Assembly: GCF_000384475.1 (NCBI RefSeq)
Contig: NZ_ARWB01000001.1
Location: 2,460,176-2,524,175 of the forward strand
Length of the DNA: 64,000 bases
Direction: 5' to 3'
DNA from: Methylopila sp. M107
GTDB taxonomy: Bacteria; Pseudomonadota; Alphaproteobacteria; Rhizobiales; Methylopilaceae
The position numbers were made by a program, and so were the translations under genes. The notes beneath the pieces were generated by a model. That model did no database searches, was not told the DNA's origin, and saw only the letters and a program-made list of their open reading frames with translations. Shown piece by piece: positions 1 to 64,000 of the stretch; position 1 is the first letter of the stretch, and the number at the start of each line of letters is the position of its first letter.

Positions 1-82
1 GTTTTGAGCTTCATTGAGCTGTCTCCCATTTATTATGACGCTGACGCAAGTCTTAGCGCGCGTTGGCGGATGAGACAGTCTC

Positions 83-97
83 TTTAGTCTAACTAAA
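83..97. promoter_or_regulatory. Small dyad in the AT-rich left end
   Basis: TTTAGT and ACTAAA arms of six bases flank CTA. The first 200 bases hold no convincing gene. The dyad could be an operator for a leftward gene outside the window, but nothing else supports it. Confidence 0.2.
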
Positions 98-202
98 AAG
101 AAGGGGAGCGCCAAAAGACCGCGCCGAATACTTCACGGAAACGAGAGCGGAGCAGGGGTCATCTGTCACGGGCGCGTGAATGCTCACGAAATCGCGAGCG
201 GA

Positions 203-1261
203 TCACTCGGCCGTCTGAAGGCGCGAGTTGGTCCTGGCCGGACCGTCGATATGGAACGCCTTCGGGCGCTCGAACAGGAAGAGGCCGACGCCGGTCCGCT
301 TCACCACCCAGTGGAACGCGAGCGGCGCGGCGACGCCGACGAGGGTCACGATCAGCGAAATCCAGCCGATGTCCTCGATCACGCCGGTCTTGATCAGCAC
401 GGCGCGCGTCACCGCCATCGGTAGGAAGAAGGCGAGATAGACGACGATCGAGCGCTCGCCGGCGTAACGCAGCGGCTCGGCCGCGCGCGTGCCCGATATC
501 GTCGCCGAAAGGCTCACGATCGCCATGGCCCCGGCGACGCCCAGCGCGAGGCTGACGACGGGGAGTTCCGACGCGCCGCCCCAGACGGCGGCGCCGTTCG
601 CGAGCGCCCAGGCGACAAGCCCTGCGACCGCCAGGGCGCGATGGTCGCCGGCCCAGTCCGCCAGCCGGAACACGTATCGCGCGCCGTAGCAGCCGAGCAT
701 GACGTAGAACAGCCGCGCGCAGAACTCGTCCGGGACCATCCAGCCGGTCTGGACCCTGAGCGATTCGAGCACGGCCGCGAAGGCCAGGACCACGAGCGGG
801 TGAATCGGCCGAACGAGCTTCGCGAAGACGAAGAAGATCGGCAGCAGATAGATGAACCAGAGCGTGCCGAACGGATCGACGAGGGCGAGCAGGAAGGCGT
901 GGACGACGGCGCCGGCGCCCTCTTCCAGGCCAAGGCCCGGCCATTTGAACGCGCCCTGGATCAGCAGCCACAGGACGTAGAAATAGGCGAAGTGCACGAC
1001 CTTGCGGTCGAGATAGAGCCGCCACGGCCGGTCGATCACGAGCGCGAGGAAGAGGCCCGAGATCAGGAAGAAGTCCGGCATGCGGAACGGCTTCGCGAAG
1101 GCGACGACATGATGCATGAAGCCTTCGCCGCCCGTCGCCTTCCCGACGCCGAGCGTGGAGTGCATCATCACGACGAGCACGATGCAGACGCCCTTGGCGA
1201 CGTCGACCCAGTCGAGGCGGGGTTCAGTCCGTGCGATGGCGGCGGGAGCGGTGTCGGTCAT
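203..1261 (-). CDS. Membrane acyltransferase (acyltransferase 3 family)
   Basis: This 352-residue polytopic membrane protein belongs to the acyltransferase 3 (OafA/OpgC-like) family, which moves acyl groups onto glycans or lipids across the inner membrane. Visible family marks are the first-helix LDWVDVAKGVCIVLVVMMHS, with its family Asp and His, and the RMPDFFLISGLFLA segment, followed by about eight further hydrophobic helices. I start at the ATG encoding MTDTAP because the longer reading adds only a 20-residue polar, Arg-rich leader. The substrate cannot be told from sequence. The gene stands alone, with an inverted repeat upstream. Confidence 0.8.
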   Translation of the reverse strand: MTDTAPAAIARTEPRLDWVDVAKGVCIVLVVMMHSTLGVGKATGGEGFMHHVVAFAKPFRMPDFFLISGLFLALVIDRPWRLYLDRKVVHFAYFYVLWLLIQGAFKWPGLGLEEGAGAVVHAFLLALVDPFGTLWFIYLLPIFFVFAKLVRPIHPLVVLAFAAVLESLRVQTGWMVPDEFCARLFYVMLGCYGARYVFRLADWAGDHRALAVAGLVAWALANGAAVWGGASELPVVSLALGVAGAMAIVSLSATISGTRAAEPLRYAGERSIVVYLAFFLPMAVTRAVLIKTGVIEDIGWISLIVTLVGVAAPLAFHWVVKRTGVGLFLFERPKAFHIDGPARTNSRLQTAE

Positions 1262-1423
1262 GTCTCGCGGCTTCTGTTGGGGCGCGTAATCCGGACGCCT
1301 CCACGAAACACGCAATTTCACTCAAAACGCTTACAAGCTGCGATCACGAACCGCCGAGCCGCCGCCTTTCCGCGAGCGCGGTTAACTCGGGCTTTCGAGC
1401 GTTTTCGGATCAAGCGGCATAAG

Positions 1424-1530
1424 CTCGACCGTCATGCCCGGCGGCAGCCGGGTATCCACGACTTACTGAAATCGTAGAGCTTTACGGCCAAGTCGTGGAT
1501 ACCCGAGCAAGCTCGGGCATGACGGTCGAG
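1424..1530. repeat. Long palindromic intergenic element (GTCATGCCCG family)
   Basis: Two arms of about 41 bases (1424-1464 and 1490-1530) are inverted copies of each other around a 25-base centre. Each arm carries GACCGTCATGCCCG and GGTATCCACGACTT. A second copy of the same family lies at 7144-7250, and relatives occur at 20427, 50199, 58195 and 62054. It fills most of the 307-base gap between the acyltransferase and TetR genes. I see no other feature in that gap. Confidence 0.8.
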
Positions 1531-1568
1531 GTGCCGAGCCTGAGCTGAGAACGCACATAAGTCTGCGT

Positions 1569-2171
1569 TTATGGGCTTCGCGCCCCGACGGCCCGCCGGA
1601 TCGCGTCCGCGATCGCGCCGGCATGCGCCGAGGGCGGCGCGTCGAGCCGTCCGTAGATGCGGAAGATCGCCGGCTGCACCACGAGCCCGAGCGCGAGCGC
1701 GGTCACGAGCGAGAGGTCCTGCCGGGGGATCTCGCCGCGCGCCATGGCGTCAGAAAATACCCGACCGAGCGCCTCGACGGCGTTGTCGGGCGAGCCCGCC
1801 GCGAGCTCGCGCAGATGCTCGTGCTGCGAGACCAGCACATAGGCGAAGCCGTCCGGATCGTCGTCGAAGGCGTCCGCGAACAGGTTGACCAGCGCCTCGA
1901 TCCGGTCGTCGAAGCTTGCTGGCCGCACGCGGATCGCCTCGACGCCGCGCGCGAGCGCGCCGTAGCGCGACAGGAACAGCGCGCGGGCGAGATCGTCCTT
2001 CGACGCGAAGTGCCGATAAAGCGCGCCCTCGGTGACGCCGACCTCATGGGCGATGTCGCGCATGGACGTGCCGGCGACGCCCTTCGCGGCGAACAGCTTC
2101 AGCGCGGCGGTCTCGATGCGCTCGCGGGTGTTCTGGGCGGGGCGGGCAGGGGCCTGGCGGGCGAGGCTCAT
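1569..2171 (-). CDS. TetR family transcriptional regulator
   Basis: A 200-residue TetR-type repressor. The N-terminal helix-turn-helix spans about residues 14-62 and includes ALKLFAAKGVAGTSMRDIA and GVTEGALYRHFASKDDL, both typical of the family. The C-terminal ligand domain is hydrophobic and not diagnostic. It lies downstream of the Aas-like gene on the same strand, separated by a palindromic element. A dyad just upstream of the Aas-like gene (5824-5839) is the best candidate operator, so control of lipid remodelling is likely but inferred. The start codon sits in a 9-bp hairpin (2161-2184). Confidence 0.85.
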   Translation of the reverse strand: MSLARQAPARPAQNTRERIETAALKLFAAKGVAGTSMRDIAHEVGVTEGALYRHFASKDDLARALFLSRYGALARGVEAIRVRPASFDDRIEALVNLFADAFDDDPDGFAYVLVSQHEHLRELAAGSPDNAVEALGRVFSDAMARGEIPRQDLSLVTALALGLVVQPAIFRIYGRLDAPPSAHAGAIADAIRRAVGARSP

Positions 2172-2184
2172 GCACGAGCCTCGC
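2161..2184 (-). promoter_or_regulatory. Perfect hairpin spanning the tetR start codon
   Basis: GCGAGGCTC (2161-2169) and GAGCCTCGC (2176-2184) are exact reverse complements around a six-base loop that contains most of the ATG. In the mRNA the start codon would lie at the loop edge, which could limit translation. As DNA it could be an autoregulatory operator. Confidence 0.4.
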
Positions 2185-2202
2185 GCGTCGGCAGTCGTCT
2201 TG

Positions 2203-2359
2203 GATCCTCCTCCGCGAAGCGGGGGAGGGGGACCATGCGAAGCATGGTGGAGGGGGCGCGCTTCAGGATGAGGCTTCTACAGGAACGCAGGCGTTCTACG
2301 CCGTGCCCCCTCCACCGCTTCGCGGTCCCCCTCCCCCGTGCTGCGCACGGAGGAGGATC
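2203..2359. repeat. Palindromic element, CCTCCTCCGC family, copy 1
   Basis: The element begins GATCCTCCTCCGCG and ends CGGAGGAGGATC. Internal CCATGCGAAGCATGG and GGGGGAGGGGGACC units are mirrored on the far arm. A close relative lies at 9101-9260. It occupies the gap between the Aas-like gene and tetR. Confidence 0.75.
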
Positions 2360-2397
2360 AAGACGCGCCGGTTCCAGAGCGAAGGTCGTCGCCCGTC

Positions 2398-5300
2398 TCA
2401 CTCCGCCGCCTCCGTGCCCTGAGTTGCGCTCTCTTCGGCGAGCTTCTTCACCGCGACGTAATCGGTCTTGCCGGAGCCCAGCATCGGGATCGCGCCGACA
2501 TGCCGGATCTCCGCCGGCACCGCGAGGTCCGGCAGTCCCGCCTCGCGGAACGCGGCCTGCAACTGGCTGCGGTCGAGCCCCTTCTCCGTCGTCACCAGCA
2601 CGATCCGCTCGCCCTTGCGGGGGTCGGGCGCGGTGGTCGCGGCGTGCGCCTTGTCGGGCCAGCGCCTGTTGACGACGTTCTCGACCGCGCCGAGCGAGAC
2701 CATCTCGCCCGCGATCTTGGCGAAGCGCTTCGCGCGCCCCTTGATCGCGACAAAACCTTCCTCGTCGAGCGCGACGATGTCGCCGGTGTCGTGCCAGCCA
2801 TCGGCCGGGGGCTTCAACACGCCGGGCGCGTCGGCCATCAGATAGCCGGCCATGATGTTTGGCCCCTTGATGAACAGCCGCCCGCCGTCCTCGATCCCCG
2901 GTACCGGCTCCAGCCGGTGCTCGACGCCTGGCAGCAGCCGGCCGACGGTGCCGGACTTGTTGAACATCGGCGTGTTGACCGCGACCACGGGCCCGGCCTC
3001 CGTGATGCCGTAGCCCTCCAGAACCCGCAGCCCGAACTTCTCCAGCCAGACTTTTCGGGTCTCGGCCTTCACCGGCTCGGCTCCAGCCACGACGAGGCGG
3101 AGCGATCGGAAATCATAAGGATGCGCCGAACGTGCATAGCCGGCTAGGAATGTGTCGGTGCCGAACATGGCGGTGGCGTTGATGCCGTAGACCACCTCCG
3201 GGATGATCCGGTAGTGCAGCGGCGAGGGGTAGAGGAACGTCTTCACCGCCGAGACCAGCGGCAGCAGCAGGCCGCCCGTCAGGCCGAAGGCATGGAACAC
3301 GGGCAGCGCGTTGAACACCGTGTCGGCCGGGCCGAAGTCGATCTCGGCCGCGACCTGCGCCACGTTCGACAGCAGGTTCCGGTGGGTCAAAACCACGCCC
3401 TTGGGCGCGCCCTCGGAGCCCGATGTGAACAGGATCGCGGCTGCGCCATCCGGATCGCCCTTCTGCGGCTGACCGCTCGCGACGAAGCCGCGCAGCTTGT
3501 CCATCAGGCCGATCTGCTCGCGGACATCCTCGAGATAGACGAGCTTGATCGCCGCCCCGAGCGCCGTCTCCTCCTTCTGCAGGCGCCCGCGCTCGATGAA
3601 GGCGCGCGAGGTCAGCACGGTCTTCACCTGCGCGGATTTGCAAGCCGAGACGAGGTTCGCGGGGCCGGCCGTGTAGTTCAACATGGCGGGCGTGCGGCCG
3701 GAGCGGTGCAGCGCCAGTATCGTGACCGCGACGCCGGCCGCGTTCGGCAGGAACACGCCGACCTTCTCGCCAGGCGCCGTGATCGCGTCGATCTTGCCGC
3801 CGAGCGCCGCCGCGCCCGCGAGCAGCTTGCGGTAGCTGAGCTTGGCGCCGAGCGCGTCCTCGACCGCGATGGTGTTGAAGCCCTCGGCCTTGCCCGCGTC
3901 GATCACCGCCTGGTGGATCGTCTTGTCGGTGTCGGTGGTGGCGAAGATCATCCGCTCCATGACGTCGGTCAGCGCGAGCCCCGCCGCGCGGCGGCGCTTG
4001 CGGCCGACGAGCGACTTGTCCACGTCGAGCTTTTCGGGCGGAAGAATGGTCACCGTGACGCGCGGAAAGAGGCGCTTCCGGATCTGCTTGGTCGAGAGAT
4101 ACGAGAACAGCGAGCGGTCGAGGCCCTCGATCCGGACCGGGATGACGACCGCGTCCGATTTGTCGGCGATCAGCCCCGCGCCGTCATAGACCTTCATCAA
4201 GGAGCCCGTGACCGTGATGCGCCCTTCCGGGAAGATGACGAGGCGGTTGTCTTCCTTGACGAGGTTGATCAGCGCGCGGGTCGCGAGCGGTTTTGAAGGG
4301 TCCATCGGGAAGGCGCGGACCATCTTGGTGAAGGGCTTGATCCACCAGCGCTCGGAGATCTGCGTGTTGATCGCGAAGACGGGATCGTCCGCGAGCAGCG
4401 ACATCACAAGCGGCGCGTCCATCAGGCTCGTATGGTTCACCGCGATCACGGCGCGCTTCGGGGCGTCGATCAGGTTGTCCATGCCCTTCACCTCGACGCG
4501 ATAGATCAGCGACAGGATGAGGTGGACGGTGTCGCGCAGCATCGAGCCCGGCAGGATCCAGCCGACGATGGGCGCCGAGGCGAGGCAGAACAGGCCGACG
4601 AGGCCGATGATGACCGGCGTCGACAGGCCGATCGCCTGCAGGACGATCAGCACGATCGTGCCGCCGACCATGAAGGCGGCGTTCAGCACGTTGTTGGCCG
4701 CGACCACGCGAGCGCGCCGGTCTTCGCCTGCTTCCGCCTGCAGGAACGCGAAGGCCGGCACCACGAACAGGCCGCCCGCGGCCGCGATGCCCAAAAGATC
4801 GATCATCACGCGGAAGTCGGAGGCCGAGCGGATGTAGTCGGCCCAGCCGACCGCAGGCGAGGCCGGGACCGCCCAGTAGGTCGCAAGCGCGAGATCGATC
4901 GCGAACAGGCCCGTCAGCACGCCGCCGATCGGGCAGAGCACCAGCAGGATGCGCTGGTGCGAGAGCTTGGCGGCGAGCAGCGAGCCCGCCGCGATGCCGA
5001 TCGTGAACAGCGCGAGGAACAGGGTGACGAGGCTTTCCGAGCCGCCGAGCGTGTTCTTCGCGAGCGGCAGCAGCAGGGTCAGGATGATGGCGCCGACCAT
5101 CCAGAAGCCCGAGATCGCGACCGCCGAGATCCAGAGCTTCGGGCTCCGCTTCAGCTCGCCGAGCAGCGCGAAGGTCGATTTGGCGATGTTGTCGTCGATG
5201 ACGATGTTCGGCGCGCTGGAGCCGGTGTGCGGGATCTTCGACGCGCAGGCCCAGGACAGCACCGAGATGACCAGCGTCATCGCGGCGATCGCCCAGGGGC

Positions 5301-5799
5301 TCGCCTCCGCCACCATGATTCCGCCGATCACCGTGCCGGCGAGGATCGCGAGGAAGGTCGCGGTCTCGACCAGCGCGTTGCCGGCGACGAGCTCTTCGCG
5401 GGCGAGATGGTCGGGCAGGATGCCGTATTTCACCGGCCCGAACAGCGCCGACAGGACGCCCGTCAGGAACAGCGCGACGAACAGCAGCGTGATCGAATGG
5501 GTGACGAAACCCGCCGCCGCGATCACCGCGACGCCGATCTCCAGCAGCTTCAGTTGGCGGGCGACGACGCCCTTGTCGAACTTGTCCGCGATCTGGCCGC
5601 CAAGCGCCGAGACGATGAAGAACGGCAGGATGAAGATCGCGGTCGCGAGCGTCACCAGCTTGTCGCCGGCCGCGCCGCCGATGTGGAAGATCAGCAGGAA
5701 GCCGAGCGCGTTCTTGACGAAATTGTCGTTGAACGCGGCGAACAGCTGGCAGCCGAACAGCGGCGCGAAGCGGCGGGTGCGTAGAAGCGAAAACAGCAT
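2398..5799 (-). CDS. aas: LplT-PlsC-AMP-ligase fusion (Aas-like acyl-ACP/lysophospholipid acyltransferase)
   Basis: This 1133-residue three-part inner-membrane protein probably salvages lysophospholipids: a flippase domain, a 1-acyl-glycerophosphate type acyltransferase, and a fatty acid-ACP ligase. Residues 1-410 form an MFS transporter resembling LplT. Around residue 455 lies the PlsC motif NHTSLMDAP (HX4D), followed by FPEGRIT. From about residue 630 runs an AMP-binding ligase with FTSGSEGAPKGVVLTHRN near residue 793 and GYGITEAGP later. I chose MLFSLLRTRRFAPLF as the N-terminus because the longer reading would translate through the operator-like dyad. E. coli carries the same activities as separate lplT and aas genes. 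Confidence 0.9.
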   Translation of the reverse strand: MLFSLLRTRRFAPLFGCQLFAAFNDNFVKNALGFLLIFHIGGAAGDKLVTLATAIFILPFFIVSALGGQIADKFDKGVVARQLKLLEIGVAVIAAAGFVTHSITLLFVALFLTGVLSALFGPVKYGILPDHLAREELVAGNALVETATFLAILAGTVIGGIMVAEASPWAIAAMTLVISVLSWACASKIPHTGSSAPNIVIDDNIAKSTFALLGELKRSPKLWISAVAISGFWMVGAIILTLLLPLAKNTLGGSESLVTLFLALFTIGIAAGSLLAAKLSHQRILLVLCPIGGVLTGLFAIDLALATYWAVPASPAVGWADYIRSASDFRVMIDLLGIAAAGGLFVVPAFAFLQAEAGEDRRARVVAANNVLNAAFMVGGTIVLIVLQAIGLSTPVIIGLVGLFCLASAPIVGWILPGSMLRDTVHLILSLIYRVEVKGMDNLIDAPKRAVIAVNHTSLMDAPLVMSLLADDPVFAINTQISERWWIKPFTKMVRAFPMDPSKPLATRALINLVKEDNRLVIFPEGRITVTGSLMKVYDGAGLIADKSDAVVIPVRIEGLDRSLFSYLSTKQIRKRLFPRVTVTILPPEKLDVDKSLVGRKRRRAAGLALTDVMERMIFATTDTDKTIHQAVIDAGKAEGFNTIAVEDALGAKLSYRKLLAGAAALGGKIDAITAPGEKVGVFLPNAAGVAVTILALHRSGRTPAMLNYTAGPANLVSACKSAQVKTVLTSRAFIERGRLQKEETALGAAIKLVYLEDVREQIGLMDKLRGFVASGQPQKGDPDGAAAILFTSGSEGAPKGVVLTHRNLLSNVAQVAAEIDFGPADTVFNALPVFHAFGLTGGLLLPLVSAVKTFLYPSPLHYRIIPEVVYGINATAMFGTDTFLAGYARSAHPYDFRSLRLVVAGAEPVKAETRKVWLEKFGLRVLEGYGITEAGPVVAVNTPMFNKSGTVGRLLPGVEHRLEPVPGIEDGGRLFIKGPNIMAGYLMADAPGVLKPPADGWHDTGDIVALDEEGFVAIKGRAKRFAKIAGEMVSLGAVENVVNRRWPDKAHAATTAPDPRKGERIVLVTTEKGLDRSQLQAAFREAGLPDLAVPAEIRHVGAIPMLGSGKTDYVAVKKLAEESATQGTEAAE

Positions 5800-5823
5800 G
5801 TCGGACCCCGGCGGATCAATGAT

Positions 5824-5839
5824 GTAAGTAAACACTTAC
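5824..5839. promoter_or_regulatory. Probable TetR operator upstream of the Aas-like gene
   Basis: GTAAGT (5824-5829) and ACTTAC (5834-5839) form a perfect dyad around AAAC, 25 bases upstream of the chosen start codon. Size and spacing suit a TetR-family site, and a tetR gene follows the regulated gene on the same strand. Confidence 0.5.
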
Positions 5840-5924
5840 TCACAGATCGCGTCGAACGCAAGCATGTCCCGGGCCGCTAACCGGACAGGCTTAACGGGCC
5901 GTCACCGGACGTCGGGCCGTCAGC

Positions 5925-6101
5925 CTATCGCGCCAGGATGAACAGGATGACCATCGTGTAGAGAATGCCGGCGGCCGCGAAGAACACGGCGATGTTGATG
6001 TCCGGATTGGAGCGCGCGAGCACGAAGGCGGTCGAGCCCAATGCGGCCATCAAGGCGAGCGCGCCGATGAGGCCGAGCAGGTTTCGGGCGAGACGCAGCA
6101 T
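5925..6101 (-). CDS. Small two-helix membrane protein
   Basis: A 58-residue hydrophobic protein with two predicted membrane helices: LLGLIGALALMAALGSTAFV, then VFFAAAGILYTMVILFILAR after a short polar loop. I do not recognise a family. The start is taken at MLRLARN. A longer reading beginning MWAHQ is possible, and neither has a strong ribosome site. It sits alone between the Aas-like gene and the TPR gene. Confidence 0.5.
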   Translation of the reverse strand: MLRLARNLLGLIGALALMAALGSTAFVLARSNPDINIAVFFAAAGILYTMVILFILAR

Positions 6102-6264
6102 GGATTCGTGGCACCCGGCGAGTTGATGCGCCCACAATGGCGCCTCGCGCGCGGCTTTGCGACTCTATGGCGGTTTTACGCCCTCGAAAGGTTGAGCGAC
6201 GCAAGTCTTAGAGTGCGCTAAGGAATGCCGCCCGCGATCGGCGCATTCGAAAGGTCCCGCCCCG

Positions 6265-7098
6265 TTGACGCGTATCGTGCTTCTCGCGGGACTGATCGCC
6301 GCGACGCTGGCTTTCACCGATCTGAGGGAGCGGGCCGGCCGCGCGCTCTATCACGCAGGCCTGCCGGGCGTTGCGTCCGTGGTGCTCGGCGGCCCGGTCT
6401 GGAAGGGCGCGGCGCTCTACGACGACGGGCGATACCAGGAGGCCGCGGAGGCGTTCGGCGCGGCCGACTTCTCTGCCAAGGACTACGATGTCGCCACGGC
6501 GCTGGCGCGTGCCGGGCGGCTGAAGGAGGCTGCGGACGCCTATGACGCCGCGCTCGCGCTCGACCCGAACGACGACGACGCCCGCTTCAACCTCGCGATC
6601 GTCGAATCGCTGATGCGCCGCCGCCGGGCGGATGGCCTCGACGCCGACGGCGCCGCGAACGCTCGCGCGACCGAGAACAAGCGCTCGAACTCGGCCTCGA
6701 CCGAGGCCCAGACCGACGTCAATTCGAGCGGCGACGGCGCGGCGGGCGACCGCGACAGCGGCAAGGAGGCGAAGGGCGCCGGTCCGAGCCGGGTCGACCG
6801 CGTCGGCCGCGCGGAAAGCTCGAAGACGCCGAGCGAGAGCGGCAAGGCGACGGGCTCGATCGGCTCGGCCGAGGGCGCCGGCCGCGTCGGCGACGCCAAG
6901 CCGAACGTGGCGAAGCCGCCGGAGCAGCTCGCCCACCGCCTCGCGCCGATGTCGCTCAAGACCATGGCGGCCTCGCAGCGCTGGCTCGAGACCCTGCCGG
7001 ACGATCCCGGCGCCTATCTGAAGCGCCGCATCGAGCATGAGCGCATGGGCCGCAAGGAGCGGGGCCTCGCCGCGCCGGAGACGACCGACCGCTGGTGA
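6265..7098 (+). CDS. TPR protein resembling BatC / the C-terminus of BatB
   Basis: A 277-residue protein beginning with a TTG codon behind AAAGG. It opens with a hydrophobic signal or anchor (MTRIVLLAGLIAATLAF). Two TPR-like units cover about residues 45-115 (GAALYDDGRYQEAAEAFGAA; AGRLKEAADAYDAALALDPN), followed by a long Gly/Ser/Asp-rich linker. The C-terminal SQRWLETLPDDPGAYLKRR matches the tail of Bat (aerotolerance) TPR proteins, where QWL..PDDPG is characteristic. BatA, BatB and MoxR are not next to it. They may lie elsewhere, or the protein may act alone. Its molecular role is unknown. Confidence 0.7.
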   Translation: MTRIVLLAGLIAATLAFTDLRERAGRALYHAGLPGVASVVLGGPVWKGAALYDDGRYQEAAEAFGAADFSAKDYDVATALARAGRLKEAADAYDAALALDPNDDDARFNLAIVESLMRRRRADGLDADGAANARATENKRSNSASTEAQTDVNSSGDGAAGDRDSGKEAKGAGPSRVDRVGRAESSKTPSESGKATGSIGSAEGAGRVGDAKPNVAKPPEQLAHRLAPMSLKTMAASQRWLETLPDDPGAYLKRRIEHERMGRKERGLAAPETTDRW

Positions 7099-7143
7099 GG
7101 CGGGCGTCACGGGTTTGACCGTTCTCGAGCTAGGCGCGGTCAT

Positions 7144-7250
7144 CTCGACCGTCATGCCCGAGCTTGCTCGGGTATCCACGACTTGATCGCAGAGCGCTAC
7201 GATCTCAGGGAGTCGTAGATACCCGGCTCCGCCGGGCATGACGGTTGCGA
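7144..7250. repeat. Long palindromic intergenic element (GTCATGCCCG family), copy 2
   Basis: The left arm, 7144-7184, is almost identical to an arm of the element at 1424-1530. The right arm, about 7211-7250, is a diverged inverted copy. It lies between the TPR gene and the msuE promoter. Confidence 0.75.
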
Positions 7251-7283
7251 CTGGGTCAACGTCGCACAAAAGCGATCCAACGG

Positions 7284-7312
7284 TTGACAGTATACTAAAA
7301 AGATCGAATTAC
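7284..7312 (+). promoter_or_regulatory. Probable promoter of the msuE-sfnG-sfnB operon
   Basis: A perfect TTGACA at 7284-7289 sits in an AT-rich stretch directly upstream of msuE. The -10 is weak (AATTAC at 17 spacing), as expected for an activator-dependent promoter. Sulfur-starvation control is an inference from the genes. Confidence 0.45.
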
Positions 7313-7358
7313 TTTACTCATGCGTCGGTTTGCGGCGCGGCGAGCGGAGCGATCTGCA

Positions 7359-7913
7359 ATGCCCAAGGCCAACATCGTGGCGATCAGCGGCAGCGCTTCG
7401 GCGCGCTCGCGCACGCGGGTGGTGCTGGAGGACGTGGTCCAGAGCGTCGCCGAGCGCGTCGACTCGGTCGTGGAGATCATCGACGTCGGCGAGATCGCCG
7501 ACCTGCTCGGACACGCCAGGCTCCGCGCGGACGCGCCGGCCGAGATCGAACTGCTGCTGCGCTCGGTCGAGCGCGCCGACCTGATCCTCGCGGCCTCGCC
7601 GGTCTACAAGGGCTCCTATACGGGACTGTTCAAGCATTTCGTCGACATGATCGACCACCGGGCGCTGGCCGATCGGCCCGTCGGACTGATCGCGACCGGG
7701 GGCGGGGACCGCCACGCGCTCGTCATCGAGCACCAGCTCCGCCCGCTGTTCGGCTTCTTCAACGCCCGCACGCTGCCGACCGGCGTCTACATCGCCGAGA
7801 ACCAGCACCACGACGGCCATGTCACGGACCCGTTCGTCCGGGCCCGGCTCGACCAGCTGGCGACCGAGGCGGTCTCGGCGCTCGCGCGCGCGCCGGAGCG
7901 CGCCATCGCCTGA
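7359..7913 (+). CDS. msuE: NADPH-dependent FMN reductase, MsuE type
   Basis: A 184-residue flavodoxin-fold reductase that supplies FMNH2 to the neighbouring monooxygenase. The FMN phosphate loop is SGSASARSRTR near residue 8. The stretch ASPVYKGSYTGLFKHFVDMI (about residues 78-97) is a hallmark of MsuE/SsuE-type reductases. I start at MPKANIV, since the longer frame only adds an Arg-rich leader without a ribosome site. It is the first gene of a three-gene operon with sfnG and sfnB, so its job is probably dimethylsulfone or alkanesulfonate desulfonation under sulfate limitation. Confidence 0.88.
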   Translation: MPKANIVAISGSASARSRTRVVLEDVVQSVAERVDSVVEIIDVGEIADLLGHARLRADAPAEIELLLRSVERADLILAASPVYKGSYTGLFKHFVDMIDHRALADRPVGLIATGGGDRHALVIEHQLRPLFGFFNARTLPTGVYIAENQHHDGHVTDPFVRARLDQLATEAVSALARAPERAIA

Positions 7914-7956
7914 GAACTCCGACGAAATCCCTGAGACAGAAGAAGAGGAGGCCTTG

Positions 7957-9084
7957 ATGGCCATCGACGACCACGTCCGGGACGAACCTGTCCGCTTCGC
8001 CTACTGGGTGCCGAACGTCTCCGGCGGCCTCGTCATCTCGAACATCGAGCAGCGCACCCATTGGGGCATCGACTACAACCGCAAGCTCGCGCAGATCGCC
8101 GAGAAGGCGGGCTTCGACTACGCGCTCTCCCAGATTCGCTTCACGGCAGGCTACGGCGCCGAGAACCAGCATGAGAGCGTCTCGTTCTCCCACGCGCTCG
8201 CGGCCGCGACCGAAAAGCTCACCGTCATCGCGGCGCTGCTGCCGGGGCCGTGGAACCCGACGCTCGCCGCGAAACAGCTCGCGACCATCAACCACCTGAC
8301 CAATGGGCGGATCGCAGTGAACGTCGTGTCCGGCTGGTTCAGCGGAGAGTTCCGCGCCATCGGCGAGCCGTGGCTCGACCATGACGAGCGCTACCGTCGC
8401 TCGGAGGAGTTCATCCGGGCGCTGCGCGGGATCTGGACGGAAGAGAGCTTCACCTTCAACGGCGACTTCTACCGCTACCGCGACTATTCGCTCAAACCCA
8501 AGCCCGTCGATCCGCACCCGGAGATCTTCCAGGGCGGGTCTTCGCGCGCCGCGCGCGACATGGCTGCCCGGGTGTCGGATTGGTACTTCACCAACGGCAA
8601 CACGCCCGACGGCGTGAGGAAACAGGTCGAGGATATCCAGGCCAAGGCCGCCGAGAACGGGCGGCGGGTGAAGGTCGGCATCAACGCCTTTGCGGTCGCG
8701 CGCGACACGGAAGCCGAGGCGCGCGCGGTGGTCGACGAGATTATCGCGAAGGCGAACCCGGACGCCGTCAACGCGTTCGGCCACGAGGTGAAGAACGCCG
8801 GCAAGGCTTCGCCCGAAGGCGAGGGCAACTGGGCCAAGTCGAGCTTCGAGGACCTCGTCCAGTACAATGACGGCTTCAAGACCAACTTGATCGGCACGCC
8901 GAAGCAGATCGCCGAGCGCATCGTCGATTTGAAGGCGAACGGCGTCGACCTGGTGCTGCTCGGCTTCCTGCATTTCCAGGAGGAGGTCGAGTTCTTCGGC
9001 CGCGAGGTCATCCCGCTCGTCCGCGCGCTCGAGGCCAAGGGCGCCGGCCGCCGCGCCGACGCCCGCGAGCGCAAAGCCGCCTAA
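7957..9084 (+). CDS. sfnG: FMNH2-dependent dimethylsulfone monooxygenase
   Basis: A 375-residue luciferase-like (LLM) flavin monooxygenase of the SfnG type. SfnG converts dimethylsulfone to methanesulfinate using FMNH2 and oxygen. Recognisable stretches are RFAYWVPNVSGGLVISNIEQ at the N-terminus, NGRIAVNVVSGWFSGEFRAI around residue 120, and the QGGSSRAARDMAA phosphate-binding segment near residue 190. AGAAGAGGAG lies just upstream of the ATG. It follows msuE by 43 bases, and the reductase is its natural FMNH2 source. Confidence 0.92.
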   Translation: MAIDDHVRDEPVRFAYWVPNVSGGLVISNIEQRTHWGIDYNRKLAQIAEKAGFDYALSQIRFTAGYGAENQHESVSFSHALAAATEKLTVIAALLPGPWNPTLAAKQLATINHLTNGRIAVNVVSGWFSGEFRAIGEPWLDHDERYRRSEEFIRALRGIWTEESFTFNGDFYRYRDYSLKPKPVDPHPEIFQGGSSRAARDMAARVSDWYFTNGNTPDGVRKQVEDIQAKAAENGRRVKVGINAFAVARDTEAEARAVVDEIIAKANPDAVNAFGHEVKNAGKASPEGEGNWAKSSFEDLVQYNDGFKTNLIGTPKQIAERIVDLKANGVDLVLLGFLHFQEEVEFFGREVIPLVRALEAKGAGRRADARERKAA

Positions 9085-9100
9085 GGCGGGACGTCTCTGG

Positions 9101-9260
9101 TTCCTCCTCCGCGAAAGCGGGGGAGGGGGACCATGGCGACAGCCATGGTGGAGGGGGCTTCGCTTCCGGACGAGGCTCGAACCGAAACGCAGACGCTCGA
9201 CGCCCCGCCCCCTCCACCGCTCCGCGGTCCCCCTCCCCATGCTCCGCATGGAGGAGGATC
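9101..9260. repeat. Palindromic element, CCTCCTCCGC family, copy 2
   Basis: The element starts TTCCTCCTCCGCG and ends GGAGGAGGATC, with mirrored CATGGCGACAGCCATGG and GGGGGAGGGGGACC units, as in 2203-2359. It lies inside the sulfur operon between sfnG and sfnB. An open frame runs through it into sfnB, which falsely lengthens that protein. Confidence 0.75.
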
Positions 9261-9321
9261 GAGAGGGGCTCTCGTCCGCATGATCCACACCGACGCCGAA
9301 CACGCTCCGAAAGGATCTTCG

Positions 9322-10578
9322 ATGTCCCAGCCGCAAGCCCGCCTCACGCTCGTTCCCGACACCCGCGACGCCGCGCCCGGCGTTCCGCGCCCCAGCGAGC
9401 CGGCCCACATCGTCAGCGACGACGCGGAGGCGATCGAGATCGCGGAGCGGCTGGCGAAGGAGTTCGCGGTCGGCGCGGCGAAGCGCGACGCCGAGCGGAT
9501 CTGGCCGGTCGCCGAGCTCGACCGCTATTCCCAGAGCGGCCTCTGGTCGATCAACGTGCCGCGCGCCTTCGGCGGGCCGGAGGTCTCCTACGCCACCCTC
9601 GCCAAGGTCACCGAGATCATCTCGGCCGCCGACCCCTCGATCGGCCAGATCGCGCAGAACCATCTCGGCGTGATCGCGGCGATCCGCTCCGTCTCCGACA
9701 TCCCCCAGCAGAACCTCCTGTTCGGGGAGGCGCTCAAGGGCGTGCGCTTCGGCAACGCCTTCTCGGAGTTCGGGTCGAAGCGCGCCGCCGACTTCGAGAC
9801 GCGCTTCACCGACGCCGGCGACCATGTCGTGGTGACGGGCCGCAAATTCTATTCGTCCGGCGCGATCCTCGCCCATCTCGTGCCGATCGTCGCGCTCGAT
9901 GCGGAGGACCGCGCCTGGTACGCGATCGCCGAGCGCGACGCGCCGGGCCTCAAGGTGATCGACGACTGGTCGTCCTTCGGCCAGAAGACGACGCTGTCCG
10001 GCACCGTGATCCTCGACGGCGTGAAGGTGCCGAAGAGCCATCTCGTGCCCGGCTTCAAGGGCTACAGGCAGCCGACCGCCGACGGGGCGGTGTTCCAGAT
10101 CATTCAAGTCGCGGTCGACACCGGCATCGCGCGCGGGGCGATCGAAGAGACGATCGATTTCGTCAGGACGAAATCCCGTCCCTGGGTCGACAGCGGGCTC
10201 GAGCGCGCCTCCGACGATCCCTACACGATCCAGGCGATCGGCGACCTGACATTGCGCCTCCACGCCGCACAGGCGCTACAGGACCGCGCGGGCCGCGCCA
10301 TCGATCGCGCCGTGGCGGAACCGACGGAAAGGTCGGTCGCCGAGGCGCAGGTCGCCACCGCGGAAGCCAAGGTGTTCTCGACCGAGATCGCGATCGCCGC
10401 GACCAACAAGCTGTTCGAGCTCGCCGGGACCCGCTCGACCCTTTCCGAGCACAATCTCGACCGGCACTGGCGCAACGCCCGCACCCACACGCTGCACGAC
10501 CCGGTGCGTTGGAAATACGCGATCCTCGGCAATTACGCGCTGAACGGCGTCAACCCGCCGCTGCACGCCTGGAGCTGA
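9322..10578 (+). CDS. sfnB: SfnB family sulfur acquisition oxidoreductase (acyl-CoA dehydrogenase fold)
   Basis: A 418-residue flavoprotein of the acyl-CoA dehydrogenase superfamily, SfnB subgroup, linked to growth on dimethylsulfone or other organosulfur compounds. Visible marks are the N-terminal helical domain (ADPSIGQIAQNHLGVIAAIR), the mid-beta domain (GRKFYSSGAILAHLVP), and a C-terminal HNLDRHWRNARTHTLHDPVR, which is typical of SfnB/DszC-like proteins. AAAGGA precedes the start MSQPQ. The exact reaction of SfnB is not firmly established. Confidence 0.88.
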   Translation: MSQPQARLTLVPDTRDAAPGVPRPSEPAHIVSDDAEAIEIAERLAKEFAVGAAKRDAERIWPVAELDRYSQSGLWSINVPRAFGGPEVSYATLAKVTEIISAADPSIGQIAQNHLGVIAAIRSVSDIPQQNLLFGEALKGVRFGNAFSEFGSKRAADFETRFTDAGDHVVVTGRKFYSSGAILAHLVPIVALDAEDRAWYAIAERDAPGLKVIDDWSSFGQKTTLSGTVILDGVKVPKSHLVPGFKGYRQPTADGAVFQIIQVAVDTGIARGAIEETIDFVRTKSRPWVDSGLERASDDPYTIQAIGDLTLRLHAAQALQDRAGRAIDRAVAEPTERSVAEAQVATAEAKVFSTEIAIAATNKLFELAGTRSTLSEHNLDRHWRNARTHTLHDPVRWKYAILGNYALNGVNPPLHAWS

Positions 10579-10604
10579 TCAAGGCGATCTCTTCTGCCTG
10601 CTGA

Positions 10605-10634
10605 AGCGGCGCCGGCGCTTGTCGCGGCGCCGCT
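10605..10634 (+). terminator. Strong hairpin after sfnB
   Basis: AGCGGCGCCG (10605-10614) and CGGCGCCGCT (10625-10634) pair perfectly around a ten-base loop. There is no T-tract, so it may stabilise the 3' end rather than terminate. Nothing else is evident in the gap to the permease. Confidence 0.4.
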
Positions 10635-10807
10635 GCGCCATATGACAAATCCGTGACCATCCGTGTCGCGGATCGGCTCCCTCAAGTCCTGATCCGTCAG
10701 AACGCGCCTCCGCGGCCCGGAAGTTGCGTAAACCCTGGAGGACGGTCGAGCGGCGGGGCTTCCGGCCTTTCCGCGCCGTAAGCCAGGCGACAGGAAAGGG
10801 ACGGGGC

Positions 10808-12268
10808 ATGGCCTCAGCGCTCACGATCCGCAAACGGCTCGAAGACCTGACGGGCGACGACGAAGACGGGCACTCGCTCACCAAATCGCTGAACGCGCTG
10901 TCGATCATGGCGATCGGCATCGGCGGCATCATCGGCGCCGGCATCTTCGTGCTAACCGGCACGGCCGCCGCGAACTACGCCGGGCCCGGCGTCATGCTGT
11001 CGTTTGCGCTCGGCGCGGTCGCCTGCGCCTTCGTCGGGCTCTGCTACGCCGAGCTGTCCTCGCTGATCCCGGTCTGCGGCTCGAGCTACACCTACACTTA
11101 CGCGACCCTCGGCGAGTTCTTCGCCTGGATCATCGGCTGGGATCTCGTGCTCGAATACGCCATGGGCGCGGCCACGGTCTCGGTCGGCTGGTCGGGCTAT
11201 TTCGTCTCGATCCTGAGGGATCTCGGCGTCTTCCTGCCGCCTCAGTTCACCAACTCGCTGGGCTCCGTCGTGAAGCTCGCCGACGGCTCGACCGTGACGG
11301 GCGTCTTCAACGTGCCGGCCGCGCTGATCGTGATGATCCTGACCTTCATGCTGGCGCGCGGCACGAAGGAATCCGCCACCATCAACAACGTCATGGTGCT
11401 GGTGAAGCTCGCCGTGGTGATCGGCTTCATCGTGATCGGCGCGTTCTATGTCGACACCTCGCACTGGTCGCCGCTGATCCCGGAGAACAAGGGCGCGTTC
11501 GGCGAGTTCGGCTGGTCGGGCGTGCTGCGCGGCGCGGGCGTGGTGTTCTTCGCCTATATCGGGTTCGACGCGGTTTCGACCGCGGCCCAGGAGGCGAAGA
11601 ACCCGCAAACCGACATGCCGATCGGCATCCTCGGCTCGCTCGGCGTCTGCGCCGTGCTCTACGTGCTGGTCGCGGCCGTGCTGACCGGGCTGATCCCATA
11701 CGGCGAGCTCAACGTGCCGGACCCGATCGCCAAGGGCGCGGACGCGGTCGGCATGGGCTGGTTCTCCTGGCCGATCAAGATCGGCGCGATCGCGGGGCTC
11801 ACCACCGTCATGCTGGTGCTGCTCTACGGGCAGAGCCGCATCTTCTTCACCATGGCGAAGGATGGGCTGCTGCCGCCGATCTTCGCAAAGGTCCATCCGA
11901 AGTCGGGAACGCCCTATCTCAGCCAGTACCTGATCGGCGGTTGCGTCGCGCTGATCGGCGGGCTGTTCCCGATCTCGCTGCTCGGCGAGATGGTGTCGAT
12001 CGGCACGCTGTTCGCGTTCATTCTGGTCTGCGGCGCGGTGATCTATCTGCGGCGAAGCGACGGCAATGCGCACCGCCCGTTCCGTGTGCCGGGCGTGCCG
12101 GTGATCCCGATCCTCGGCATCCTGTTCTGCCTCGCGCTGATGGCGGGCCTGCCGCTCGACACGTGGCTGAGGCTGTTCATCTGGATGGCGATCGGCGTCG
12201 TGATCTACTTCGTCTACAGCCGCCATCACTCGGTGGTGCAGAAGCGCGCCGGAAACGCGCCCGCCTGA
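10808..12268 (+). CDS. APC family amino acid permease (cationic amino acid transporter type)
   Basis: A 486-residue inner-membrane permease with about 12-14 helices. The first helix carries GIGGIIGAGIFVLTG, the unwound substrate-binding motif of APC transporters. VVFFAYIGFDAVSTAAQEA is the typical helix-6 region of the CAT/YfnA group. After a short polar N-terminus the helices follow regularly to residue 475. GGAAAGGG precedes the ATG, which is preferred over an upstream in-frame start. The substrate is probably an amino acid, but specificity cannot be read. It is convergent with the CatE-like gene. Confidence 0.88.
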   Translation: MASALTIRKRLEDLTGDDEDGHSLTKSLNALSIMAIGIGGIIGAGIFVLTGTAAANYAGPGVMLSFALGAVACAFVGLCYAELSSLIPVCGSSYTYTYATLGEFFAWIIGWDLVLEYAMGAATVSVGWSGYFVSILRDLGVFLPPQFTNSLGSVVKLADGSTVTGVFNVPAALIVMILTFMLARGTKESATINNVMVLVKLAVVIGFIVIGAFYVDTSHWSPLIPENKGAFGEFGWSGVLRGAGVVFFAYIGFDAVSTAAQEAKNPQTDMPIGILGSLGVCAVLYVLVAAVLTGLIPYGELNVPDPIAKGADAVGMGWFSWPIKIGAIAGLTTVMLVLLYGQSRIFFTMAKDGLLPPIFAKVHPKSGTPYLSQYLIGGCVALIGGLFPISLLGEMVSIGTLFAFILVCGAVIYLRRSDGNAHRPFRVPGVPVIPILGILFCLALMAGLPLDTWLRLFIWMAIGVVIYFVYSRHHSVVQKRAGNAPA

Positions 12269-12272
12269 GCGC

Positions 12273-13154
12273 TCAGGCGGGCCGAAGCAGCACGGTCGAC
12301 CCCCAGGGATCGGCGGCGGAAACGCCGCCGGTCTCGCTTTTGACGGCGACGCCCGCGCGCGACAGCCGCTCGGCGGCGGCCGAGACGTCCGCCGCCGCCG
12401 GCAGCAGCATCTCGAAATGCGCAAGACGCGCCACGCCCTCCGGCGCCGGGCCGTGGCCGCGGCTCGCCCAGACATTCGCCGCGACATGGTGGTGATAGCC
12501 GCCGGCGCTCATGAACAGCGCGCCCGGATAGGTCGTGGTCAGCTCGAGCCCGAGCGCGCCGATCCAGAAGCTTTCAGCCGCGCCGAGATCGCCCGCCTGC
12601 AGATGGACATGGCCGAGCCGCGTCCCCGCCGGGGCCGGCGCGTCGAGGTTCCGGTCGTCCGCGAGCGCGAGCAGGCCCTCCGCGTCGATCGGGTTGGTGG
12701 CCATCTTCAGCCGGCCCTCGACGACCGGCCAATCTTCGCGCGGGCGGTCCCGATAGATCTCCACGCCGAGCCCGTCCGGGTCGTCGAGATAGAGCGCCTC
12801 GCTGACGAGGTGGTCCGACGCGCCGGTGAGCGCGCCGCGCGAGCTAAGGCGGGCGAAGGTCGCGGCGAGGTCGCGCCGATCGGGAAGCAGGAAAGCGAGA
12901 TGGAACAGGCCGCTCGCGCTCCGCGGCTTCGGCCGCGCGCCGGATTTTTCGACAAGCCGCAGCACGACGTCGCCGCTTTCGCCGCCCAGCGCCGCGCGGC
13001 CGCCGGAACGATCGTGCGTCCGCAGCCCGACCATCTCCTCGTAGAATGCGACCGACCGGCCGAGATCCGCGACCTCGAGCTCCGCCGCGCCGAGCCGCAT
13101 GCCGGCGGAGAGTTTCGCCTCGACCCCGGTCTGCTCCAGATCCTGCGCCGTCAT
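12273..13154 (-). CDS. Two-module VOC protein, CatE-like (putative extradiol dioxygenase)
   Basis: A 293-residue protein with two vicinal-oxygen-chelate modules, at about residues 20-135 and 165-285. The second module shows GHVHLQAGDLGAAESFW, GGYHHHVAANVW and LAHFEMLLP, matching the His-His-Glu metal site pattern of CatE (YfiE) catechol-2,3-dioxygenase homologues. I start at MTAQDLEQ because the longer frame adds 33 low-complexity residues. The substrate is unknown. CatE-like proteins are common in soil bacteria and many lack a shown catechol activity. Confidence 0.8.
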   Translation of the reverse strand: MTAQDLEQTGVEAKLSAGMRLGAAELEVADLGRSVAFYEEMVGLRTHDRSGGRAALGGESGDVVLRLVEKSGARPKPRSASGLFHLAFLLPDRRDLAATFARLSSRGALTGASDHLVSEALYLDDPDGLGVEIYRDRPREDWPVVEGRLKMATNPIDAEGLLALADDRNLDAPAPAGTRLGHVHLQAGDLGAAESFWIGALGLELTTTYPGALFMSAGGYHHHVAANVWASRGHGPAPEGVARLAHFEMLLPAAADVSAAAERLSRAGVAVKSETGGVSAADPWGSTVLLRPA

Positions 13155-13262
13155 CCGTCCCGCTCCCGATCGAGCGGCCCCGGCCGCTCCGTCCGCCGTC
13201 ACATCATGCCGCGCGCGGCGGTCGTCCAGTGGCGTCATCTTGCGAGCGCGCAAGGAACGATG

Positions 13263-13652
13263 TCAGTTTTGACTTTCGTCCTTGCGTTCGCAGAAGCGGA
13301 TGCGGTTGCCGCTCGGGTCCCAGACCTGCATCTCGCGCCCCCACGGCGCCTCCTCGACGCCCGGCCGCATGAAGCCGTAGCCGGTCGCGATGAGTTCGGC
13401 GTGGAACGCGTCGATGCCATGCATCGGCGCGAACACCACGACGCCGGGGGAGCCGTCGCCGTGATGCTCGCTGAGATGAAGCGTCAGCCCTGCGCGCGAA
13501 ACCTGCATGTAGAGCGGCATGTCCGGCTCGAAGCGGTGCTCCCAGTCGATCGAGAAGCCGAGGAAGCCCAGATAGAACGCCTTGGTGGTCTCGACGTCGA
13601 ACATGCGCAGCACCGGGATCTGCGTCCCGAACGACGGCGCGCCCTCGCTCAC
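13263..13652 (-). CDS. VOC/glyoxalase superfamily protein (bleomycin-resistance-like)
   Basis: A 129-residue single VOC module. It shows PVLRMFDVETTKAFYLGFLGF, LHLSEHHGD and MQVWDPSGNRIRFCE, which is the beta-alpha-beta-beta-beta pattern of glyoxalase/bleomycin-resistance proteins. The chosen start is a GTG whose last bases overlap the stop of the upstream DUF1579 gene (GTGA), so the two are translationally coupled. Real bleomycin resistance is not implied, since most homologues are uncharacterised. Confidence 0.75.
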   Translation of the reverse strand: MSEGAPSFGTQIPVLRMFDVETTKAFYLGFLGFSIDWEHRFEPDMPLYMQVSRAGLTLHLSEHHGDGSPGVVVFAPMHGIDAFHAELIATGYGFMRPGVEEAPWGREMQVWDPSGNRIRFCERKDESQN

Positions 13653-14128
13653 GCGGCGCGCCGGTAGTCGGCCGTCATGAACTCGGCCCACGCCCCGTCC
13701 GGCCCCTGAAGGCGTGACAGGAAGCGGAAATGGCCGTCGTTCACGATCTCGACGATGTCGTGATAGAGCGCCTCGCCCTCGCCCGCGAAGGACGGCCCGG
13801 TCGCCGCGAGCACGAGGCGGCCGTCGCCGTCGAACGCGCCGTCATAGATCCAGAGCTTCGTCATCATCGACGCGATGAACGTGCCGGTGAACCGCCCGGT
13901 CGCGGGATCATAGCCGACTGTCAGGACCGAATGATGGGCGTCGCCGTCCGGCGAGGTCCCTTCGCCGTCCGCGATGACCCAAAGTCCGCCGAGCGCGCGC
14001 ACGTTCGATGTCCCGCGGGTCTTCATCGGCGGCTGGTCGGGGCCCATCACGCAGTCGGCCTCGAAGGTCCAGCGCCCGACCAACCGCTGCAGCCAGTCAT
14101 GCTCGGGGGTCGGCTTCGGCGTCTCCAT
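13649..14128 (-). CDS. DUF1579 family protein
   Basis: A 159-residue protein of unknown function with the DUF1579 pattern: an N-terminal EHDWLQRLVGRWTFEAD and GTSNVRALGGLWVIADGEG, then repeated beta strands (VLTVGYDPATGRFTGTFI). The fold is probably a small beta-barrel related to lipocalin-like domains. It is the first gene of a two-gene unit with the VOC gene and diverges from marR, sharing the control region at 14129-14302. Confidence 0.8.
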   Translation of the reverse strand: METPKPTPEHDWLQRLVGRWTFEADCVMGPDQPPMKTRGTSNVRALGGLWVIADGEGTSPDGDAHHSVLTVGYDPATGRFTGTFIASMMTKLWIYDGAFDGDGRLVLAATGPSFAGEGEALYHDIVEIVNDGHFRFLSRLQGPDGAWAEFMTADYRRAA

Positions 14129-14284
14129 GGGATTGTCTCCTCGCGTGCTGTCGTGGCCGGCGCGCAGCTAAGGCCGCGCGTCTTCCGAGGGCAACGCGGC
14201 TCTCGCGGATGTGACGAGAGCTCGAACGTCCTCCCGGACCCGTCGTGGCGAAACCAGCGGTCCGAGATTGATCCCAACCATAAA

Positions 14285-14298
14285 CGGGTATATACCCG
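14285..14298. promoter_or_regulatory. Probable MarR operator
   Basis: CGGGTATATACCCG is a perfect 14-bp palindrome ending four bases before the marR ATG, between divergent genes. This is a common position for an autoregulatory MarR site. Confidence 0.5.
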
Positions 14299-14302
14299 CT
14301 TC

Positions 14303-14719
14303 ATGTTCGAGGGGCAGCCCATCTGCTACTGCACCGCGCTCCGCAGCGCGACGCGGCGCATCACGTCGCTTTACGACGACGCGCTGGCGCCGGCGGGCGT
14401 CGGGGCGGCGCAGCTCGCTCTGCTCAGGGCCATCGCGCGGACGACGGACAAGGCGTCGACCCTCACGGCGATCGGGCGGGAGCACGGGCTGGAGCGCTCG
14501 ACCGTCGGCCGCAACGTCAAGGTGCTGGTCCGGATGGGCCTCATCGAGCTCGAACGCGACGACGCGGACCTGCGCGCGAGCGCGGCGTCTCTGACCGAGG
14601 CAGGTCATGAAACGCTCGCGCGCGCTGAGCCGCTCTGGGCGGAAATGCAGAAGAAAATCGAAGATCGCCTCGGCGCCGACGGCGCAGGAACACTTCTGGC
14701 GACGCTGAAGGGACTTTAA
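14303..14719 (+). CDS. MarR family transcriptional regulator
   Basis: A 138-residue winged-helix regulator. Residues about 25-100 carry the MarR fold: QLALLRAIARTTDKASTLTA, the recognition helix ERSTVGRNVKVLVRMGLIEL, then a wing with the acidic DDADLRASAASLTEAG. The palindrome at 14285-14298 abuts the start codon. The tautomerase gene follows after 14 bases, so the regulator probably responds to a substrate or product of that enzyme. Confidence 0.85.
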   Translation: MFEGQPICYCTALRSATRRITSLYDDALAPAGVGAAQLALLRAIARTTDKASTLTAIGREHGLERSTVGRNVKVLVRMGLIELERDDADLRASAASLTEAGHETLARAEPLWAEMQKKIEDRLGADGAGTLLATLKGL

Positions 14720-14733
14720 CGAGAGGGAACGAG

Positions 14734-15189
14734 ATGCCGACTTATGTGTGCGCCGCGCCTGCGGGGCTGCTCTCGGACGCGCAGAAGGCGGAGATCGCCC
14801 GTGCGATCACGCGCGTCCATTCGGAAGCCACCGGAGCGCCGACCTATTTCGTCCAGGTCGTCATAGACGACAGTCCCAAGACCCGGTTCCTTGGCGGCGA
14901 ACGCGCCGACGGTCAGATCTGGATCCGGGGCGACATCCGCGCTGGGCGGCCGGAGTCGGTCCGCGAAAACATGATGTTGGCGATGATGCGCGCCGTGGCC
15001 GCGATCGCGAACGTCAAGGACACCGAGATCTGGGTCTATCTCAACAACCTCGCGCCGACCGACATGGTCGAATACGGGCACGTCCTGCCACGGCCCGGCG
15101 AAGAGCAGGCTTGGTTCGACGCCTTGCCGGCCGAGTTGAGGTCGTATCTCGCGGGCCTCGGCACGGACGGCGGGAGCTTCACGCTGTGA
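14734..15189 (+). CDS. Tautomerase superfamily protein, cis-3-chloroacrylate dehalogenase type
   Basis: A 151-residue tautomerase with Pro1 after Met removal. Compared from memory with cis-CaaD, it keeps all six catalytic residues: Pro1, His28, Arg68 and Arg71 (cis-CaaD Arg70/73), Tyr101 (Tyr103) and Glu112 (Glu114). The block DMVEYGHVLPRPGEEQAWFD is shared with cis-CaaD and Cg10062. Possible reactions are hydrolytic dehalogenation, hydration of propiolate-type acids, or a tautomerisation. Cg10062 also has the six residues but is a poor dehalogenase. GAGAGGGAACGAG provides the ribosome site. It is cotranscribed with marR and a small EamA gene. Confidence 0.85.
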   Translation: MPTYVCAAPAGLLSDAQKAEIARAITRVHSEATGAPTYFVQVVIDDSPKTRFLGGERADGQIWIRGDIRAGRPESVRENMMLAMMRAVAAIANVKDTEIWVYLNNLAPTDMVEYGHVLPRPGEEQAWFDALPAELRSYLAGLGTDGGSFTL

Positions 15190-15217
15190 AAGCCCCGAGC
15201 AAGGTGGGCCCGAGGCC

Positions 15218-15646
15218 ATGAACCACGTCGGATGGGCGCTCGTCGGCATGGCGGGCTATTCGCTGACGACGCTGTTCGTGAAGCTCGCGACGCGGACGGG
15301 GACCATCGGCCCCTTCGCCGTCCTGTCGATCGCAACCGCGATCGTCGCGGCTGCGGCGGCCGCGAACGCCATATTTGGCGGCGCCTTCGCGGACAGGACG
15401 GCCGCAGACTTCGTCAAGCCCGGCGCTCTCTGGTCCTACGCCGCGGGAGCGGTGCTCTTCGTCGCGGTCGCCTCGCTGTTCAAGGCGCTCTCGATGGGAC
15501 CCGCGAGCGTCGTGGTGCCGATCTACGGCATGTTCATCCTCGGCGGCGCGCTGCTGGGGATCGTGGCGCTCGGCGAACCTCTCACCGTCCGCACCGCGGC
15601 GGGACTCGCGCTCGCGGTGTCCGGCGTCTACCTCGTGGCGAGCTGA
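15218..15646 (+). CDS. Single-repeat EamA (DMT superfamily) membrane protein
   Basis: A 142-residue protein with about five hydrophobic helices. It is one EamA repeat, half the size of a usual ten-helix DMT exporter, so it probably works as a dimer. GPASVVVPIYGMFILGGALLGIVALGEPLT is the typical end of an EamA domain (quoted in parts: GPASVVVPIYGM, LGGALLGIVALGEP). It begins 28 bases after the tautomerase gene and is likely in the same MarR-controlled unit. Its cargo is unknown. Confidence 0.75.
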   Translation: MNHVGWALVGMAGYSLTTLFVKLATRTGTIGPFAVLSIATAIVAAAAAANAIFGGAFADRTAADFVKPGALWSYAAGAVLFVAVASLFKALSMGPASVVVPIYGMFILGGALLGIVALGEPLTVRTAAGLALAVSGVYLVAS

Positions 15647-15726
15647 CGATCGCACGCGAGGCCAAGACGAGCGTTTCGCCCGACCCATCGCATAGGCCGG
15701 GCCGCTGCGGTGATCGCGTTTGAGGA

Positions 15727-15753
15727 CAGGACGCCATCATCGACGGCGTCCTG
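15727..15753. terminator. Hairpin between convergent genes
   Basis: CAGGACGCC and GGCGTCCTG pair perfectly over a nine-base loop between the EamA gene and the lipoprotein gene, which converge here. There is no T-tract, so termination is only plausible. Confidence 0.35.
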
Positions 15754-15775
15754 ACCGACCTGGATCCCGATTGCC

Positions 15776-16822
15776 TTATCGGAAACCGCCTGTGCTGCGA
15801 ATGGTGAGATCACGGAGCGCGTCGTCGACAAATCGATTCTGCTGTCTCCTGAGCTCGTCTTCGGCGGCCTGGGTTGCGGACAGTCTTACGATCCTTGTGC
15901 CCTTGGCCGTGTCCTGCTCCACGTCTTTCGGCAACGAAACCGTCACGATGAGCTTGTGATTTTCCGATCGTGAGAAACTGGTCGTGCCGCTTGCGTCGGT
16001 CAGGCGGGTGGCGGGCGATGAATTCAACAAGGTGATGTTGGGGTTCACGCCCAACCCGAAGGCGGTTTTAAACTCCAACGTATCTGCAAACGTTTTGAGA
16101 GATTTGTCGTTTTCTTTCAGGTTGCCGTATTTGTTGATCTCGAAGAACGATGCGAAAAACTCGATCATACCGATCTCCCCGGAGATCGGGTAAACCAGGT
16201 TCACGCTGTAGATTTCGTTGCGACAATAGTTCCTGAATTTTTCTGTCAGCATGTCTTCAAAGGTGTCAGACATGATGAAGTTTCGAGTGTTGGAACGTGA
16301 GCGATCATTGCTCGGAATTGCGCCCAACTTAAGTATTGAGTGATCAAATAGTCGCAACAGATTGAACGTCGCCGAGATATTGTTGACTTCAGTTCCGTTC
16401 AGCGAAAAATCATAAGCCACCGCGGCATTCTGAAATTCGTCTCCGAGTTTTCGAATATTCCAGCTTATTTTCTTCTTCTCGACATCCAGATCGTAATCTT
16501 CATCGCCTAGAAATTTGTCGGCGATTTTCTTGTCGCCCTCATTGCCGTGGTTTTTCAGGTATTCCGCCAGAATTCTTACGATAGACCGTTGGGACTCACA
16601 TCTGATATGTTTGACGATCTTGTAGGTTGCCGTATAGATCGTATTCGGATTCTCGAAATTGAATTTGGCGCCGATTTGAGAATTTCGATCCTCTAGAGGA
16701 GGATTGGCGTATTTCGTGTTCGCCAGTATTATGTTGGTGTCCGGGATCGGTTTGGCGGCGCATCCCGCCGTGAGAATGCCGGCCGACAGAACGGCGGCCA
16801 ACCTCGACTTGTATTTGACCAT
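15776..16822 (-). CDS. Orphan lipoprotein in an AT-rich island
   Basis: A 348-residue predicted lipoprotein I do not recognise. It has a Lys/Arg start, a hydrophobic core and a lipobox LTAGC at about residues 17-21. The mature part is soluble, rich in Asn, Lys and Ile, and ends with an acidic/Arg C-terminus (QAAEDELRRQQNRFVDDALR). Its base composition is clearly AT-richer than all neighbours and its codon use is different (AAA, TTT and ATT are frequent). GGGGAA precedes MVKYKSR. It looks like recent horizontal gain. No transposase or attachment site is visible. Confidence 0.75.
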   Translation of the reverse strand: MVKYKSRLAAVLSAGILTAGCAAKPIPDTNIILANTKYANPPLEDRNSQIGAKFNFENPNTIYTATYKIVKHIRCESQRSIVRILAEYLKNHGNEGDKKIADKFLGDEDYDLDVEKKKISWNIRKLGDEFQNAAVAYDFSLNGTEVNNISATFNLLRLFDHSILKLGAIPSNDRSRSNTRNFIMSDTFEDMLTEKFRNYCRNEIYSVNLVYPISGEIGMIEFFASFFEINKYGNLKENDKSLKTFADTLEFKTAFGLGVNPNITLLNSSPATRLTDASGTTSFSRSENHKLIVTVSLPKDVEQDTAKGTRIVRLSATQAAEDELRRQQNRFVDDALRDLTIRSTGGFR

Positions 16823-17132
16823 GTAGCTTCCCCCGAAGCGGCCGAACGTGGAGCTGTTCGGCAATGCGGGAAGTGTGCTGCATTGAAATCATTGCTGCAC
16901 GTCGAAAATTTACGAATTTTTGATGTATTTGGTGTTCCAGATCGGCGAAATTGCTGTCGTGCATGAAAATTGTGCGCATCGTAATCTGTTCTGCAAGTAA
17001 TCGATGCATGTGGGGCGTCGATCGCAAAGTGTCGCGCTGATCTCCCCAATCACGCTGATGGCGGCTTGTCTGTCGCCCGCTCGAACTGTCTTGACCGGCG
17101 CGTGCTCGATTTCCACGCGTCGCGATCCGAGG

Positions 17133-17279
17133 GACAGCTGAGAGCTGTCGTACTCTCTACCGACGCCGATTGCGGCGGAGCGATAACGCGTCCCGTCGCG
17201 CCTCCTCCGCCTTGCCTCTCCCGCCCCAATCCTTTAGCAAGCCGCGGGAGAACCCCGGCTCTCCCGAGCCGGGTTTTTT
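17133..17279 (+). ncRNA. Candidate small RNA or structured purA leader
   Basis: Three stem-loops lie in a row: GACAGCT/AGCTGTC (17133-17149), TCTCCCGC/GCGGGAGA (17217-17251), and a terminator (17254-17279). An unpaired CCTCCTCC anti-Shine-Dalgarno stretch lies at about 17201-17208. The second and third hairpins can be replaced by a CGGGAG/CTCCCG pairing (17245-17250 with 17261-17266), as in attenuators. It could be a trans-acting sRNA or a purA attenuator. The rest of the 16823-17318 gap is AT-rich with no gene seen. Confidence 0.4.
17254..17279 (+). terminator. Intrinsic terminator 40 bases before purA
   Basis: CCCGGCTC and GAGCCGGG pair over a TCCC loop and are followed by six T residues. 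The nearest upstream gene on this strand ends 1.6 kb away, so the terminator must serve a small transcript or the purA leader. Confidence 0.8.
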
Positions 17280-17318
17280 GTTGTCCGGACCGCAAGCCGC
17301 GCGGAAGGATTTTGGATA

Positions 17319-18617
17319 ATGGCGAACGTCGTGGTTGTCGGCGCCCAATGGGGCGACGAAGGCAAGGGCAAGATCGTCGACTGGCTGTCGGAGAAAGCCG
17401 ACGTCGTCGTGCGCTTCCAGGGCGGCCACAACGCCGGCCACACGCTCGTCATCGACGGCGTCGTCTACAAGCTCAGCCTCCTGCCTTCCGGCGTCGTGCG
17501 GCCCGGCAAGCTCTCCGTCATCGGCAATGGCGTCGTGGTCGACCCGCACGCCCTCGCGGACGAGATTTCCCGGCTGCAGGGGCAGGGCGTCACGATCACG
17601 CCCGAGACGCTGAAGGTCGCCGACAACGCCACGCTGATCCTCTCGGTCCACCGCGAACTGGACTCGTTGCGCGAAGAGGGCTCTCCCGAGGGCGCCAAGA
17701 TCGGCACCACCAAGCGCGGCATCGGACCGGCTTACGAGGACAAGGTCGGCCGCAGGGCCATCCGCCTGCGCGACCTCGCCAACCTGCCGACGCTCGGGCC
17801 CAAGATCGACCGGCTGCTCAGCCACCACAACGCGCTGCGCCGCGGCTTCGGGCTGGAGGAGCTGACCGCGCAGTCGATCTATGACGAGCTCGCCTCCGCC
17901 GCGCCCAAGGTGCTGCCTTACGTCGACGCGACCTGGGAGATCCTCGAGAAGCGGCGAAGCGAGGGCGACCGCATCCTGTTCGAGGGCGCGCAAGGCGCGC
18001 TGCTCGACGTCGACCACGGCACCTATCCGTTCGTGACCTCGTCCAACACGACGGCCGGCCAGGCGGCCACGGGGTCGGGCCTCGGGCCGAAGGCGGTCGG
18101 CTTCGTGCTCGGCATCGCCAAGGCCTATGCGACGCGTGTCGGCGAGGGGCCGTTCCCGACAGAACTGACCGACGAGACCGGCCGGACCATCGGCGAGCGC
18201 GGTCACGAATTCGGCACCGTCACGGGCCGGCCGCGCCGCTGCGGCTGGCTCGACGCCGTCGCGCTGCGGCAGACGGCCTCGATCTCCGGCATCGACGGCA
18301 TCGCGCTGACCAAGCTCGACGTGCTCGACGGCTTCGACGAGATCAAGATCTGCACCGCCTACGAGCTCGACGGCGGCACTGTGCACCGCCTGCCCGCGAG
18401 CCAGGGCGCGCAGTCGCGCGTCCGCCCGATCTACGAGACCGTCAAGGGCTGGCCGGGCGAGACCACCCGGGGCGCGCGCTCTTGGGGCGACCTGCCCGCG
18501 CAGGCCGTGAAGTATGTGCGGCGCGTGGAGGAGCTGATCGAGTGTCCGATCACGCTGGTGTCGACCTCGCCGGAGCGCGCCGATACGATCCTCGTGTCCG
18601 ACCCGTTCGAAGGGTAG
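17319..18617 (+). CDS. purA: Adenylosuccinate synthetase
   Basis: A 432-residue cytosolic enzyme that joins IMP and aspartate using GTP, the first committed step to AMP. The GTP loop QWGDEGKGK lies at residues 10-18 and the catalytic GGHNAGH near residue 36. Further family blocks are [34 protein letters not shown] and [16 protein letters not shown]. Length matches the family. GGAAGGA precedes the ATG. A terminator-like hairpin lies upstream, so readthrough or a promoter downstream of it must supply transcription. Confidence 0.98.
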
Positions 18618-18732
18618 AAGCCAACCCTTCGACGAACGCCGCGACGGCGGGCGGAATATAAGTTAATCGCGGAGCTCACCGTGTCTTTCGCGCCCTCGAC
18701 TGAACGGGGGCGCTGGCTTATGTCGGAACGTC

Positions 18733-20217
18733 ATGGCGGACTATTTCCCAGTCATCTCGCGCGCGGTCTCCGGTCTCGATCCGAACACCGGGGAGGCGCG
18801 CCGAAAGGTCTATGAGCGCGCGCGCGCCGCGATCGTGAAGCAATTGCGCGCGATCGACCCGCCGGTGGCCGAAGAGGACATCTCGCGCGAGCGCATGCAG
18901 CTCGAGGAGGCGATCCGCCGCGTCGAGGCGGAGGCGGCCGGCCGCGAGAGCCCTGCGTCGCCCGCGCCCGCCGCGCCGAAGCCGGCCGCGCCGAGGGTCG
19001 CCGATCCCCAGCCCGCTCCGAAGGCGCCGGTCTCGGCTGCGCCCCAGCGGCCGTCCGCCCCGATCTCCAGACCGGCCGCAGAGCCTGGTCCGTCCGGCCC
19101 CGCGAACGACAAGGCCGCGCCCCGTCCGGCGAAATCCGGCCCCGCGAAACGCGCGGACGGACGCCCCATCGTCCAGCCGGGCCGGGACGCCAGAAGCGGC
19201 TCCGGAAACAAGCCCTCCGCGGGCAAGCGGTCCGCGCCCGTGATCGCGCTCGGCGCCCTCGCCGTCATCGCGGTCGTCACCGGCCTGTTCGCGGCGCGCG
19301 GCCAGATCGCGGCGCTGTTCTCGGGCGGCGCGCCGACCGAAGTGGCCCAGACGCCGGCTGAGACCAAGCCCGGCGGCGAGCAGGCGCCGGCCGCGCCGCA
19401 GGCCGAGACCAAGAGCGACGACCGCCTGCCGCAGGAGCAGGCCGCGCAGGACCAGCAGGCCCCGGCGCCCGCCGCCCAGGACGCGCCTGAGCCGGACAAG
19501 GCCGAGCCGCAGACGCCGGCGGCCCCGCCCGCCGCCGAGGCGCCGGCCCCGCAGGCCGAGCAGCAGGCGCGCGCCCCCGAGGCGACAGAGCCCGCGCCAG
19601 CCCCGTCGCCGGCTCCCGCGGCTCCGTCCGACGCCGCCCAGCCGGCGGGCCCGCTCGTGGCGCAGCGCGCCGTGCTCTATGAAGAGGGGCCGAACCAGCA
19701 GTCCGGCGAGGCGCTTACGGGCTCGGTGCTGTGGCGCACGGAATCGGTGAGCGGCGGCTCGAACCAGCCGCTGGACACCGCGCTCCGGGGCGAGATCGAG
19801 ATCCCCGCCCGCAACCTGCGCGCCGTGGTGACCATCCGCCGGAACGCCGACGCGACGCTGCCGGCGAGCCACACGATCGAGGTCCAGTTCAAGCTGCCGC
19901 CGGACTTCCCCAACGCCGGCGTCTCGAACGTGCCGGGCGTGCTGATGAAGACCGACGAATCCGCGCGCGGCGCGGCGGTCTCGGGCCTGTCCGTCAAGGT
20001 GACGAACGGCTTCTTCCTGATCGGCCTGTCGAATGTCGACAGCGAGAAGTCGGTCAACGAGCAACTGCTGCGCGACCGCAGCTGGATCGACATCCCGATC
20101 CTCTACGACAACGGCCGCCGCGCCGTGCTGACGCTGGAGAAGGGGACGCCCGGCAAGCAGGCCTTCGACCAGGCTTTCGACGCCTGGAAGAGCGCCTCCA
20201 CCGCCCCGCGCCCTTAA
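18733..20217 (+). CDS. Pro/Ala-rich single-pass membrane protein, function unknown
   Basis: A 494-residue protein in four parts. Residues 1-75 are a helical cytosolic head (MADYFPVISRAVSGLDPNTG and a coiled-coil-like RERMQLEEAIRRVEAEA). Next comes a Pro/Ala-rich linker, then one membrane helix near residue 180 (APVIALGALAVIAVVTGLFA). After a second long Pro/Ala/Gln linker, a folded C-terminal domain of about 170 residues starts at VAQRAVLYEEGP. As far as I recall, similar proteins follow purA in other Hyphomicrobiales, but no function is established. The topology suggests it spans the periplasm or peptidoglycan. Confidence 0.75.
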   Translation: MADYFPVISRAVSGLDPNTGEARRKVYERARAAIVKQLRAIDPPVAEEDISRERMQLEEAIRRVEAEAAGRESPASPAPAAPKPAAPRVADPQPAPKAPVSAAPQRPSAPISRPAAEPGPSGPANDKAAPRPAKSGPAKRADGRPIVQPGRDARSGSGNKPSAGKRSAPVIALGALAVIAVVTGLFAARGQIAALFSGGAPTEVAQTPAETKPGGEQAPAAPQAETKSDDRLPQEQAAQDQQAPAPAAQDAPEPDKAEPQTPAAPPAAEAPAPQAEQQARAPEATEPAPAPSPAPAAPSDAAQPAGPLVAQRAVLYEEGPNQQSGEALTGSVLWRTESVSGGSNQPLDTALRGEIEIPARNLRAVVTIRRNADATLPASHTIEVQFKLPPDFPNAGVSNVPGVLMKTDESARGAAVSGLSVKVTNGFFLIGLSNVDSEKSVNEQLLRDRSWIDIPILYDNGRRAVLTLEKGTPGKQAFDQAFDAWKSASTAPRP

Positions 20218-20240
20218 AGCGCGGGCGCTTCGGGGGAGTC

Positions 20241-20349
20241 GTCACCCCGGCCTTATGGGCGCGGGTCCGGATCAAACCCCCTCGCGAGACGTCCGGGAGC
20301 GTCTGGGTTTCTGTATTCCGGCCTTTCGCAGCGCTTCAGCCGGAATGAC
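20241..20349. repeat. Degenerate palindromic element
   Basis: GTCACCCCGGCC at the left and GGCCTTTC...CCGGAATGAC at the right form a loose inverted pair related to the next element. It occupies the first part of the 393-base gap after the purA-linked gene. Confidence 0.4.
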
Positions 20350-20426
20350 GTGAGATCCGCCTGATCCGATCGCGCCGCTGAAACGGCTTGTGCGCAGAAG
20401 GGATCGCCGCGCTGGCAATGTGCAGC

Positions 20427-20529
20427 GTCATTCCGGGCGGAGGCCGCCCGGAATCCAGAAACTCAATGTTCACAGCAATTTAAGTGAGGTTGGCGTTTCT
20501 GGATCCCGGCCCTGACGGCCGGGATGACA
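20427..20529. repeat. Palindromic element (GTCATTCCGGGC type)
   Basis: Nested arms GTCATTCCGGGC and GCCGGGATGAC enclose matching TCCAGAAAC and GTTTCTGGA units. It is downstream of the PKS operon's last gene, and convergent transcription from both sides ends around it. Confidence 0.7.
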
Positions 20530-20610
20530 GACTGTCTCGCGTCGCTCGATAGTGGAAACGCGCCAGATCACCGCGTCGCGGATGGAACGGGCCGAACCGA
20601 GCCGCTCGCG

Positions 20611-21777
20611 TCAAAGCGGCTTCGAATACATCCGCCAGGTCTTGGTGTGTTGGGCCGGCATGCCGCGCACCAGATTGATGATCGGGCGGTTCTCCTCGAG
20701 CATCCAGCTGACCTCCAGCCGTTCGACGCCGGCGCCCTTCGCCTTGGTCAGCGAGTCGGCCAGCAGCATGGCCGCCGTCATCGCCCCGACGCGCGTGCCG
20801 CGATACGCGCGCCGCACGCCGATCAGCGGCACACGGGCGCGGCTGACGCCGGAAACCTTGAGGCGCCACAGCAGCTTCGCCCAGCCGAACGGCACCAATC
20901 GTCCGCCGAGGTCGCGCACGGCCTCGTTGACGTCCGGCACCATGACGATCATGCCGATCGGTTCGCCGAGCCAGAAGGCCAGCGTCGACCAGTCGCTCGG
21001 CAGGACGTCGGCCGCGAGCTCGGCCAGGAATTTCGATTCCTCCATCGTGGAGGGCACCGAACCCCAGTTGTCCGCCCAGGCGTCGTTGTAGATCGACAGC
21101 ATCTGGCCGAGCGCGTCGGGCCCGACGGCGGGCCGCAGCTCCAAATTCTTGCCGTCGGCCCATCGCCCGCGGGCCCGCGCCACGCGCTGCGGCAGGCGGC
21201 TGGTCGGGACCGCCCCCTCATAGCCGACAATGTCCTTCACGCCGCGGAAGCCGAGCCGCTCGAGCTGCTTTGCGTAGTAGGGCGGCGCGTAGTTGGTGTG
21301 GGTCGTCGAGCGGTTTCCGTAGCCGAAGACCTGCAGCCCGCATTCGTGGTTGACCGAGGCGCAATAGGGCCCCGCGATCTGCGTGAGCCCGCGCGCGCGC
21401 AGGAAGTCGGAGGCGGTGTCGAACAGCGCGTCCCAGACGGCGTCGTCGTCGATCGCCTCCAGGAAGCCGAAATGGCCGGCGCCGTCCTTGTGCTTCTCCA
21501 GATGCGCGTGATGCTGCACGGCGTAGATCCGCCCGACGGGCTTGCCGTCGCGGAACGCCGTCCACGACATGCCGTCATTGGCGCGCGCGAACGGCGTCGC
21601 GAGCGGCGGCATGAAGTCCTTGACCTCCTTGTGGAGGCGCGGCGTGAAGGCGGGATCGCCGCCCTGCGCGACGAGCTCCGCCTTCCAGAACGCGTCGACG
21701 TCGCGCACCGTTTCGAGCGGGCGAACCTCGATGCCGCTTGCGGCGGTCTTGCCTGCGGTTCGCTGGGCGGTGGCCAA
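20611..21777 (-). CDS. GNAT-fold acyltransferase, candidate ceramide-synthase-type N-acyltransferase
   Basis: A 388-residue protein with a C-terminal GNAT domain. The acyl-CoA/ACP loop is GVRRAYRGTRVGA near residue 325, followed by LEVSWMLEENRPIINL and a final KTWRMYSKPL. The larger N-terminal half (DAFWKAELVAQGGDPAF; GPYCASVNHECGLQVFGYGN) fits a family often labelled dATP pyrophosphohydrolase or N-acetyltransferase. From memory, the Caulobacter bacterial ceramide synthase belongs to this type. It starts ten bases after the oxoamine synthase stop, so it belongs to the PKS operon. I infer N-acylation of the amino-ketone product, which is untested. Confidence 0.7.
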   Translation of the reverse strand: MATAQRTAGKTAASGIEVRPLETVRDVDAFWKAELVAQGGDPAFTPRLHKEVKDFMPPLATPFARANDGMSWTAFRDGKPVGRIYAVQHHAHLEKHKDGAGHFGFLEAIDDDAVWDALFDTASDFLRARGLTQIAGPYCASVNHECGLQVFGYGNRSTTHTNYAPPYYAKQLERLGFRGVKDIVGYEGAVPTSRLPQRVARARGRWADGKNLELRPAVGPDALGQMLSIYNDAWADNWGSVPSTMEESKFLAELAADVLPSDWSTLAFWLGEPIGMIVMVPDVNEAVRDLGGRLVPFGWAKLLWRLKVSGVSRARVPLIGVRRAYRGTRVGAMTAAMLLADSLTKAKGAGVERLEVSWMLEENRPIINLVRGMPAQHTKTWRMYSKPL

Positions 21778-21787
21778 TTTCCCGGCT

Positions 21788-23179
21788 CTACCGCGTCGCC
21801 TTGGCGAGCGCCGCCGCCATCTTGAAGCCGAAGCCGGCCTTGGCGAGATTGTCGAGTTCGTCGGCCGTCACGGCGACCGCCTCGTCGATCTGCTCGAAGG
21901 TGTGGTCGGCGGTCAGGAAGTATCTGAGCCGCGCCGCGCGCTCCGGCACGGCCGGATGCACGATCGGCAGCGCGTTGACGCCGCGCTCCCGCAGCTTGTT
22001 GGCGAGATGCACGGCGCGGAGCGAATCGCCGATCATCACGGGCACGATCGCGGTGCCGCTCGCGGTGCCGACGTCGAGCCCGCGGGCCTTGGCCTGCTCG
22101 ACGAAGCGCAGCCCGTTGGCGCGCAGCTTGGTCACGCGCTCCGGCTCGCGCTGAAGGATGTCGAAGCACGCGATCGCGGCGGCCGCGACCGCCGGCGGCA
22201 TGCCGACCGAATAGACGAAGCCGGGCGCGGAGAACTTCAGATATTCGACGAGGCTCTGCGAGGCCGCGATGTAGCCGCCGCAGCCGGACAGCGTCTTGGA
22301 GAGCGTGCCCATCCAGATGTCGACGTCCCGCGGGTCGACGCCGCACTCCTCGGCGATCCCGCCGCCGGTCTCGCCCAGCACGCCGAGCGAATGGGCCTCG
22401 TCGACCATCAGCCAGAAGCCGTAGCGGTCGCGCATCTTCACGAGGCGCGCGAGGTCGGGGAAGTCGCCGTCCATCGAATAGAGGCCCTCGACCGCGACCA
22501 GCACGCGCTCATGCGCATGGGCCTGCTGGATGAGGATTTCTTCCAGCGCGTCGAGGTCGTTATGGGCGAACATGCGCCGCGCGGCGCCCGACAGCGTCGC
22601 CCCGACCACGATCGAGTTGTGCGCAAGCGCGTCGTAGACGATCAGGTCGTTCTTGCGCATCAGATGGCCGATGGCCGAGACGTTCGTGGCGTGGCCCGAC
22701 ACGAACACGACGGCGTCGTCGGTCCCGTAATAGGACGCGATCCTGCCTTCGAGCTCCCGGTGGATCAGGCGTTCGCCCGCGACCACGCGGCTTGCAGAAG
22801 CCGAGACGCCGTAATGGTCGATCGCGGCCTTGGCGGCGGCGGCGACCTCCGGGTGCCCATTGAGGCCGAGATAGTTGTAGGACGCGAAGTTGATCAGCGT
22901 CTTGCCGTCGAGCTGGATGGTGGCGCCGGCGCAGCCGTCATGCAGGGCGAAGAACGGGTTCTGCACGCCGAGGAGGTCGCCGACCGCCTGCTGGGTGCGG
23001 ACGTCCTTCAGCTCCGGCAGGTCGGCGAAGCGGTCGCCGCGCTTGACCTTGCGCGTCACGATGGTCGGCGTCGGCCCCGAGCGCGCCGCCGGCTCCTGCT
23101 TGGGCTGGGTGCGGATCGCGCCCAGGATGCCGTCCTTCGCGGAGCGCGAAAGCGCCCCGATGCCACGTCGTTCGCTCAT
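21788..23179 (-). CDS. Alpha-oxoamine synthase (serine palmitoyltransferase / KBL / AONS type)
   Basis: A 463-residue PLP enzyme that condenses an acyl thioester with an amino acid, with loss of CO2, to give an alpha-amino ketone. Visible marks are FASYNYLGLNGHPEV near residue 85 (the SYNYLG block is typical of serine palmitoyltransferases), VDEAHSLGVLG, and the PLP lysine in GTLSKTLSGCGGYIA at about residue 297. An extra N-terminal segment of about 75 residues precedes the core. It lies ten bases after the PKS, which has no thioesterase, so it probably takes the chain from the PKS carrier protein. The amino acid partner is not readable. Confidence 0.88.
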   Translation of the reverse strand: MSERRGIGALSRSAKDGILGAIRTQPKQEPAARSGPTPTIVTRKVKRGDRFADLPELKDVRTQQAVGDLLGVQNPFFALHDGCAGATIQLDGKTLINFASYNYLGLNGHPEVAAAAKAAIDHYGVSASASRVVAGERLIHRELEGRIASYYGTDDAVVFVSGHATNVSAIGHLMRKNDLIVYDALAHNSIVVGATLSGAARRMFAHNDLDALEEILIQQAHAHERVLVAVEGLYSMDGDFPDLARLVKMRDRYGFWLMVDEAHSLGVLGETGGGIAEECGVDPRDVDIWMGTLSKTLSGCGGYIAASQSLVEYLKFSAPGFVYSVGMPPAVAAAAIACFDILQREPERVTKLRANGLRFVEQAKARGLDVGTASGTAIVPVMIGDSLRAVHLANKLRERGVNALPIVHPAVPERAARLRYFLTADHTFEQIDEAVAVTADELDNLAKAGFGFKMAAALAKATR

Positions 23180-23189
23180 GATACCGCCG

Positions 23190-26100
23190 TCACGCGTTCG
23201 CGCGTCCCATAGACAACCGGCGCGCCTCAACGGCTTCGCCGAACTCGGCCAGTTCTTCCTCGCCAAGTTCGTCGCTGATGTGGCGGCTGGCGAGTTCGGC
23301 GTTGACCGCCCCGCTGTCCGCGCCTGCGTCCGGTTCGTGAATGCGCGACACGATCGACTGGGCGATCGTGAGCAGCGTCGTCGAATCGCCGATCGCGACG
23401 AGCGGCAGCTCGATATCGAAGCGCCTCTCGACGCTCATGCGCAACTCCAGACCCATCAGCGAATCCATGCCGAGTTCGGCGAGCGGCCGCTGCGGCGAGA
23501 TTTCCTTGGCGGGAAGCTTGAGGATACGCGCGACTTCGCCGGTCAGCACCTCGGCCACGATGTCGCGGGCCTCGCGGGCGTCCTTGCCGCGGATCAGAGC
23601 GCCGAGGTCGATCTGCTCGCCGGTGTCCTGCGGACCCATCTCGGCGTCGGCCAGAACCTGGGTGAAGGTCGGGCTGCTGAGATAAGCGAGGTCGCGGCGC
23701 GCCCCGCCCCAGTCGATCGGGGCGATGGTCACGACGCCGGTCACGAGACGCATGTCGCGCTGGGCGAGCACGCGGCCGAGACCTTCGAGCGCTTCCGCGC
23801 CAGACAGCGTGGCGTAGCCGAGCCGCTTCTGGATCTTCTCCTTCACCTCGCCGGTGCGGGCGAGATAGCCGACGTCGCCGAGCGCGCCCCAGGCGATCGC
23901 AAGGCCCGCCTTGCCCGACGCCCGGCGCTTGCGCACCAGCCCTTCGAGCCAGGAATTGGCCGCGACGTAGTTCGCTTGTCCCGGATTGCCGATGACCGTG
24001 GTTGCCGAGGAATAGACCACGAAATCGCCAAGCTTGTCGTCGCGCGTCAGCTTCTCGAGCGCGGCCGCGCCGTCGATCTTCGGACGGAGCGCGACCTCGA
24101 AGGTCGCCTCGTCGAGGTTGGCGAGCAGCGCGTCGTGCAGCACCATGGCGACGTGCCAGGCGCCGCCGATCGGGCCGAGCTCGTTCCGGGTCTCCTTCAG
24201 CGCCTTGTCGAGCGCCTTTTCATCGGCCGCGTCGCAGGCGAACACCTTGACGGTCGCGCCCGCCGCCTCGAGCCGCTTCACGCCTTCCTTGGCGGCGGCG
24301 CTCTTGGCGCCCGAGCGGCCGATCAGCGCGAGCTTGGTCGCGCCCTTGGCCACCAGCCATTCGGCGGTGGCGAGGCCGAAGCCGCCGAGGCCGCCGACCA
24401 TGACGTGCACGCCCTCGGCCGGGGTCCAGGCCGCAGGCTCCGCCGCCGGCAGCTTCGCCGGATCGAGCGGACGCACCACGACCTTGCCGATATGGCCGGA
24501 CTGCTGCATCAGCCGGAAGGCGTCGCGGATCTCGCCCGCCTCGAACACCCGGTACGGCAGCGGCGCGAACACGCCCTTGCCGAACTGCTTCAGCACGTCC
24601 GTGAACAGCCGCTTGCCGAGGTCGCGGCGGTGGATGAACAGCTGGTCGGTGTCGATGCCGAAATAAGCGATGTTGCGGCGGAACGGACGGAGGCCGAGAC
24701 GGGAGTTCGCGTAGTAGTCGCGCTTGCCGAGCTCGAGAAACCGGCCATAGGGCTTCAGGGTCTGGAGCGAACGCTCCATCGCCTCGCCGAACAGCGAGTT
24801 CAGCACCACGTCCACGCCCTGGCCGCCGGTGAGGCGCTTGGTCTCGTCGACGAAGTCGAGATTGCGGCTCGACAGCACATGGGTCGCGCCGAGCGCGCGC
24901 AGCAGGTCGCGCTTCTCGTCGGAACCTGCGGTCGCGATGACCTTGCAGCCCTTCCACAGCGCGATCTGCAGCGCCGAGAGCCCGATGCCGCCCGCGCCGC
25001 CATGGATCAGCACCCACTCGCCGCGACGCACGCGCGCGAGTTCGACGAGCGCGTAATACGAGGTCAGGAAGCAGACCGGGATGGTCGCGCCTTCCTCGAA
25101 GCTGATCGAATCCGGCAGCTTCGCGACGGCGAGCTCCGAGGTCACGACGCGGGAGGCGAAGGAGCCGGACGCGAAGGCCGAGACGCGGTCGCCGACCTTC
25201 AGATCCCGCACGCCCTCGCCGACGGCCGAGACGACGCCGGCGCATTCGATGCCGAGGCCAGGGCCCGAGAAGCCGTCCTCCAGCGCCTCTTCGGGCAGCA
25301 GGCCGAGCGCCCACATGACGTCGCGGAAGTTGAGGCCGACGGCCGAGACGTCGACCGCGACTTCGCCCTTGCCCGGCGCGCGGGCGGGCGCGGCGCGCCA
25401 GCCGAGATCGTCGAGGCCGCCTTCGTTCGATTCGAGCGCGGCGACGCGGGGCGCCTTGGCGCCCGTGGCGGTCTTGGCCGCGGCGACTTCCGGGAGGCCC
25501 GGACGCAGGCGCGGCGCGCTGACGCCCTCGGGACCGATCGCGATCTCGATGTCGGCGCGCGGGGCGTCGATCTCGGATGCGACCGCAGCGGCCGCCGTCT
25601 TCGCGGCGAGCGCCGCGTCGACGTCGATCAGGCGGATGTCGGTGCCGCGGAACTCGTTGCGGACGACGCGCAGATAGCCGCCGATCGCGGCGTTATCGAG
25701 CCGGTCGCGGTCCTGGCCCAGAGCGCCCGCGAGGCTGCCGGGCGCGACGACCCAGAGGCGCGCGCCCGCGGCCTGCGCGGCGCGCGTGAGGCCGAGCAGC
25801 TTGCCGGCGCGCTCGGTCACGGCGACCGATCCCGCGACTTCCGCGGCGTCGAGCGTCACGACGATGTCGGCGGTCGGCTCGCTCGCGCCCTTCGGCGCCG
25901 GCGGCAGGCCGAGGTCGACGACGGCGCCCCAGGCGCCCGCCGCATGGCCGTTGCCGTTGGCGTGGCCGTTCGACGTCGCGCCGGCCTTGGCCTGCTGCGC
26001 GAACCCGTCCGGACGCGCCTGGACCCGGCGGCCCTCGCTTTCGAGCGCCGCCGCGATCGCCTTGGCGAGCGGGCTGACCGCGGTTTCGCCGATGAGCAGG

Positions 26101-29100
26101 ACCGGGGCTTCGCTCGGCCGCGCATGGGCCTCGGCGCCGGTCGCGCGGCGCTTGGAGGCGATGACGAGATTAGTGGGCGATTCCGCGTCGAAGAGCGGCG
26201 CGACCAGCGCGTCGATCAGGCGGGCGTCCGCGAGGTCGGCGGTCCAGTCCTCGGCCGAGCGGGCGTCGCCGACGGGGAAGTCGGCGGAGACCGAACGCGA
26301 GAACCAGCCGTCCTGCAGGCCGAACACCACGTCGAGGAACGGCGTCGGCGCTAGCGCCGCGAGCGCGAGACGCCCGCCGTCCGACAGCCGCGCCGCGAGG
26401 CGGCGCACCGCCTCCGGGCTTGCGGTCGAGGCGCCCCAGGCGAGCGAGCCGACGATCAGGTCGACGGCCTCGCCGCTCGCCTCGGTCGCCGGGTCGAACT
26501 GCTCGACCTTGATGTTGGGCAGGCTCGCGAAGGCGAAGCGCAGGCGCTCCGCCGCGGTCGCGTCCGGATCGGTGACGGTGAGCGTCACGCGCGGGTCGGC
26601 CGCCAGCCGCGACAGCCCGCGGGTCAACCCGCCGGAGCCCGCCGCGATCTCGAGAATGCGGATCGGCCGATCGGCGGGCGCGGCCGCCACATAGTCGGAG
26701 ACGAGCGCCGCCAGCGCTTCGGCGGCGCGCGCCGTCAGCGGCGCGCCGCCGCCGGCATGCGCGATGGTCGAGGAGCCGTAGACCTTTTCGCGCGGGCCGT
26801 CCTTCAGGATGGTCGGCAGCAGCGAGGACGCGCGGGAGGCGAGCACGACTTCCGCGCCGCGCTCCGGATGGTCGGCGAGCACGGTGCGGATGATGACGTC
26901 GGTCGACGGCAGGCCGGTCGAGGCCGCGAGCGTCCAGGTCTCGCCCGCAAGGCTCGCATGACCGCGTTCCTCGAGCAGGCCGAGCAGCCGGTTCGCGATC
27001 GGAAGCGAAGCTTCCGCGAGCTTGCCCTTCTTGACCAGCGCGGCGACGGAGCCCTCGCGCTTGCGTCCAAACAGCTTGGTCAGCGCCTGATGGGCGGCCG
27101 CGACCGCGAAGGCCTCGAGCATAAGGTCGGCTTCGGGCCGCTCGTCCTCGTCCGATCCGATCAGGCCGAGCGCCTCGGCGCGGGCCTTGAGGTCGACGCC
27201 TGAGTCGGCGTCGCCTGCGTCGAGCGCCGGCGCGATCAGCGCGGGCGCGACGTGATAGGCGAGCCGGTCGAGCGGGGTGCGGCGCGCCAGCGTCACGGCG
27301 CGGAAGCGCGCGTCGGCGAGTTCCGCCACCACGCCGCCGTCGGCGTCGAGGAACGTGAATGTCGCGTCGATCGAGCGCGGGCTGAAGCGGCGGATCACCA
27401 CCTCGGCGCCGATCAGCGTCTCGCCGGGCTTGTAGAGACGGAGCTGCCCGAAGCGCATCGGCAGGTAGGTCACGTCCGGCCGGTCGCCATGCTCGCCGAA
27501 CAGCGTGATCAACGAATGGAAGCAGGCGTCGAAATCGGCCGGGTGCAGGCCGTAGCGCTCGTCGCGCGCGCCCTTGCGGTCCTCGACCGGCTTCAGCCGG
27601 ACGGACAGGCGCGACAGGCCGAAGCGCTTCACTTCCGCGACGCACTGGAAGGCCGGGCCGAAGTCGAGGCCGTGCTCGAGCGTCCGCGCATAGAGCGCCT
27701 TGCCCTCGAACAGCTCGGGCTCGCCTACGCCCGGCTTGGGCACGAAGACCTGCGTGGTCGGAGCCTGCGAGATGCGGCCGATGGCGTGCACCACCCAGCC
27801 CTCGTCGCGCAGGCGCGGACGGCTCAGAATCTCGACGGTGCGGCTCTCGGGCGAGACGCGGGTCTTGATCTCGGTCAGGGCGTCGGGATCGAGGGTGAGC
27901 GCGTGCGGAATCTCGAAATCCGCGAGCTCGACCATGTCCTGCTTCAGCCAGCCGCGGCCGGCCGCGAGCGCCATTTCGGCGAGCGCGGCGCCCGGCACGA
28001 CGACGCGGCCGCCGACCTTGTGGTCGGCGATCAGCGGCGACAGCGCCGGATCGAGGTGGATGGTCCACTCATCCATGTCGGGGCGCAGCCGCGCGCCGAT
28101 CAGCGGATGAACGTCGTAGCCGCGATAGAAGCCGGCCTGCTCGGCCGTGGCGGTGACGGCGAAACGGCTCTCCTGCCACGGATAGGTCGGCAGCCGGACA
28201 GCCGGGCCCGTGAGCCTGCCGAAGGCGAGGTCGCGGTCGACCTTGCCGCCCTTCGCGACGACGCGCGAGAGCGTGCGGCGGATCGTGTCGTGCTCGGCCG
28301 CGCCATGGTCGTCGCAGGAGACGACGCCGCCGGTGACTTCCGCCGAGGCGAGGCCGTCGGCCAGATAGGTCTGCAGCACGGGCCGCGGGCCGATCTCGAC
28401 GAACACGCGCGCGCCGGCCTTGATGGCGCTGGCGGCCGCGGCCGCGAAGGCGACCGGCTGGCGGACGTTCGCCCACCAGTAGTCCGCGCCGAGGTCGGCG
28501 CCCTCGAGCGCCTCGCCCGTGACGCTCGACACGAACGGGCGTTCGGTCGCGCGCGGCTTCAGGCCCCGCAGGTCCTCGAGCAGCGGCTCGCGCACGCCGT
28601 CGATCAGCCCGGTGTGGAACGGATATTCGATGTCGAGCACGCGCACGGGGACGCGCTTGGTGCGGGCGAACTTCGCCAGCGCCTTGATCGCGTCCTCGGG
28701 GCCCGAGACCGTGATCGACCGCTCGCTGTTGACGGCGGCGATCTCGACGCTCGTGAAGCCGCCTTCCTTCAGCAGCTTGCCGGTCTCTTCGGCCGACTGA
28801 AGCACGGCCGCCATCGAGCCCGCCTTCCAGGCGATCTCCTGGTGGACGGAGCGCGAATGGATGACCTCGACGCCTTGGCGCAGCGTGAGCGCGCCGGACG
28901 CGACCGCAGCCGCGACCTCGCCGACCGAATGGCCGAGCACGAAGTCGGGCGTGACGCCGGCGGCGGCCAGCGCCGCCGCCATGCCGACCTGCACCGAGAA
29001 CAGCAGCGGCTGGGCGTATTCGGCGCGCTTCAGGCGCTCCGGCAGGTCGTCGGCGAACATGGCGTCGGCGATCGACCACGGCGCGATCTTGGAGAAATGC

Positions 29101-30806
29101 GCGTCGACCTCGGCGATCTTGTCGCGGAAGGCCGGGTTGGTCTGGTGCAGCTTGCGGCCCATGCCGGCCCACTGCGAGCCGTTGCCCGAGAACGCGAAGG
29201 CGACCGGAACGTCGCGGCCGGCGGCCTGCTCGACTGCGGCGCCCGCCGCTTCCCCGCCCGCCGCGAAGGCCGCGAGGGTCGGTCCCCATGTCGAGGCGTC
29301 GTCGCTCTCCAGCACCAGACGGCGCGGGAGCAGGTCGCGGGTCGCGGCGATGCTGGTCGCGACATGGCGGGCCGAGGCCGCGTCGCGGCCTTCGAGCGTC
29401 GTGGCGTAGGAGGCCGCGAGCGCCGCGAGCGCCTCCTGCGAGCGGGCCGAGAGCGCGAGCACCGGGGTGCGGCCTTCCGCTTCGACGACGCGGGGCGCGG
29501 CCTTGCCGGCGCGGTCCTCGGGCGTCGGGTCGCACAGGATGACGTGCGCGTTGGTGCCGCCGAAGCCGAACGAGTTGACGCCGGCGTAACGCTGGCTGGC
29601 GCCGCGCGGCAGCTTCACCGCCTTGGTCGCGACGTGGAGCTTCAGCTCGTCGAACGGGATGTCGGGGTTGAGCTCGGTGACGTGCAGGCTCGCCGGGAAC
29701 AGGTCGTTCTCGAGCGACAGGTCCGCCTTGAGCAGGCCGACGAGGCCGGAGGCCGGCTCCAGATGGCCGACATTGGTCTTGACCGAGCCGATCGGCAGCG
29801 GACCGACCGTCCGGCGCTTGATGGCGGCGCCGATGGCGTTGGCCTCGGCCGGATCGCCGACGCGCGTGCCGGTGCCGTGCGCCTCGATGAAGGCGAGGCT
29901 GTCGGGGTCGACGCCGGCCTCGACATAGACGCGCTCGAGCAGGCTGAGCTGCGCTTCCGGAGAGGGGAGCGACATGCCGACCGTGCGGCCGTCCGAATTG
30001 ACGCCGGAGGCCGCGATCATGGCCCGCATCGGGCGACGCGCCGCGCGGGCGAGATCGGCGCGCTCGATGACGATCGCGACGCCGCCCTCGGAGCGGACAT
30101 ACCCGTCGCCATTGGCGTCGAAGGCGTGGCAGCGGCCGCGCGGCGACAGCATCGTGGCCTGCGCGAAAGAGATGAACGGATAGGGGCTCGCCAGGATCGA
30201 AACGCCGACCACGACGGCGCGCTCGATGCGCCCCGAACGGATCGCCGCGACCGCCTCGTTGAGGGCGACGAGCGAGGACGAGCAGGCGGTGTCGACCGTG
30301 AAGCTCGGACCGTGGAAATCGTAAATGTACGAAATACGATTTGATACGATCGAGAGCGTATTTCCGGTCGCGAAATAGGCGTCGGCCGAGCTCGGGTCGA
30401 AAATGATGCGGTTGCCGTAGTCGAGCGACGACGCGCCGACATACACGCCGGTCTCGCTGCCGGCGATCGAGGAGGGCGGAATGCCTGCGTCCTCGAGCGC
30501 TTCCCAGACGAGCTTCAGCGCCATGCGCTGCTGCGGGTCCATCTGCTCGGCCTCGCGGGGCGAGACGCCGAAGGCGGCCGGATCGAAGCCGAAGACGTCG
30601 TCGAGGACGCCCGCCGCGAAGGTGTAGCTCTTGCCAGGCTCACCCTTGCGCGGATGCAGATAACGCGCGTGGGACCAACGATCTTCGCCGATTTCCGTGA
30701 CGGCGCAGCGACCCTCTTCGAGCAGCTTCCAGAAGGATTCCACGCTGTTCGCGCCCGGCAGCCTGCAGGCCCGCCCGACGATCGCAAGTCCGGTCTGTTT
30801 CGTCAT
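23190..30806 (-). CDS. Highly reducing type I polyketide synthase, single module
   Basis: A 2538-residue megasynthase. In order: KS (about 5-430; Cys in DTACSSS near 174, HGTGT near 309, KTNVGH near 346); AT (540-830; GHSVGE near 625, YPFH suggesting malonyl-CoA); DH (905-1180; HKVGGRVVVP near 929, Asp in HPADFDACFH); C-methyltransferase-like (1350-1550; LEIAAGSGG near 1389); a structural region; ER (1840-2130; HGGAGGIG near 1937); KR (2140-2330; GGLGGFG, Tyr in NYVAAN near 2282); and one ACP (LGMDSLM, Ser near 2446). There is no thioesterase or reductase. All key residues seen are intact, so it should act iteratively and fully reduce its chain. The start MTKQTG is preferred over MFGLM four codons earlier. 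Confidence 0.95.
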   Translation of the reverse strand: MTKQTGLAIVGRACRLPGANSVESFWKLLEEGRCAVTEIGEDRWSHARYLHPRKGEPGKSYTFAAGVLDDVFGFDPAAFGVSPREAEQMDPQQRMALKLVWEALEDAGIPPSSIAGSETGVYVGASSLDYGNRIIFDPSSADAYFATGNTLSIVSNRISYIYDFHGPSFTVDTACSSSLVALNEAVAAIRSGRIERAVVVGVSILASPYPFISFAQATMLSPRGRCHAFDANGDGYVRSEGGVAIVIERADLARAARRPMRAMIAASGVNSDGRTVGMSLPSPEAQLSLLERVYVEAGVDPDSLAFIEAHGTGTRVGDPAEANAIGAAIKRRTVGPLPIGSVKTNVGHLEPASGLVGLLKADLSLENDLFPASLHVTELNPDIPFDELKLHVATKAVKLPRGASQRYAGVNSFGFGGTNAHVILCDPTPEDRAGKAAPRVVEAEGRTPVLALSARSQEALAALAASYATTLEGRDAASARHVATSIAATRDLLPRRLVLESDDASTWGPTLAAFAAGGEAAGAAVEQAAGRDVPVAFAFSGNGSQWAGMGRKLHQTNPAFRDKIAEVDAHFSKIAPWSIADAMFADDLPERLKRAEYAQPLLFSVQVGMAAALAAAGVTPDFVLGHSVGEVAAAVASGALTLRQGVEVIHSRSVHQEIAWKAGSMAAVLQSAEETGKLLKEGGFTSVEIAAVNSERSITVSGPEDAIKALAKFARTKRVPVRVLDIEYPFHTGLIDGVREPLLEDLRGLKPRATERPFVSSVTGEALEGADLGADYWWANVRQPVAFAAAAASAIKAGARVFVEIGPRPVLQTYLADGLASAEVTGGVVSCDDHGAAEHDTIRRTLSRVVAKGGKVDRDLAFGRLTGPAVRLPTYPWQESRFAVTATAEQAGFYRGYDVHPLIGARLRPDMDEWTIHLDPALSPLIADHKVGGRVVVPGAALAEMALAAGRGWLKQDMVELADFEIPHALTLDPDALTEIKTRVSPESRTVEILSRPRLRDEGWVVHAIGRISQAPTTQVFVPKPGVGEPELFEGKALYARTLEHGLDFGPAFQCVAEVKRFGLSRLSVRLKPVEDRKGARDERYGLHPADFDACFHSLITLFGEHGDRPDVTYLPMRFGQLRLYKPGETLIGAEVVIRRFSPRSIDATFTFLDADGGVVAELADARFRAVTLARRTPLDRLAYHVAPALIAPALDAGDADSGVDLKARAEALGLIGSDEDERPEADLMLEAFAVAAAHQALTKLFGRKREGSVAALVKKGKLAEASLPIANRLLGLLEERGHASLAGETWTLAASTGLPSTDVIIRTVLADHPERGAEVVLASRASSLLPTILKDGPREKVYGSSTIAHAGGGAPLTARAAEALAALVSDYVAAAPADRPIRILEIAAGSGGLTRGLSRLAADPRVTLTVTDPDATAAERLRFAFASLPNIKVEQFDPATEASGEAVDLIVGSLAWGASTASPEAVRRLAARLSDGGRLALAALAPTPFLDVVFGLQDGWFSRSVSADFPVGDARSAEDWTADLADARLIDALVAPLFDAESPTNLVIASKRRATGAEAHARPSEAPVLLIGETAVSPLAKAIAAALESEGRRVQARPDGFAQQAKAGATSNGHANGNGHAAGAWGAVVDLGLPPAPKGASEPTADIVVTLDAAEVAGSVAVTERAGKLLGLTRAAQAAGARLWVVAPGSLAGALGQDRDRLDNAAIGGYLRVVRNEFRGTDIRLIDVDAALAAKTAAAAVASEIDAPRADIEIAIGPEGVSAPRLRPGLPEVAAAKTATGAKAPRVAALESNEGGLDDLGWRAAPARAPGKGEVAVDVSAVGLNFRDVMWALGLLPEEALEDGFSGPGLGIECAGVVSAVGEGVRDLKVGDRVSAFASGSFASRVVTSELAVAKLPDSISFEEGATIPVCFLTSYYALVELARVRRGEWVLIHGGAGGIGLSALQIALWKGCKVIATAGSDEKRDLLRALGATHVLSSRNLDFVDETKRLTGGQGVDVVLNSLFGEAMERSLQTLKPYGRFLELGKRDYYANSRLGLRPFRRNIAYFGIDTDQLFIHRRDLGKRLFTDVLKQFGKGVFAPLPYRVFEAGEIRDAFRLMQQSGHIGKVVVRPLDPAKLPAAEPAAWTPAEGVHVMVGGLGGFGLATAEWLVAKGATKLALIGRSGAKSAAAKEGVKRLEAAGATVKVFACDAADEKALDKALKETRNELGPIGGAWHVAMVLHDALLANLDEATFEVALRPKIDGAAALEKLTRDDKLGDFVVYSSATTVIGNPGQANYVAANSWLEGLVRKRRASGKAGLAIAWGALGDVGYLARTGEVKEKIQKRLGYATLSGAEALEGLGRVLAQRDMRLVTGVVTIAPIDWGGARRDLAYLSSPTFTQVLADAEMGPQDTGEQIDLGALIRGKDAREARDIVAEVLTGEVARILKLPAKEISPQRPLAELGMDSLMGLELRMSVERRFDIELPLVAIGDSTTLLTIAQSIVSRIHEPDAGADSGAVNAELASRHISDELGEEELAEFGEAVEARRLSMGRANA

Positions 30807-30979
30807 GAGCCCGAACATACTCCCGGCATAAGGGCGCCGACGGCTGCGTCGGCCGCCTGACACGGCGACCCCCACTGCGCAGCAAGAACCGTCAACTCAA
30901 TAGCTGTCATTCACCCGGACTCCGGGACGTTCGCCCGGACGGAGCCGGACAGGACGACGTTGCGTGGGGGCTCGGTCCG

Positions 30980-31008
30980 TCTATCAGAGCTTTGGGTTGG
31001 GCTGTCAA
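30980..31008 (-). promoter_or_regulatory. Candidate promoter of the PKS operon
   Basis: On the minus strand, a perfect TTGACA (31003-31008) is followed at 17-base spacing by GATAGA (30980-30985), giving a leader of about 165 bases. The -10 is weak. The 317-base gap between the PKS and the phasin-like gene otherwise holds a strong GC hairpin (31009-31036) and no gene. Confidence 0.4.
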
Positions 31009-31036
31009 GCGCGGCCCGGACGCGGTCCGGCCGCGC
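31009..31036. terminator. GC-rich hairpin between the phasin-like gene and the PKS
   Basis: GCGCGGC-CGGAC and GTCCG-GCCGCGC pair with one bulged C. It could end the phasin-like transcript (minus strand), but no T-tract follows. Confidence 0.3.
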
Positions 31037-31123
31037 GACGGGGACCCCGAAGCGGCCGGAACCAGCCAGGAGAACCCATCTCCAGATACCGCTTTCTCGC
31101 TCGACGACCCGGCCGGCGGCGCC

Positions 31124-31468
31124 TCAGCGCGACAGGCGCCTGGCGTTCGCCCTGAGCTTGCGCGCAGCCGGCTTCAGCGCCGCCTCGCCGGCCGACACCA
31201 TGATGTGGCCGGCCGCGACCGGGCTCGGCGCCAGCGCAAGGCCGGCGAGCGCGCGGCTCGCCGCGAAGCCGCCTTCCATCACGGCCGACATCTTCTCGCT
31301 GACCATCCGCTCGGCTTCTTGAACGCCCGCGAAGGACGGCTGTCCGGCCATCTGGGCGAGACGGGTCGCGACCACGAATCCGGCCGAAGGCGCCAGGGCG
31401 GCGAAACCGCCCGCGAAGGCGGCCTGCCGGCGCCAAAGGTCCAGCAACTCGAAAAACTCGCCGGTCAT
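31124..31468 (-). CDS. Phasin-like small helical protein
   Basis: A 114-residue, mainly helical amphipathic protein. EAERMVSEKMSAVMEGGFAASRAL resembles phasin family helices (quoted here as ERMVSEKMSAVMEGG and AASRAL). The tail is basic (KPAARKLRANARRLSR). An excellent ribosome site, GAGGAGACCTCA, precedes MTGEFFELLDLW and fixes the start against longer frames. Phasins coat polyhydroxyalkanoate granules, but this assignment is tentative because no granule genes are nearby. It is upstream of the PKS on the same strand but probably a separate unit. Confidence 0.6.
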   Translation of the reverse strand: MTGEFFELLDLWRRQAAFAGGFAALAPSAGFVVATRLAQMAGQPSFAGVQEAERMVSEKMSAVMEGGFAASRALAGLALAPSPVAAGHIMVSAGEAALKPAARKLRANARRLSR

Positions 31469-31578
31469 TGAGGTCTCCTCGGCCCCGCATCCGCGACGGA
31501 CGCGATCGAAGGAGCCGTATTCGGCAGACGGGCACAGGACTACCGCGCGCGCCATCGGACCTTCGTCTGGCATACCTA

Positions 31579-31597
31579 ATGTTGCGCTGCAGCATTG
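31579..31597. promoter_or_regulatory. Dyad between divergent phasin-like and DMT genes
   Basis: AATGTTGC and GCAGCATT are near-perfect inverted halves (7 of 8) around three bases. TGC...GCA dyads are reported for phasin repressors of the PhaR type, so this could be such a site, but support is weak. Confidence 0.25.
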
Positions 31598-31728
31598 TCA
31601 GCGGTCGTTAAGGTCGCAGGGACGTCGCTTGCGCCGCCCGAACGCCGGTCTTGCGGCTGTGACGGTTGACCCTTGCGTGCACGAACTGCGATAGCCGCCG
31701 CCCGCTCTTCAACCCCGTGGGGCTTTGC

Positions 31729-32664
31729 ATGGCCGCGCACATCGAGAGGCTCGGCCGTCTGCTCTACGACCGGCCCTATGTGCTGCTCTCGCTGACCTCG
31801 CTGTTCTGGGCCGGCAATATCGTGCTGGGGCGGTTCGTCGCCGGCAAGGTCCCGCCGGTCGGCCTGGCGTGGGTGCGCTGGGCGGGCTCGTTCGCTCTGC
31901 TGATCGGCTTCGCCTGGCCGCATATCCGGCGCGAATGGCCGATCATCCGGGCCAATCTCGGCCGGCTCACGGTCATGGCCCTGACCGGGATCGCGATCTA
32001 CAACACGATGGCCTATTGGGGCCTGCAATACACCGAGGCGCTCAACGCGCTGCTGATCCAGTCGACCGGGCCGCTGCTGATCGCGATCTGGTCGCTGGTG
32101 CTGTTCCGGGATCTCGTGACGCCCGCGCAGGCGGCCGGCGTCGTGGTGTCGATGGCGGGCGTCGCGACCATCCTGACGCGCGGCGACGTCTCGGCGCTGG
32201 CGGCGATCCGCTTCAATGTCGGCGATCTGTGGGTGCTGGCCGCGATGGTGGTCTACGCGCTCTATTCGGCGCTGCTGCGCCTGAAGCCGGGGCTGCACTG
32301 GCTGTCGTTCCTGGCCTTCACGGTCGGGCTCGGCGCCGCGATGCTGACGCCGGCGTTCCTCGCGGAAATCGCTTCCGGGCGCCACATGACGCTCGACCTG
32401 ACGACCCTGCTGACGCTCGCCTATGTGGTCGTGTTTCCGTCTACGCTCGCCTACCTGTTCTTCATCCGGGGCGTCGAGCTGATCGGGGCGAACCGCGCGG
32501 GGCCGTTCTTCCACCTGATGCCGGTGTTCGGCGCCCTGCTCGCGATTCTGTTTCTGGGCGAGCGGCCGCAACTGTTCCACGCGATCGGCTTCGCGCTGGT
32601 GCTGGCCGGGGTGTTCGTGGCGGCGCGCAAGGGCAGGACGCCGGCAGCCGGCCCCGCGGCCTGA
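31729..32664 (+). CDS. EamA/DMT family transporter
   Basis: A 311-residue inner-membrane protein with ten predicted helices in two EamA repeats. It opens with LSLTSLFWAGNIVLGRFVAG and closes with FHLMPVFGALLAILFLGERPQ before a final helix, the standard pattern of RhaT/YdcZ-type metabolite exporters. I start at MAAHIERLGRLL because the upstream frame is not hydrophobic and lacks a ribosome site. The substrate is unknown. It converges on the fhs gene across a C-rich hairpin region. Confidence 0.85.
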   Translation: MAAHIERLGRLLYDRPYVLLSLTSLFWAGNIVLGRFVAGKVPPVGLAWVRWAGSFALLIGFAWPHIRREWPIIRANLGRLTVMALTGIAIYNTMAYWGLQYTEALNALLIQSTGPLLIAIWSLVLFRDLVTPAQAAGVVVSMAGVATILTRGDVSALAAIRFNVGDLWVLAAMVVYALYSALLRLKPGLHWLSFLAFTVGLGAAMLTPAFLAEIASGRHMTLDLTTLLTLAYVVVFPSTLAYLFFIRGVELIGANRAGPFFHLMPVFGALLAILFLGERPQLFHAIGFALVLAGVFVAARKGRTPAAGPAA

Positions 32665-32687
32665 GCGGCGACCCCCCTGAAATGGAA

Positions 32688-32775
32688 ACGGGCGGCCGGC
32701 GCCCCCCAGCGCCGCCGCCCGTATCGTCGGCCCCCCGACCGACGAAAATCCAACCGAAGGCCCCCCGACCTCGGT
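32688..32775. other. Three consecutive hairpins with C-rich loops
   Basis: Three stem-loops follow each other: 32688-32722 (ACGGGCGGC/GCCGCCCGT plus inner GGCGC/GCGCC, loop CCCCCA), 32724-32745 (TCGTCGG/CCGACGA, loop CCCCCCGA), and 32753-32775 (ACCGAAGG/CCTCGGT with one bulge, loop CCCCCCGA). Further runs of C lie at 32671-32676 and 32831-32837. The region is between convergent genes, so it may be a compound terminator or a small RNA that exposes C-rich loops. Confidence 0.55.
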
Positions 32776-32842
32776 GAATGGAAGGTAACCGGGCGCGGCG
32801 CTTTAATCGATACGGATGACTACGTATACGCCCCCCCGCGCC

Positions 32843-34516
32843 TCACGCGATGCCGTCGATGGTGCCGTCCGGCAACAGCTTGATGTTCGCGGAGGCCGGC
32901 ACCTTGGGAAGGCCCGGCATCGTCATCAGGTCGCCGCAGATCACCACGATGAAGCCCGCGCCGGCCGAGAGCCGGACCTCGCGGATCGGCAGCGTGTGGC
33001 CGGTCGGCGCGCCGTAGGCGGTCGGGTCGGACGAGAACGAGTTCTGGGTCTTGGCGATGCAGACCGGGAACTTGCCGTAGCCGGCCGCCTCCCACTCCTT
33101 GAGCTGCTTCTTGATCGCCGCCGAGGCCGAAACCTTGTCGGCGCGGTAGAGTTCCTTGGCGATGGTCTCGACCTTCTGCAACAGCGGCAGGTCGTCGGGG
33201 TACAGCACCTTGAAGTCGGCCTTCTGCTCGGCCGCGACCTTCACGACAGTGCGGGCGAGCTCTTCCGCGCCCTTGGCGCCGTCCGCCCAATGCTTGCAGA
33301 GCACGGCCTCGACGCCGAAGTCCTCGCGGCAGGCCGTCTGCAGCGCCTCTATCTCGGCGTCGGTGTCGGCGATGAAGTGGTTGATGCCGACCACGACCGG
33401 CACGCCGAACTTCTTGGTGTTCTCGATATGGCGGCCGAGATTGACGAGGCCGGCCTTCAGCGCCTCGACGTTTTCGCTCTTGAGGTCGTTCTTGGCGACA
33501 CCGCCATGCATCTTGAGCGCGCGCACGGTCGCCACGATGACGATGACGTCGGGGCTGAGGCCGGCATAGCGGCACTTGATGTCCATGAACTTTTCCGCGC
33601 CGAGGTCGGCGCCGAAGCCGGCTTCCGTGACCGTCCAGTCGGCGAGCTTGAGGCCCGTCGTGGTCGCGATCACCGAGTTGCAGCCATGCGCGATGTTCGC
33701 GAACGGGCCGCCGTGGATGAAGGCGGGCGAGCCTTCGATCGACTGCACGAGGTTCGGGCGCAGCGCGTCGCGCAGCAGCACGCCGAGCGAGCCCTGCGCG
33801 TCGACGTCGGAGGCCGTGATCGGCTTCTTGTCGGGCGTGTAGGCCACGACGATGCGGCCGATGCGCTCCTCGAGGTCCTTGAGGTCGTTGGCGAGGCAGA
33901 AGATCGCCATGATCTCGGACGCGACCGTGATGTCGAAGCCGGCCTCGCGGGTGTAGCCGTTGGTCGGCGAGCCGACGCCCGAGATGATGTGGCGCAGCGT
34001 CCGGTCGTTCATGTCGAGCACGCGGCGGAACACGATGCGGCGCGGGTCGATGTTGAGCGGGTTGCCCCAGTAGAGCGAGTTGTCGACCAGCGCGGCCAGC
34101 AGGTTGTTGGCGGAAGTGATGGCGTGGAAGTCGCCGGTGAAGTGCAGGTTGATCTGCTCCATCGGCACGACCTGCGCCTTGCCGCCGCCGGCGGCGCCGC
34201 CCTTCATGCCGAACACCGGCCCGAGCGAAGGCTCGCGCAGGCACATCACGGCGCTCTCGCCGATCGAGTTCAGCGCGTCGCCGAGGCCGACGGTCGTCGT
34301 GGTCTTTCCCTCGCCCGCGGGCGTCGGGCTGATCGCGGTGACGAGAACTAGCTTGGCGCCGGCCTTCTTCGGCAGCTCCGCGATGAAGCGATCGTCCACC
34401 TTGGCGATGTGCTTGCCGTGGAGATGCAGCGCGTCCTCGGGGATGCCGATCTTCTTGGCGATCTCGGCGATGGGCTTGAGCGTCGCGGCGCGGGCGATCT
34501 CGATGTCGGTCGGCAT
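32843..34516 (-). CDS. fhs: Formate-tetrahydrofolate ligase
   Basis: A 557-residue cytosolic enzyme that makes 10-formyl-tetrahydrofolate from formate, THF and ATP. The ATP loop [18 protein letters not shown] lies near residue 65. Family blocks [29 protein letters not shown] and [19 protein letters not shown] are all present. Length matches the family. GGAGGGCCGCCGCC precedes the ATG, and the upstream frame extension of about 140 residues is rejected. In methylotrophs this enzyme links formate to C1 assimilation; here it may also supply purine synthesis. Confidence 0.97.
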
Positions 34517-34613
34517 GGCGGCGGCCCTCCGGCAGGGGATGGATTTTCTTGGCACCGAAGTCGGCGCGGGGCTGTCGTTTTGGCCCGCCGATGACGGATC
34601 AGCAACCGAAAGA

Positions 34614-34631
34614 GCGGGCTCCGGAGCCCGC
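34614..34631 (-). terminator. Palindromic terminator upstream of fhs
   Basis: GCGGGCTCCGGAGCCCGC is a perfect 18-bp palindrome. On the minus strand it is followed by TCTTTC, which suits the end of the small membrane-protein transcript. Confidence 0.5.
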
Positions 34632-34808
34632 CCGAGACGAAGGTATGAGCGCGCCAAGGCCCGACGGAACGCGGCCGGCGGCGCCGTGGAAGCGGCTCGA
34701 AGCGGGGCGTCGGCCGGAATTCTTGGCGCTCGATCACCATGACGGCGGCGGGCGTCGCCGCAAGCGTCGAATTCAATCAGGAAGGGGCGGCGAGGCGGGT
34801 TCGGCGGC

Positions 34809-34964
34809 TCAGAGCGCGCCGATCGCGCGCATCGCGAGCTCGGCCGCATAGACGAGCGCGCTGTCGAAGCTTGCGAGGACGAGCGCGACCAGCGGCAGCG
34901 CCGTAAGGCCGGCCGCCGCGCGGGGGCCACGAAACGTCTTGGTGACAGCGTAGCCGGAGATCAT
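34809..34964 (-). CDS. Small hydrophobic protein (51 residues)
   Basis: A short frame beginning MISGYAVTK behind AAAGGCGG. It encodes one membrane helix ([25 protein letters not shown]) and is too short for family recognition (core [14 protein letters not shown]). It lies between the pilus-associated CpaC-like gene and fhs, on their strand. It may belong with the pilus region, but this is a guess. Confidence 0.45.
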
Positions 34965-35053
34965 GTCGGCCGCCTTTCGAGGGTCGCGCGGCAATCGCGC
35001 GACCGACAGAATTGCAGCGGAGCCGTTAACGCGCCGTGAGCGGCGCCGGCGGA

Positions 35054-35515
35054 TCACTCCGCGCGGCCGACCGACAGGTTGCTGCGCTGCTGGATCTGGT
35101 TCGCGGTCTGGCCGAAGGATTCGGTGTTGTCGCCGATCGCCAGCACCGGCTCGCAGCGCGGCGCGCAGGCATAGCTTTCGCGCTTGACCCCGCGCTGCAC
35201 GACGAGGCCCTCGGGGGCCCGGCGGACATTGACGGTCGTCTCGCTCAGCACGGCGCCGGAGGCGTCGAGCACCATGAAGTTGGTGGAGCCGAAGCTCTTG
35301 CCGGTGACGACCAGCACGCCGCTCTTCTGGGTCGCGGCGTCCGCGATCAGCGGATTGCCGATGATGATGGTGGCCGTGTTGGCCGGAGCGCGCACCACGG
35401 TCGCGCGGTCGACGACCACGTCGAGCGTATCGTCGAGCGCCTTCGCCTGACCGGCGATCAGCACGGCGGCCGCGGCGGCCGCAAAGCGAAGTTCACGCGC
35501 AGGAAAGCGGGCCAT
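35054..35515 (-). CDS. Periplasmic pilus protein, stand-alone CpaC/RcpA N-terminal domain
   Basis: A 153-residue exported protein. It has a signal peptide (RFAAAAAAVLIAGQAKA) and then a domain matching the secretin N-terminal pilus domain: LDVVVDRATVVRAPANTATIIIGNP, LVVTGKSFGSTNFMVLDASG and LSETTVNVRR (quoted in parts). The same signatures occur at the N-terminus of the full CpaC at 37933-39453. The C-terminus has a CAPRCEP pair of cysteines. It is divergent from the flp pilin genes, which suggests an accessory role at the pilus secretin. Related one-domain proteins are common in rhizobial tad loci. Confidence 0.75.
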   Translation of the reverse strand: MARFPARELRFAAAAAAVLIAGQAKALDDTLDVVVDRATVVRAPANTATIIIGNPLIADAATQKSGVLVVTGKSFGSTNFMVLDASGAVLSETTVNVRRAPEGLVVQRGVKRESYACAPRCEPVLAIGDNTESFGQTANQIQQRSNLSVGRAE

Positions 35516-35707
35516 GGACGTTGATCCCCAGGTTCGTAGGAGCCCAGCAAACCCGATTTAGGTGAATCAATCGCTAAGAGGCGCCTGGACATCGGCGCCC
35601 AGCTTCGGCGCCGCGGCGCGCTCCTTATAAGTCTGTCGCCACTCCCGCGGCCGCGCTCGCCCGGGGCGGAAGCCAAGCGACCCCAAGGGTATCAGGCTCC
35701 CCAAGAG

Positions 35708-35801
35708 TTAATTCAAATTAATCCGGCTTTCGCCGTCAATGTTACTTTAACCGTAAAAGTCGAGATAACGTCTCCGGGTCGTGTTGCTTCCCATATTAAC
35801 C
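35708..35801 (+). promoter_or_regulatory. AT-rich control region of the flp pilin genes
   Basis: The 394-base gap between the divergent genes holds four TTAA words within 94 bases. Two of them form TTAATT-CA-AATTAA (35708-35721), and two are TTAACC (35747, 35796), the CtrA half-site. The first pair has six rather than the usual seven spacer bases, so CtrA control is only suggested. The rest of the gap shows nothing clear. Confidence 0.35.
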
Positions 35802-35909
35802 TAATCGCAACAGGCCTGGGCTAGATTGGCGTTGTTCCCGGCGCGCCGACGACAAGTAAGGTCACGGGACAACAAGTTGTCGCAAATCCGTGAACCAGGA
35901 GTTTTCGTC

Positions 35910-36068
35910 ATGAGCATGATCAAGCGCTTCGTCGCCAACGAGTCCGGCGCCACCGCTATCGAATACGGCCTGATCGCCGTCGGCATCTCCATCGCCATCA
36001 TCTTCGTCGTGAAGGGCGTCGGCTCCAACCTGAACGCCGCTTTCACGAAGGTCCAGACCGCGCTCTGA
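35910..36068 (+). CDS. flp: Flp family type IVb pilin, first copy
   Basis: A 52-residue pilin subunit. A short basic leader (MSMIKRFVANESG) precedes the processing motif ATAIEYGLIAVGIS, with the Glu-Tyr pair conserved in Flp pilins, then a single hydrophobic helix and a short tail ending in VQTAL. CpaA, encoded downstream, would cleave after the Gly. AGGAG lies upstream of the start. A second pilin gene follows after a strong hairpin. Confidence 0.93.
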   Translation: MSMIKRFVANESGATAIEYGLIAVGISIAIIFVVKGVGSNLNAAFTKVQTAL

Positions 36069-36103
36069 TGACCTGAGGCCTCCTGGCCTCGTTGATGCGA
36101 CCG

Positions 36104-36134
36104 CGCCGAACCCGCTCACAGGGCGGGTTCGGCG
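36104..36134 (+). terminator. Perfect 12-bp hairpin between the two pilin genes
   Basis: CGCCGAACCCGC and GCGGGTTCGGCG pair exactly over a seven-base loop, and a smaller GAGGCC/GGCCTC hairpin precedes it at 36075-36090. It probably ends or stabilises the first pilin mRNA, allowing unequal expression of the two pilins. Confidence 0.6.
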
Positions 36135-36226
36135 ACGGCCGTTTGTTGAACTGAAGAATACTTTGCGCCATTCGGCCGTGCAGCCCCCGCGACCATATCG
36201 GCGGCGCCGGCGACCGGAGGACGACA

Positions 36227-36388
36227 ATGACCCTCATCAGCCGCTTCAAAGCCGACCAGTCCGGCGCGACCGCCATCGAATACGGCCTGATCGCGGTCGG
36301 CATCGCGATCGCCATCATCTTCGTCACGAAGGGCATCGGGTCCAACCTGAACGTCGCCTTCAAGAAGGTGCAGACCGGCCTCAACTGA
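36227..36388 (+). CDS. flp: Flp family type IVb pilin, second copy
   Basis: A 53-residue pilin closely related to the first: MTLISRFKADQSG, then ATAIEYGLIAVGIAIAIIF and a tail ending VQTGLN. GGAGG stands seven bases before the ATG. The leader differs (KADQ for VANE) while the helix is nearly identical, pointing to tandem duplication. Which copy makes the main filament is unknown. Confidence 0.92.
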   Translation: MTLISRFKADQSGATAIEYGLIAVGIAIAIIFVTKGIGSNLNVAFKKVQTGLN

Positions 36389-36492
36389 CGACGCCGCGGA
36401 CCGACGTCCGGCGTTTGCGGTTTCTTTAGCCTCGCGGGCTACACATTGGCCCGAAGCGCCGCGCGACAGCGGCGCCGCCGGAGCGGACCGCC

Positions 36493-36993
36493 ATGCTCGA
36501 GATCTTCATCGTCGTGATCGTGCCGGCGCTCGTGGTCGTGGCCGCGGTCTCCGACCTGATGACCATGACGATCCCCAACCGCCTCGTGCTCGCGCTCGTC
36601 CTCGCCTTCGGGCTCGCGGCGCCGCTCGCGGGTCTCGGCCTTTACGAGATCGGCATGCATGTCGGCGCCGGCCTGCTGGTGCTCGCCATCGGCATCGCCC
36701 TGTTCGCGCCCGGATGGATCGGCGGCGGCGACGCCAAGCTCGCCGCGGCTCTTGCGCTGTGGCTCGGCTTCGAACCGCTGCTCGCCTGGATCGTGCTGTT
36801 CGGCATTCTGGGCGGCGCGCTCACTTTCGGAACGCTGTGGTGCAGATCCACGCCGCTTCCCGCGAGGCTCGACGGCGTCGACTGGATCGCGCGCCTGCAT
36901 CACCCGAAGACCGGCGTGCCCTACGGCATCGCGCTTTCCGCCGGTACCCTAATGCTGTGGACGGACACCAATTGGTTCTCGATTCTGCAGTGA
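36493..36993 (+). CDS. cpaA: Prepilin peptidase CpaA/TadV
   Basis: A 166-residue membrane aspartic protease that trims the pilin and pseudopilin leaders. The two catalytic aspartates are visible as SDLMTMTIPNR (Asp21) and GGGDAKL (Asp80), between predicted helices. The size is typical for CpaA, which lacks the methyltransferase part of PilD. It is the first gene of the cpa run and lies 104 bases after the second pilin. Confidence 0.92.
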   Translation: MLEIFIVVIVPALVVVAAVSDLMTMTIPNRLVLALVLAFGLAAPLAGLGLYEIGMHVGAGLLVLAIGIALFAPGWIGGGDAKLAAALALWLGFEPLLAWIVLFGILGGALTFGTLWCRSTPLPARLDGVDWIARLHHPKTGVPYGIALSAGTLMLWTDTNWFSILQ

Positions 36994-37141
36994 AAGCGAA
37001 GTTGAGCAATCGCTTAACAGGGCCGTGAACTTTTAAGAGACTTGGCGACGTCTCATTAACCATGAATTGACGTTTCGATGTTTCCCTGAATGCGACGAAT
37101 GAGACCCGAACTCCAGGGGGTCTCGCCGGTCGGGGGAAAGC

Positions 37142-37936
37142 ATGAAATCCGCGCGTCTTGCAGTCCTGGCCATCGCGCTCGCAGCGGGCGGCGGAGCGGC
37201 CTATTTCGCCGGCGGCTCCAGCGAGGCGCCCGCGCCGGCGCCCGCTCCCGTCGCAGACAAGCCGGTCGCCACCGTCGAGGTCCTGGTCGCAGCCCATGAC
37301 ATCGAGCTTGGCGGCTCGGTGCGCGCCGAGGACATCCGCTGGCAGGCATGGCCCGCCGAGGCCGCCAACGCCGCCTATCTTCAGAGATCGAGCAGTCCAG
37401 AAGCGATCGAACGCACCGCCGGCTCGATCGCCCGTTCTCCCTTCGTGGCGGGCGAGCCGATCCGTCCCGAGAAGCTGATCAAGGGAGCCGGCTCCGGATA
37501 CATGGCCGCGATCCTGCCGGCCGGCATGCGGGCGATGTCGATCGAGATCTCGCCCGAAACGTCCGCCGGCGGCTTCATCCTGCCGAACGACCGGATCGAC
37601 GTGCTTCTGACCCGCAAGCAGACCGGCCGGTCCGGCCGCGACGAATCCTCGACGCAGACGCTGTCGGAGAACGTCCGGGTCCTCGCGATCGACCAGACCG
37701 TCGAGGACAAGGACGGCCAGAAGGTGGTGGTCGGCAAGACCGCGACCCTCGAACTCACCCCGCAGCAGGCCGAGATGATCTCGCTCAGCCGCCAGCAGGG
37801 CGTCATCTCGCTCGCGCTGCGCGCCCTCGTCGACAGCAGCCCGACGGCCGTCGATCCGAACGCGGCCCCGACCGATCGTCGCGGCTCCTCGGTCACGATC
37901 GTCCGCTACGGCGTCACCAGCCAGGGCGGCCAATGA
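37142..37936 (+). CDS. cpaB: Flp pilus assembly protein CpaB/RcpC
   Basis: A 264-residue periplasmic or inner-membrane protein. It has an N-terminal hydrophobic segment (LAVLAIALAAGGGAAYFAG), then a SAF/AFP-like domain beginning EVLVAAHDIELGGSVRAEDIRW and a segment GMRAMSIEISPETSAGGFILPNDRIDVLL (quoted in parts), as in RcpC. It probably links the secretin to the inner-membrane machinery. Its stop overlaps the next start (ATGA). Three TTAA words lie in the 148 bases upstream. Confidence 0.92.
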   Translation: MKSARLAVLAIALAAGGGAAYFAGGSSEAPAPAPAPVADKPVATVEVLVAAHDIELGGSVRAEDIRWQAWPAEAANAAYLQRSSSPEAIERTAGSIARSPFVAGEPIRPEKLIKGAGSGYMAAILPAGMRAMSIEISPETSAGGFILPNDRIDVLLTRKQTGRSGRDESSTQTLSENVRVLAIDQTVEDKDGQKVVVGKTATLELTPQQAEMISLSRQQGVISLALRALVDSSPTAVDPNAAPTDRRGSSVTIVRYGVTSQGGQ

Positions 37937-39453
37937 CCCGCCGCGCCCTTCCGCTCCTCTTCCGCCGGACGACCGCCATGAAGGCTCGCTCGATGCAATC
38001 CGATCTCCGCCTCTCGGTCGCGACCCGCCTGTCGCGCGCCCTTCGCGCGACGCTCGTCTCCACCGTCGCAATGACGATGGCGGTTCCCTATCCCGCCTTC
38101 GCGGCCGATCCCGGCTATCTGTCGGACGCCGGCTACGCACAAGGCGGCTATGTCGAGAAGGGCTCCCGGGTCCAGCTCGGCATCGGCAAGTCCTACGTGG
38201 TCAGCCTGCCGCGCGACGCCAAGGAAGTCTTCGTCGCCGATCCCGCGATCGCGAACGCTGTCGTCCGCTCGGCCCGCAAGGCCTATCTGATCGGCGCCGC
38301 GCCCGGCCAGACCGACGTCAAGTTCCTCGACGCCGACGGCCTCGAGATCGCCTCCTATGAGGTCGCCGTGTCGCGCGACGTCGGCTCGATCCGCTCGTCG
38401 ATCTCGCGCTCCATCGACGGCGGCAATGTCCGCGTCGAGGGCGTCGGCGACGCCGTCGTGGTGACCGGCTCGGTGAAATCCGCGCAGGAAGCCCAGACCG
38501 CGATCGACATCGCAGCCGGCTACATGACCGACCCGAAGAAGGTCGTGAACGCGCTGAAGATCGAAGGCCAGGACCAGGTCATGCTCCGGGTCAAGGTCGT
38601 CGAAATGAAGCGCGAGACGGTCAAGCAGCTCGGCATCGACTACACGGGCGACGGCAACATCGCCAACCTCGCGGTCAAGGGACTGCTCGGCGGCGGCGTC
38701 GCCTCGCGCTTCCCGTTCGGCGCGAACAACAGCTCGCCCAACGGCGCGATCGGCATCTCGAACAAGTCGGGATCCTTCGGCGCGACCCTGCAGGCGATGG
38801 AGCGCTCGGGCGTCGTGAAGACGCTGGCGGAACCGAACCTCACCGCGATTTCCGGCGAGAGCGCGAAGTTCCTGGCCGGCGGCCAGTATCCCTTCCCCGG
38901 CGCCTGCACGATCTCCGAGGGCGTCTGCACACGCTCGGTCGAGTTCAAGGACTTCGGCGTCGGGCTGAACTTCACGCCGGTCGTCCTGTCCGGCGGGCGC
39001 ATCAGCCTGAAGATCGCGACCGAGGTCAGCGAGCTCGATCCGGCCAACGGCATCACGGACAACGGCCTGGTGATCCCGGGCCTGCAGGTCCGCCGCGCCA
39101 ATTCGACGATCGAGGTTCCCTCGGGCGGCTCCGTCGTGATGGCCGGCCTCATCCAGCAGCAGAGCAAGCGGGCGATGGCCGGCTGGCCCGGCCTGATGAA
39201 GCTCCCGGTGCTCGGCGCGCTGTTCCGCTCGAACGACTACCTGAAGAACGAGACCGAGCTCGCGATCTTCGTGACGCCCTATCTCGCCAAGCCGGTCAGC
39301 GCCGACAAGCTCGCCAGCCCCGACGACGGGTTCGCCGAGCCGTCCGATCCCTCCGCGCTGCTGCTCGGACGCCTGAACCGCCTCTATGGCGTGCCGGGCA
39401 AGACGGACCCCAAAACCATCGGCCGTCGCCAGACCGGCTTCATCGTCGACTGA
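37933..39453 (+). CDS. cpaC: Flp pilus secretin CpaC/RcpA
   Basis: A 506-residue outer-membrane secretin. After a long signal (SRALRATLVSTVAMTMAVPYPAFA core) comes the pilus N-domain (GIGKSYVVSLPRDAKEVFVADP), a BON-like part (VEGVGDAVVVTGSVKSAQEA), and the secretin domain with VPSGGSVVMAGLIQQQ and LPVLGALFRS near the C-terminus. The first ATG overlaps the cpaB stop. A later ATG at 37978 would also give a plausible signal peptide, so the start is uncertain. Confidence 0.93.
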   Translation: MTRRALPLLFRRTTAMKARSMQSDLRLSVATRLSRALRATLVSTVAMTMAVPYPAFAADPGYLSDAGYAQGGYVEKGSRVQLGIGKSYVVSLPRDAKEVFVADPAIANAVVRSARKAYLIGAAPGQTDVKFLDADGLEIASYEVAVSRDVGSIRSSISRSIDGGNVRVEGVGDAVVVTGSVKSAQEAQTAIDIAAGYMTDPKKVVNALKIEGQDQVMLRVKVVEMKRETVKQLGIDYTGDGNIANLAVKGLLGGGVASRFPFGANNSSPNGAIGISNKSGSFGATLQAMERSGVVKTLAEPNLTAISGESAKFLAGGQYPFPGACTISEGVCTRSVEFKDFGVGLNFTPVVLSGGRISLKIATEVSELDPANGITDNGLVIPGLQVRRANSTIEVPSGGSVVMAGLIQQQSKRAMAGWPGLMKLPVLGALFRSNDYLKNETELAIFVTPYLAKPVSADKLASPDDGFAEPSDPSALLLGRLNRLYGVPGKTDPKTIGRRQTGFIVD

Positions 39454-39479
39454 TCCGGACGCAAACGGAGTTTTCCGAG

Positions 39480-40199
39480 ATGACTTCCCACCGTCCGCCT
39501 CTCTTTCGCGTCGGGCTCGTCCTCCTCGCGACCGGCGCCGGCCTTGCCCTTGGCGGCTGCAACGCCAGCCGCATCGTCAAGGACAGCTACCCGCAGACCG
39601 TTTCGCAGCGTCACCCGATCGTCCTGGCGGAAGGCCCTGAGCGCCTCGACCTGCCGGTCGGCGCCGGCGCCAAGGGCCTGACCGACCGCCAGCGCGAGGA
39701 CATCCGCGCCTTCGCGGCCGGCTGGCGCAAGAACGGCCGCGGCCCGGTCGGCCTCATGATCCCGTCCGGCCATGCCGGCGACTATGCGGCCCCGGCCGTG
39801 CGCACCACGCTCGCCGCGGCCGGCGTGCCGTCGAGCGCGATCGTGGCGCAGCGCTACTCGACCGGCGGCGACAACGTCCCGATCGTCAAGCTCGGCTATG
39901 TCCGCCTGAAGGCCTCCGTGCCGCACAAATGCGGCCTCTGGCCCGACGACTTGGCCTATGGCGGCGGCGACTGGTACGGCCAGACCGAGAACCGCGACTA
40001 CTACAATTTCGGCTGCGCGACGCAGCAGAACCTCGCGGCGCAGGTCGCCGATCCCGAGGATCTGGCCAGGCCGCGGACCGAGTCCCCGAACTATGCGGCG
40101 CGACGGTCGACCGTCATCGACAAGTACCGCAGGGGCGAGGACACGACCACGCAGTACAGCCAGGAAGACGCTGTCATCAGCGAAGTCGGAGGCAAGTGA
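39480..40199 (+). CDS. cpaD: Flp pilus assembly lipoprotein CpaD
   Basis: A 239-residue lipoprotein with lipobox LALGGC near residue 27. The body has the CpaD pattern YPQTVSQRHPIVLAEGPERLD and ends with CGLWPDDL and YNFGCATQQNLAAQVADPEDL (quoted in parts). CpaD-type proteins probably help place the secretin in the outer membrane. The stop overlaps the cpaE start (TGATG). Confidence 0.92.
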   Translation: MTSHRPPLFRVGLVLLATGAGLALGGCNASRIVKDSYPQTVSQRHPIVLAEGPERLDLPVGAGAKGLTDRQREDIRAFAAGWRKNGRGPVGLMIPSGHAGDYAAPAVRTTLAAAGVPSSAIVAQRYSTGGDNVPIVKLGYVRLKASVPHKCGLWPDDLAYGGGDWYGQTENRDYYNFGCATQQNLAAQVADPEDLARPRTESPNYAARRSTVIDKYRRGEDTTTQYSQEDAVISEVGGK

Positions 40200-41482
40200 T
40201 GGGTCCCAAGGACCAGTTTTCCGGCTTTACGCCGCAGACCGACGCTTCAGGCTCGGCGCCCGCGGAAGTCATCGCGCCGCTGCCGCGCGTCTCGATCCAG
40301 GCGTTCTGCGAGACGCCCGAGATCGCCCGGCTGATCGAGCAGGCGACCGGCGACCGGCGCATGGAGAAGGCGCACGTCAAGGTCCAGATGGGCGGCGGCC
40401 TCGCGGCCTCCGAGGCCTACAAGACCGCGCCGACCCCGAACGTCGTGATCATCGAGGGCGACGCGCATCGCGAACGGCTGATCGAGACGCTCGACCGGCT
40501 GTCGTCGGTCTGCGACGCCGACACCAAGGTCGTCGTGATCGGCCAGGTCAACGACGTGCTGCTCTATCGCGAGCTGATGCGGCTCGGCGTCAGCGACTAT
40601 CTGGTTCCGCCGTTCGGCGTCACCGACCTGGTCCGGTCGCTCTCGGAGATTTTCCGGGCGCCCGGCGCCGATCCGGTCGGCCGCTCGATCGCCTTCGTCG
40701 GCGCCAAGGGCGGCGTCGGCGCCTCCACGATCGCGCACAACGCTTCCTGGGCGATGGCCCGCACGCTCAAGCTCGACAGCGTCGTGGTCGATCTCGACCT
40801 CGCCTTCGGCACCGCCGGCCTCAACTTCAACCAGGACCCGCCCCAGGGCGTGGCCGAGGTGGTGTTCGCGCCGGACCGGCTCGACGCCGCGGTGGTCGAC
40901 CGGCTGCTGTCGAAATGCGCCGAACAGCTCAGCCTGCTCGCCGCGCCCGCGACGCTCGACCGGGTCTACGACTTCCACGAGGACGTGTTCGACCCGCTGC
41001 TCGAGATCCTGCGCCTCAACGTGCCCTGCGCCGTGCTCGACGTGCCGCATGTCTGGACCGCCTGGTCCAAGCGCGCGCTGATCTCGGCTGACGAGGTGGT
41101 GCTGGTCGCGATCCCGGATCTCGCCAACCTGCGGAATTCGAAGAACCTGATCGACCTATTGAAGGCCGCCCGGCCGAACGACGCAGGCCCCAAGCTTGTG
41201 CTGAACCAGGTCGGGATGCCGAAGCGCGCCGAAATCAAGCCGAGCGAGTTCGCCAAGGCGCTCGGCGTCGAGCCGGCCGCAATCATCCCGTTCGATCCGC
41301 AGCTGTTCGCGACGGCCGCCAACAACGGCCAGATGCTCGCCGAGACCTCGCCGTCCCACAAGACGATCGAGATCCTCGCCGATCTCGCAAAACGGCTCAC
41401 CGGCAAATCGGAGAGCAAGCGCGTCAAGAAGAGCGTGCTTGAGCCCCTGATCTCCCGCATTTCCTGGAAGAAGGCCGGCTGA
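40199..41482 (+). CDS. cpaE: Pilus assembly protein CpaE/TadZ
   Basis: A 427-residue cytosolic protein of the ParA/MinD-like group that marks the pilus site at the pole. Residues about 30-150 form a receiver-like domain (VVIGQVNDVLLYRELMRLGV). The ATPase half starts with FVGAKGGVGASTIAHN near residue 165, a deviant Walker A, and continues VVVDLDLAFGTAGLNF. The frame was trimmed to MGPKDQF, which overlaps the cpaD stop by one base. Confidence 0.92.
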   Translation: MGPKDQFSGFTPQTDASGSAPAEVIAPLPRVSIQAFCETPEIARLIEQATGDRRMEKAHVKVQMGGGLAASEAYKTAPTPNVVIIEGDAHRERLIETLDRLSSVCDADTKVVVIGQVNDVLLYRELMRLGVSDYLVPPFGVTDLVRSLSEIFRAPGADPVGRSIAFVGAKGGVGASTIAHNASWAMARTLKLDSVVVDLDLAFGTAGLNFNQDPPQGVAEVVFAPDRLDAAVVDRLLSKCAEQLSLLAAPATLDRVYDFHEDVFDPLLEILRLNVPCAVLDVPHVWTAWSKRALISADEVVLVAIPDLANLRNSKNLIDLLKAARPNDAGPKLVLNQVGMPKRAEIKPSEFAKALGVEPAAIIPFDPQLFATAANNGQMLAETSPSHKTIEILADLAKRLTGKSESKRVKKSVLEPLISRISWKKAG

Positions 41483-41507
41483 GGCCGGCCGCGTTCGGAG
41501 CGCATCG

Positions 41508-43004
41508 ATGTTCGGAAAACGCGGATCGACGATCGCGCCCGCCGGCGCCGGCTTCGGCCGCAGCGCCTCGACGAGCGGCGACTTCGGCGCGCCAATCGCC
41601 TCGCAGCCGCATGCGCCCGGCGGCGCGCCATCGGCGGAGCCGCGCCCCAGCGCGGCCTCGGCCCCGCCTCCGCCGCCGGCCCCGCCGCCGCCGGACTACA
41701 AGCGCAGCGACGACTATTTCCAGACCAAGAGCCGGATCTTCGGCGCGCTGATCGAGGCGATCGACCTCGCGCAGCTCGCGCGCCTCGACGTTGAGAGCGC
41801 GCGGGAAGAAATCCGCGACATCGTCAACGAGATCATCGCGATCCGTAACGTCGTGATGTCGATCGCCGAACAGGAAGAGCTGCTCGAGGACATCTGCAAC
41901 GACGTCCTCGGCTACGGCCCGCTGGAGCCGCTGCTCGCCCGCGACGACATCGCCGACATCATGGTCAACGGCGCCGAGCGCACCTACATCGAAGTCTCGG
42001 GCAAGGTGCAGACCACCCATGTCCGCTTCCGCGACAACTCGCAGCTGCTGAACATCTGCCAGCGCATCGTCAGTCAGGTCGGCCGCCGCGTCGACGAAAG
42101 CTCGCCGATCTGCGACGCGCGCCTTCCGGACGGCTCCCGCGTCAACGTCATCGTCTCGCCGCTCGCGCTCGACGGCCCGACGCTCACGATTCGTAAGTTC
42201 AAGAAGGACAAGCTCACCCTCGACCAGCTGGTGCGCTTCGGCTCGATCAGCCCCGAGGGCGCCGACATCCTGAAGATCATCGGCCGCGTGCGCTGCAACG
42301 TGCTGATCTCGGGCGGCACGGGTTCGGGCAAGACCACGCTGCTCAACTGCCTGACGCGCTACATCGACGAGGACGAGCGCATCATCACCTGCGAGGACGC
42401 GGCCGAACTGCAGCTCCAGCAGCCGCATGTGGTGCGCCTCGAAACCCGCCCGCCGAACCTCGAGGGCGAGGGCATGGTCACCATGCGCGACCTCGTCAAG
42501 AACTGCCTGCGCATGCGCCCCGAGCGGATCATCGTGGGCGAAGTGCGCGGACCGGAGGCGTTCGACCTCCTTCAGGCGATGAACACGGGCCATGACGGCT
42601 CGATGGGCACGCTGCACGCCAACTCCCCGCGCGAGGCGCTGTCGCGTCTCGAATCGATGATCACGATGGGCGGCTTCTCGCTGCCGTCGCGCACCATCCG
42701 CGAGATGATCTGCACCTCGGTCGACGTCGTCGTGCAGGCGACGCGCCTGCGCGACGGCTCGCGCCGCATCACCCACGTCACCGAAGTGATGGGCATGGAA
42801 GGCGACGTCATCATCACGCAGGACGTCGTGCTCTACGACATCCTCGGAGAGGACGCGAACAAGCGCCTGATCGGCCGCCACCGCTCCACCGGCATCGGCC
42901 GGCCGCGCTTCTGGGAGCGCGCCCGCTACTTCGGCGAGGAGAACCGCCTCGCCGCCGCGATCGACGCGATGGACGTCGACGCGGACTCGGCGCGCGTGGC
43001 CTGA
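41508..43004 (+). CDS. cpaF: Secretion ATPase CpaF/TadA
   Basis: A 498-residue hexameric ATPase powering pilus assembly. A Pro/Ala-rich N-terminus of about 65 residues is followed by a helical N1 domain. The ATPase core has Walker [14 protein letters not shown] near residue 268, [12 protein letters not shown], the Asp-box region [19 protein letters not shown], and the His box [20 protein letters not shown]. All key residues are intact. It follows cpaE by 25 bases. Confidence 0.95.
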
Positions 43005-43017
43005 GGGGCGACGCGTC

Positions 43018-43992
43018 ATGGACCTCGGCAAGCTTCCCGTCATCCTCCTCGCGACCACGGCCGCGGGCCTCGCATCCTACGCGCTGGTCTACCCCTATCT
43101 CTCCGGCGACATCCGCGCGGAGAAGCGCCAGAAGGCGTTCGGCCTCGACCGCCGCCAGGGCGCGACCCAGGCGGCCGCCGACAGCCTGCGCCGCGGCCAG
43201 GTCGCCGACAGCCTGAAGGCGCTCGACGAGCGCCAGAAGCGGATCGACCGGCCGTCCCTGCAGATGCGCATCGCGCAGGCGGGCCTCGAATGGTCGGTGC
43301 AGAAGTTCTTCGTGGTCAGCGCCATCATCGCTGGCGTGCTCGGCTTCGCGGCCCTGCTCGGCACGGGCGACATCCGGGTCGCGGGGCTTGCCGCGTTCGT
43401 CGGCGGTCTCGGCCTGCCGCGCTGGCTGCTCGGCTATCTGCGCAAGCGCCGGATCGCGCGCTTCCTGCAGTTTCTCCCCGACGGCGTCGAGGTGATCCTG
43501 CGCGGCCTCAAATCCGGACTGCCGCTCGGCGACTGCATCCGCATCGTGGCGAACGAAGCGCAGGAGCCGGTCAAGACGGAATTCCGCAAGATAATGGAAG
43601 AGCAGGCGATCGGCATTCCGCTGTCGGACGCGGTCGGCAAGCTCTACGAGCGCATGCCTGTGTCGGAAGCGAACTTCTTCGGCATCGTCATCGCGATCCA
43701 GGCCAAGGCCGGCGGCAGCCTGTCGGACGTTCTCGGCAACCTCGCCAAGGTTCTGCGCGACCGCAAGAAGATCAAGCAGAAGATCGCCTCGCTTTCGATG
43801 GAGGCGAAGGCCTCCGCGTCGATCATCGGCTCGCTGCCGCTCATCACCATCGGCATCATCTCGCTGACCAGCCCGCAATACATGACGTCGATGTTCACCA
43901 CCGACATGGGCCGCGTGATGCTCATCGGCTCGGGTCTGTGGATGCTGACCGGGATCCTGGTGATGCGGAAGATGATCAACTTCAAGTTCTAA
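43018..43992 (+). CDS. tadB: Pilus inner-membrane platform protein TadB
   Basis: A 324-residue GspF-type protein. An N-terminal helix (LPVILLATTAAGLASYALVYP) is followed by a charged cytosolic stretch and paired helices. The T2SSF domain contains FLPDGVEVILRGLKSGLPLGDC and ANFFGIVIAIQAKAGGSLSDVL (quoted in parts). It forms the inner-membrane platform together with TadC. Confidence 0.93.
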   Translation: MDLGKLPVILLATTAAGLASYALVYPYLSGDIRAEKRQKAFGLDRRQGATQAAADSLRRGQVADSLKALDERQKRIDRPSLQMRIAQAGLEWSVQKFFVVSAIIAGVLGFAALLGTGDIRVAGLAAFVGGLGLPRWLLGYLRKRRIARFLQFLPDGVEVILRGLKSGLPLGDCIRIVANEAQEPVKTEFRKIMEEQAIGIPLSDAVGKLYERMPVSEANFFGIVIAIQAKAGGSLSDVLGNLAKVLRDRKKIKQKIASLSMEAKASASIIGSLPLITIGIISLTSPQYMTSMFTTDMGRVMLIGSGLWMLTGILVMRKMINFKF

Positions 43993-44037
43993 GTCGGTTC
44001 AGGGCCCCGCGGCGTCGAACTTCAAGGACCGTTCCTC

Positions 44038-45012
44038 GTGTTCTCCCAGATCTTCTTCATCCTGAACGATCCGAAGGCGATGACCGCGGTCCTCGCCGCT
44101 GTCGCGGCGTTCGCGACGGTGCTGACGCTCGCCATGCCGATGCTGGCGACCAACCCGCTCCAGAAGCGCATGAAGTCGGTCGCAACGGAACGCACGCGCA
44201 TCCGGCAGCGGGAGCGCGAGCGGCTGGCGCGGGGCGAGCGCAAAGGCCTGAAGATCGAGTCCAAGGCCTATATGCAGAACATCGTGAGCCAGTTCGACCT
44301 GGCCAAGCACCTCGGCACCAACGACGCCAAGGAACGCCTGCAGATGGCCGGCTATCGCGGCCCGAGCGCGATGACGACCTTCCTGTTCTTCCGTCTCGTC
44401 GCGCCGATCGGCTTCCTGATCGTGTCGCTGTTCTACCTGTTCCTGATCGACGATTTCGGCATCGGCGGCATCGCGTCGTCGGGCGCGGCCGTGTTCATGA
44501 CCTATCTCGGCATCAAGGCGCCGGAGCTGTTCCTCAAGAACCAGACGGGCAAGCGGCAGGCGTCGATCACCTCTGCCTGGCCGGACGCGCTCGACCTGAT
44601 GCTGATCTGCGTGGAATCCGGCATGTCGGTCGAGGCCGCGTTCCGCAAGGTCGCGGACGAGATCGGCTCGCAGTCGGTGCCGCTCGCCGAAGAGCTGACG
44701 CTCACCATGGCGGAGATGTCCTACCTGCAGGACCGCCGTCAGGCCTACGACAATCTCGGCCGCCGCACGGGCCTCGAATCGGTGAAGTCGGTCGGCACGG
44801 CGCTGATCCAGGCCGACAAGTACGGCACGCCCGTCGCCCAGGCGCTGCGCGTTCTGAGCCAGGACAGCCGCGACACCCGCATGGCGCTCGCCGAGAAGAA
44901 GGCGGCCGCCCTGCCGCCGAAGCTCACCGTGCCGATGATCCTGTTCTTCCTGCCGGTGATCTTCGTCGTGATCCTCGGTCCGGCCTACATCCAGGTCTCG
45001 GCCATCCAGTAA
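44038..45012 (+). CDS. tadC: Pilus inner-membrane platform protein TadC
   Basis: A 324-residue GspF-type partner of TadB, starting at GTG. It carries WPDALDLMLICVESGMSVEAAFRKVADE and ALIQADKYGTPVAQALRVLS (quoted in parts: DALDLMLICVESGMSVE; GTALIQADKYGTPVAQALR), the T2SSF signatures, and a C-terminal hydrophobic pair. AAGGACC lies upstream. It ends the cpa run and converges with the M42 peptidase gene. Confidence 0.92.
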   Translation: MFSQIFFILNDPKAMTAVLAAVAAFATVLTLAMPMLATNPLQKRMKSVATERTRIRQRERERLARGERKGLKIESKAYMQNIVSQFDLAKHLGTNDAKERLQMAGYRGPSAMTTFLFFRLVAPIGFLIVSLFYLFLIDDFGIGGIASSGAAVFMTYLGIKAPELFLKNQTGKRQASITSAWPDALDLMLICVESGMSVEAAFRKVADEIGSQSVPLAEELTLTMAEMSYLQDRRQAYDNLGRRTGLESVKSVGTALIQADKYGTPVAQALRVLSQDSRDTRMALAEKKAAALPPKLTVPMILFFLPVIFVVILGPAYIQVSAIQ

Positions 45013-45022
45013 AGCCTCAGCC

Positions 45023-46186
45023 TCAGCCGCTGCGCGCCGGAAGCTGGTCGCTCGGCTCGATGTCGGGCTCGGCGGGCGCGGTCGGCTGGTGCGGGAAGCC
45101 CTCGATGGTGCCGAGGGGCTTGGCGTCGCGCTTGATGTCGATCGGGCTCGTCACATAGGCCGTCATCAGCTCGGCGAGCGAGCGCAGCGCATGCATGTGG
45201 ATGCGCTCGTAGCCGTGGCTGGCGTCGACCCCGAAGGTCGCGAGGGCGGTCCGCACGTCCGCGCCGGCCTCGATGGCGGACGCGCTGTCCGAGCGGTAGT
45301 AGCGGAACACGTCGCGCTGGTGGCGGATGTCGTTGTCGCGCGCGAGCCGGATGAGCTCGTGGGTCAGGTGATAGTCGAACGGGCCGGTCTGGTCGGCCAT
45401 GCCGATCGTCACGCCGAACTCGTCCGACGCCTGTCCCGGCGCCGTGGTGCCGTTGTCGATCGTGACCATCGCGGCGACGTCGTGCGGCAGCACGGCCGCA
45501 GCCCCGACCCCCACCTCTTCGGCGATCGACAGCACGAACCAGGTGTCGACCGGCGGCATTTCGCCCGACTCCACGACCGCCTTCAGGGTCGAGAGCAGGA
45601 TGGCGACGCCGGCCTTGTCGTCGAGATGGCGCGACACGATGAAGCCGTTGTCGAGGAACTCGGCCTGGGTGTCGATCGCCACGACGTCGCCGACATGGAA
45701 GCCGAGCCGGTTGAGGTCATGGACGTCGCGCACCAGCGCGTCGACCCGGACCTCGACGTGCTGCCAGCCGGTCGGCTGGGTGTCGACCTCGTCGGCATAG
45801 GTGTGGCCGGAGGCCTTCAGCGGCAGGATCGACCCGCGATAGGCGCCGAGTTCGGTGAAGATCGTGACGCGCGCGCCTTCCGCGAAGCGCGCGGACCAGT
45901 TGCCGATCGGCACGATCTCGAGCCGCCCGTTGGGCTTCAGCAGCTTCACCTGCGCGCCAAGCGTGTCGAGATGCGCGATCAGCGCGCGCGACGGATCTTT
46001 GACGCGCCCCTTGAGTTTCGCCCGGATCGCGCCCCGACGCGTCACTTCCGGCTCGACGCCGAGCCGGACGAGCTCGTCCACCACCGCATGGGTGATCGTG
46101 TCGGTGAAGCCGGTCGGGCTCGGGATTTTCAGCAGGCCACGCAGCTGATCGGCGAGATAGTCGATGTCGACGTCGAGACGCGGCAT
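45023..46186 (-). CDS. M42 family peptidase of the NAGGN osmoprotectant system
   Basis: A 387-residue metal-dependent hydrolase. M42 marks are KIPSPTGFTDTI, ALIAHLDTLGAQ (metal His-x-Asp), SRHLDDKAGVAIL, LSIAEEVGVGAAA with the catalytic Glu pair, and VTIDNGT. FRYYRSDSASAIEAGADVRTAL and DASHGYERIH near the end match the subgroup linked to N-acetylglutaminylglutamine amide synthesis. It may recycle or trim the dipeptide. The synthetase and amidotransferase lie 4-8 kb away on the same strand rather than next to it. Confidence 0.88.
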   Translation of the reverse strand: MPRLDVDIDYLADQLRGLLKIPSPTGFTDTITHAVVDELVRLGVEPEVTRRGAIRAKLKGRVKDPSRALIAHLDTLGAQVKLLKPNGRLEIVPIGNWSARFAEGARVTIFTELGAYRGSILPLKASGHTYADEVDTQPTGWQHVEVRVDALVRDVHDLNRLGFHVGDVVAIDTQAEFLDNGFIVSRHLDDKAGVAILLSTLKAVVESGEMPPVDTWFVLSIAEEVGVGAAAVLPHDVAAMVTIDNGTTAPGQASDEFGVTIGMADQTGPFDYHLTHELIRLARDNDIRHQRDVFRYYRSDSASAIEAGADVRTALATFGVDASHGYERIHMHALRSLAELMTAYVTSPIDIKRDAKPLGTIEGFPHQPTAPAEPDIEPSDQLPARSG

Positions 46187-46275
46187 GGATCCTCGTAGGG
46201 GCTGGAGGGGCGAATCCCGGGGAAGCCCGCTTAGCACGGACGGGCGCGGTGTTTAACCGGGGGAGAAGATTGGCC

Positions 46276-46563
46276 TCAGACGTGCCGCCGCAAGTCCCTG
46301 GAGCGATGCAGGATGCGGACGACAACGGCGTCTGGACCGTCGATCAGGTACAAGAGCGCGTGGGCAGCGTGAACGTGGATGCGGAGGGGAGGCCGAAATT
46401 CGCTTCGCTCGCGACACATGCGCGGCTGCGACGCTATCAATTCGAACGCAGCGCGAAGCTCTGCTGCATATCGCTCCGCCTGTCGTGCGCCGAACATCTC
46501 GACGCCATAAAGGTAGATGTCGACGAAATCACGCTCCGCCCGCGCGCTGAGCCTATAGCTCAC
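46276..46563 (-). CDS. parE: ParE/RelE family toxin
   Basis: A 95-residue toxin of a type II toxin-antitoxin pair. YRLSARAERDFVDIYLYGVEMFG at the N-terminus and DAVVVRILHRSRDLRRH at the C-terminus are typical of ParE, which poisons DNA gyrase (RelE relatives cut mRNA). Its start overlaps the antitoxin stop by 11 bases, so translation is coupled. Target class is inferred from similarity only. Confidence 0.88.
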   Translation of the reverse strand: MSYRLSARAERDFVDIYLYGVEMFGARQAERYAAELRAAFELIASQPRMCRERSEFRPPLRIHVHAAHALLYLIDGPDAVVVRILHRSRDLRRHV

Positions 46564-46807
46564 GCGAATCGACGCCGGCCCGGGCGCGAGCGTCGGCCAT
46601 GATTTCGTCCATCGTCCGCGTACTGACGCCGCTCGCCAATCCTTCGTCGATCAGCTTCTGGACGTCCTCGATCCATTGCCGACGTTCGCGATCCTTCCGG
46701 ATGAGGTCGCCGACATAGTCGCTGACGTCGCCGAACTCGCCTTCGCGCGTCTGGCGTTCAGCCCAATCCTTCAGGGGATCGGACAGCGAGATCGTAACCG
46801 TGGCCAT
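46553..46807 (-). CDS. parD: ParD-like antitoxin
   Basis: An 84-residue antitoxin. The N-terminal ribbon-helix-helix TVTISLSDPLKDWAERQT is the DNA-binding and dimer part. GEFGDVSDYVGDLIRKDRERR matches ParD-type (CopG-like) antitoxins, followed by a helical toxin-wrapping tail. GGAGAAGCGGC precedes MATVTI, so the longer frame is rejected. It should repress its own operon. Confidence 0.88.
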   Translation of the reverse strand: MATVTISLSDPLKDWAERQTREGEFGDVSDYVGDLIRKDRERRQWIEDVQKLIDEGLASGVSTRTMDEIMADARARAGVDSREL

Positions 46808-46895
46808 GCCGCTTCTCCGTCGGAGATCATCGCATGGGTGGCAGCCCGCCTCCAGCCCCGGCCGCATTCCTGCGGGCCGGGGCCTTCAGCACGGC

Positions 46896-49193
<2,298 letters not shown>

Positions 49194-49227
49194 TCATTAT
49201 ATTAATTCCGATTTCCTGATTGTGACG

Positions 49228-49242
49228 ATAAGCTGAGCTTAT
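49228..49242. promoter_or_regulatory. Palindrome overlapping the oxyR start codon
   Basis: ATAAGCT-G-AGCTTAT has perfect seven-base arms and ends inside the oxyR ATG. The position suggests OxyR autorepression, as is usual for LysR-type genes, although the spacing differs from the classic T-N11-A box. Confidence 0.45.
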
Positions 49243-50161
49243 GAAAAATGTCACCTTCAAGCAGTTCCGCTATTTCGAGGCGCTCGCCCGGCACGGCCAT
49301 TTCGGGCGCGCGGCGGAAGCTTGCTCGATCTCGCAGCCGGCTTTGTCGATGCAGATCAAGGCGTTCGAGGAAGAGCTCGGTTCGGCGCTGTTCGAGCGCG
49401 ACAGGCGCCAGCTTCGCCTCACAAGCTTCGGCGAGGAGATCGCGCTCAGGGCGCGCGAGATCCTGCGCACGCTCGACGATCTGGAGGGGTTTGCGCGGGC
49501 TTCGAAAGGAGGACTGGTCGGGCGGCTCAGGATCGGCGTGATCCCGACCATCGCGCCCTATCTGCTGCCGAGCCTGATCGCCGACCTCACCCGGCTGCAC
49601 CAAGGCCTCGACCTGCACGTCCGCGAGACGCTGACGCCAAAACTCGTGCAGGAGCTGAACGAGGGCCGCCTCGACGCCGCGATCGTCGCCCTGCCTGTGT
49701 CCGAGCCGTCGCTCGCGGAGGCCGCCCTGTTCACCGAAAGCTTCGTGCTGGTGCGGCCGCGCCGGGACGAGGGCCGCCCTGTCCCCGATCGCGAGGCGCT
49801 GCGCGAGATGAAGCTGCTGCTGCTGGAGGAAGGCCACTGCTTCCGCGATCAGGCGCTCTCTTTCTGCAACAGGCCGTCCCACGCCCAGCCGCGCGACCTG
49901 CTGGACGCAAGCTCGCTCTCGACGCTGGTCCAGATGGTCGAGGCGGGACTTGGCGTCACGCTGGTGCCGGAGATGGCGGTTGCGGTCGAGACGCGCTCCG
50001 CCTCGGTCTCGGTCGCGCGCTTTGCTGCGCCCGAGCCGTCCCGGACCATCGGCATGGTGTGGCGCAGGACCAGCCCGCTCGCAAAGCAGCTGCTGCAGAT
50101 CGCCGAGACGGTGTGCCAGTCCGCCGGCGCGTCGCGGCGGGCGGCGGCGTACTTGGACTGA
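49241..50161 (+). CDS. oxyR: Hydrogen peroxide-inducible regulator OxyR
   Basis: A 306-residue LysR-type regulator. The N-terminal winged helix reads FKQFRYFEALARHGHFGRAAE and SISQPALSMQIKAFEEELG (in parts). The redox pair Cys200 and Cys209 lies in EGHCFRDQALSFCN, equivalent to Cys199/208 of E. coli OxyR, so the protein should sense peroxide by disulfide formation. It is divergent from katG, its usual target. Confidence 0.95.
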   Translation: MKNVTFKQFRYFEALARHGHFGRAAEACSISQPALSMQIKAFEEELGSALFERDRRQLRLTSFGEEIALRAREILRTLDDLEGFARASKGGLVGRLRIGVIPTIAPYLLPSLIADLTRLHQGLDLHVRETLTPKLVQELNEGRLDAAIVALPVSEPSLAEAALFTESFVLVRPRRDEGRPVPDREALREMKLLLLEEGHCFRDQALSFCNRPSHAQPRDLLDASSLSTLVQMVEAGLGVTLVPEMAVAVETRSASVSVARFAAPEPSRTIGMVWRRTSPLAKQLLQIAETVCQSAGASRRAAAYLD

Positions 50162-50198
50162 TGGTCAACGCTGAACGCGGAGCGCCAGAACCACCGCC

Positions 50199-50297
50199 GT
50201 CATCCCGGCCGAAGCGCCGGGATCCATCTCCGGTACCGGATCAGATGTGTCGGATGGCGCGGAGTTAATGGGCCCCGGCACTTCGGCCGGGGTGACG
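50199..50297. repeat. Palindromic element (GTCATCCCGGCC type)
   Basis: GTCATCCCGGCCGAAG at the left is mirrored by CTTCGGCCGGGGTGAC at the right, with GCGCCGGGATCC and GGGCCCCGGCA units within. It fills the gap between oxyR and the convergent synthetase gene. Confidence 0.65.
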
Positions 50298-50320
50298 CGA
50301 GGCGCGTGACGCGACAGGCC

Positions 50321-52051
50321 TCACCCCAACCCCACGCGCCGCACCGCCGCCGGCATCGACAGCGGGAACAGCAGGTCGATGAAGCGTTCCGCGGTCGGCT
50401 GCGGCTCGTGGTTCGCGAGGCCCGGGCGTTCGTTGCACTCGATGAAGGCGTAGGCCGGCTGGCGCGGCGACGTCACCATGAAGTCGATGCCGCAGACGGG
50501 GATGTCGATCGCGCGGGCGCATTTGATCGCGGCCTCGACCAGCGCATGGTGCACCTCGCCGGTGACGTCGTGGATCGTGCCGCCGGTGTGCAGGTTCGCG
50601 GTCTTGCGCACCGCGATGATCTTGTTCTCCGGCGGCACGTCGTCCATCGCAAAGCCCGCCTTCTGGACGCAGCGCTCGGTCTGGCCGTCGATCGGGATCG
50701 AGCTTTCGCCGCCGGTCGCGGCCTCGCGGCGGCGCGACTGCGCCTCGATCAGTTCGCGCACTGTCTTCCGGCCGTCGCCGATCACCTGCGCCGGGCGGCG
50801 GATCGCGGCCGCCACCAGCTTGAAGTCGATGACGATGAGGCGCAGGTCCTCGCCCTCGACCATCTCCTCCACCACGACGCGGTCGCAGAACGCCCTCGCG
50901 TGCTCGATCGCGGCCTCGAGGTCCTCGATCGTGTCGAGCCCGACAGAGATGCCGCGTCCCTGCTCGCCGCGCACAGGCTTCACGACGACCTGACCGTGTT
51001 TGTCCAGGAAGGCTTTCAGCTTGTCCGGGTCCCCCGCCTCGATCTGCTCGGGCGTGACGACGCCGGCCTTCGCGACCGCGCGGCGGGTGACCGCCTTGTC
51101 GTCGCAGATCGACATGGCGACGCCGGTGGTGAGCTCGGAGAGGCTCTCGCGGCAGACGAGCGACCGGCCGCCATGGGTCAGGCGGAAGAAGCCGCCCTCG
51201 GCGTCGGTGACGTCGACCCCGATGCCGCGCCGGCGCGCCTCGTCCACGATGATCTTGGCGTAGGGGTTCAGACCCTCGACGCCCGGCTCGCCGACGAACA
51301 GGCGCTCGTTGATGGAGTTGCGGCGCTTGACCGAGAAGGTGTAGCGGCGCTCGAAGCCGAGCTTCTCGTAGAGCCCGATCGCGAGATCGTTGTCGTGCAT
51401 CACGGAGAGATCCATGAACGCCGCGCCGCGCTCCTTGAACAGCTCCGCGAGACGCCGCACCAGCGTCTCGCCGACGCCGGGGTGGCGGGCCTGCGGGTCG
51501 ACCGCGAGGCACCAGAGCGACGAGCCCTTTTCCGCGTCGCCGAACGCCAGCACATGGTCGACGCCCGTGACCACGCCGATGATCTCATGGGTGCGGACGT
51601 CCTCGGCGACGAGATGGACGAGCGTCTCGTCGTCGCGGTGGCGCTCGTAGAAGTCGGGGCGCGCCGAGACCATGTGGCGGGTCGAATAGATCCGGCTGAT
51701 CGCCTCGATGTCCTGCGCGGTCGAAAGCCGGCGGACATGGAAGGCGCGGTGGCCGCGCTTCGACGGCTCGTAACCGCCGAGGTCGAGGCGGAACATGTGG
51801 CTGGGGTCGAGGAACAGCTCCAGCGGCGCCTGGGCGATCAGCACATGCGGATCGTTGACGTAGCAGGCGATATCGCGCTGGTCCGCGCCTTCCTCGCGCA
51901 GCGTCTCGGCGAGCGCCTTCGGGTCCGCGAAGGTCTGGCCGAACAGAAGCCGGCCCCAGCCGCAATCGACCGCGCAGTCGGGACGCATCGCGCCGGGGCG
52001 CGGGGACGGTTCGGCCGCTGCAGGATCGCGCTCCGCGAGGGCTGCTGACAT
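50321..52051 (-). CDS. ngg: N-acetylglutaminylglutamine synthetase (GNAT plus ATP-grasp)
   Basis: A 576-residue two-domain enzyme for the osmolyte N-acetylglutaminylglutamine amide. Residues about 105-270 form a GNAT acetyltransferase (VDPQARHPGVGETLVRRLAE; NDLAIGLYEKLGFERRY). The rest is an ATP-grasp ligase (VVKPVRGEQGRGISVGLD; FIECNERPGLANHEPQPTAERF in parts). It would acetylate one glutamine and join it to another. GAGAAAGG precedes MSAALAERD. It follows the amidotransferase gene by 58 bases in one operon. Confidence 0.93.
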   Translation of the reverse strand: MSAALAERDPAAAEPSPRPGAMRPDCAVDCGWGRLLFGQTFADPKALAETLREEGADQRDIACYVNDPHVLIAQAPLELFLDPSHMFRLDLGGYEPSKRGHRAFHVRRLSTAQDIEAISRIYSTRHMVSARPDFYERHRDDETLVHLVAEDVRTHEIIGVVTGVDHVLAFGDAEKGSSLWCLAVDPQARHPGVGETLVRRLAELFKERGAAFMDLSVMHDNDLAIGLYEKLGFERRYTFSVKRRNSINERLFVGEPGVEGLNPYAKIIVDEARRRGIGVDVTDAEGGFFRLTHGGRSLVCRESLSELTTGVAMSICDDKAVTRRAVAKAGVVTPEQIEAGDPDKLKAFLDKHGQVVVKPVRGEQGRGISVGLDTIEDLEAAIEHARAFCDRVVVEEMVEGEDLRLIVIDFKLVAAAIRRPAQVIGDGRKTVRELIEAQSRRREAATGGESSIPIDGQTERCVQKAGFAMDDVPPENKIIAVRKTANLHTGGTIHDVTGEVHHALVEAAIKCARAIDIPVCGIDFMVTSPRQPAYAFIECNERPGLANHEPQPTAERFIDLLFPLSMPAAVRRVGLG

Positions 52052-52109
52052 CGGTCGGGCCTTTCTCAAATCACTTCAACTCGGGCGCGCAAGGCGCGCG
52101 CCGACAGGT

Positions 52110-53882
52110 TCAGACGCCGTGGGTCTGCAGCCAGACCTCGAGCAGCGCGCACTGCCAGAGCTCGGACCCCCGGAGCGGCGTGATGTGCGCCGCAGGATCC
52201 TCGAACAGCGTGTCGAGATACTCCGCCCGGAACAGCCCGCGCTCTCGCGCCGCCTGACTGCCCAGAGCGTCCCGGACCATCTCGAGCGTCTTGCCCTCGA
52301 GATACTTCAGGCCCGGCACCGGGAAGTATCCCTTCGGCCGGTCGACGATCTCCTTCGGCACGATCTGGCGCGCAAGATCTTTCAGCACGCCCTTGCCGCC
52401 GTCGGCCAGCTTGTGCACGCCGGGGATGCGCGCCGCGAGCTCGACCAGTTCGTGGTCGAGGAACGGCACGCGCGCCTCGAGCGAATGCGCCATTGTCATG
52501 TTGTCGACCCGCTTCACCGGATCATCGACCAGCATGACGGTGGAATCGAGGCGAAGCGCCTTGTCGACCGCGTCGTCCGCGCCGGGGAGCGCGAAATGCT
52601 CCTCGACGAAGGCGCGCGCGCTGTCGGCGCCCTTGTAGTCCGCGGAGATCTGGCTGTTCAGCGTCGCGTTGTCCCGGTCGAAGAACGCCTTGGCGTAGGC
52701 CGCGACCGGATCGTTGGATTCGGCGACCTTCGGGTACCAGTGATAGCCGGCGAAAATCTCGTCCGCGCCCTGTCCCGACTGCACGACGGTGACGTATTTC
52801 CGGACCTCTTCCGACAGCAGGTAGAACGCCACGCAGTCATGGCTCACCATCGGCTCCGACATCGCTTGGATCGCGCCCGGCAGCGCGTCCAGCATCCGGC
52901 TTTCCTCGATCGTGATCTTGTGGTGCTTGGTGCCGAATTTGTTGGCGATGATGTCGGAATATTTGAACTCGTCGCCTTCCTCGCCGCCCTTGGCCTCGAA
53001 GCCGATCGAGAAGGTCTCGATGTGGTCGTGGCCGAGTTCCGCGAGCAGCGCGACGACGACGGACGAGTCGACGCCGCCCGACAGCAGCACGCCCACCGGA
53101 ACGTCGGCGATCATGCGGCGCTTCACGGCGGTGCGCAGGCTGTCATGCACCTCGCCGCGCCAGTCCTCGAAGGTCTTGGCGATGTCGGCGGCCGAGCGCT
53201 CGTAGGAGACGCTCCAGTAGATCTCGTCCTTGGTGCGCCCGTCCGGCTCGTAGATGCGGAGCGTCGCGGGCGGAAGCTTGCGAACGCCCGACAGGATCGT
53301 GCGCGGCGCCGGCACCACCGAATGGAACGACATATAGGCGTTGAGGCCGACCGGATCGATCGACGTGTCGACGCCGCCGGCCGCGAGCAGCGACGGCAAC
53401 GACGACGAGAACCGCACGCGGCCGGCGCCTTCGGACAAATAGAGCGGCTTGATGCCGAGACGGTCGCGCATGAGGATCACGCGGCCCGTCTCGCGCTCGT
53501 GGATCGCGATCGCGAACATGCCGAACATCTTCTTCGGCAGTTCCGTCCCCCACTCCTTCCAGCCCTTGACGATCACCTCGGTGTCGCCGTCGGAGAAGAA
53601 GCGGTGGCCCTTGGCCTCGAGCTCGGCGCGCAGCTCCTTGTGATTGTAGATGCAGCCGTTGAACGCGACGGTCAGCCCGAGCATCGGGTCGACCATCGGC
53701 TGCTCGGACTTTTCGCTGAGGTCGATGATCTTCAGCCGGCGATGGCCGAAGGCGACGCGCCCGCGGGCGACGATGCCTTCTCCGTCAGGACCGCGCGGGA
53801 CCATGCATCCCGACATCTTCGCCACTGCCTCAACCGAGGCCGGCTGGCCGAGAAAGGTCGCTTCGCCGCAGATGCCGCACAT
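52110..53882 (-). CDS. asnO: N-acetylglutaminylglutamine amidotransferase (asparagine synthase family)
   Basis: A 590-residue class II glutamine amidotransferase. Met is followed directly by the nucleophile Cys2 (MCGICGEATF). The glutaminase half includes RGPDGEGIVARGRVAFGHRRL and FNGCIYNHKELR. The synthetase half has the PP-loop LLSGGVDSSVVVAL near residue 270 and SGQGADEIFAGYHWY. It would amidate the C-terminus of N-acetylglutaminylglutamine. The frame upstream of MCGIC is rejected because Cys2 must follow Met. Confidence 0.93.
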   Translation of the reverse strand: MCGICGEATFLGQPASVEAVAKMSGCMVPRGPDGEGIVARGRVAFGHRRLKIIDLSEKSEQPMVDPMLGLTVAFNGCIYNHKELRAELEAKGHRFFSDGDTEVIVKGWKEWGTELPKKMFGMFAIAIHERETGRVILMRDRLGIKPLYLSEGAGRVRFSSSLPSLLAAGGVDTSIDPVGLNAYMSFHSVVPAPRTILSGVRKLPPATLRIYEPDGRTKDEIYWSVSYERSAADIAKTFEDWRGEVHDSLRTAVKRRMIADVPVGVLLSGGVDSSVVVALLAELGHDHIETFSIGFEAKGGEEGDEFKYSDIIANKFGTKHHKITIEESRMLDALPGAIQAMSEPMVSHDCVAFYLLSEEVRKYVTVVQSGQGADEIFAGYHWYPKVAESNDPVAAYAKAFFDRDNATLNSQISADYKGADSARAFVEEHFALPGADDAVDKALRLDSTVMLVDDPVKRVDNMTMAHSLEARVPFLDHELVELAARIPGVHKLADGGKGVLKDLARQIVPKEIVDRPKGYFPVPGLKYLEGKTLEMVRDALGSQAARERGLFRAEYLDTLFEDPAAHITPLRGSELWQCALLEVWLQTHGV

Positions 53883-53906
53883 TCGAAAAATCGTCCCGAT
53901 TGTTGA

Positions 53907-53921
53907 GTTGTGCACTGCAAC
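53907..53921. promoter_or_regulatory. Dyad upstream of asnO
   Basis: GTTG-TGCACTG-CAAC with an inner TGCACTGCA pair lies 25 bases upstream of the asnO start, where a repressor or activator could sit. No osmoregulator gene is nearby. Confidence 0.3.
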
Positions 53922-54033
53922 GTAGGACGCCGCGGCCGGAAATCGAGTCCCGACCGCCCCGGAGGCATGGCCAAATGACAGGCGCCGCCGTTCGTCACAC
54001 ACAGGCGAACAATGCGGAAATCGTCGCGGAGCT

Positions 54034-54483
54034 TCAGGTTGAGGTCGAGTTCGGGAAGCAGGACGAGACCGTCATCGGGTTGTCGGCGAGCTGCTTGATC
54101 AACTGCGGGACGGCCGTCGCGAACTTGTACGTGATGGTGATCTTGGAGAAGCCCGCCGCGCCGCCGCAGGTTGCGGCGGTGTCGATCGCGACGTTGGCGT
54201 CGGTCAGCGGGAGCTTCCAGTTCGACGCCAGCGACAGCGCGAAGGTGCGGGTCTTGGCGGCGTCGCGGACGCCGGAGGCGGAACATTCCGTCTGCGGCAG
54301 CCCGATGCAGCGCGACGCCATGATGGCGACCTCGGACATGGACTGGCGCGTCCACAGCATCCGGCCGAACTCGACGCTGCCGAGCAGCGACAGCAGCAGC
54401 GGGATGACGATGATCGAGAACTCGACCGCCGTCGCGCCGCTCGCGTCGCCGCGAAACCTCCAGGAAAGGCGGCGCGCCTTCAC
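54034..54483 (-). CDS. tadE: TadE-like pseudopilin
   Basis: A 149-residue minor pilin. The leader ends in DASG and is followed by ATAVEFSIIVIPLLLSLLGSVEFGR, the TadE motif with its Glu at position five. The C-terminal part has four cysteines (CIGLPQTEC, TAATCGG, SSCFP) that may form disulfides. The start is GTG overlapping the stop of the next upstream gene (GTGA), so the long in-frame extension is rejected. CpaA from the cpa cluster would process it. Confidence 0.85.
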   Translation of the reverse strand: MKARRLSWRFRGDASGATAVEFSIIVIPLLLSLLGSVEFGRMLWTRQSMSEVAIMASRCIGLPQTECSASGVRDAAKTRTFALSLASNWKLPLTDANVAIDTAATCGGAAGFSKITITYKFATAVPQLIKQLADNPMTVSSCFPNSTST

Positions 54484-55070
54484 TGCACCTGGACCATCGT
54501 CTGGGCGAAGATCCGGCCGGTCGGCGCGAAGCTGTAGGAGCCGAGGAAGGAGGTGAACTGCCGTGCGGCCGAAACCACCACGAACTTGCCCGCATAGCCG
54601 CCGGACGGGCAGGCCGCGTTGCAGGTCATGACGGAGCCCCACGTCACCGTCGCGCCCGAGACGCTCGGGCAGTAGCAGCTGTCCGCGGCGGATGCGGTCC
54701 CGGCGCGCGACGTCGCGCTGTTGAGCGTGGTCGAGGTCGTCCCGGCGTTAACCGTCGCGACGCCCGTCACGACGGTAAGGCCCTGCGCGCCCGAGGCGAG
54801 CTTGGAGATCGCGTCCGACAGCGTGGCGGAGCCCGACGACGAGGCGCCCGAGGCGTTGGCGAGCGCGTAGTTCGCGCCGGCGCTGACGGCGGAGTTCAGG
54901 CCGAACTGGGCGTAGAGCGACGATCCCATGTCGAGCGTGCCGGCGAGGATGAGGCCGAAGACGGGGGTCAGCAGCGCGAATTCGACGGCCGACGCGCCGC
55001 GCCGGTCGCGGGCGAGGCGGCGCGTCGTCCCGACCGCGTCCGCGAGAAGAGGGAGGCGTCGAAAAATCAT
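54480..55070 (-). CDS. Second TadE-like pseudopilin (TadF position)
   Basis: A 196-residue minor pilin with leader ...RDRRG, then ASAVEFALLTPVFGLILAGTLDMGSSLY, the TadE/TadF pattern (in parts ASAVEFALLTPVFG, LDMGSSLYAQFG). The C-terminal domain is Ser/Thr/Ala-rich with a CYCPSVSG and CNAACPSGG cysteine set. It overlaps both neighbours by four bases, so the three genes form one coupled unit. It occupies the place of TadF. Confidence 0.85.
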   Translation of the reverse strand: MIFRRLPLLADAVGTTRRLARDRRGASAVEFALLTPVFGLILAGTLDMGSSLYAQFGLNSAVSAGANYALANASGASSSGSATLSDAISKLASGAQGLTVVTGVATVNAGTTSTTLNSATSRAGTASAADSCYCPSVSGATVTWGSVMTCNAACPSGGYAGKFVVVSAARQFTSFLGSYSFAPTGRIFAQTMVQVQ

Positions 55071-57007
55071 TGGATCAGCGCCACCGTGCCGGAGGAGGTC
55101 GCGCCGCCGATGCAGTTAGAGGCGCCCGTGGTGCCGCCCGACAGCACGACTTCGGACCCGATGATCTGCAGGCACGATCCGGTGGATCCGGCGTTGAGGC
55201 TTGCGCCGCCGTCCATCTTGATCGGTCCCCTCGGGAAATAGAACGCGCCCGAGAAGGCCGTGGCCGCGCCGCCCATGAACATCGCGCCGGCGTTGCTGAC
55301 GGAGGTCGGGCCGACGACCACCAGTTTCGCCGTCGAGCCGGACGACGGCGCCGTGATGACGACGTTGTTGAAGCCCGAGCCCACGCAGAACGCGCGGCCC
55401 TGGCAGTTGCCGGACGGGTAGGTCGTGTCGCCGCCCATCACCAGGGTGACGTCGGTTCCCTTCACGCCGACCGACTGGCCGTTGCAGGTCGTGCTGCCGC
55501 CGCTGCTGCCGCCGAACGAGATGTGGCCGGAGACCGTATAGACGCCGGCGCCCAGCACGATGCCGCTCGACGAGGCGAAGAAGCCCTTGACGTCATGCTG
55601 GGCGGCGGCCGGCAGGGTGGTGCAGCTGCCGCCGCCGTCGAGATTGATGTTGCCCGACGCCCGGAACATGCCGGAGCCGGAGCTCGCATCGGCGAACGTC
55701 ACCGTCGCGCCGCCCGCGACCGTCATGGCGTGGCCGTTTGAGGCCGGGCCGAGGTCGTAGCTGTTCGTGGTCCCCGACCCGAACGTCAGGACGGACCCGC
55801 CGCCGACATAGAGGCCGGAATTGATCGCGAACGTGCTCGGGCCGCCGAAGCTCAGCGCCGTGCCGGTATGGCAGATGCTGTAGGAGCCGCCGTCGCCGCA
55901 GGTGTCGGGCGTGCGACCGAAGTTGAACGTGCCGGCGCCGAACGTGACCGTCGTCCCGCCGCCGACCGACAGGCCCTTGGCGAAGGAATAGACGCCCGGC
56001 CCGAAGTCGAGCGTCGAGCCGGAGAGCGCGAGCTTTTCGGAGAAGTTGTACTTCGCGGACGCGTTGCCCGACGTGTTGAACTTGAGCGCGATGCCGCCGC
56101 CGACCGTGAGCTTGCCGAACAGATAGGCGCTGGCGGAAACCGGGCAGGTCATGGTCCAGGTCGGCTGGACCCAGGTCGCCGTGCAGCCGATCGCGACGGC
56201 CTGGCTCGTCGTGCCGCTCTGGTTCCAGGCGAAGTCGATGTCCTTGCCGGCCGTGACCGTCGGGGCCGCCGGGGCCGAGATCGCCCGCGCGGTCGCAAGG
56301 CGGCCGGTCGCCGTCGCGACGACGGCTTCGCTCGCGAGCGGGTCCGTGGCGGTCTTCTGCTTGGCCGCCAGCACGCCGCCCGAGGGCGTCTTCAATCCGC
56401 TGCAGGGCGCGCTTGGCGCCGAGCCCGCATAGCTTGCGTCCTTGGCCGTGACCGTGGTGCCGCACGGCACCGCGATCGACACGTTGGAGGAGACCCCGCA
56501 TGTCGGCGCGGAGAGCGACGTGCCGCCCGAGAGCGTCACGCCCGCGCCGGACGTGCTGAGCGCGATGACGCAGGCGCTCGTGCCGCCGCCGACGGCGGCG
56601 TAGGCGGTGGCCGCGACCGGCAGGTTCGGCGTGAACCCGATGACCTTGGCGAGCAGCAGGCTGTTGGTGACCGCAACGGTCACCTTCACGACCTGCGTCC
56701 CGTCGCCCTTCGGGGAGGCCGCCAGCTGGCCCGTGACGGCGGAGGCGGCCACGCCGTTCAACTGCCCGACCATCTTGGCGGCGGACGAGATCGAGGCGTC
56801 GGTGTTGACGCGGCTATAGGCGGTCGCGCCCGCGAAGGCCGCAATGTCGGCGACGCGCTGCAGGCGGACCTTGGTGAGCAACCCGCCGCCAAATTCCAGG
56901 ACGAGGGCGGCGACGCCGATCATGAGCGGAAGCAATACGGCCGCGAGCACCGTCACGCTGCCGCGCCGGTCGTGAAGAATGCTCCGGATTGGGCGACCGC
57001 TCATCAT
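55067..57007 (-). CDS. TadG-like pilus protein with Gly-rich repeat region
   Basis: A 646-residue protein. Residues 1-45 hold the pseudopilin-like leader and helix (DRRGSVTVLAAVLLPLMIGVAALVLEFG, in parts RRGSVTVLAAVLLPLM), typical of TadG-related proteins with the putative Flp-assembly TadE/G domain. The remaining part has no visible von Willebrand domain. From about residue 280 it is a Gly/Ser/Thr-rich region with recurring strands (KLTVGGGIALKF, LSVGGGTTVTFGAGTF, LYVGGGSVLTFGSG, MTVAGGATVTFADA), suggesting a right-handed beta-helix, perhaps an adhesin tip. GGAGGG precedes two adjacent ATGs, so the start could be one codon later. Confidence 0.85.
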   Translation of the reverse strand: MMSGRPIRSILHDRRGSVTVLAAVLLPLMIGVAALVLEFGGGLLTKVRLQRVADIAAFAGATAYSRVNTDASISSAAKMVGQLNGVAASAVTGQLAASPKGDGTQVVKVTVAVTNSLLLAKVIGFTPNLPVAATAYAAVGGGTSACVIALSTSGAGVTLSGGTSLSAPTCGVSSNVSIAVPCGTTVTAKDASYAGSAPSAPCSGLKTPSGGVLAAKQKTATDPLASEAVVATATGRLATARAISAPAAPTVTAGKDIDFAWNQSGTTSQAVAIGCTATWVQPTWTMTCPVSASAYLFGKLTVGGGIALKFNTSGNASAKYNFSEKLALSGSTLDFGPGVYSFAKGLSVGGGTTVTFGAGTFNFGRTPDTCGDGGSYSICHTGTALSFGGPSTFAINSGLYVGGGSVLTFGSGTTNSYDLGPASNGHAMTVAGGATVTFADASSGSGMFRASGNINLDGGGSCTTLPAAAQHDVKGFFASSSGIVLGAGVYTVSGHISFGGSSGGSTTCNGQSVGVKGTDVTLVMGGDTTYPSGNCQGRAFCVGSGFNNVVITAPSSGSTAKLVVVGPTSVSNAGAMFMGGAATAFSGAFYFPRGPIKMDGGASLNAGSTGSCLQIIGSEVVLSGGTTGASNCIGGATSSGTVALIQ

Positions 57008-57139
57008 CCCTCCAGCGCCCGACTTGCGGGCCTAACGGAGTGAGCGATACCGAAAACATGTAAACTTTCCGCAAAGCGTCAGTGAAAAATCAACTTGTAA
57101 TCATCTGAACAACAACTGCGAATCGCTTCGGACTGACCG

Positions 57140-58147
57140 TCATATCTTTGCGGTTGTGAGTATTATTTTACCCATGTGCGAGCTTTCCTCCATCAGACGA
57201 TGCGCGTCGGCGGCCTGATCGAGCGGGAAGGTGGCGTGCACGATCGGTTTTACTTTGCCGGCCTCGACGAGCGGCCAGGCTTCGCGCACCACCGCCTCGG
57301 CGATCGCGCCCTTCTGCGCGTTCGAGCGGGCGCGGAGCGTGGAGCCGGTGACCGTGAGGCGCTTCAGCATCACGGGGGTGAGGTCGATCTCGACCTTGGG
57401 TCCCTTCATGAAGGCGATCTGCACGAGCACGCCCTCGGGCGCGAGCGACTTGATGTTCTTCGCGGTGTAGTCGCCGCCGACCATGTCGAGGATGACGTTG
57501 ACCCCCTTGCCGCCGGTCGCCTCCTTCAGCACCGCCTGGAAGTCCTCCGTCTTGTAGTCGATGCCGCGCGTCGCTCCGAGTTCCTCGCAGAACCTGACCT
57601 TTTCCGGCCCGCCCGCCGTCGCGTAGACGGTCGCGCCGCGCGCGGCCGCGAGCTGGATCGCGGTGACGCCGATGCCCGACGTTCCGCCATGCACGAGGAA
57701 CGACTGGCCGGCCTTCAGGCCGGCGCGCTCGAACACGTTGGTCCAGACCGTGAGAAAGGTTTCGGGCAGTCCCGCGGCCTGGACCATGGTCAGGCCCTTG
57801 GGGACGGGCATGCACAGCACGGCCGGCGCGCAGACATATTCCGCATAGCCGCCGCCGGAAAACAGCGCGCAGACCTCGTCGCCCACCGTCAGGCCCTTGA
57901 CCCCTTCGCCGAGCGCCACGATGCGCCCCGCGGCCTCCATGCCGAGCGTCTCGGGCGCGCCGGGAGGCGCCGGATACATGCCCTTGCGCTGCATGACGTC
58001 CGGCCGGTTGACGCCCGCGGCCGCGACCTCGATCAGCACCTCGCCCTCGGCGGGCTTCGGCAGCGGCCCCCTGTCCGCGACCAGCACCTCCGGGCCGCCG
58101 GCGCCGTCGGCGCGGATGTAGGTCATTTCGGCGGGCAGGTCTGACAT
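57140..58147 (-). CDS. NAD(P)H quinone oxidoreductase (zeta-crystallin type)
   Basis: A 335-residue medium-chain dehydrogenase without the zinc-binding residues. The nucleotide loop is HGGTSGIGVTAIQLA near residue 150. AAGVNRPDVMQRKGMYPAPPG and the C-terminal HMGKIILT are typical of the QOR/PIG3 group. It would reduce quinones or alkenals with NADPH. AGAAGGA stands before the ATG. It lies downstream of fabI on the same strand, separated by a palindromic element, so cotranscription is uncertain. Confidence 0.88.
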   Translation of the reverse strand: MSDLPAEMTYIRADGAGGPEVLVADRGPLPKPAEGEVLIEVAAAGVNRPDVMQRKGMYPAPPGAPETLGMEAAGRIVALGEGVKGLTVGDEVCALFSGGGYAEYVCAPAVLCMPVPKGLTMVQAAGLPETFLTVWTNVFERAGLKAGQSFLVHGGTSGIGVTAIQLAAARGATVYATAGGPEKVRFCEELGATRGIDYKTEDFQAVLKEATGGKGVNVILDMVGGDYTAKNIKSLAPEGVLVQIAFMKGPKVEIDLTPVMLKRLTVTGSTLRARSNAQKGAIAEAVVREAWPLVEAGKVKPIVHATFPLDQAADAHRLMEESSHMGKIILTTAKI

Positions 58148-58194
58148 CGGGTGGTCCTTCTGCGAGATGGCTCAAGAATGCCGGATCACCCCAA

Positions 58195-58283
58195 CCGTCA
58201 TGCCCGGACTTGATCCGGGCATCCATCGCTTTGGGCCCGTCCGCGCCCGATGGATCGCCGGGTCAAGCCCGGCGATGACGGCG
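58195..58283. repeat. Palindromic element (CCGTCATGCCCGGACTTG type)
   Basis: GTCATGCCCGGACTTGATCC and GGGTCAAGCCCGGCGATGAC are inverted arms enclosing ATCCATCG and CGATGGAT. It is between fabI and the quinone oxidoreductase and belongs to the same family as 1424 and 62054. Confidence 0.75.
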
Positions 58284-58288
58284 CAGCG

Positions 58289-59116
58289 TTACTCCTCGGC
58301 CTTCGCCTCGGCCGCGTCGATCGTCTGGAGGCTGCGGGGATCGGGCATGGAGATGATGTTGTAGCCGCTGTCGACGAAATGGATCTCGCCGGTCACGCCG
58401 CCGGAAAGCTCCGAGGCGAGATAGAGCGCGGAGCCGCCGATCTCGTCGATCGTGACGGTTCGCCGGAGCGGCGCGTGGCGACGCTGGAAGTCGTACATCA
58501 GCCGGGCGTCCGCGATGCCGGCGCCCGCGAGCGTCCGGACGGGGCCCGCCGAGATCGCGTTCACGCGGATCGCGCGCGGGCCGTAGTCGACCGCGAGATA
58601 GCGGACGCTGGCTTCGAGCGCGGCCTTCGCGACGCCCATCACGTTGTAGTTCGGCATGACGCGGGTCGAGCCGCCATAGGTCAGCGTGATGGCGGAGCCG
58701 CCGTTCGGCATCAGCTCGGCGGCGCGCTTCACGAGTTCGGTGAACGAGAAGGCCGAGATCACCATGGTGCGCGAGAAGTTCTCGCGGGACGTGTCGGCGT
58801 AGCGGCCCTTGAGTTCGTTCTTGTTCGAGAAGCCGATCGCGTGGATCAGGATGTCGAGCGCGCCCCACGTCTCCTTCAGCGCTGCGAACACCGCGTCGAC
58901 TGAGGCGAGGTCTTCGACGTCGCAGGGCAGCACCACGTCCGAGCCCAGCGATTCCGCGAGCGGCCGCACGCGCTTGCCGAGCGCCTCGCCCTGATAGGTG
59001 AACGCGACCTCGGCGCCGGCGCCGCTGAGCGCCCGCGCGACGCCCCAGGCGATCGAATGGTTGTTGGCGACGCCCATGACGAGCGCGCGCTTTCCCGAGA
59101 GAAGTCCGGCGACCAT
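58289..59116 (-). CDS. fabI: Enoyl-ACP reductase (NADH)
   Basis: A 275-residue short-chain-dehydrogenase-type enzyme doing the last step of each fatty acid elongation cycle. The NADH site GVANNHSIAWGVAR is near residue 16. The catalytic Tyr-X6-Lys is in YNVMGVAKAALEAS near residue 155. AISAGPVRTLAGAGI follows. AAGGAACC precedes MVAGLLSGK, so I drop the six-residue upstream extension. It lies downstream of fabB and fabA. It is the predicted target of triclosan-type inhibitors, but resistance cannot be read here. Confidence 0.95.
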   Translation of the reverse strand: MVAGLLSGKRALVMGVANNHSIAWGVARALSGAGAEVAFTYQGEALGKRVRPLAESLGSDVVLPCDVEDLASVDAVFAALKETWGALDILIHAIGFSNKNELKGRYADTSRENFSRTMVISAFSFTELVKRAAELMPNGGSAITLTYGGSTRVMPNYNVMGVAKAALEASVRYLAVDYGPRAIRVNAISAGPVRTLAGAGIADARLMYDFQRRHAPLRRTVTIDEIGGSALYLASELSGGVTGEIHFVDSGYNIISMPDPRSLQTIDAAEAKAEE

Positions 59117-59173
59117 TTGGGTTCCTTCGATCAATCGTGAGCGGCTCTGGCGCCGCCGGGATCATCACCCTCA

Positions 59174-59282
59174 GTCGTCGTCCTCCGGCTCGTCCGGAGG
59201 ACCCATCGTCGACGTAGAGCGCGAACTGCGAAAGTTGAGCCGCGGAAGCATGGATCCTCAGGACGAGCCGGAGGATGACGAC
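59174..59282. repeat. Palindromic element (GTCGTCCTCCGGCTCGTCC type)
   Basis: GTCGTCGTCCTCCGGCTCG and CGAGCCGGAGGATGACGAC are mirrored arms, with ACCCATC and ATGGATCC inside. It sits between fabB and fabI and is a different family from the GTCATGCCCG elements. Confidence 0.65.
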
Positions 59283-59322
59283 GCGCTCTATGCCGAACGC
59301 TTGACGTCCCGGTGACCGCCGA

Positions 59323-60540
59323 TCACCCGTTGAAGCGTTCGAAGACCAGCGTGGCGTTGGTGCCGCCGAAGCCGAACGAGTTCGACATCACCGCGTCGAG
59401 CGTCACGTCGTCCTGGCGCTCGCGCAGGATCGGCATGTCGGAGAAGGCCGGGTCGAGCTCCTGGATGTTGGCGCTCTCGGCGATGAAGCCGTTCTGCATC
59501 ATCAGCAGCGAATAGATCGCCTCCTGCACGCCGGCCGCGCCCAGCGAATGGCCGGTGAGCGACTTGGTGGCGGAGATCGGCGGGCAGTTGGTCCCGAACA
59601 CGGCGCGCAGCGCCTCGATCTCCTTGGCGTCGCCGACCGGCGTCGAGGTCGCGTGCGGGTTGACGTACTGGATCGGGTTCTTCGCGGTCGCCATCGCCAT
59701 CTTCATGCAGCGCGCCGCGCCCTCGCCGGACGGCGCCACCATGTCGTAGCCGTCCGAGGTCGCGCCGTAGCCGGTGAGCTCGGCGTAGATCTTGGCTCCA
59801 CGCGCCTTGGCGTGCTCCAGCTCCTCGAGCACGAGGACGCCCGCGCCGCCCGCGATGACGAAGCCGTCGCGGTCCTTGTCATAGGCGCGGGATGCGATCG
59901 CCGGCGTGTCGTTGAACTTGGACGACATCGCGCCCATCGCGTCGAACAGCACCGAGAGCGTCCAGTCGAGCTCCTCGCAGCCGCCGGCGAACATCACGTC
60001 CTGCTTGCCGAGCTGGATCGCTTCCGCGGCGTTGCCGATGCAGTGGCTCGACGTCGCGCAGGCCGACGAGATCGAATAGTTGACGCCCTTGATCTTGAAC
60101 CAGGTGGCGAGCGTGGCGGAGGCCGTCGACGACATCGCCTTCGGCACCGCGAACGGGCCGACGCGCTTCGGGCCCTTTTCGCGGGTCGTGTCGGCCGCTT
60201 CCACGACCGTCTTGGTCGAGGGGCCGCCCGATCCCATGATGATGCCGGTGCGCTCGTTGGAGACGTCGGTCTCCTCCAGGCCCGAATCGCGGATCGCCTG
60301 GTCCATCGCGACATGGTTCCAGGCGGTGCCGCCCGCGTGGAAGCGCATGGCGCGGCGGTCGACGATCTGGCTCGCGTCCAGCGACGGCGCGCCCTCGACC
60401 TGGCAGCGGAAGCCGCGCTTGGCGTATTCCTCCGCGAAGGAGATGCCGGACTTGGCTTCGCGCAGGGAGGCCAGGACCTCCTGCGTCGAGTTCCCGATCG
60501 AGGACACGATGCCCATACCGGTGACGACGACACGCTTCAC
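59323..60540 (-). CDS. fabB: Beta-ketoacyl-ACP synthase I
   Basis: A 405-residue condensing enzyme needed for chain elongation in unsaturated fatty acid synthesis. The nucleophile Cys is in [12 protein letters not shown] near residue 161, with His in [11 protein letters not shown] and TGHSLGAAG, and the closing [14 protein letters not shown]. The start is GTG ([16 protein letters not shown]), with GGGAGG nine bases before it. A longer frame reading back into fabA is rejected. It follows fabA by 83 bases. Confidence 0.95.
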
Positions 60541-60623
60541 GTGAGCTGCCTCCCTTTGAAAGACCGGCCGCGCGCAAGCTGCGCCGGCGGGACAGTCCTT
60601 CGTTGTTTCTCGTGCGGCGCGAT

Positions 60624-61142
60624 TTAAGCCGCCGCGGCGTGCTTGAACAGGCCGACCCTGAGATCGGACGCCTTGTAGATGATGTCGCCGTCGGCCTCCA
60701 ACCAGCCGTCCGCGATGCCGAGCACGAGCCGGCCCTTCACCACGCGTTTGAAGTCGACGCCATAGACGACCTTCTTCACGCTCGGCAGGACCTGGCCGGT
60801 GAACTTGATCTCGCCGGTGCCGAGCGCCCGGCCGCGGCCGGGCTGGCCGAGCCAGCCGAGGAAGAAGCCGGTCATCTGCCACAGCGCGTCGAGGCCGAGG
60901 CAGCCCGGCATCACCGGATCGCCTTTGAAGTGGCACTCGAAGAACCAGAGGTCGGGCTTCACGTCGAGCTCGGCGCGGATGTGGCCCTTGCCGTTCGGGC
61001 CGCCGTCCTCGGAAATCTCGGTGATCCGGTCGAACATCAGCATCGGCGGCAGCGGCAGCTGCGCGTTGCCGGGGCCGAAGAGCTCTCCGCGCCCGCAGGC
61101 GAGCAGGTCCTCGTAATCAAAGCTTGAGCGGCGATCCGACAT
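60624..61142 (-). CDS. fabA: 3-hydroxydecanoyl-ACP dehydratase/isomerase
   Basis: A 172-residue dehydratase that also isomerises the C10 intermediate to start unsaturated fatty acids. The active His is in [15 protein letters not shown] near residue 70 and the Asp in [16 protein letters not shown] near residue 84. Length is that of FabA rather than FabZ. AAAGG precedes MSDRRSSF, and the 42-residue upstream frame is rejected. It heads the fabA-fabB-fabI run and diverges from irr, an arrangement I recall from rhizobia. Confidence 0.96.
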
Positions 61143-61351
61143 TTCGGCCTTTCGATCGTTAGCTGCCCCTCGGGCGCATCCAACGCCTCGGTCCGCCCCC
61201 CGCGGCGCGCGCCTCCCTAGCACAGCTCGCGGAGCGGCGGGAAGCGGGGGGCCGCAAGGCCGTCTCACCGGGACTTCTGCGTATCGGCGCCGTCCGCCGG
61301 CGCGGCGGCGGCGCGAGCGCGGGAGGGGCCGGTCCTGTCGCGCTACACATG

Positions 61352-61380
61352 TTGCCGCGGACAGCCCGACATTGTATTAT
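61352..61380 (+). promoter_or_regulatory. Probable sigma-70 type promoter of irr
   Basis: TTGCCG (61352-61357) and TATTAT (61375-61380) are separated by exactly 17 bases. The transcript would start near 61387, leaving a leader of about 100 bases. This also argues against start codons upstream of 61490. Confidence 0.5.
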
Positions 61381-61408
61381 GCCCAAGAACCTCAGTGGTT
61401 TGAGCGCA

Positions 61409-61456
61409 TCTCCGACAGCTCAATCGCTAGCGTCGGAGAACTTCCGGCGGTTTTTT
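61409..61456 (+). promoter_or_regulatory. Possible attenuator in the irr leader
   Basis: CGTCGGA (61431-61437) and TCCGGCG (61443-61449) form a stem with one G-U pair, followed by G and six T, an intrinsic-terminator shape 33 bases before irr. TCTCCGAC (61409-61416) can instead pair perfectly with GTCGGAGA (61432-61439), which breaks the terminator. The two folds exclude each other. Confidence 0.45.
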
Positions 61457-61489
61457 GTAACGCTTACAGAAAGACGAAGAGACCCGACG

Positions 61490-61981
61490 ATGGCCGAAAC
61501 CGCGACCACCGCCGCGCCTGCCGGGACCGTTCGCGCCGCCGATTGCGGCCTGCGTCCGTCCCTGTGCGTCGCCCGCGACGTCGGAGGGTTGCTGCGCGAC
61601 AGCGGCCTCCGCCCGACCCGCCAGCGCATCGCGCTCGGCCGCCTGCTTTACGCCAAGGGCGACCGTCACGTGACCGCCGAGATCCTGCATGAGGAGGCGA
61701 TGCGCGCCCGCGTGCCGGTCTCGCTCGCCACCGTCTACAACACGCTGCACCAGTTCACAGAGGTCGGGCTGCTCCGCGAGCTCGCGATCGACGGCTCGAA
61801 GACCTGGTTCGACACCAACGTCACCGAGCACCATCATTTCCTGGTCGAGGACGACAACCGCCTGATGGACATTCCGGGCGCGCATATCGAGGTCTCCTCG
61901 CTTCCGGAGATCCCGGAAGGCATGGAGATCGCGCGCGTCGACGTGGTGGTGCGCCTGCGCCGCAAGGCGCCGCACGCCTGA
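61490..61981 (+). CDS. irr: Iron response regulator Irr (Fur family)
   Basis: A 163-residue Fur-family protein. The DNA-binding half has LRPTRQRIALGRLLYAKGDRHVTAEILHEEA and VPVSLATVYNTLHQFTEVG (in parts), and the His-rich haem/metal site is NVTEHHHFLVEDDN near residue 120. This pattern marks Irr, which represses haem synthesis and other iron-using genes when iron is low. The Bradyrhizobium-type GCPWHD haem motif is absent, as in Rhizobium and Brucella Irr. Start MAETATT follows a GAAGAG-rich stretch. A promoter and attenuator-like leader precede it. Confidence 0.92.
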   Translation: MAETATTAAPAGTVRAADCGLRPSLCVARDVGGLLRDSGLRPTRQRIALGRLLYAKGDRHVTAEILHEEAMRARVPVSLATVYNTLHQFTEVGLLRELAIDGSKTWFDTNVTEHHHFLVEDDNRLMDIPGAHIEVSSLPEIPEGMEIARVDVVVRLRRKAPHA

Positions 61982-62008
61982 GGTCCTAGGGTTTTAGAGG
62001 GTTTTGAT

Positions 62009-62042
62009 GGCCGTCGCGGAAAACGCGGCGGCCGTTTTCGTT
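62009..62042 (+). terminator. Terminator of irr
   Basis: GGCCGTCGCG and CGCGGCGGCC pair (one G-U) over a short A-rich loop, followed by GTTTTCGTTT. Confidence 0.7.
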
Positions 62043-62053
62043 TGTGAAGCCGT

Positions 62054-62173
62054 CTTGTCCCGGACTTGATCCGGGACCCAGACGCGCCTCCAGCGCCGAA
62101 GAGGGCGGCGACAGAACGTCGCCTAAAGCTTCCGGCGTCGAGGTTCTGGGTCCCGGATCAAGTCCGGGACAAG
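62054..62173. repeat. Palindromic element with perfect 29-bp arms
   Basis: The left arm, 62054-62082, starts CTTGTCCCGGACTTGATCC. The right arm, 62145-62173, is its exact reverse complement. About 62 bases separate them. It lies between irr and the convergent SH3-domain gene. Confidence 0.85.
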
Positions 62174-62178
62174 GGCGC

Positions 62179-62739
62179 TCAATCGAACCGCTCGCCCGGA
62201 TAGATCCCCCACAGCCGGCCCTGCTCGATAAATCCGTAGAAGCCTTCGCCCTCGACGCGGCACCACTGGCCGTCGCATTTCTTGGCCTCGACCAGCACCT
62301 TCGGCTCGAGCCGGGCCGCGAGGCGCTCTCCCGTGCTCGCCTTCACGAACAGCGGAAGCGAAGGGTCCTTCGCCCAGGGGGCGACCAGCGCGGTGCGGCG
62401 GCCGGACAGCAGCGAGTGCCACACCCAGCCCTCGGAGCCTTCCGAATCGCGGATGCGGCGCCAGTTGTCGTATTCGGCGGTGATCTCGACCGGTTCGCCG
62501 GCGCGGCGGTAGATGAAGGCGACCGGGTAGTCCTTGGTCGGCCCCTGCCGCACGAACACCTTGCCGGCCTTCAGGCTGACATAGCGCGGCACGGGCAGGC
62601 CCGAGACCGGGCCGATCATGACGCCCGATTCGAGCTCCTTGGCGGCCTGCGCGGCGGCCCTGTCGGGGGCGGCGGCCAGGATGGCGAAGACCGCCGCGGC
62701 GGCGGCCAGTCGTCCGAGGGTTGCGAGGCTCAGCATCAC
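62179..62739 (-). CDS. Exported SH3-domain protein
   Basis: A 186-residue periplasmic protein. A signal peptide (RLAAAAAVFAILAAAPDRAAAQ) is followed by two SH3-like repeats: VSLKAGKVFVRQGPTKDYPVAF with DNWRRIRDSEGSEGWVWHSLLSG, then LEPKVLVEAKKCDGQWCRVEG with GFIEQGRLWG (in parts). The family (COG3807-like) is common in alphaproteobacteria and probably binds cell-wall peptides. Its exact role is unknown. It is convergent with irr. Confidence 0.82.
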   Translation of the reverse strand: MMLSLATLGRLAAAAAVFAILAAAPDRAAAQAAKELESGVMIGPVSGLPVPRYVSLKAGKVFVRQGPTKDYPVAFIYRRAGEPVEITAEYDNWRRIRDSEGSEGWVWHSLLSGRRTALVAPWAKDPSLPLFVKASTGERLAARLEPKVLVEAKKCDGQWCRVEGEGFYGFIEQGRLWGIYPGERFD

Positions 62740-62910
62740 GCGGGCTTTATCCGTCTACTCGCCGTCTTGCGTTTGGGCAGTCGTCTGCTAGAGACGGCTC
62801 ATGCCCTTGCGCGAGGCCGCGAAGGCCAACTTTCGGGGCCAAGCATCTCCCGTCGCGGTTGACGCGGGATTAACCGTAAAGTCCGCCTTCCCGGATCAGG
62901 TCCTTCTGCC

Positions 62911-63906
62911 ATGAAAAAGCGTCCGCTCGTCATCGTCACGCGTCGGCTTCCCGACGTGATCGAGACGCGCATGCGCGAGCTGTTCGACGCGCGCCTGAAC
63001 CACGAGGACCAGCCGTTCAGCCAGGCGCAGCTCGCCGCCGCGATCGCCGAGGCCGACGTGCTGGTGCCGACCGTCACGGACCGGATCGACGCGGGGCTGC
63101 TCGCGCAGGCCGGCGAGAACCTCCGGCTGATCGCGAATTTCGGTAACGGCGTCGACAATATCGACGTCCAGACCGCGACCAATCGCGGCATCACGGTCAC
63201 CAACACGCCGGGCGTGCTGACCGAAGACACCGCCGACATGACGATGGGCCTCATCCTCGCCGGCCCGCGCCGCATTGCCGAGGGCGCGCGCGTGGTGCCG
63301 GACGAACAGGAGTGGGGCGGCTGGTCGCCGATGTGGATGCTCGGCCGACGCATCTGGGGCAAGCGCCTCGGCATCGTCGGCATGGGCCGCATCGGCCAGG
63401 CGGTCGCCCGCCGGGCCAAGGCCTTCGGCCTGTCGATCCACTATCATAACCGCAAGCGCGTCTCGGCGAGCGTCGAGGACCAGCTGGAGGCGACCTACTG
63501 GGAGAGCCTCGACCAGATGCTGGCTCGCATGGACATCGTCTCGGTCAACTGCCCGCACACGCCCGCGACCTACCACCTGCTGTCGGCGCGCCGCCTGAAG
63601 CTCCTCAAGCGCGACGCCTATGTGGTGAACACCGCGCGCGGCGAAGTCGTCGACGAGGGCGCGCTCGCCCGGATGCTGGAGGCCGGCGAACTCGCGGGCG
63701 CCGCGCTCGACGTGTTCGAGAACGAGCCGGCCGTGAACCCGAAGCTCGTCCGCCTCGCGCGCCAGAACAAGGTGGTGCTGCTGCCGCATCTCGGCTCGGC
63801 CACCATCGAGGGCCGCGTCGACATGGGCGAGAAGGTCATCGTCAACATCAAGACCTTCATGGACGGCCACCGCCCGCCGGACCGCGTCATCCCCGCAATG
63901 CTCTGA
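62911..63906 (+). CDS. D-2-hydroxyacid dehydrogenase (glyoxylate reductase type)
   Basis: A 331-residue NAD(P)H enzyme that reduces glyoxylate or hydroxypyruvate, or oxidises D-glycerate-like acids. The nucleotide loop GIVGMGRIGQAVARRA is near residue 155. The catalytic residues are Arg in VNTARGEVVDE, Glu in DVFENEPAVN and His in LLPHLGSATIEGR. The N-terminal NFGNGVDNIDV is typical of GyaR. In methylotrophs such enzymes serve the serine cycle, but substrate cannot be fixed here. The last 94 bases of the window hold nothing recognisable. Confidence 0.88.
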   Translation: MKKRPLVIVTRRLPDVIETRMRELFDARLNHEDQPFSQAQLAAAIAEADVLVPTVTDRIDAGLLAQAGENLRLIANFGNGVDNIDVQTATNRGITVTNTPGVLTEDTADMTMGLILAGPRRIAEGARVVPDEQEWGGWSPMWMLGRRIWGKRLGIVGMGRIGQAVARRAKAFGLSIHYHNRKRVSASVEDQLEATYWESLDQMLARMDIVSVNCPHTPATYHLLSARRLKLLKRDAYVVNTARGEVVDEGALARMLEAGELAGAALDVFENEPAVNPKLVRLARQNKVVLLPHLGSATIEGRVDMGEKVIVNIKTFMDGHRPPDRVIPAML

Positions 63907-64000
63907 ACGCCGTTCCAACCGTCGCGGGCTGCCACCACGGCGGTCGCGCAAGGCTCAAGCGCCGCCCTTTCAGAATCCCTCCCCTGGGACAGGCAGGGCT

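Follow-up and report, generated by a model that had tools for sequence, protein, structure and literature searches.

What do three closely packed genes of Methylopila sp. M107, encoding a polyketide synthase (PKS), an alpha-oxoamine synthase (AOS) and a GNAT-type N-acyltransferase, make, and where would the product be used? A preliminary description of the window, that is, the whole 64-kb stretch of DNA analysed, had proposed a sphingolipid-like membrane lipid built from a polyketide. This idea stands in outline, but because RkpJ-like, LtaS-like, dehydrogenase and export genes are present in the same genome, a capsule lipid is at least as likely as a bulk membrane lipid. On balance, we regard the operon as a capsule-type (RkpA-RkpG, SgaA-SgaB) sphingoid-base synthase to which a dedicated N-acyltransferase has been added and which would make a ceramide-like lipid, perhaps a capsule anchor. 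The gene content and kinship behind this reading are solid, and genes, order, conservation, kinship, motifs and co-occurrence are described below as they were observed.

Layout and conservation of the operon

The ten-base packing of the three genes was confirmed together with their coordinates (Table 1); the gaps between PKS and AOS (23180-23189) and between AOS and GNAT (21778-21787) are each exactly 10 bases. The search for conserved triads proposed in the preliminary description found PKS, AOS and GNAT in the same order in each of the 13 genus genomes searched (the PKS was clipped by the edge of the stretch in four), which argues that the arrangement is not due to chance. In the other genomes of the genus, the GNAT protein is 62-86% identical to that of M107. 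Neither the GNAT (E up to 0.001) nor the AOS (E up to 1e-75) was found in five genomes of the same family outside the genus. Among named records, the closest GNATs come from Methylopila, Hansschlegelia, Chenggangzhangella and a record labelled Chelatococcus sambhunathii.

Table 1 Features of the operon and of the unlinked rkp-like unit (positions in the window unless given in Mb)
Feature	Position	Strand	Remarks
PKS gene	23190-30806	-	start ATG at 30806; open frame extends to 30875
KS domain	29679-30785	-	Pfam; Cys-His-His present
AT domain	28338-29198	-	Pfam; GHSVGE ... YPFH
DH domain	27291-28109	-	Pfam; HxxxGxxxxP and DxxxH present
Methyltransferase-like domain	26367-26654	-	Pfam; SAM-motif stretch EIAAGSGG fits E-x-[GA]-x-G-x-G
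ER domain	24474-25373	-	Pfam and motifs
KR domain	23877-24413	-	Pfam; S-Y-N present
ACP domain	23358-23549	-	Pfam; DSL
RkpG-type AOS gene (PLP-dependent)	21788-23179	-	start ATG
bCerS-family GNAT N-acyltransferase gene, RkpG-linked clade	20611-21777	-	start TTG
SDR, RkpJ-like, LtaS-like and polysaccharide exporter (RkpU-like) genes	3.426-3.433 Mb		LtaS-like and exporter genes on opposite strand to RkpJ-like and SDR genes

On its flanks the operon has purA, a conserved ORF that matches no Pfam family, a gene for an EamA transporter and one for a formate-tetrahydrofolate ligase. Divergent from the PKS lies a small ORF (30992-31471, plus strand), which has no Pfam match and has matches of 45-47% in 7 of 16 genus stretches, some of which stop short of it; it may be a real gene. 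ARAGORN called a tRNA-Ser at 19725-19816 (plus strand) within the ORF at 18733-20217, but Rfam at gathering thresholds detected no RNA in the window, so this is probably a false call.

The PKS and its methyltransferase domain

Among the 20 Pfam families matched by the PKS are KS, AT, DH, methyltransferase (MT), ER, KR and ACP in this order, and none of the 20 is a thioesterase, terminal reductase or condensation domain; both the domain order and the lack of a release domain had been read correctly in the preliminary description. As a single-module reducing PKS with a terminal ACP and no release domain found, it matches the first member of an RkpA-RkpG or SgaAB-type pair. The catalytic motifs of KS, AT, DH, ER, KR and ACP are all present by the usual motif rules; by such a rule, the AT motif is presumably of the malonyl type.

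Identity of the PKS to RkpA of Sinorhizobium meliloti is 57% in the KS and falls to 24% in the stretch of the MT and linker. The pattern E-x-[GA]-x-G-x-G was found in 6/6 rows from the genus (five) and Aquibaculum as against 0/13 other PKS rows, including S. meliloti RkpA; the underlying motif table had 20 rows, 19 of them with residues at the MT (L063 had none), after L045 and L047 failed the KS-motif filter and L048, L122 and L133 proved too short. L039 and L060 are nearly identical, so not every row compared counts as independent. Pfam recognised an MT in the window PKS and in L053, L055 and L038, also in L042, L061 and L134 (the last barely over one cut-off), and not in RkpA, the Shinella PKS or the Pseudomonas PKS. 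Between members of the genus, identity in the MT core is 59-86%, similar to the values for AT (71-78%) and DH (68-82%). Because the MT motif looks intact, the chain may be C-methylated.

We also considered a rule that an intact MT goes with a linked GNAT, and this rule failed. The PKS of L134, an AOS-GNAT locus, has a broken MT motif, which we count against our main reading, and L134 as well as L042 and L061, the latter two without a linked GNAT, still pass a Pfam methyltransferase cut-off.

Placement of the AOS

The second gene encodes an AOS that is 56% identical to S. meliloti RkpG and 33% identical to the gene in the SPT position of an E. coli plasmid cluster. In a tree of 53 rows, hand-thinned from 90 extracted ones, the AOS fell inside a 30-row RkpG-type clade (support 100/99), and the AOS of the genus was the sister of S. 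meliloti and Shinella RkpG (99/92). The PKS is thus adjoined by an AOS that groups with RkpG, as in an RkpA-RkpG or SgaAB-type pair. Seventeen SPT rows and L090 formed a separate group (100/98), and BioF, KBL and HemA, represented by two, one and one rows on long branches, also stood apart. The PKS-AOS pair of a Pseudomonas plasmid (L059), a stand-in for PfSgaB, which is itself absent from the tree, fell in the RkpG-type clade, and several AOS relatives stand in capsule clusters.

The AOS remained below the cut-off of every NCBIfam model that it matched: 312, 277 and 227 bits with three SPT models (cut-offs 640, 500 and 670), 360 bits with bioF (426), and 330 and 277 bits with glycine C-acetyltransferase models (460 and 493). 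These scores, together with the position outside the SPT clade, rule out a canonical SPT, and they likewise rule out BioF (AONS) or KBL, from both of which the AOS is separate in the tree. Of the preliminary claim of an SPT-like synthase, the route to a sphingoid base by PKS and AOS is thus plausible and membership in the SPT clade is not; its own counter-case, a grouping with AONS or KBL, did not occur. Two points speak against our reading. The bioF model gave the highest NCBIfam score, although S. meliloti RkpG behaves likewise with close scores, and Spt homologues outside the Spt-like clade are treated as probably not sphingolipid enzymes in the available part of PMC11334938.

An AOS that uses glycine, alanine or another amino acid would yield a 1-deoxy- or other amino-ketone lipid and no true sphingoid base, and the AOS indeed reaches none of the NCBIfam cut-offs by which its substrate could be fixed. 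We hold such a product to be unlikely, given that PfSgaB, though absent from our tree, has SPT activity with L-serine that is nearly exclusive over alanine and glycine (PMC12134224, in part), and that the PLP-lysine region of the AOS aligns with SPT, albeit equally well with KBL. We think it very probable that the product of the PKS-AOS pair is a keto long-chain base.

The GNAT protein and the ceramide synthase family

The third protein matches Pfam weakly (Acetyltransf_6, 24.3 bits with a cut-off of 22; Acetyltransf_1, 20.4 bits with a cut-off of 20.7), and a PDB search with its sequence gave no match at E up to 1. The relation to bCerS suspected in the preliminary description was nevertheless borne out: its identity is 34% to E. 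coli YghO across 367 aligned columns (E 1e-64), with homology along most of the protein's length, and 32% to a paralogue in a second, ordinary ceramide cluster of the same genome. An excerpt of PMC9386255 lists yghO and Caulobacter CC_1154 as one N-acyltransferase gene, and bCerS is described as cytoplasmic and as acting ahead of the reduction (PMC11087976, in part).

GNAT relatives were extracted as 117 rows, 15 hits being lost to a stop codon in the matched stretch or to short length. A first tree had 84 rows (83 of the 117 plus L153, with L133 dropped as a fragment); to these 11 rows and the full L133 were added, while L137 and L193 were left out. In the resulting unrooted tree of 96 rows, whose bootstrap had not fully settled, the operon GNAT, 11 other rows that adjoin an RkpG-type AOS, and L132 formed one clade (100/100). 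An operon-linked clade with the same support stood out in the unrooted first tree as well, and again in an unrooted 36-row tree that included YghO. GNATs were labelled as linked by the higher-scoring query (operon GNAT versus the genome's own bCerS) and then checked for context, in which 12 of 13 adjoin an RkpG-type AOS and L132 starts at a contig end. These GNATs linked to RkpG-type AOSs are a clade apart from the SPT-linked ones, either nested in the bCerS group or sister to it, so their function may differ, which counts against our reading. The GNATs of L157 (Legionella massiliensis) and L159 (a Pseudomonadota MAG) also count against it, as they fall outside the operon-linked clade.

The clusters of L157 and L159 each contain an AOS, an SDR gene, a capsule-type gene, an LtaS-like gene and a bCerS-family GNAT; the AOS of L157 lies near the base of the RkpG-type clade.

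A search with the operon's GNAT alignment, biased in that its patterns were derived from operon-type GNATs, gave 101 GNAT relatives. Among the best 80 of them, an RkpG-type AOS stands immediately upstream in 17 (the genus and Aquibaculum account for 12 of these), 35 have an SPT in the stretch, two have another AOS, and in 26 no AOS was detected. Besides the genus and Aquibaculum arenosum, adjoining AOS-GNAT pairs were found in five alphaproteobacterial assemblies. The PKS lies upstream of the pair in the genus, in Aquibaculum and, as a fragment, in L165; it lies downstream in L133 and L134, and the fetched stretches of L140 and L153 contained no PKS. GNAT-linked AOSs occupy three places in the AOS tree, suggesting that gain, movement or loss of the association happened repeatedly.

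In six loci of Desulfotignum, Desulfobacula and Nitrospiraceae (L186, L191, L192, L195, L196 and L197), a PKS-like stretch is preceded, at a distance of about 2-3 kb, by a bCerS-family GNAT, which makes a further PKS-GNAT association. These stretches are 27-36% identical to the RkpA-type or operon PKS, and the GNATs are outside the clade studied.

In a sample of 289 genomes of the class, 13 carried an RkpG-type AOS (E up to 1e-75), and two of the 13 had a linked GNAT in the fetched stretches. Most RkpG-type AOS loci thus lack a linked GNAT, so that the known capsule role would not require N-acylation; this counts against our reading. Any GNAT of the family co-occurred with the AOS in 7/13 genomes as against 34/276 others (p 6e-4; 6/12 and p 0.002 with the M107 genome excluded).

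The GNAT might instead acylate another amine, with the lipid released as the free base in the manner of the SgaAB sphinganines, and the separation of AOS-linked from SPT-linked GNATs would fit this. We consider it quite improbable, as the GNAT directly adjoins the AOS in several lineages, keeps the residues that are invariant in an alignment of 34 family members, and belongs to a family that otherwise occurs with SPT. N-acylation by the GNAT is the likely reaction.

An ordinary ceramide cluster in the same genome

The M107 genome has an ordinary ceramide cluster of its own (L035), with an acyl-AMP ligase, an ACP, an SPT, a lipid-kinase-like gene, a CDP-alcohol transferase, two LptF/G genes and the second GNAT. 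Its SPT scored 677.9 bits with NF047599 (cut-off 500), and a GNAT stands beside the SPT in 5/5 genus genomes whose second locus was fetched (L035, L115, L116, L117 and L119). The same set of ceramide genes is annotated in Roseomonas, and a Caulobacter lipid kinase has been described (PMC10331486, in part). The possibility that the operon is the only sphingolipid-type cluster of the genome is ruled out by this cluster, and the operon therefore represents an additional pathway.

No close CerR homologue was found in the M107 genome with two queries, an SDR of Roseomonas, taken as CerR by its position, and an E. coli epimerase; the best matches covered 225 of the 318 residues of the first at 33% identity and 205 of the 304 residues of the second at 30%. 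This counts against our reading. The SDR next to the RkpJ-like gene was accordingly taken as the candidate ketoreductase, solely on the basis of its location.

rkp-like genes elsewhere in the genome

The unlinked rkp-like unit lies about 0.94 Mb from the operon on a single 4.45 Mb contig. Its RkpJ-like gene matches Pfam Capsule_synth and is 44% identical to S. meliloti RkpJ, which itself reaches 193 of the 600 bits required by the KpsS model, a point against our reading. The same holds for the LtaS-like gene, which by Pfam is only a sulfatase-family gene; a Caballeronia gene annotated as LTA synthase family shares 34% identity with it. The RkpJ-like gene is present in 13/13 genus genomes (4 of the 13 matches cross a stop codon), and its neighbourhood contained the SDR and LtaS-like genes in 10/10 cases and the exporter in 8/10.

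The RkpG-type AOS and an RkpJ-like gene (E up to 1e-50, 16 genomes) occurred together in 8 of the 13 AOS genomes of the class sample versus 8 of the 276 others (Fisher p 1.3e-8, related genomes not being independent); without the M107 genome the figures are 7 and p 1.5e-7. In Aquibaculum arenosum, which has PKS, AOS and GNAT, an SDR gene and an RkpJ-like gene adjoin on the other strand; in an Acetobacteraceae MAG the order is AOS-GNAT-RkpJ.

Counterparts of rkpH (SDR), rkpI and rkpJ were not found beside the operon within the window, and no capsule gene adjoins it in the genus. This, which counts against our reading, and the membership of the GNAT in the bCerS family would suit an operon that makes a free ceramide-like lipid of the outer membrane, unrelated to capsule. 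We give this explanation a minor share of our belief: the genome already has an ordinary ceramide cluster with SPT, ACP, acyl-AMP ligase, lipid-kinase-like, LptF/G and second GNAT genes, several AOS kin stand in capsule clusters, every genus genome has the RkpJ-like gene, and RkpJ-like genes lie beside AOS-GNAT in Aquibaculum and the Acetobacteraceae MAG. We lean slightly towards a capsule role.

Proposed pathway and implications

We infer every enzymatic step, the use of serine, methyl branching and a role in capsule from the genes. The single-module PKS would act iteratively, using its own ACP to assemble a long, reduced acyl chain that may be C-methylated at some steps. The AOS would take the chain off the ACP and join it to an amino acid, most likely L-serine, in a decarboxylative condensation; the resulting 3-keto long-chain base would be N-acylated by the GNAT to a keto-ceramide. 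The unlinked SDR may then reduce the ketone, followed by a putative transfer of phosphoglycerol by the LtaS-like protein, transfer of Kdo by the RkpJ/KpsS-like protein, and export by the exporter; the final lipid would serve as anchor or carrier of a capsule-like polysaccharide. KpsS adds the first Kdo to phosphatidylglycerol (PMC12220298 and PMC10148158, in part), and strains with PfSgaAB also make lipids proposed as phosphoglycerol sphingolipids (PMC12134224, in part); the two transfers suggested here would join these observations.

A more specific version, in which an iterative PKS with a working C-methyltransferase makes methyl-branched bases, an RkpG-type AOS releases them, a dedicated subfamily N-acylates them and the branched ceramide is the capsule anchor, is tentative and on the doubtful side. 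If true, it would suggest that the lipid of the rhizobial rkpA-rkpG genes is a sphingoid base. The operon connects the rhizobial rkp capsule genes, the PKS-derived sphinganines of 2025 and the bacterial ceramide synthases, for which we found no prior link among the literature searched. If our main reading is correct, loci of the rkpA-rkpG type become testable sphingolipid pathways, genome surveys that use SPT alone would miss them, since the AOS is below the cut-offs of three NCBIfam SPT models, and bacteria of this group are predicted to make two kinds of ceramide.

Comparison with known systems

The fungal fumonisin system has the same PKS domain order in Fum1 and release by an AOS, Fum8, and is eukaryotic. 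The preliminary description pointed to it for the release route; the nearest precedents that we found are bacterial, namely the rkpA-rkpG/wcbR capsule clusters and PfSgaAB.

The rkp-1 region of S. meliloti has the order rkpA-rkpG-rkpH-rkpI-rkpJ (PMC7902896, in part), and its record reads as a divergent polysaccharide export gene followed by PKS, AOS, SDR, an unannotated sulfatase-family frame and a capsule gene. The Burkholderia gene wcbR and rkpA are handled as one family in the accessible text of PMC3908369. The operon resembles rkp-1 and the wcbR-type clusters in PKS length and domain order and in the AOS directly after the PKS, and the SDR, sulfatase/LtaS-like and RkpJ-like genes of rkp-1 also have counterparts in the Methylopila genome. 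Unlike the operon, the S. meliloti stretch has no GNAT of this family and RkpA no recognisable MT; in Methylopila, the remaining rkp-like genes are at a second locus and the capsule link is predicted from the genes.

In Pseudomonas fluorescens MYb115, the PKS and AOS of PfSgaAB make C24-C28 sphinganines (PMC12134224, in part). The likeness lies in the PKS-AOS pair and the PKS-derived sphingolipid route, MYb115 being known here by description rather than sequence; the difference is that its products are sphinganines and the proposed phosphoglycerol sphingolipids, with no ceramide-synthase gene mentioned in the available part of that paper. Its main text contains none of the words rkp, GNAT and acetyltransferase. 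The stand-in L059 has a 200-aa GNAT gene, and nothing in this cluster scored as high as 60 bits against either the operon GNAT or the bCerS of the M107 genome.

With the ceramide pathway of Caulobacter and E. coli B (spt, acpR, aasR, epi/cerR and aca/bCerS, the last being CC_1154 or yghO), the operon shares the N-acyltransferase family and an AOS-family enzyme fed by a carrier protein; the SPT of that pathway favours acyl chains bound to a carrier protein (PMC9386255, in part). There, however, free fatty acid supplies the acyl chain via AasR and AcpR rather than a PKS, the SPT belongs to another clade, and Methylopila has such a cluster besides the operon.

Among the matches listed in open-licence PMC literature (titles and starts of abstracts), no PKS-AOS-bCerS operon was described. 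A bacterial sphingolipid made by a PKS has already been published (PMC12134224, in part); the new part is a dedicated ceramide-synthase branch on a PKS-AOS operon.
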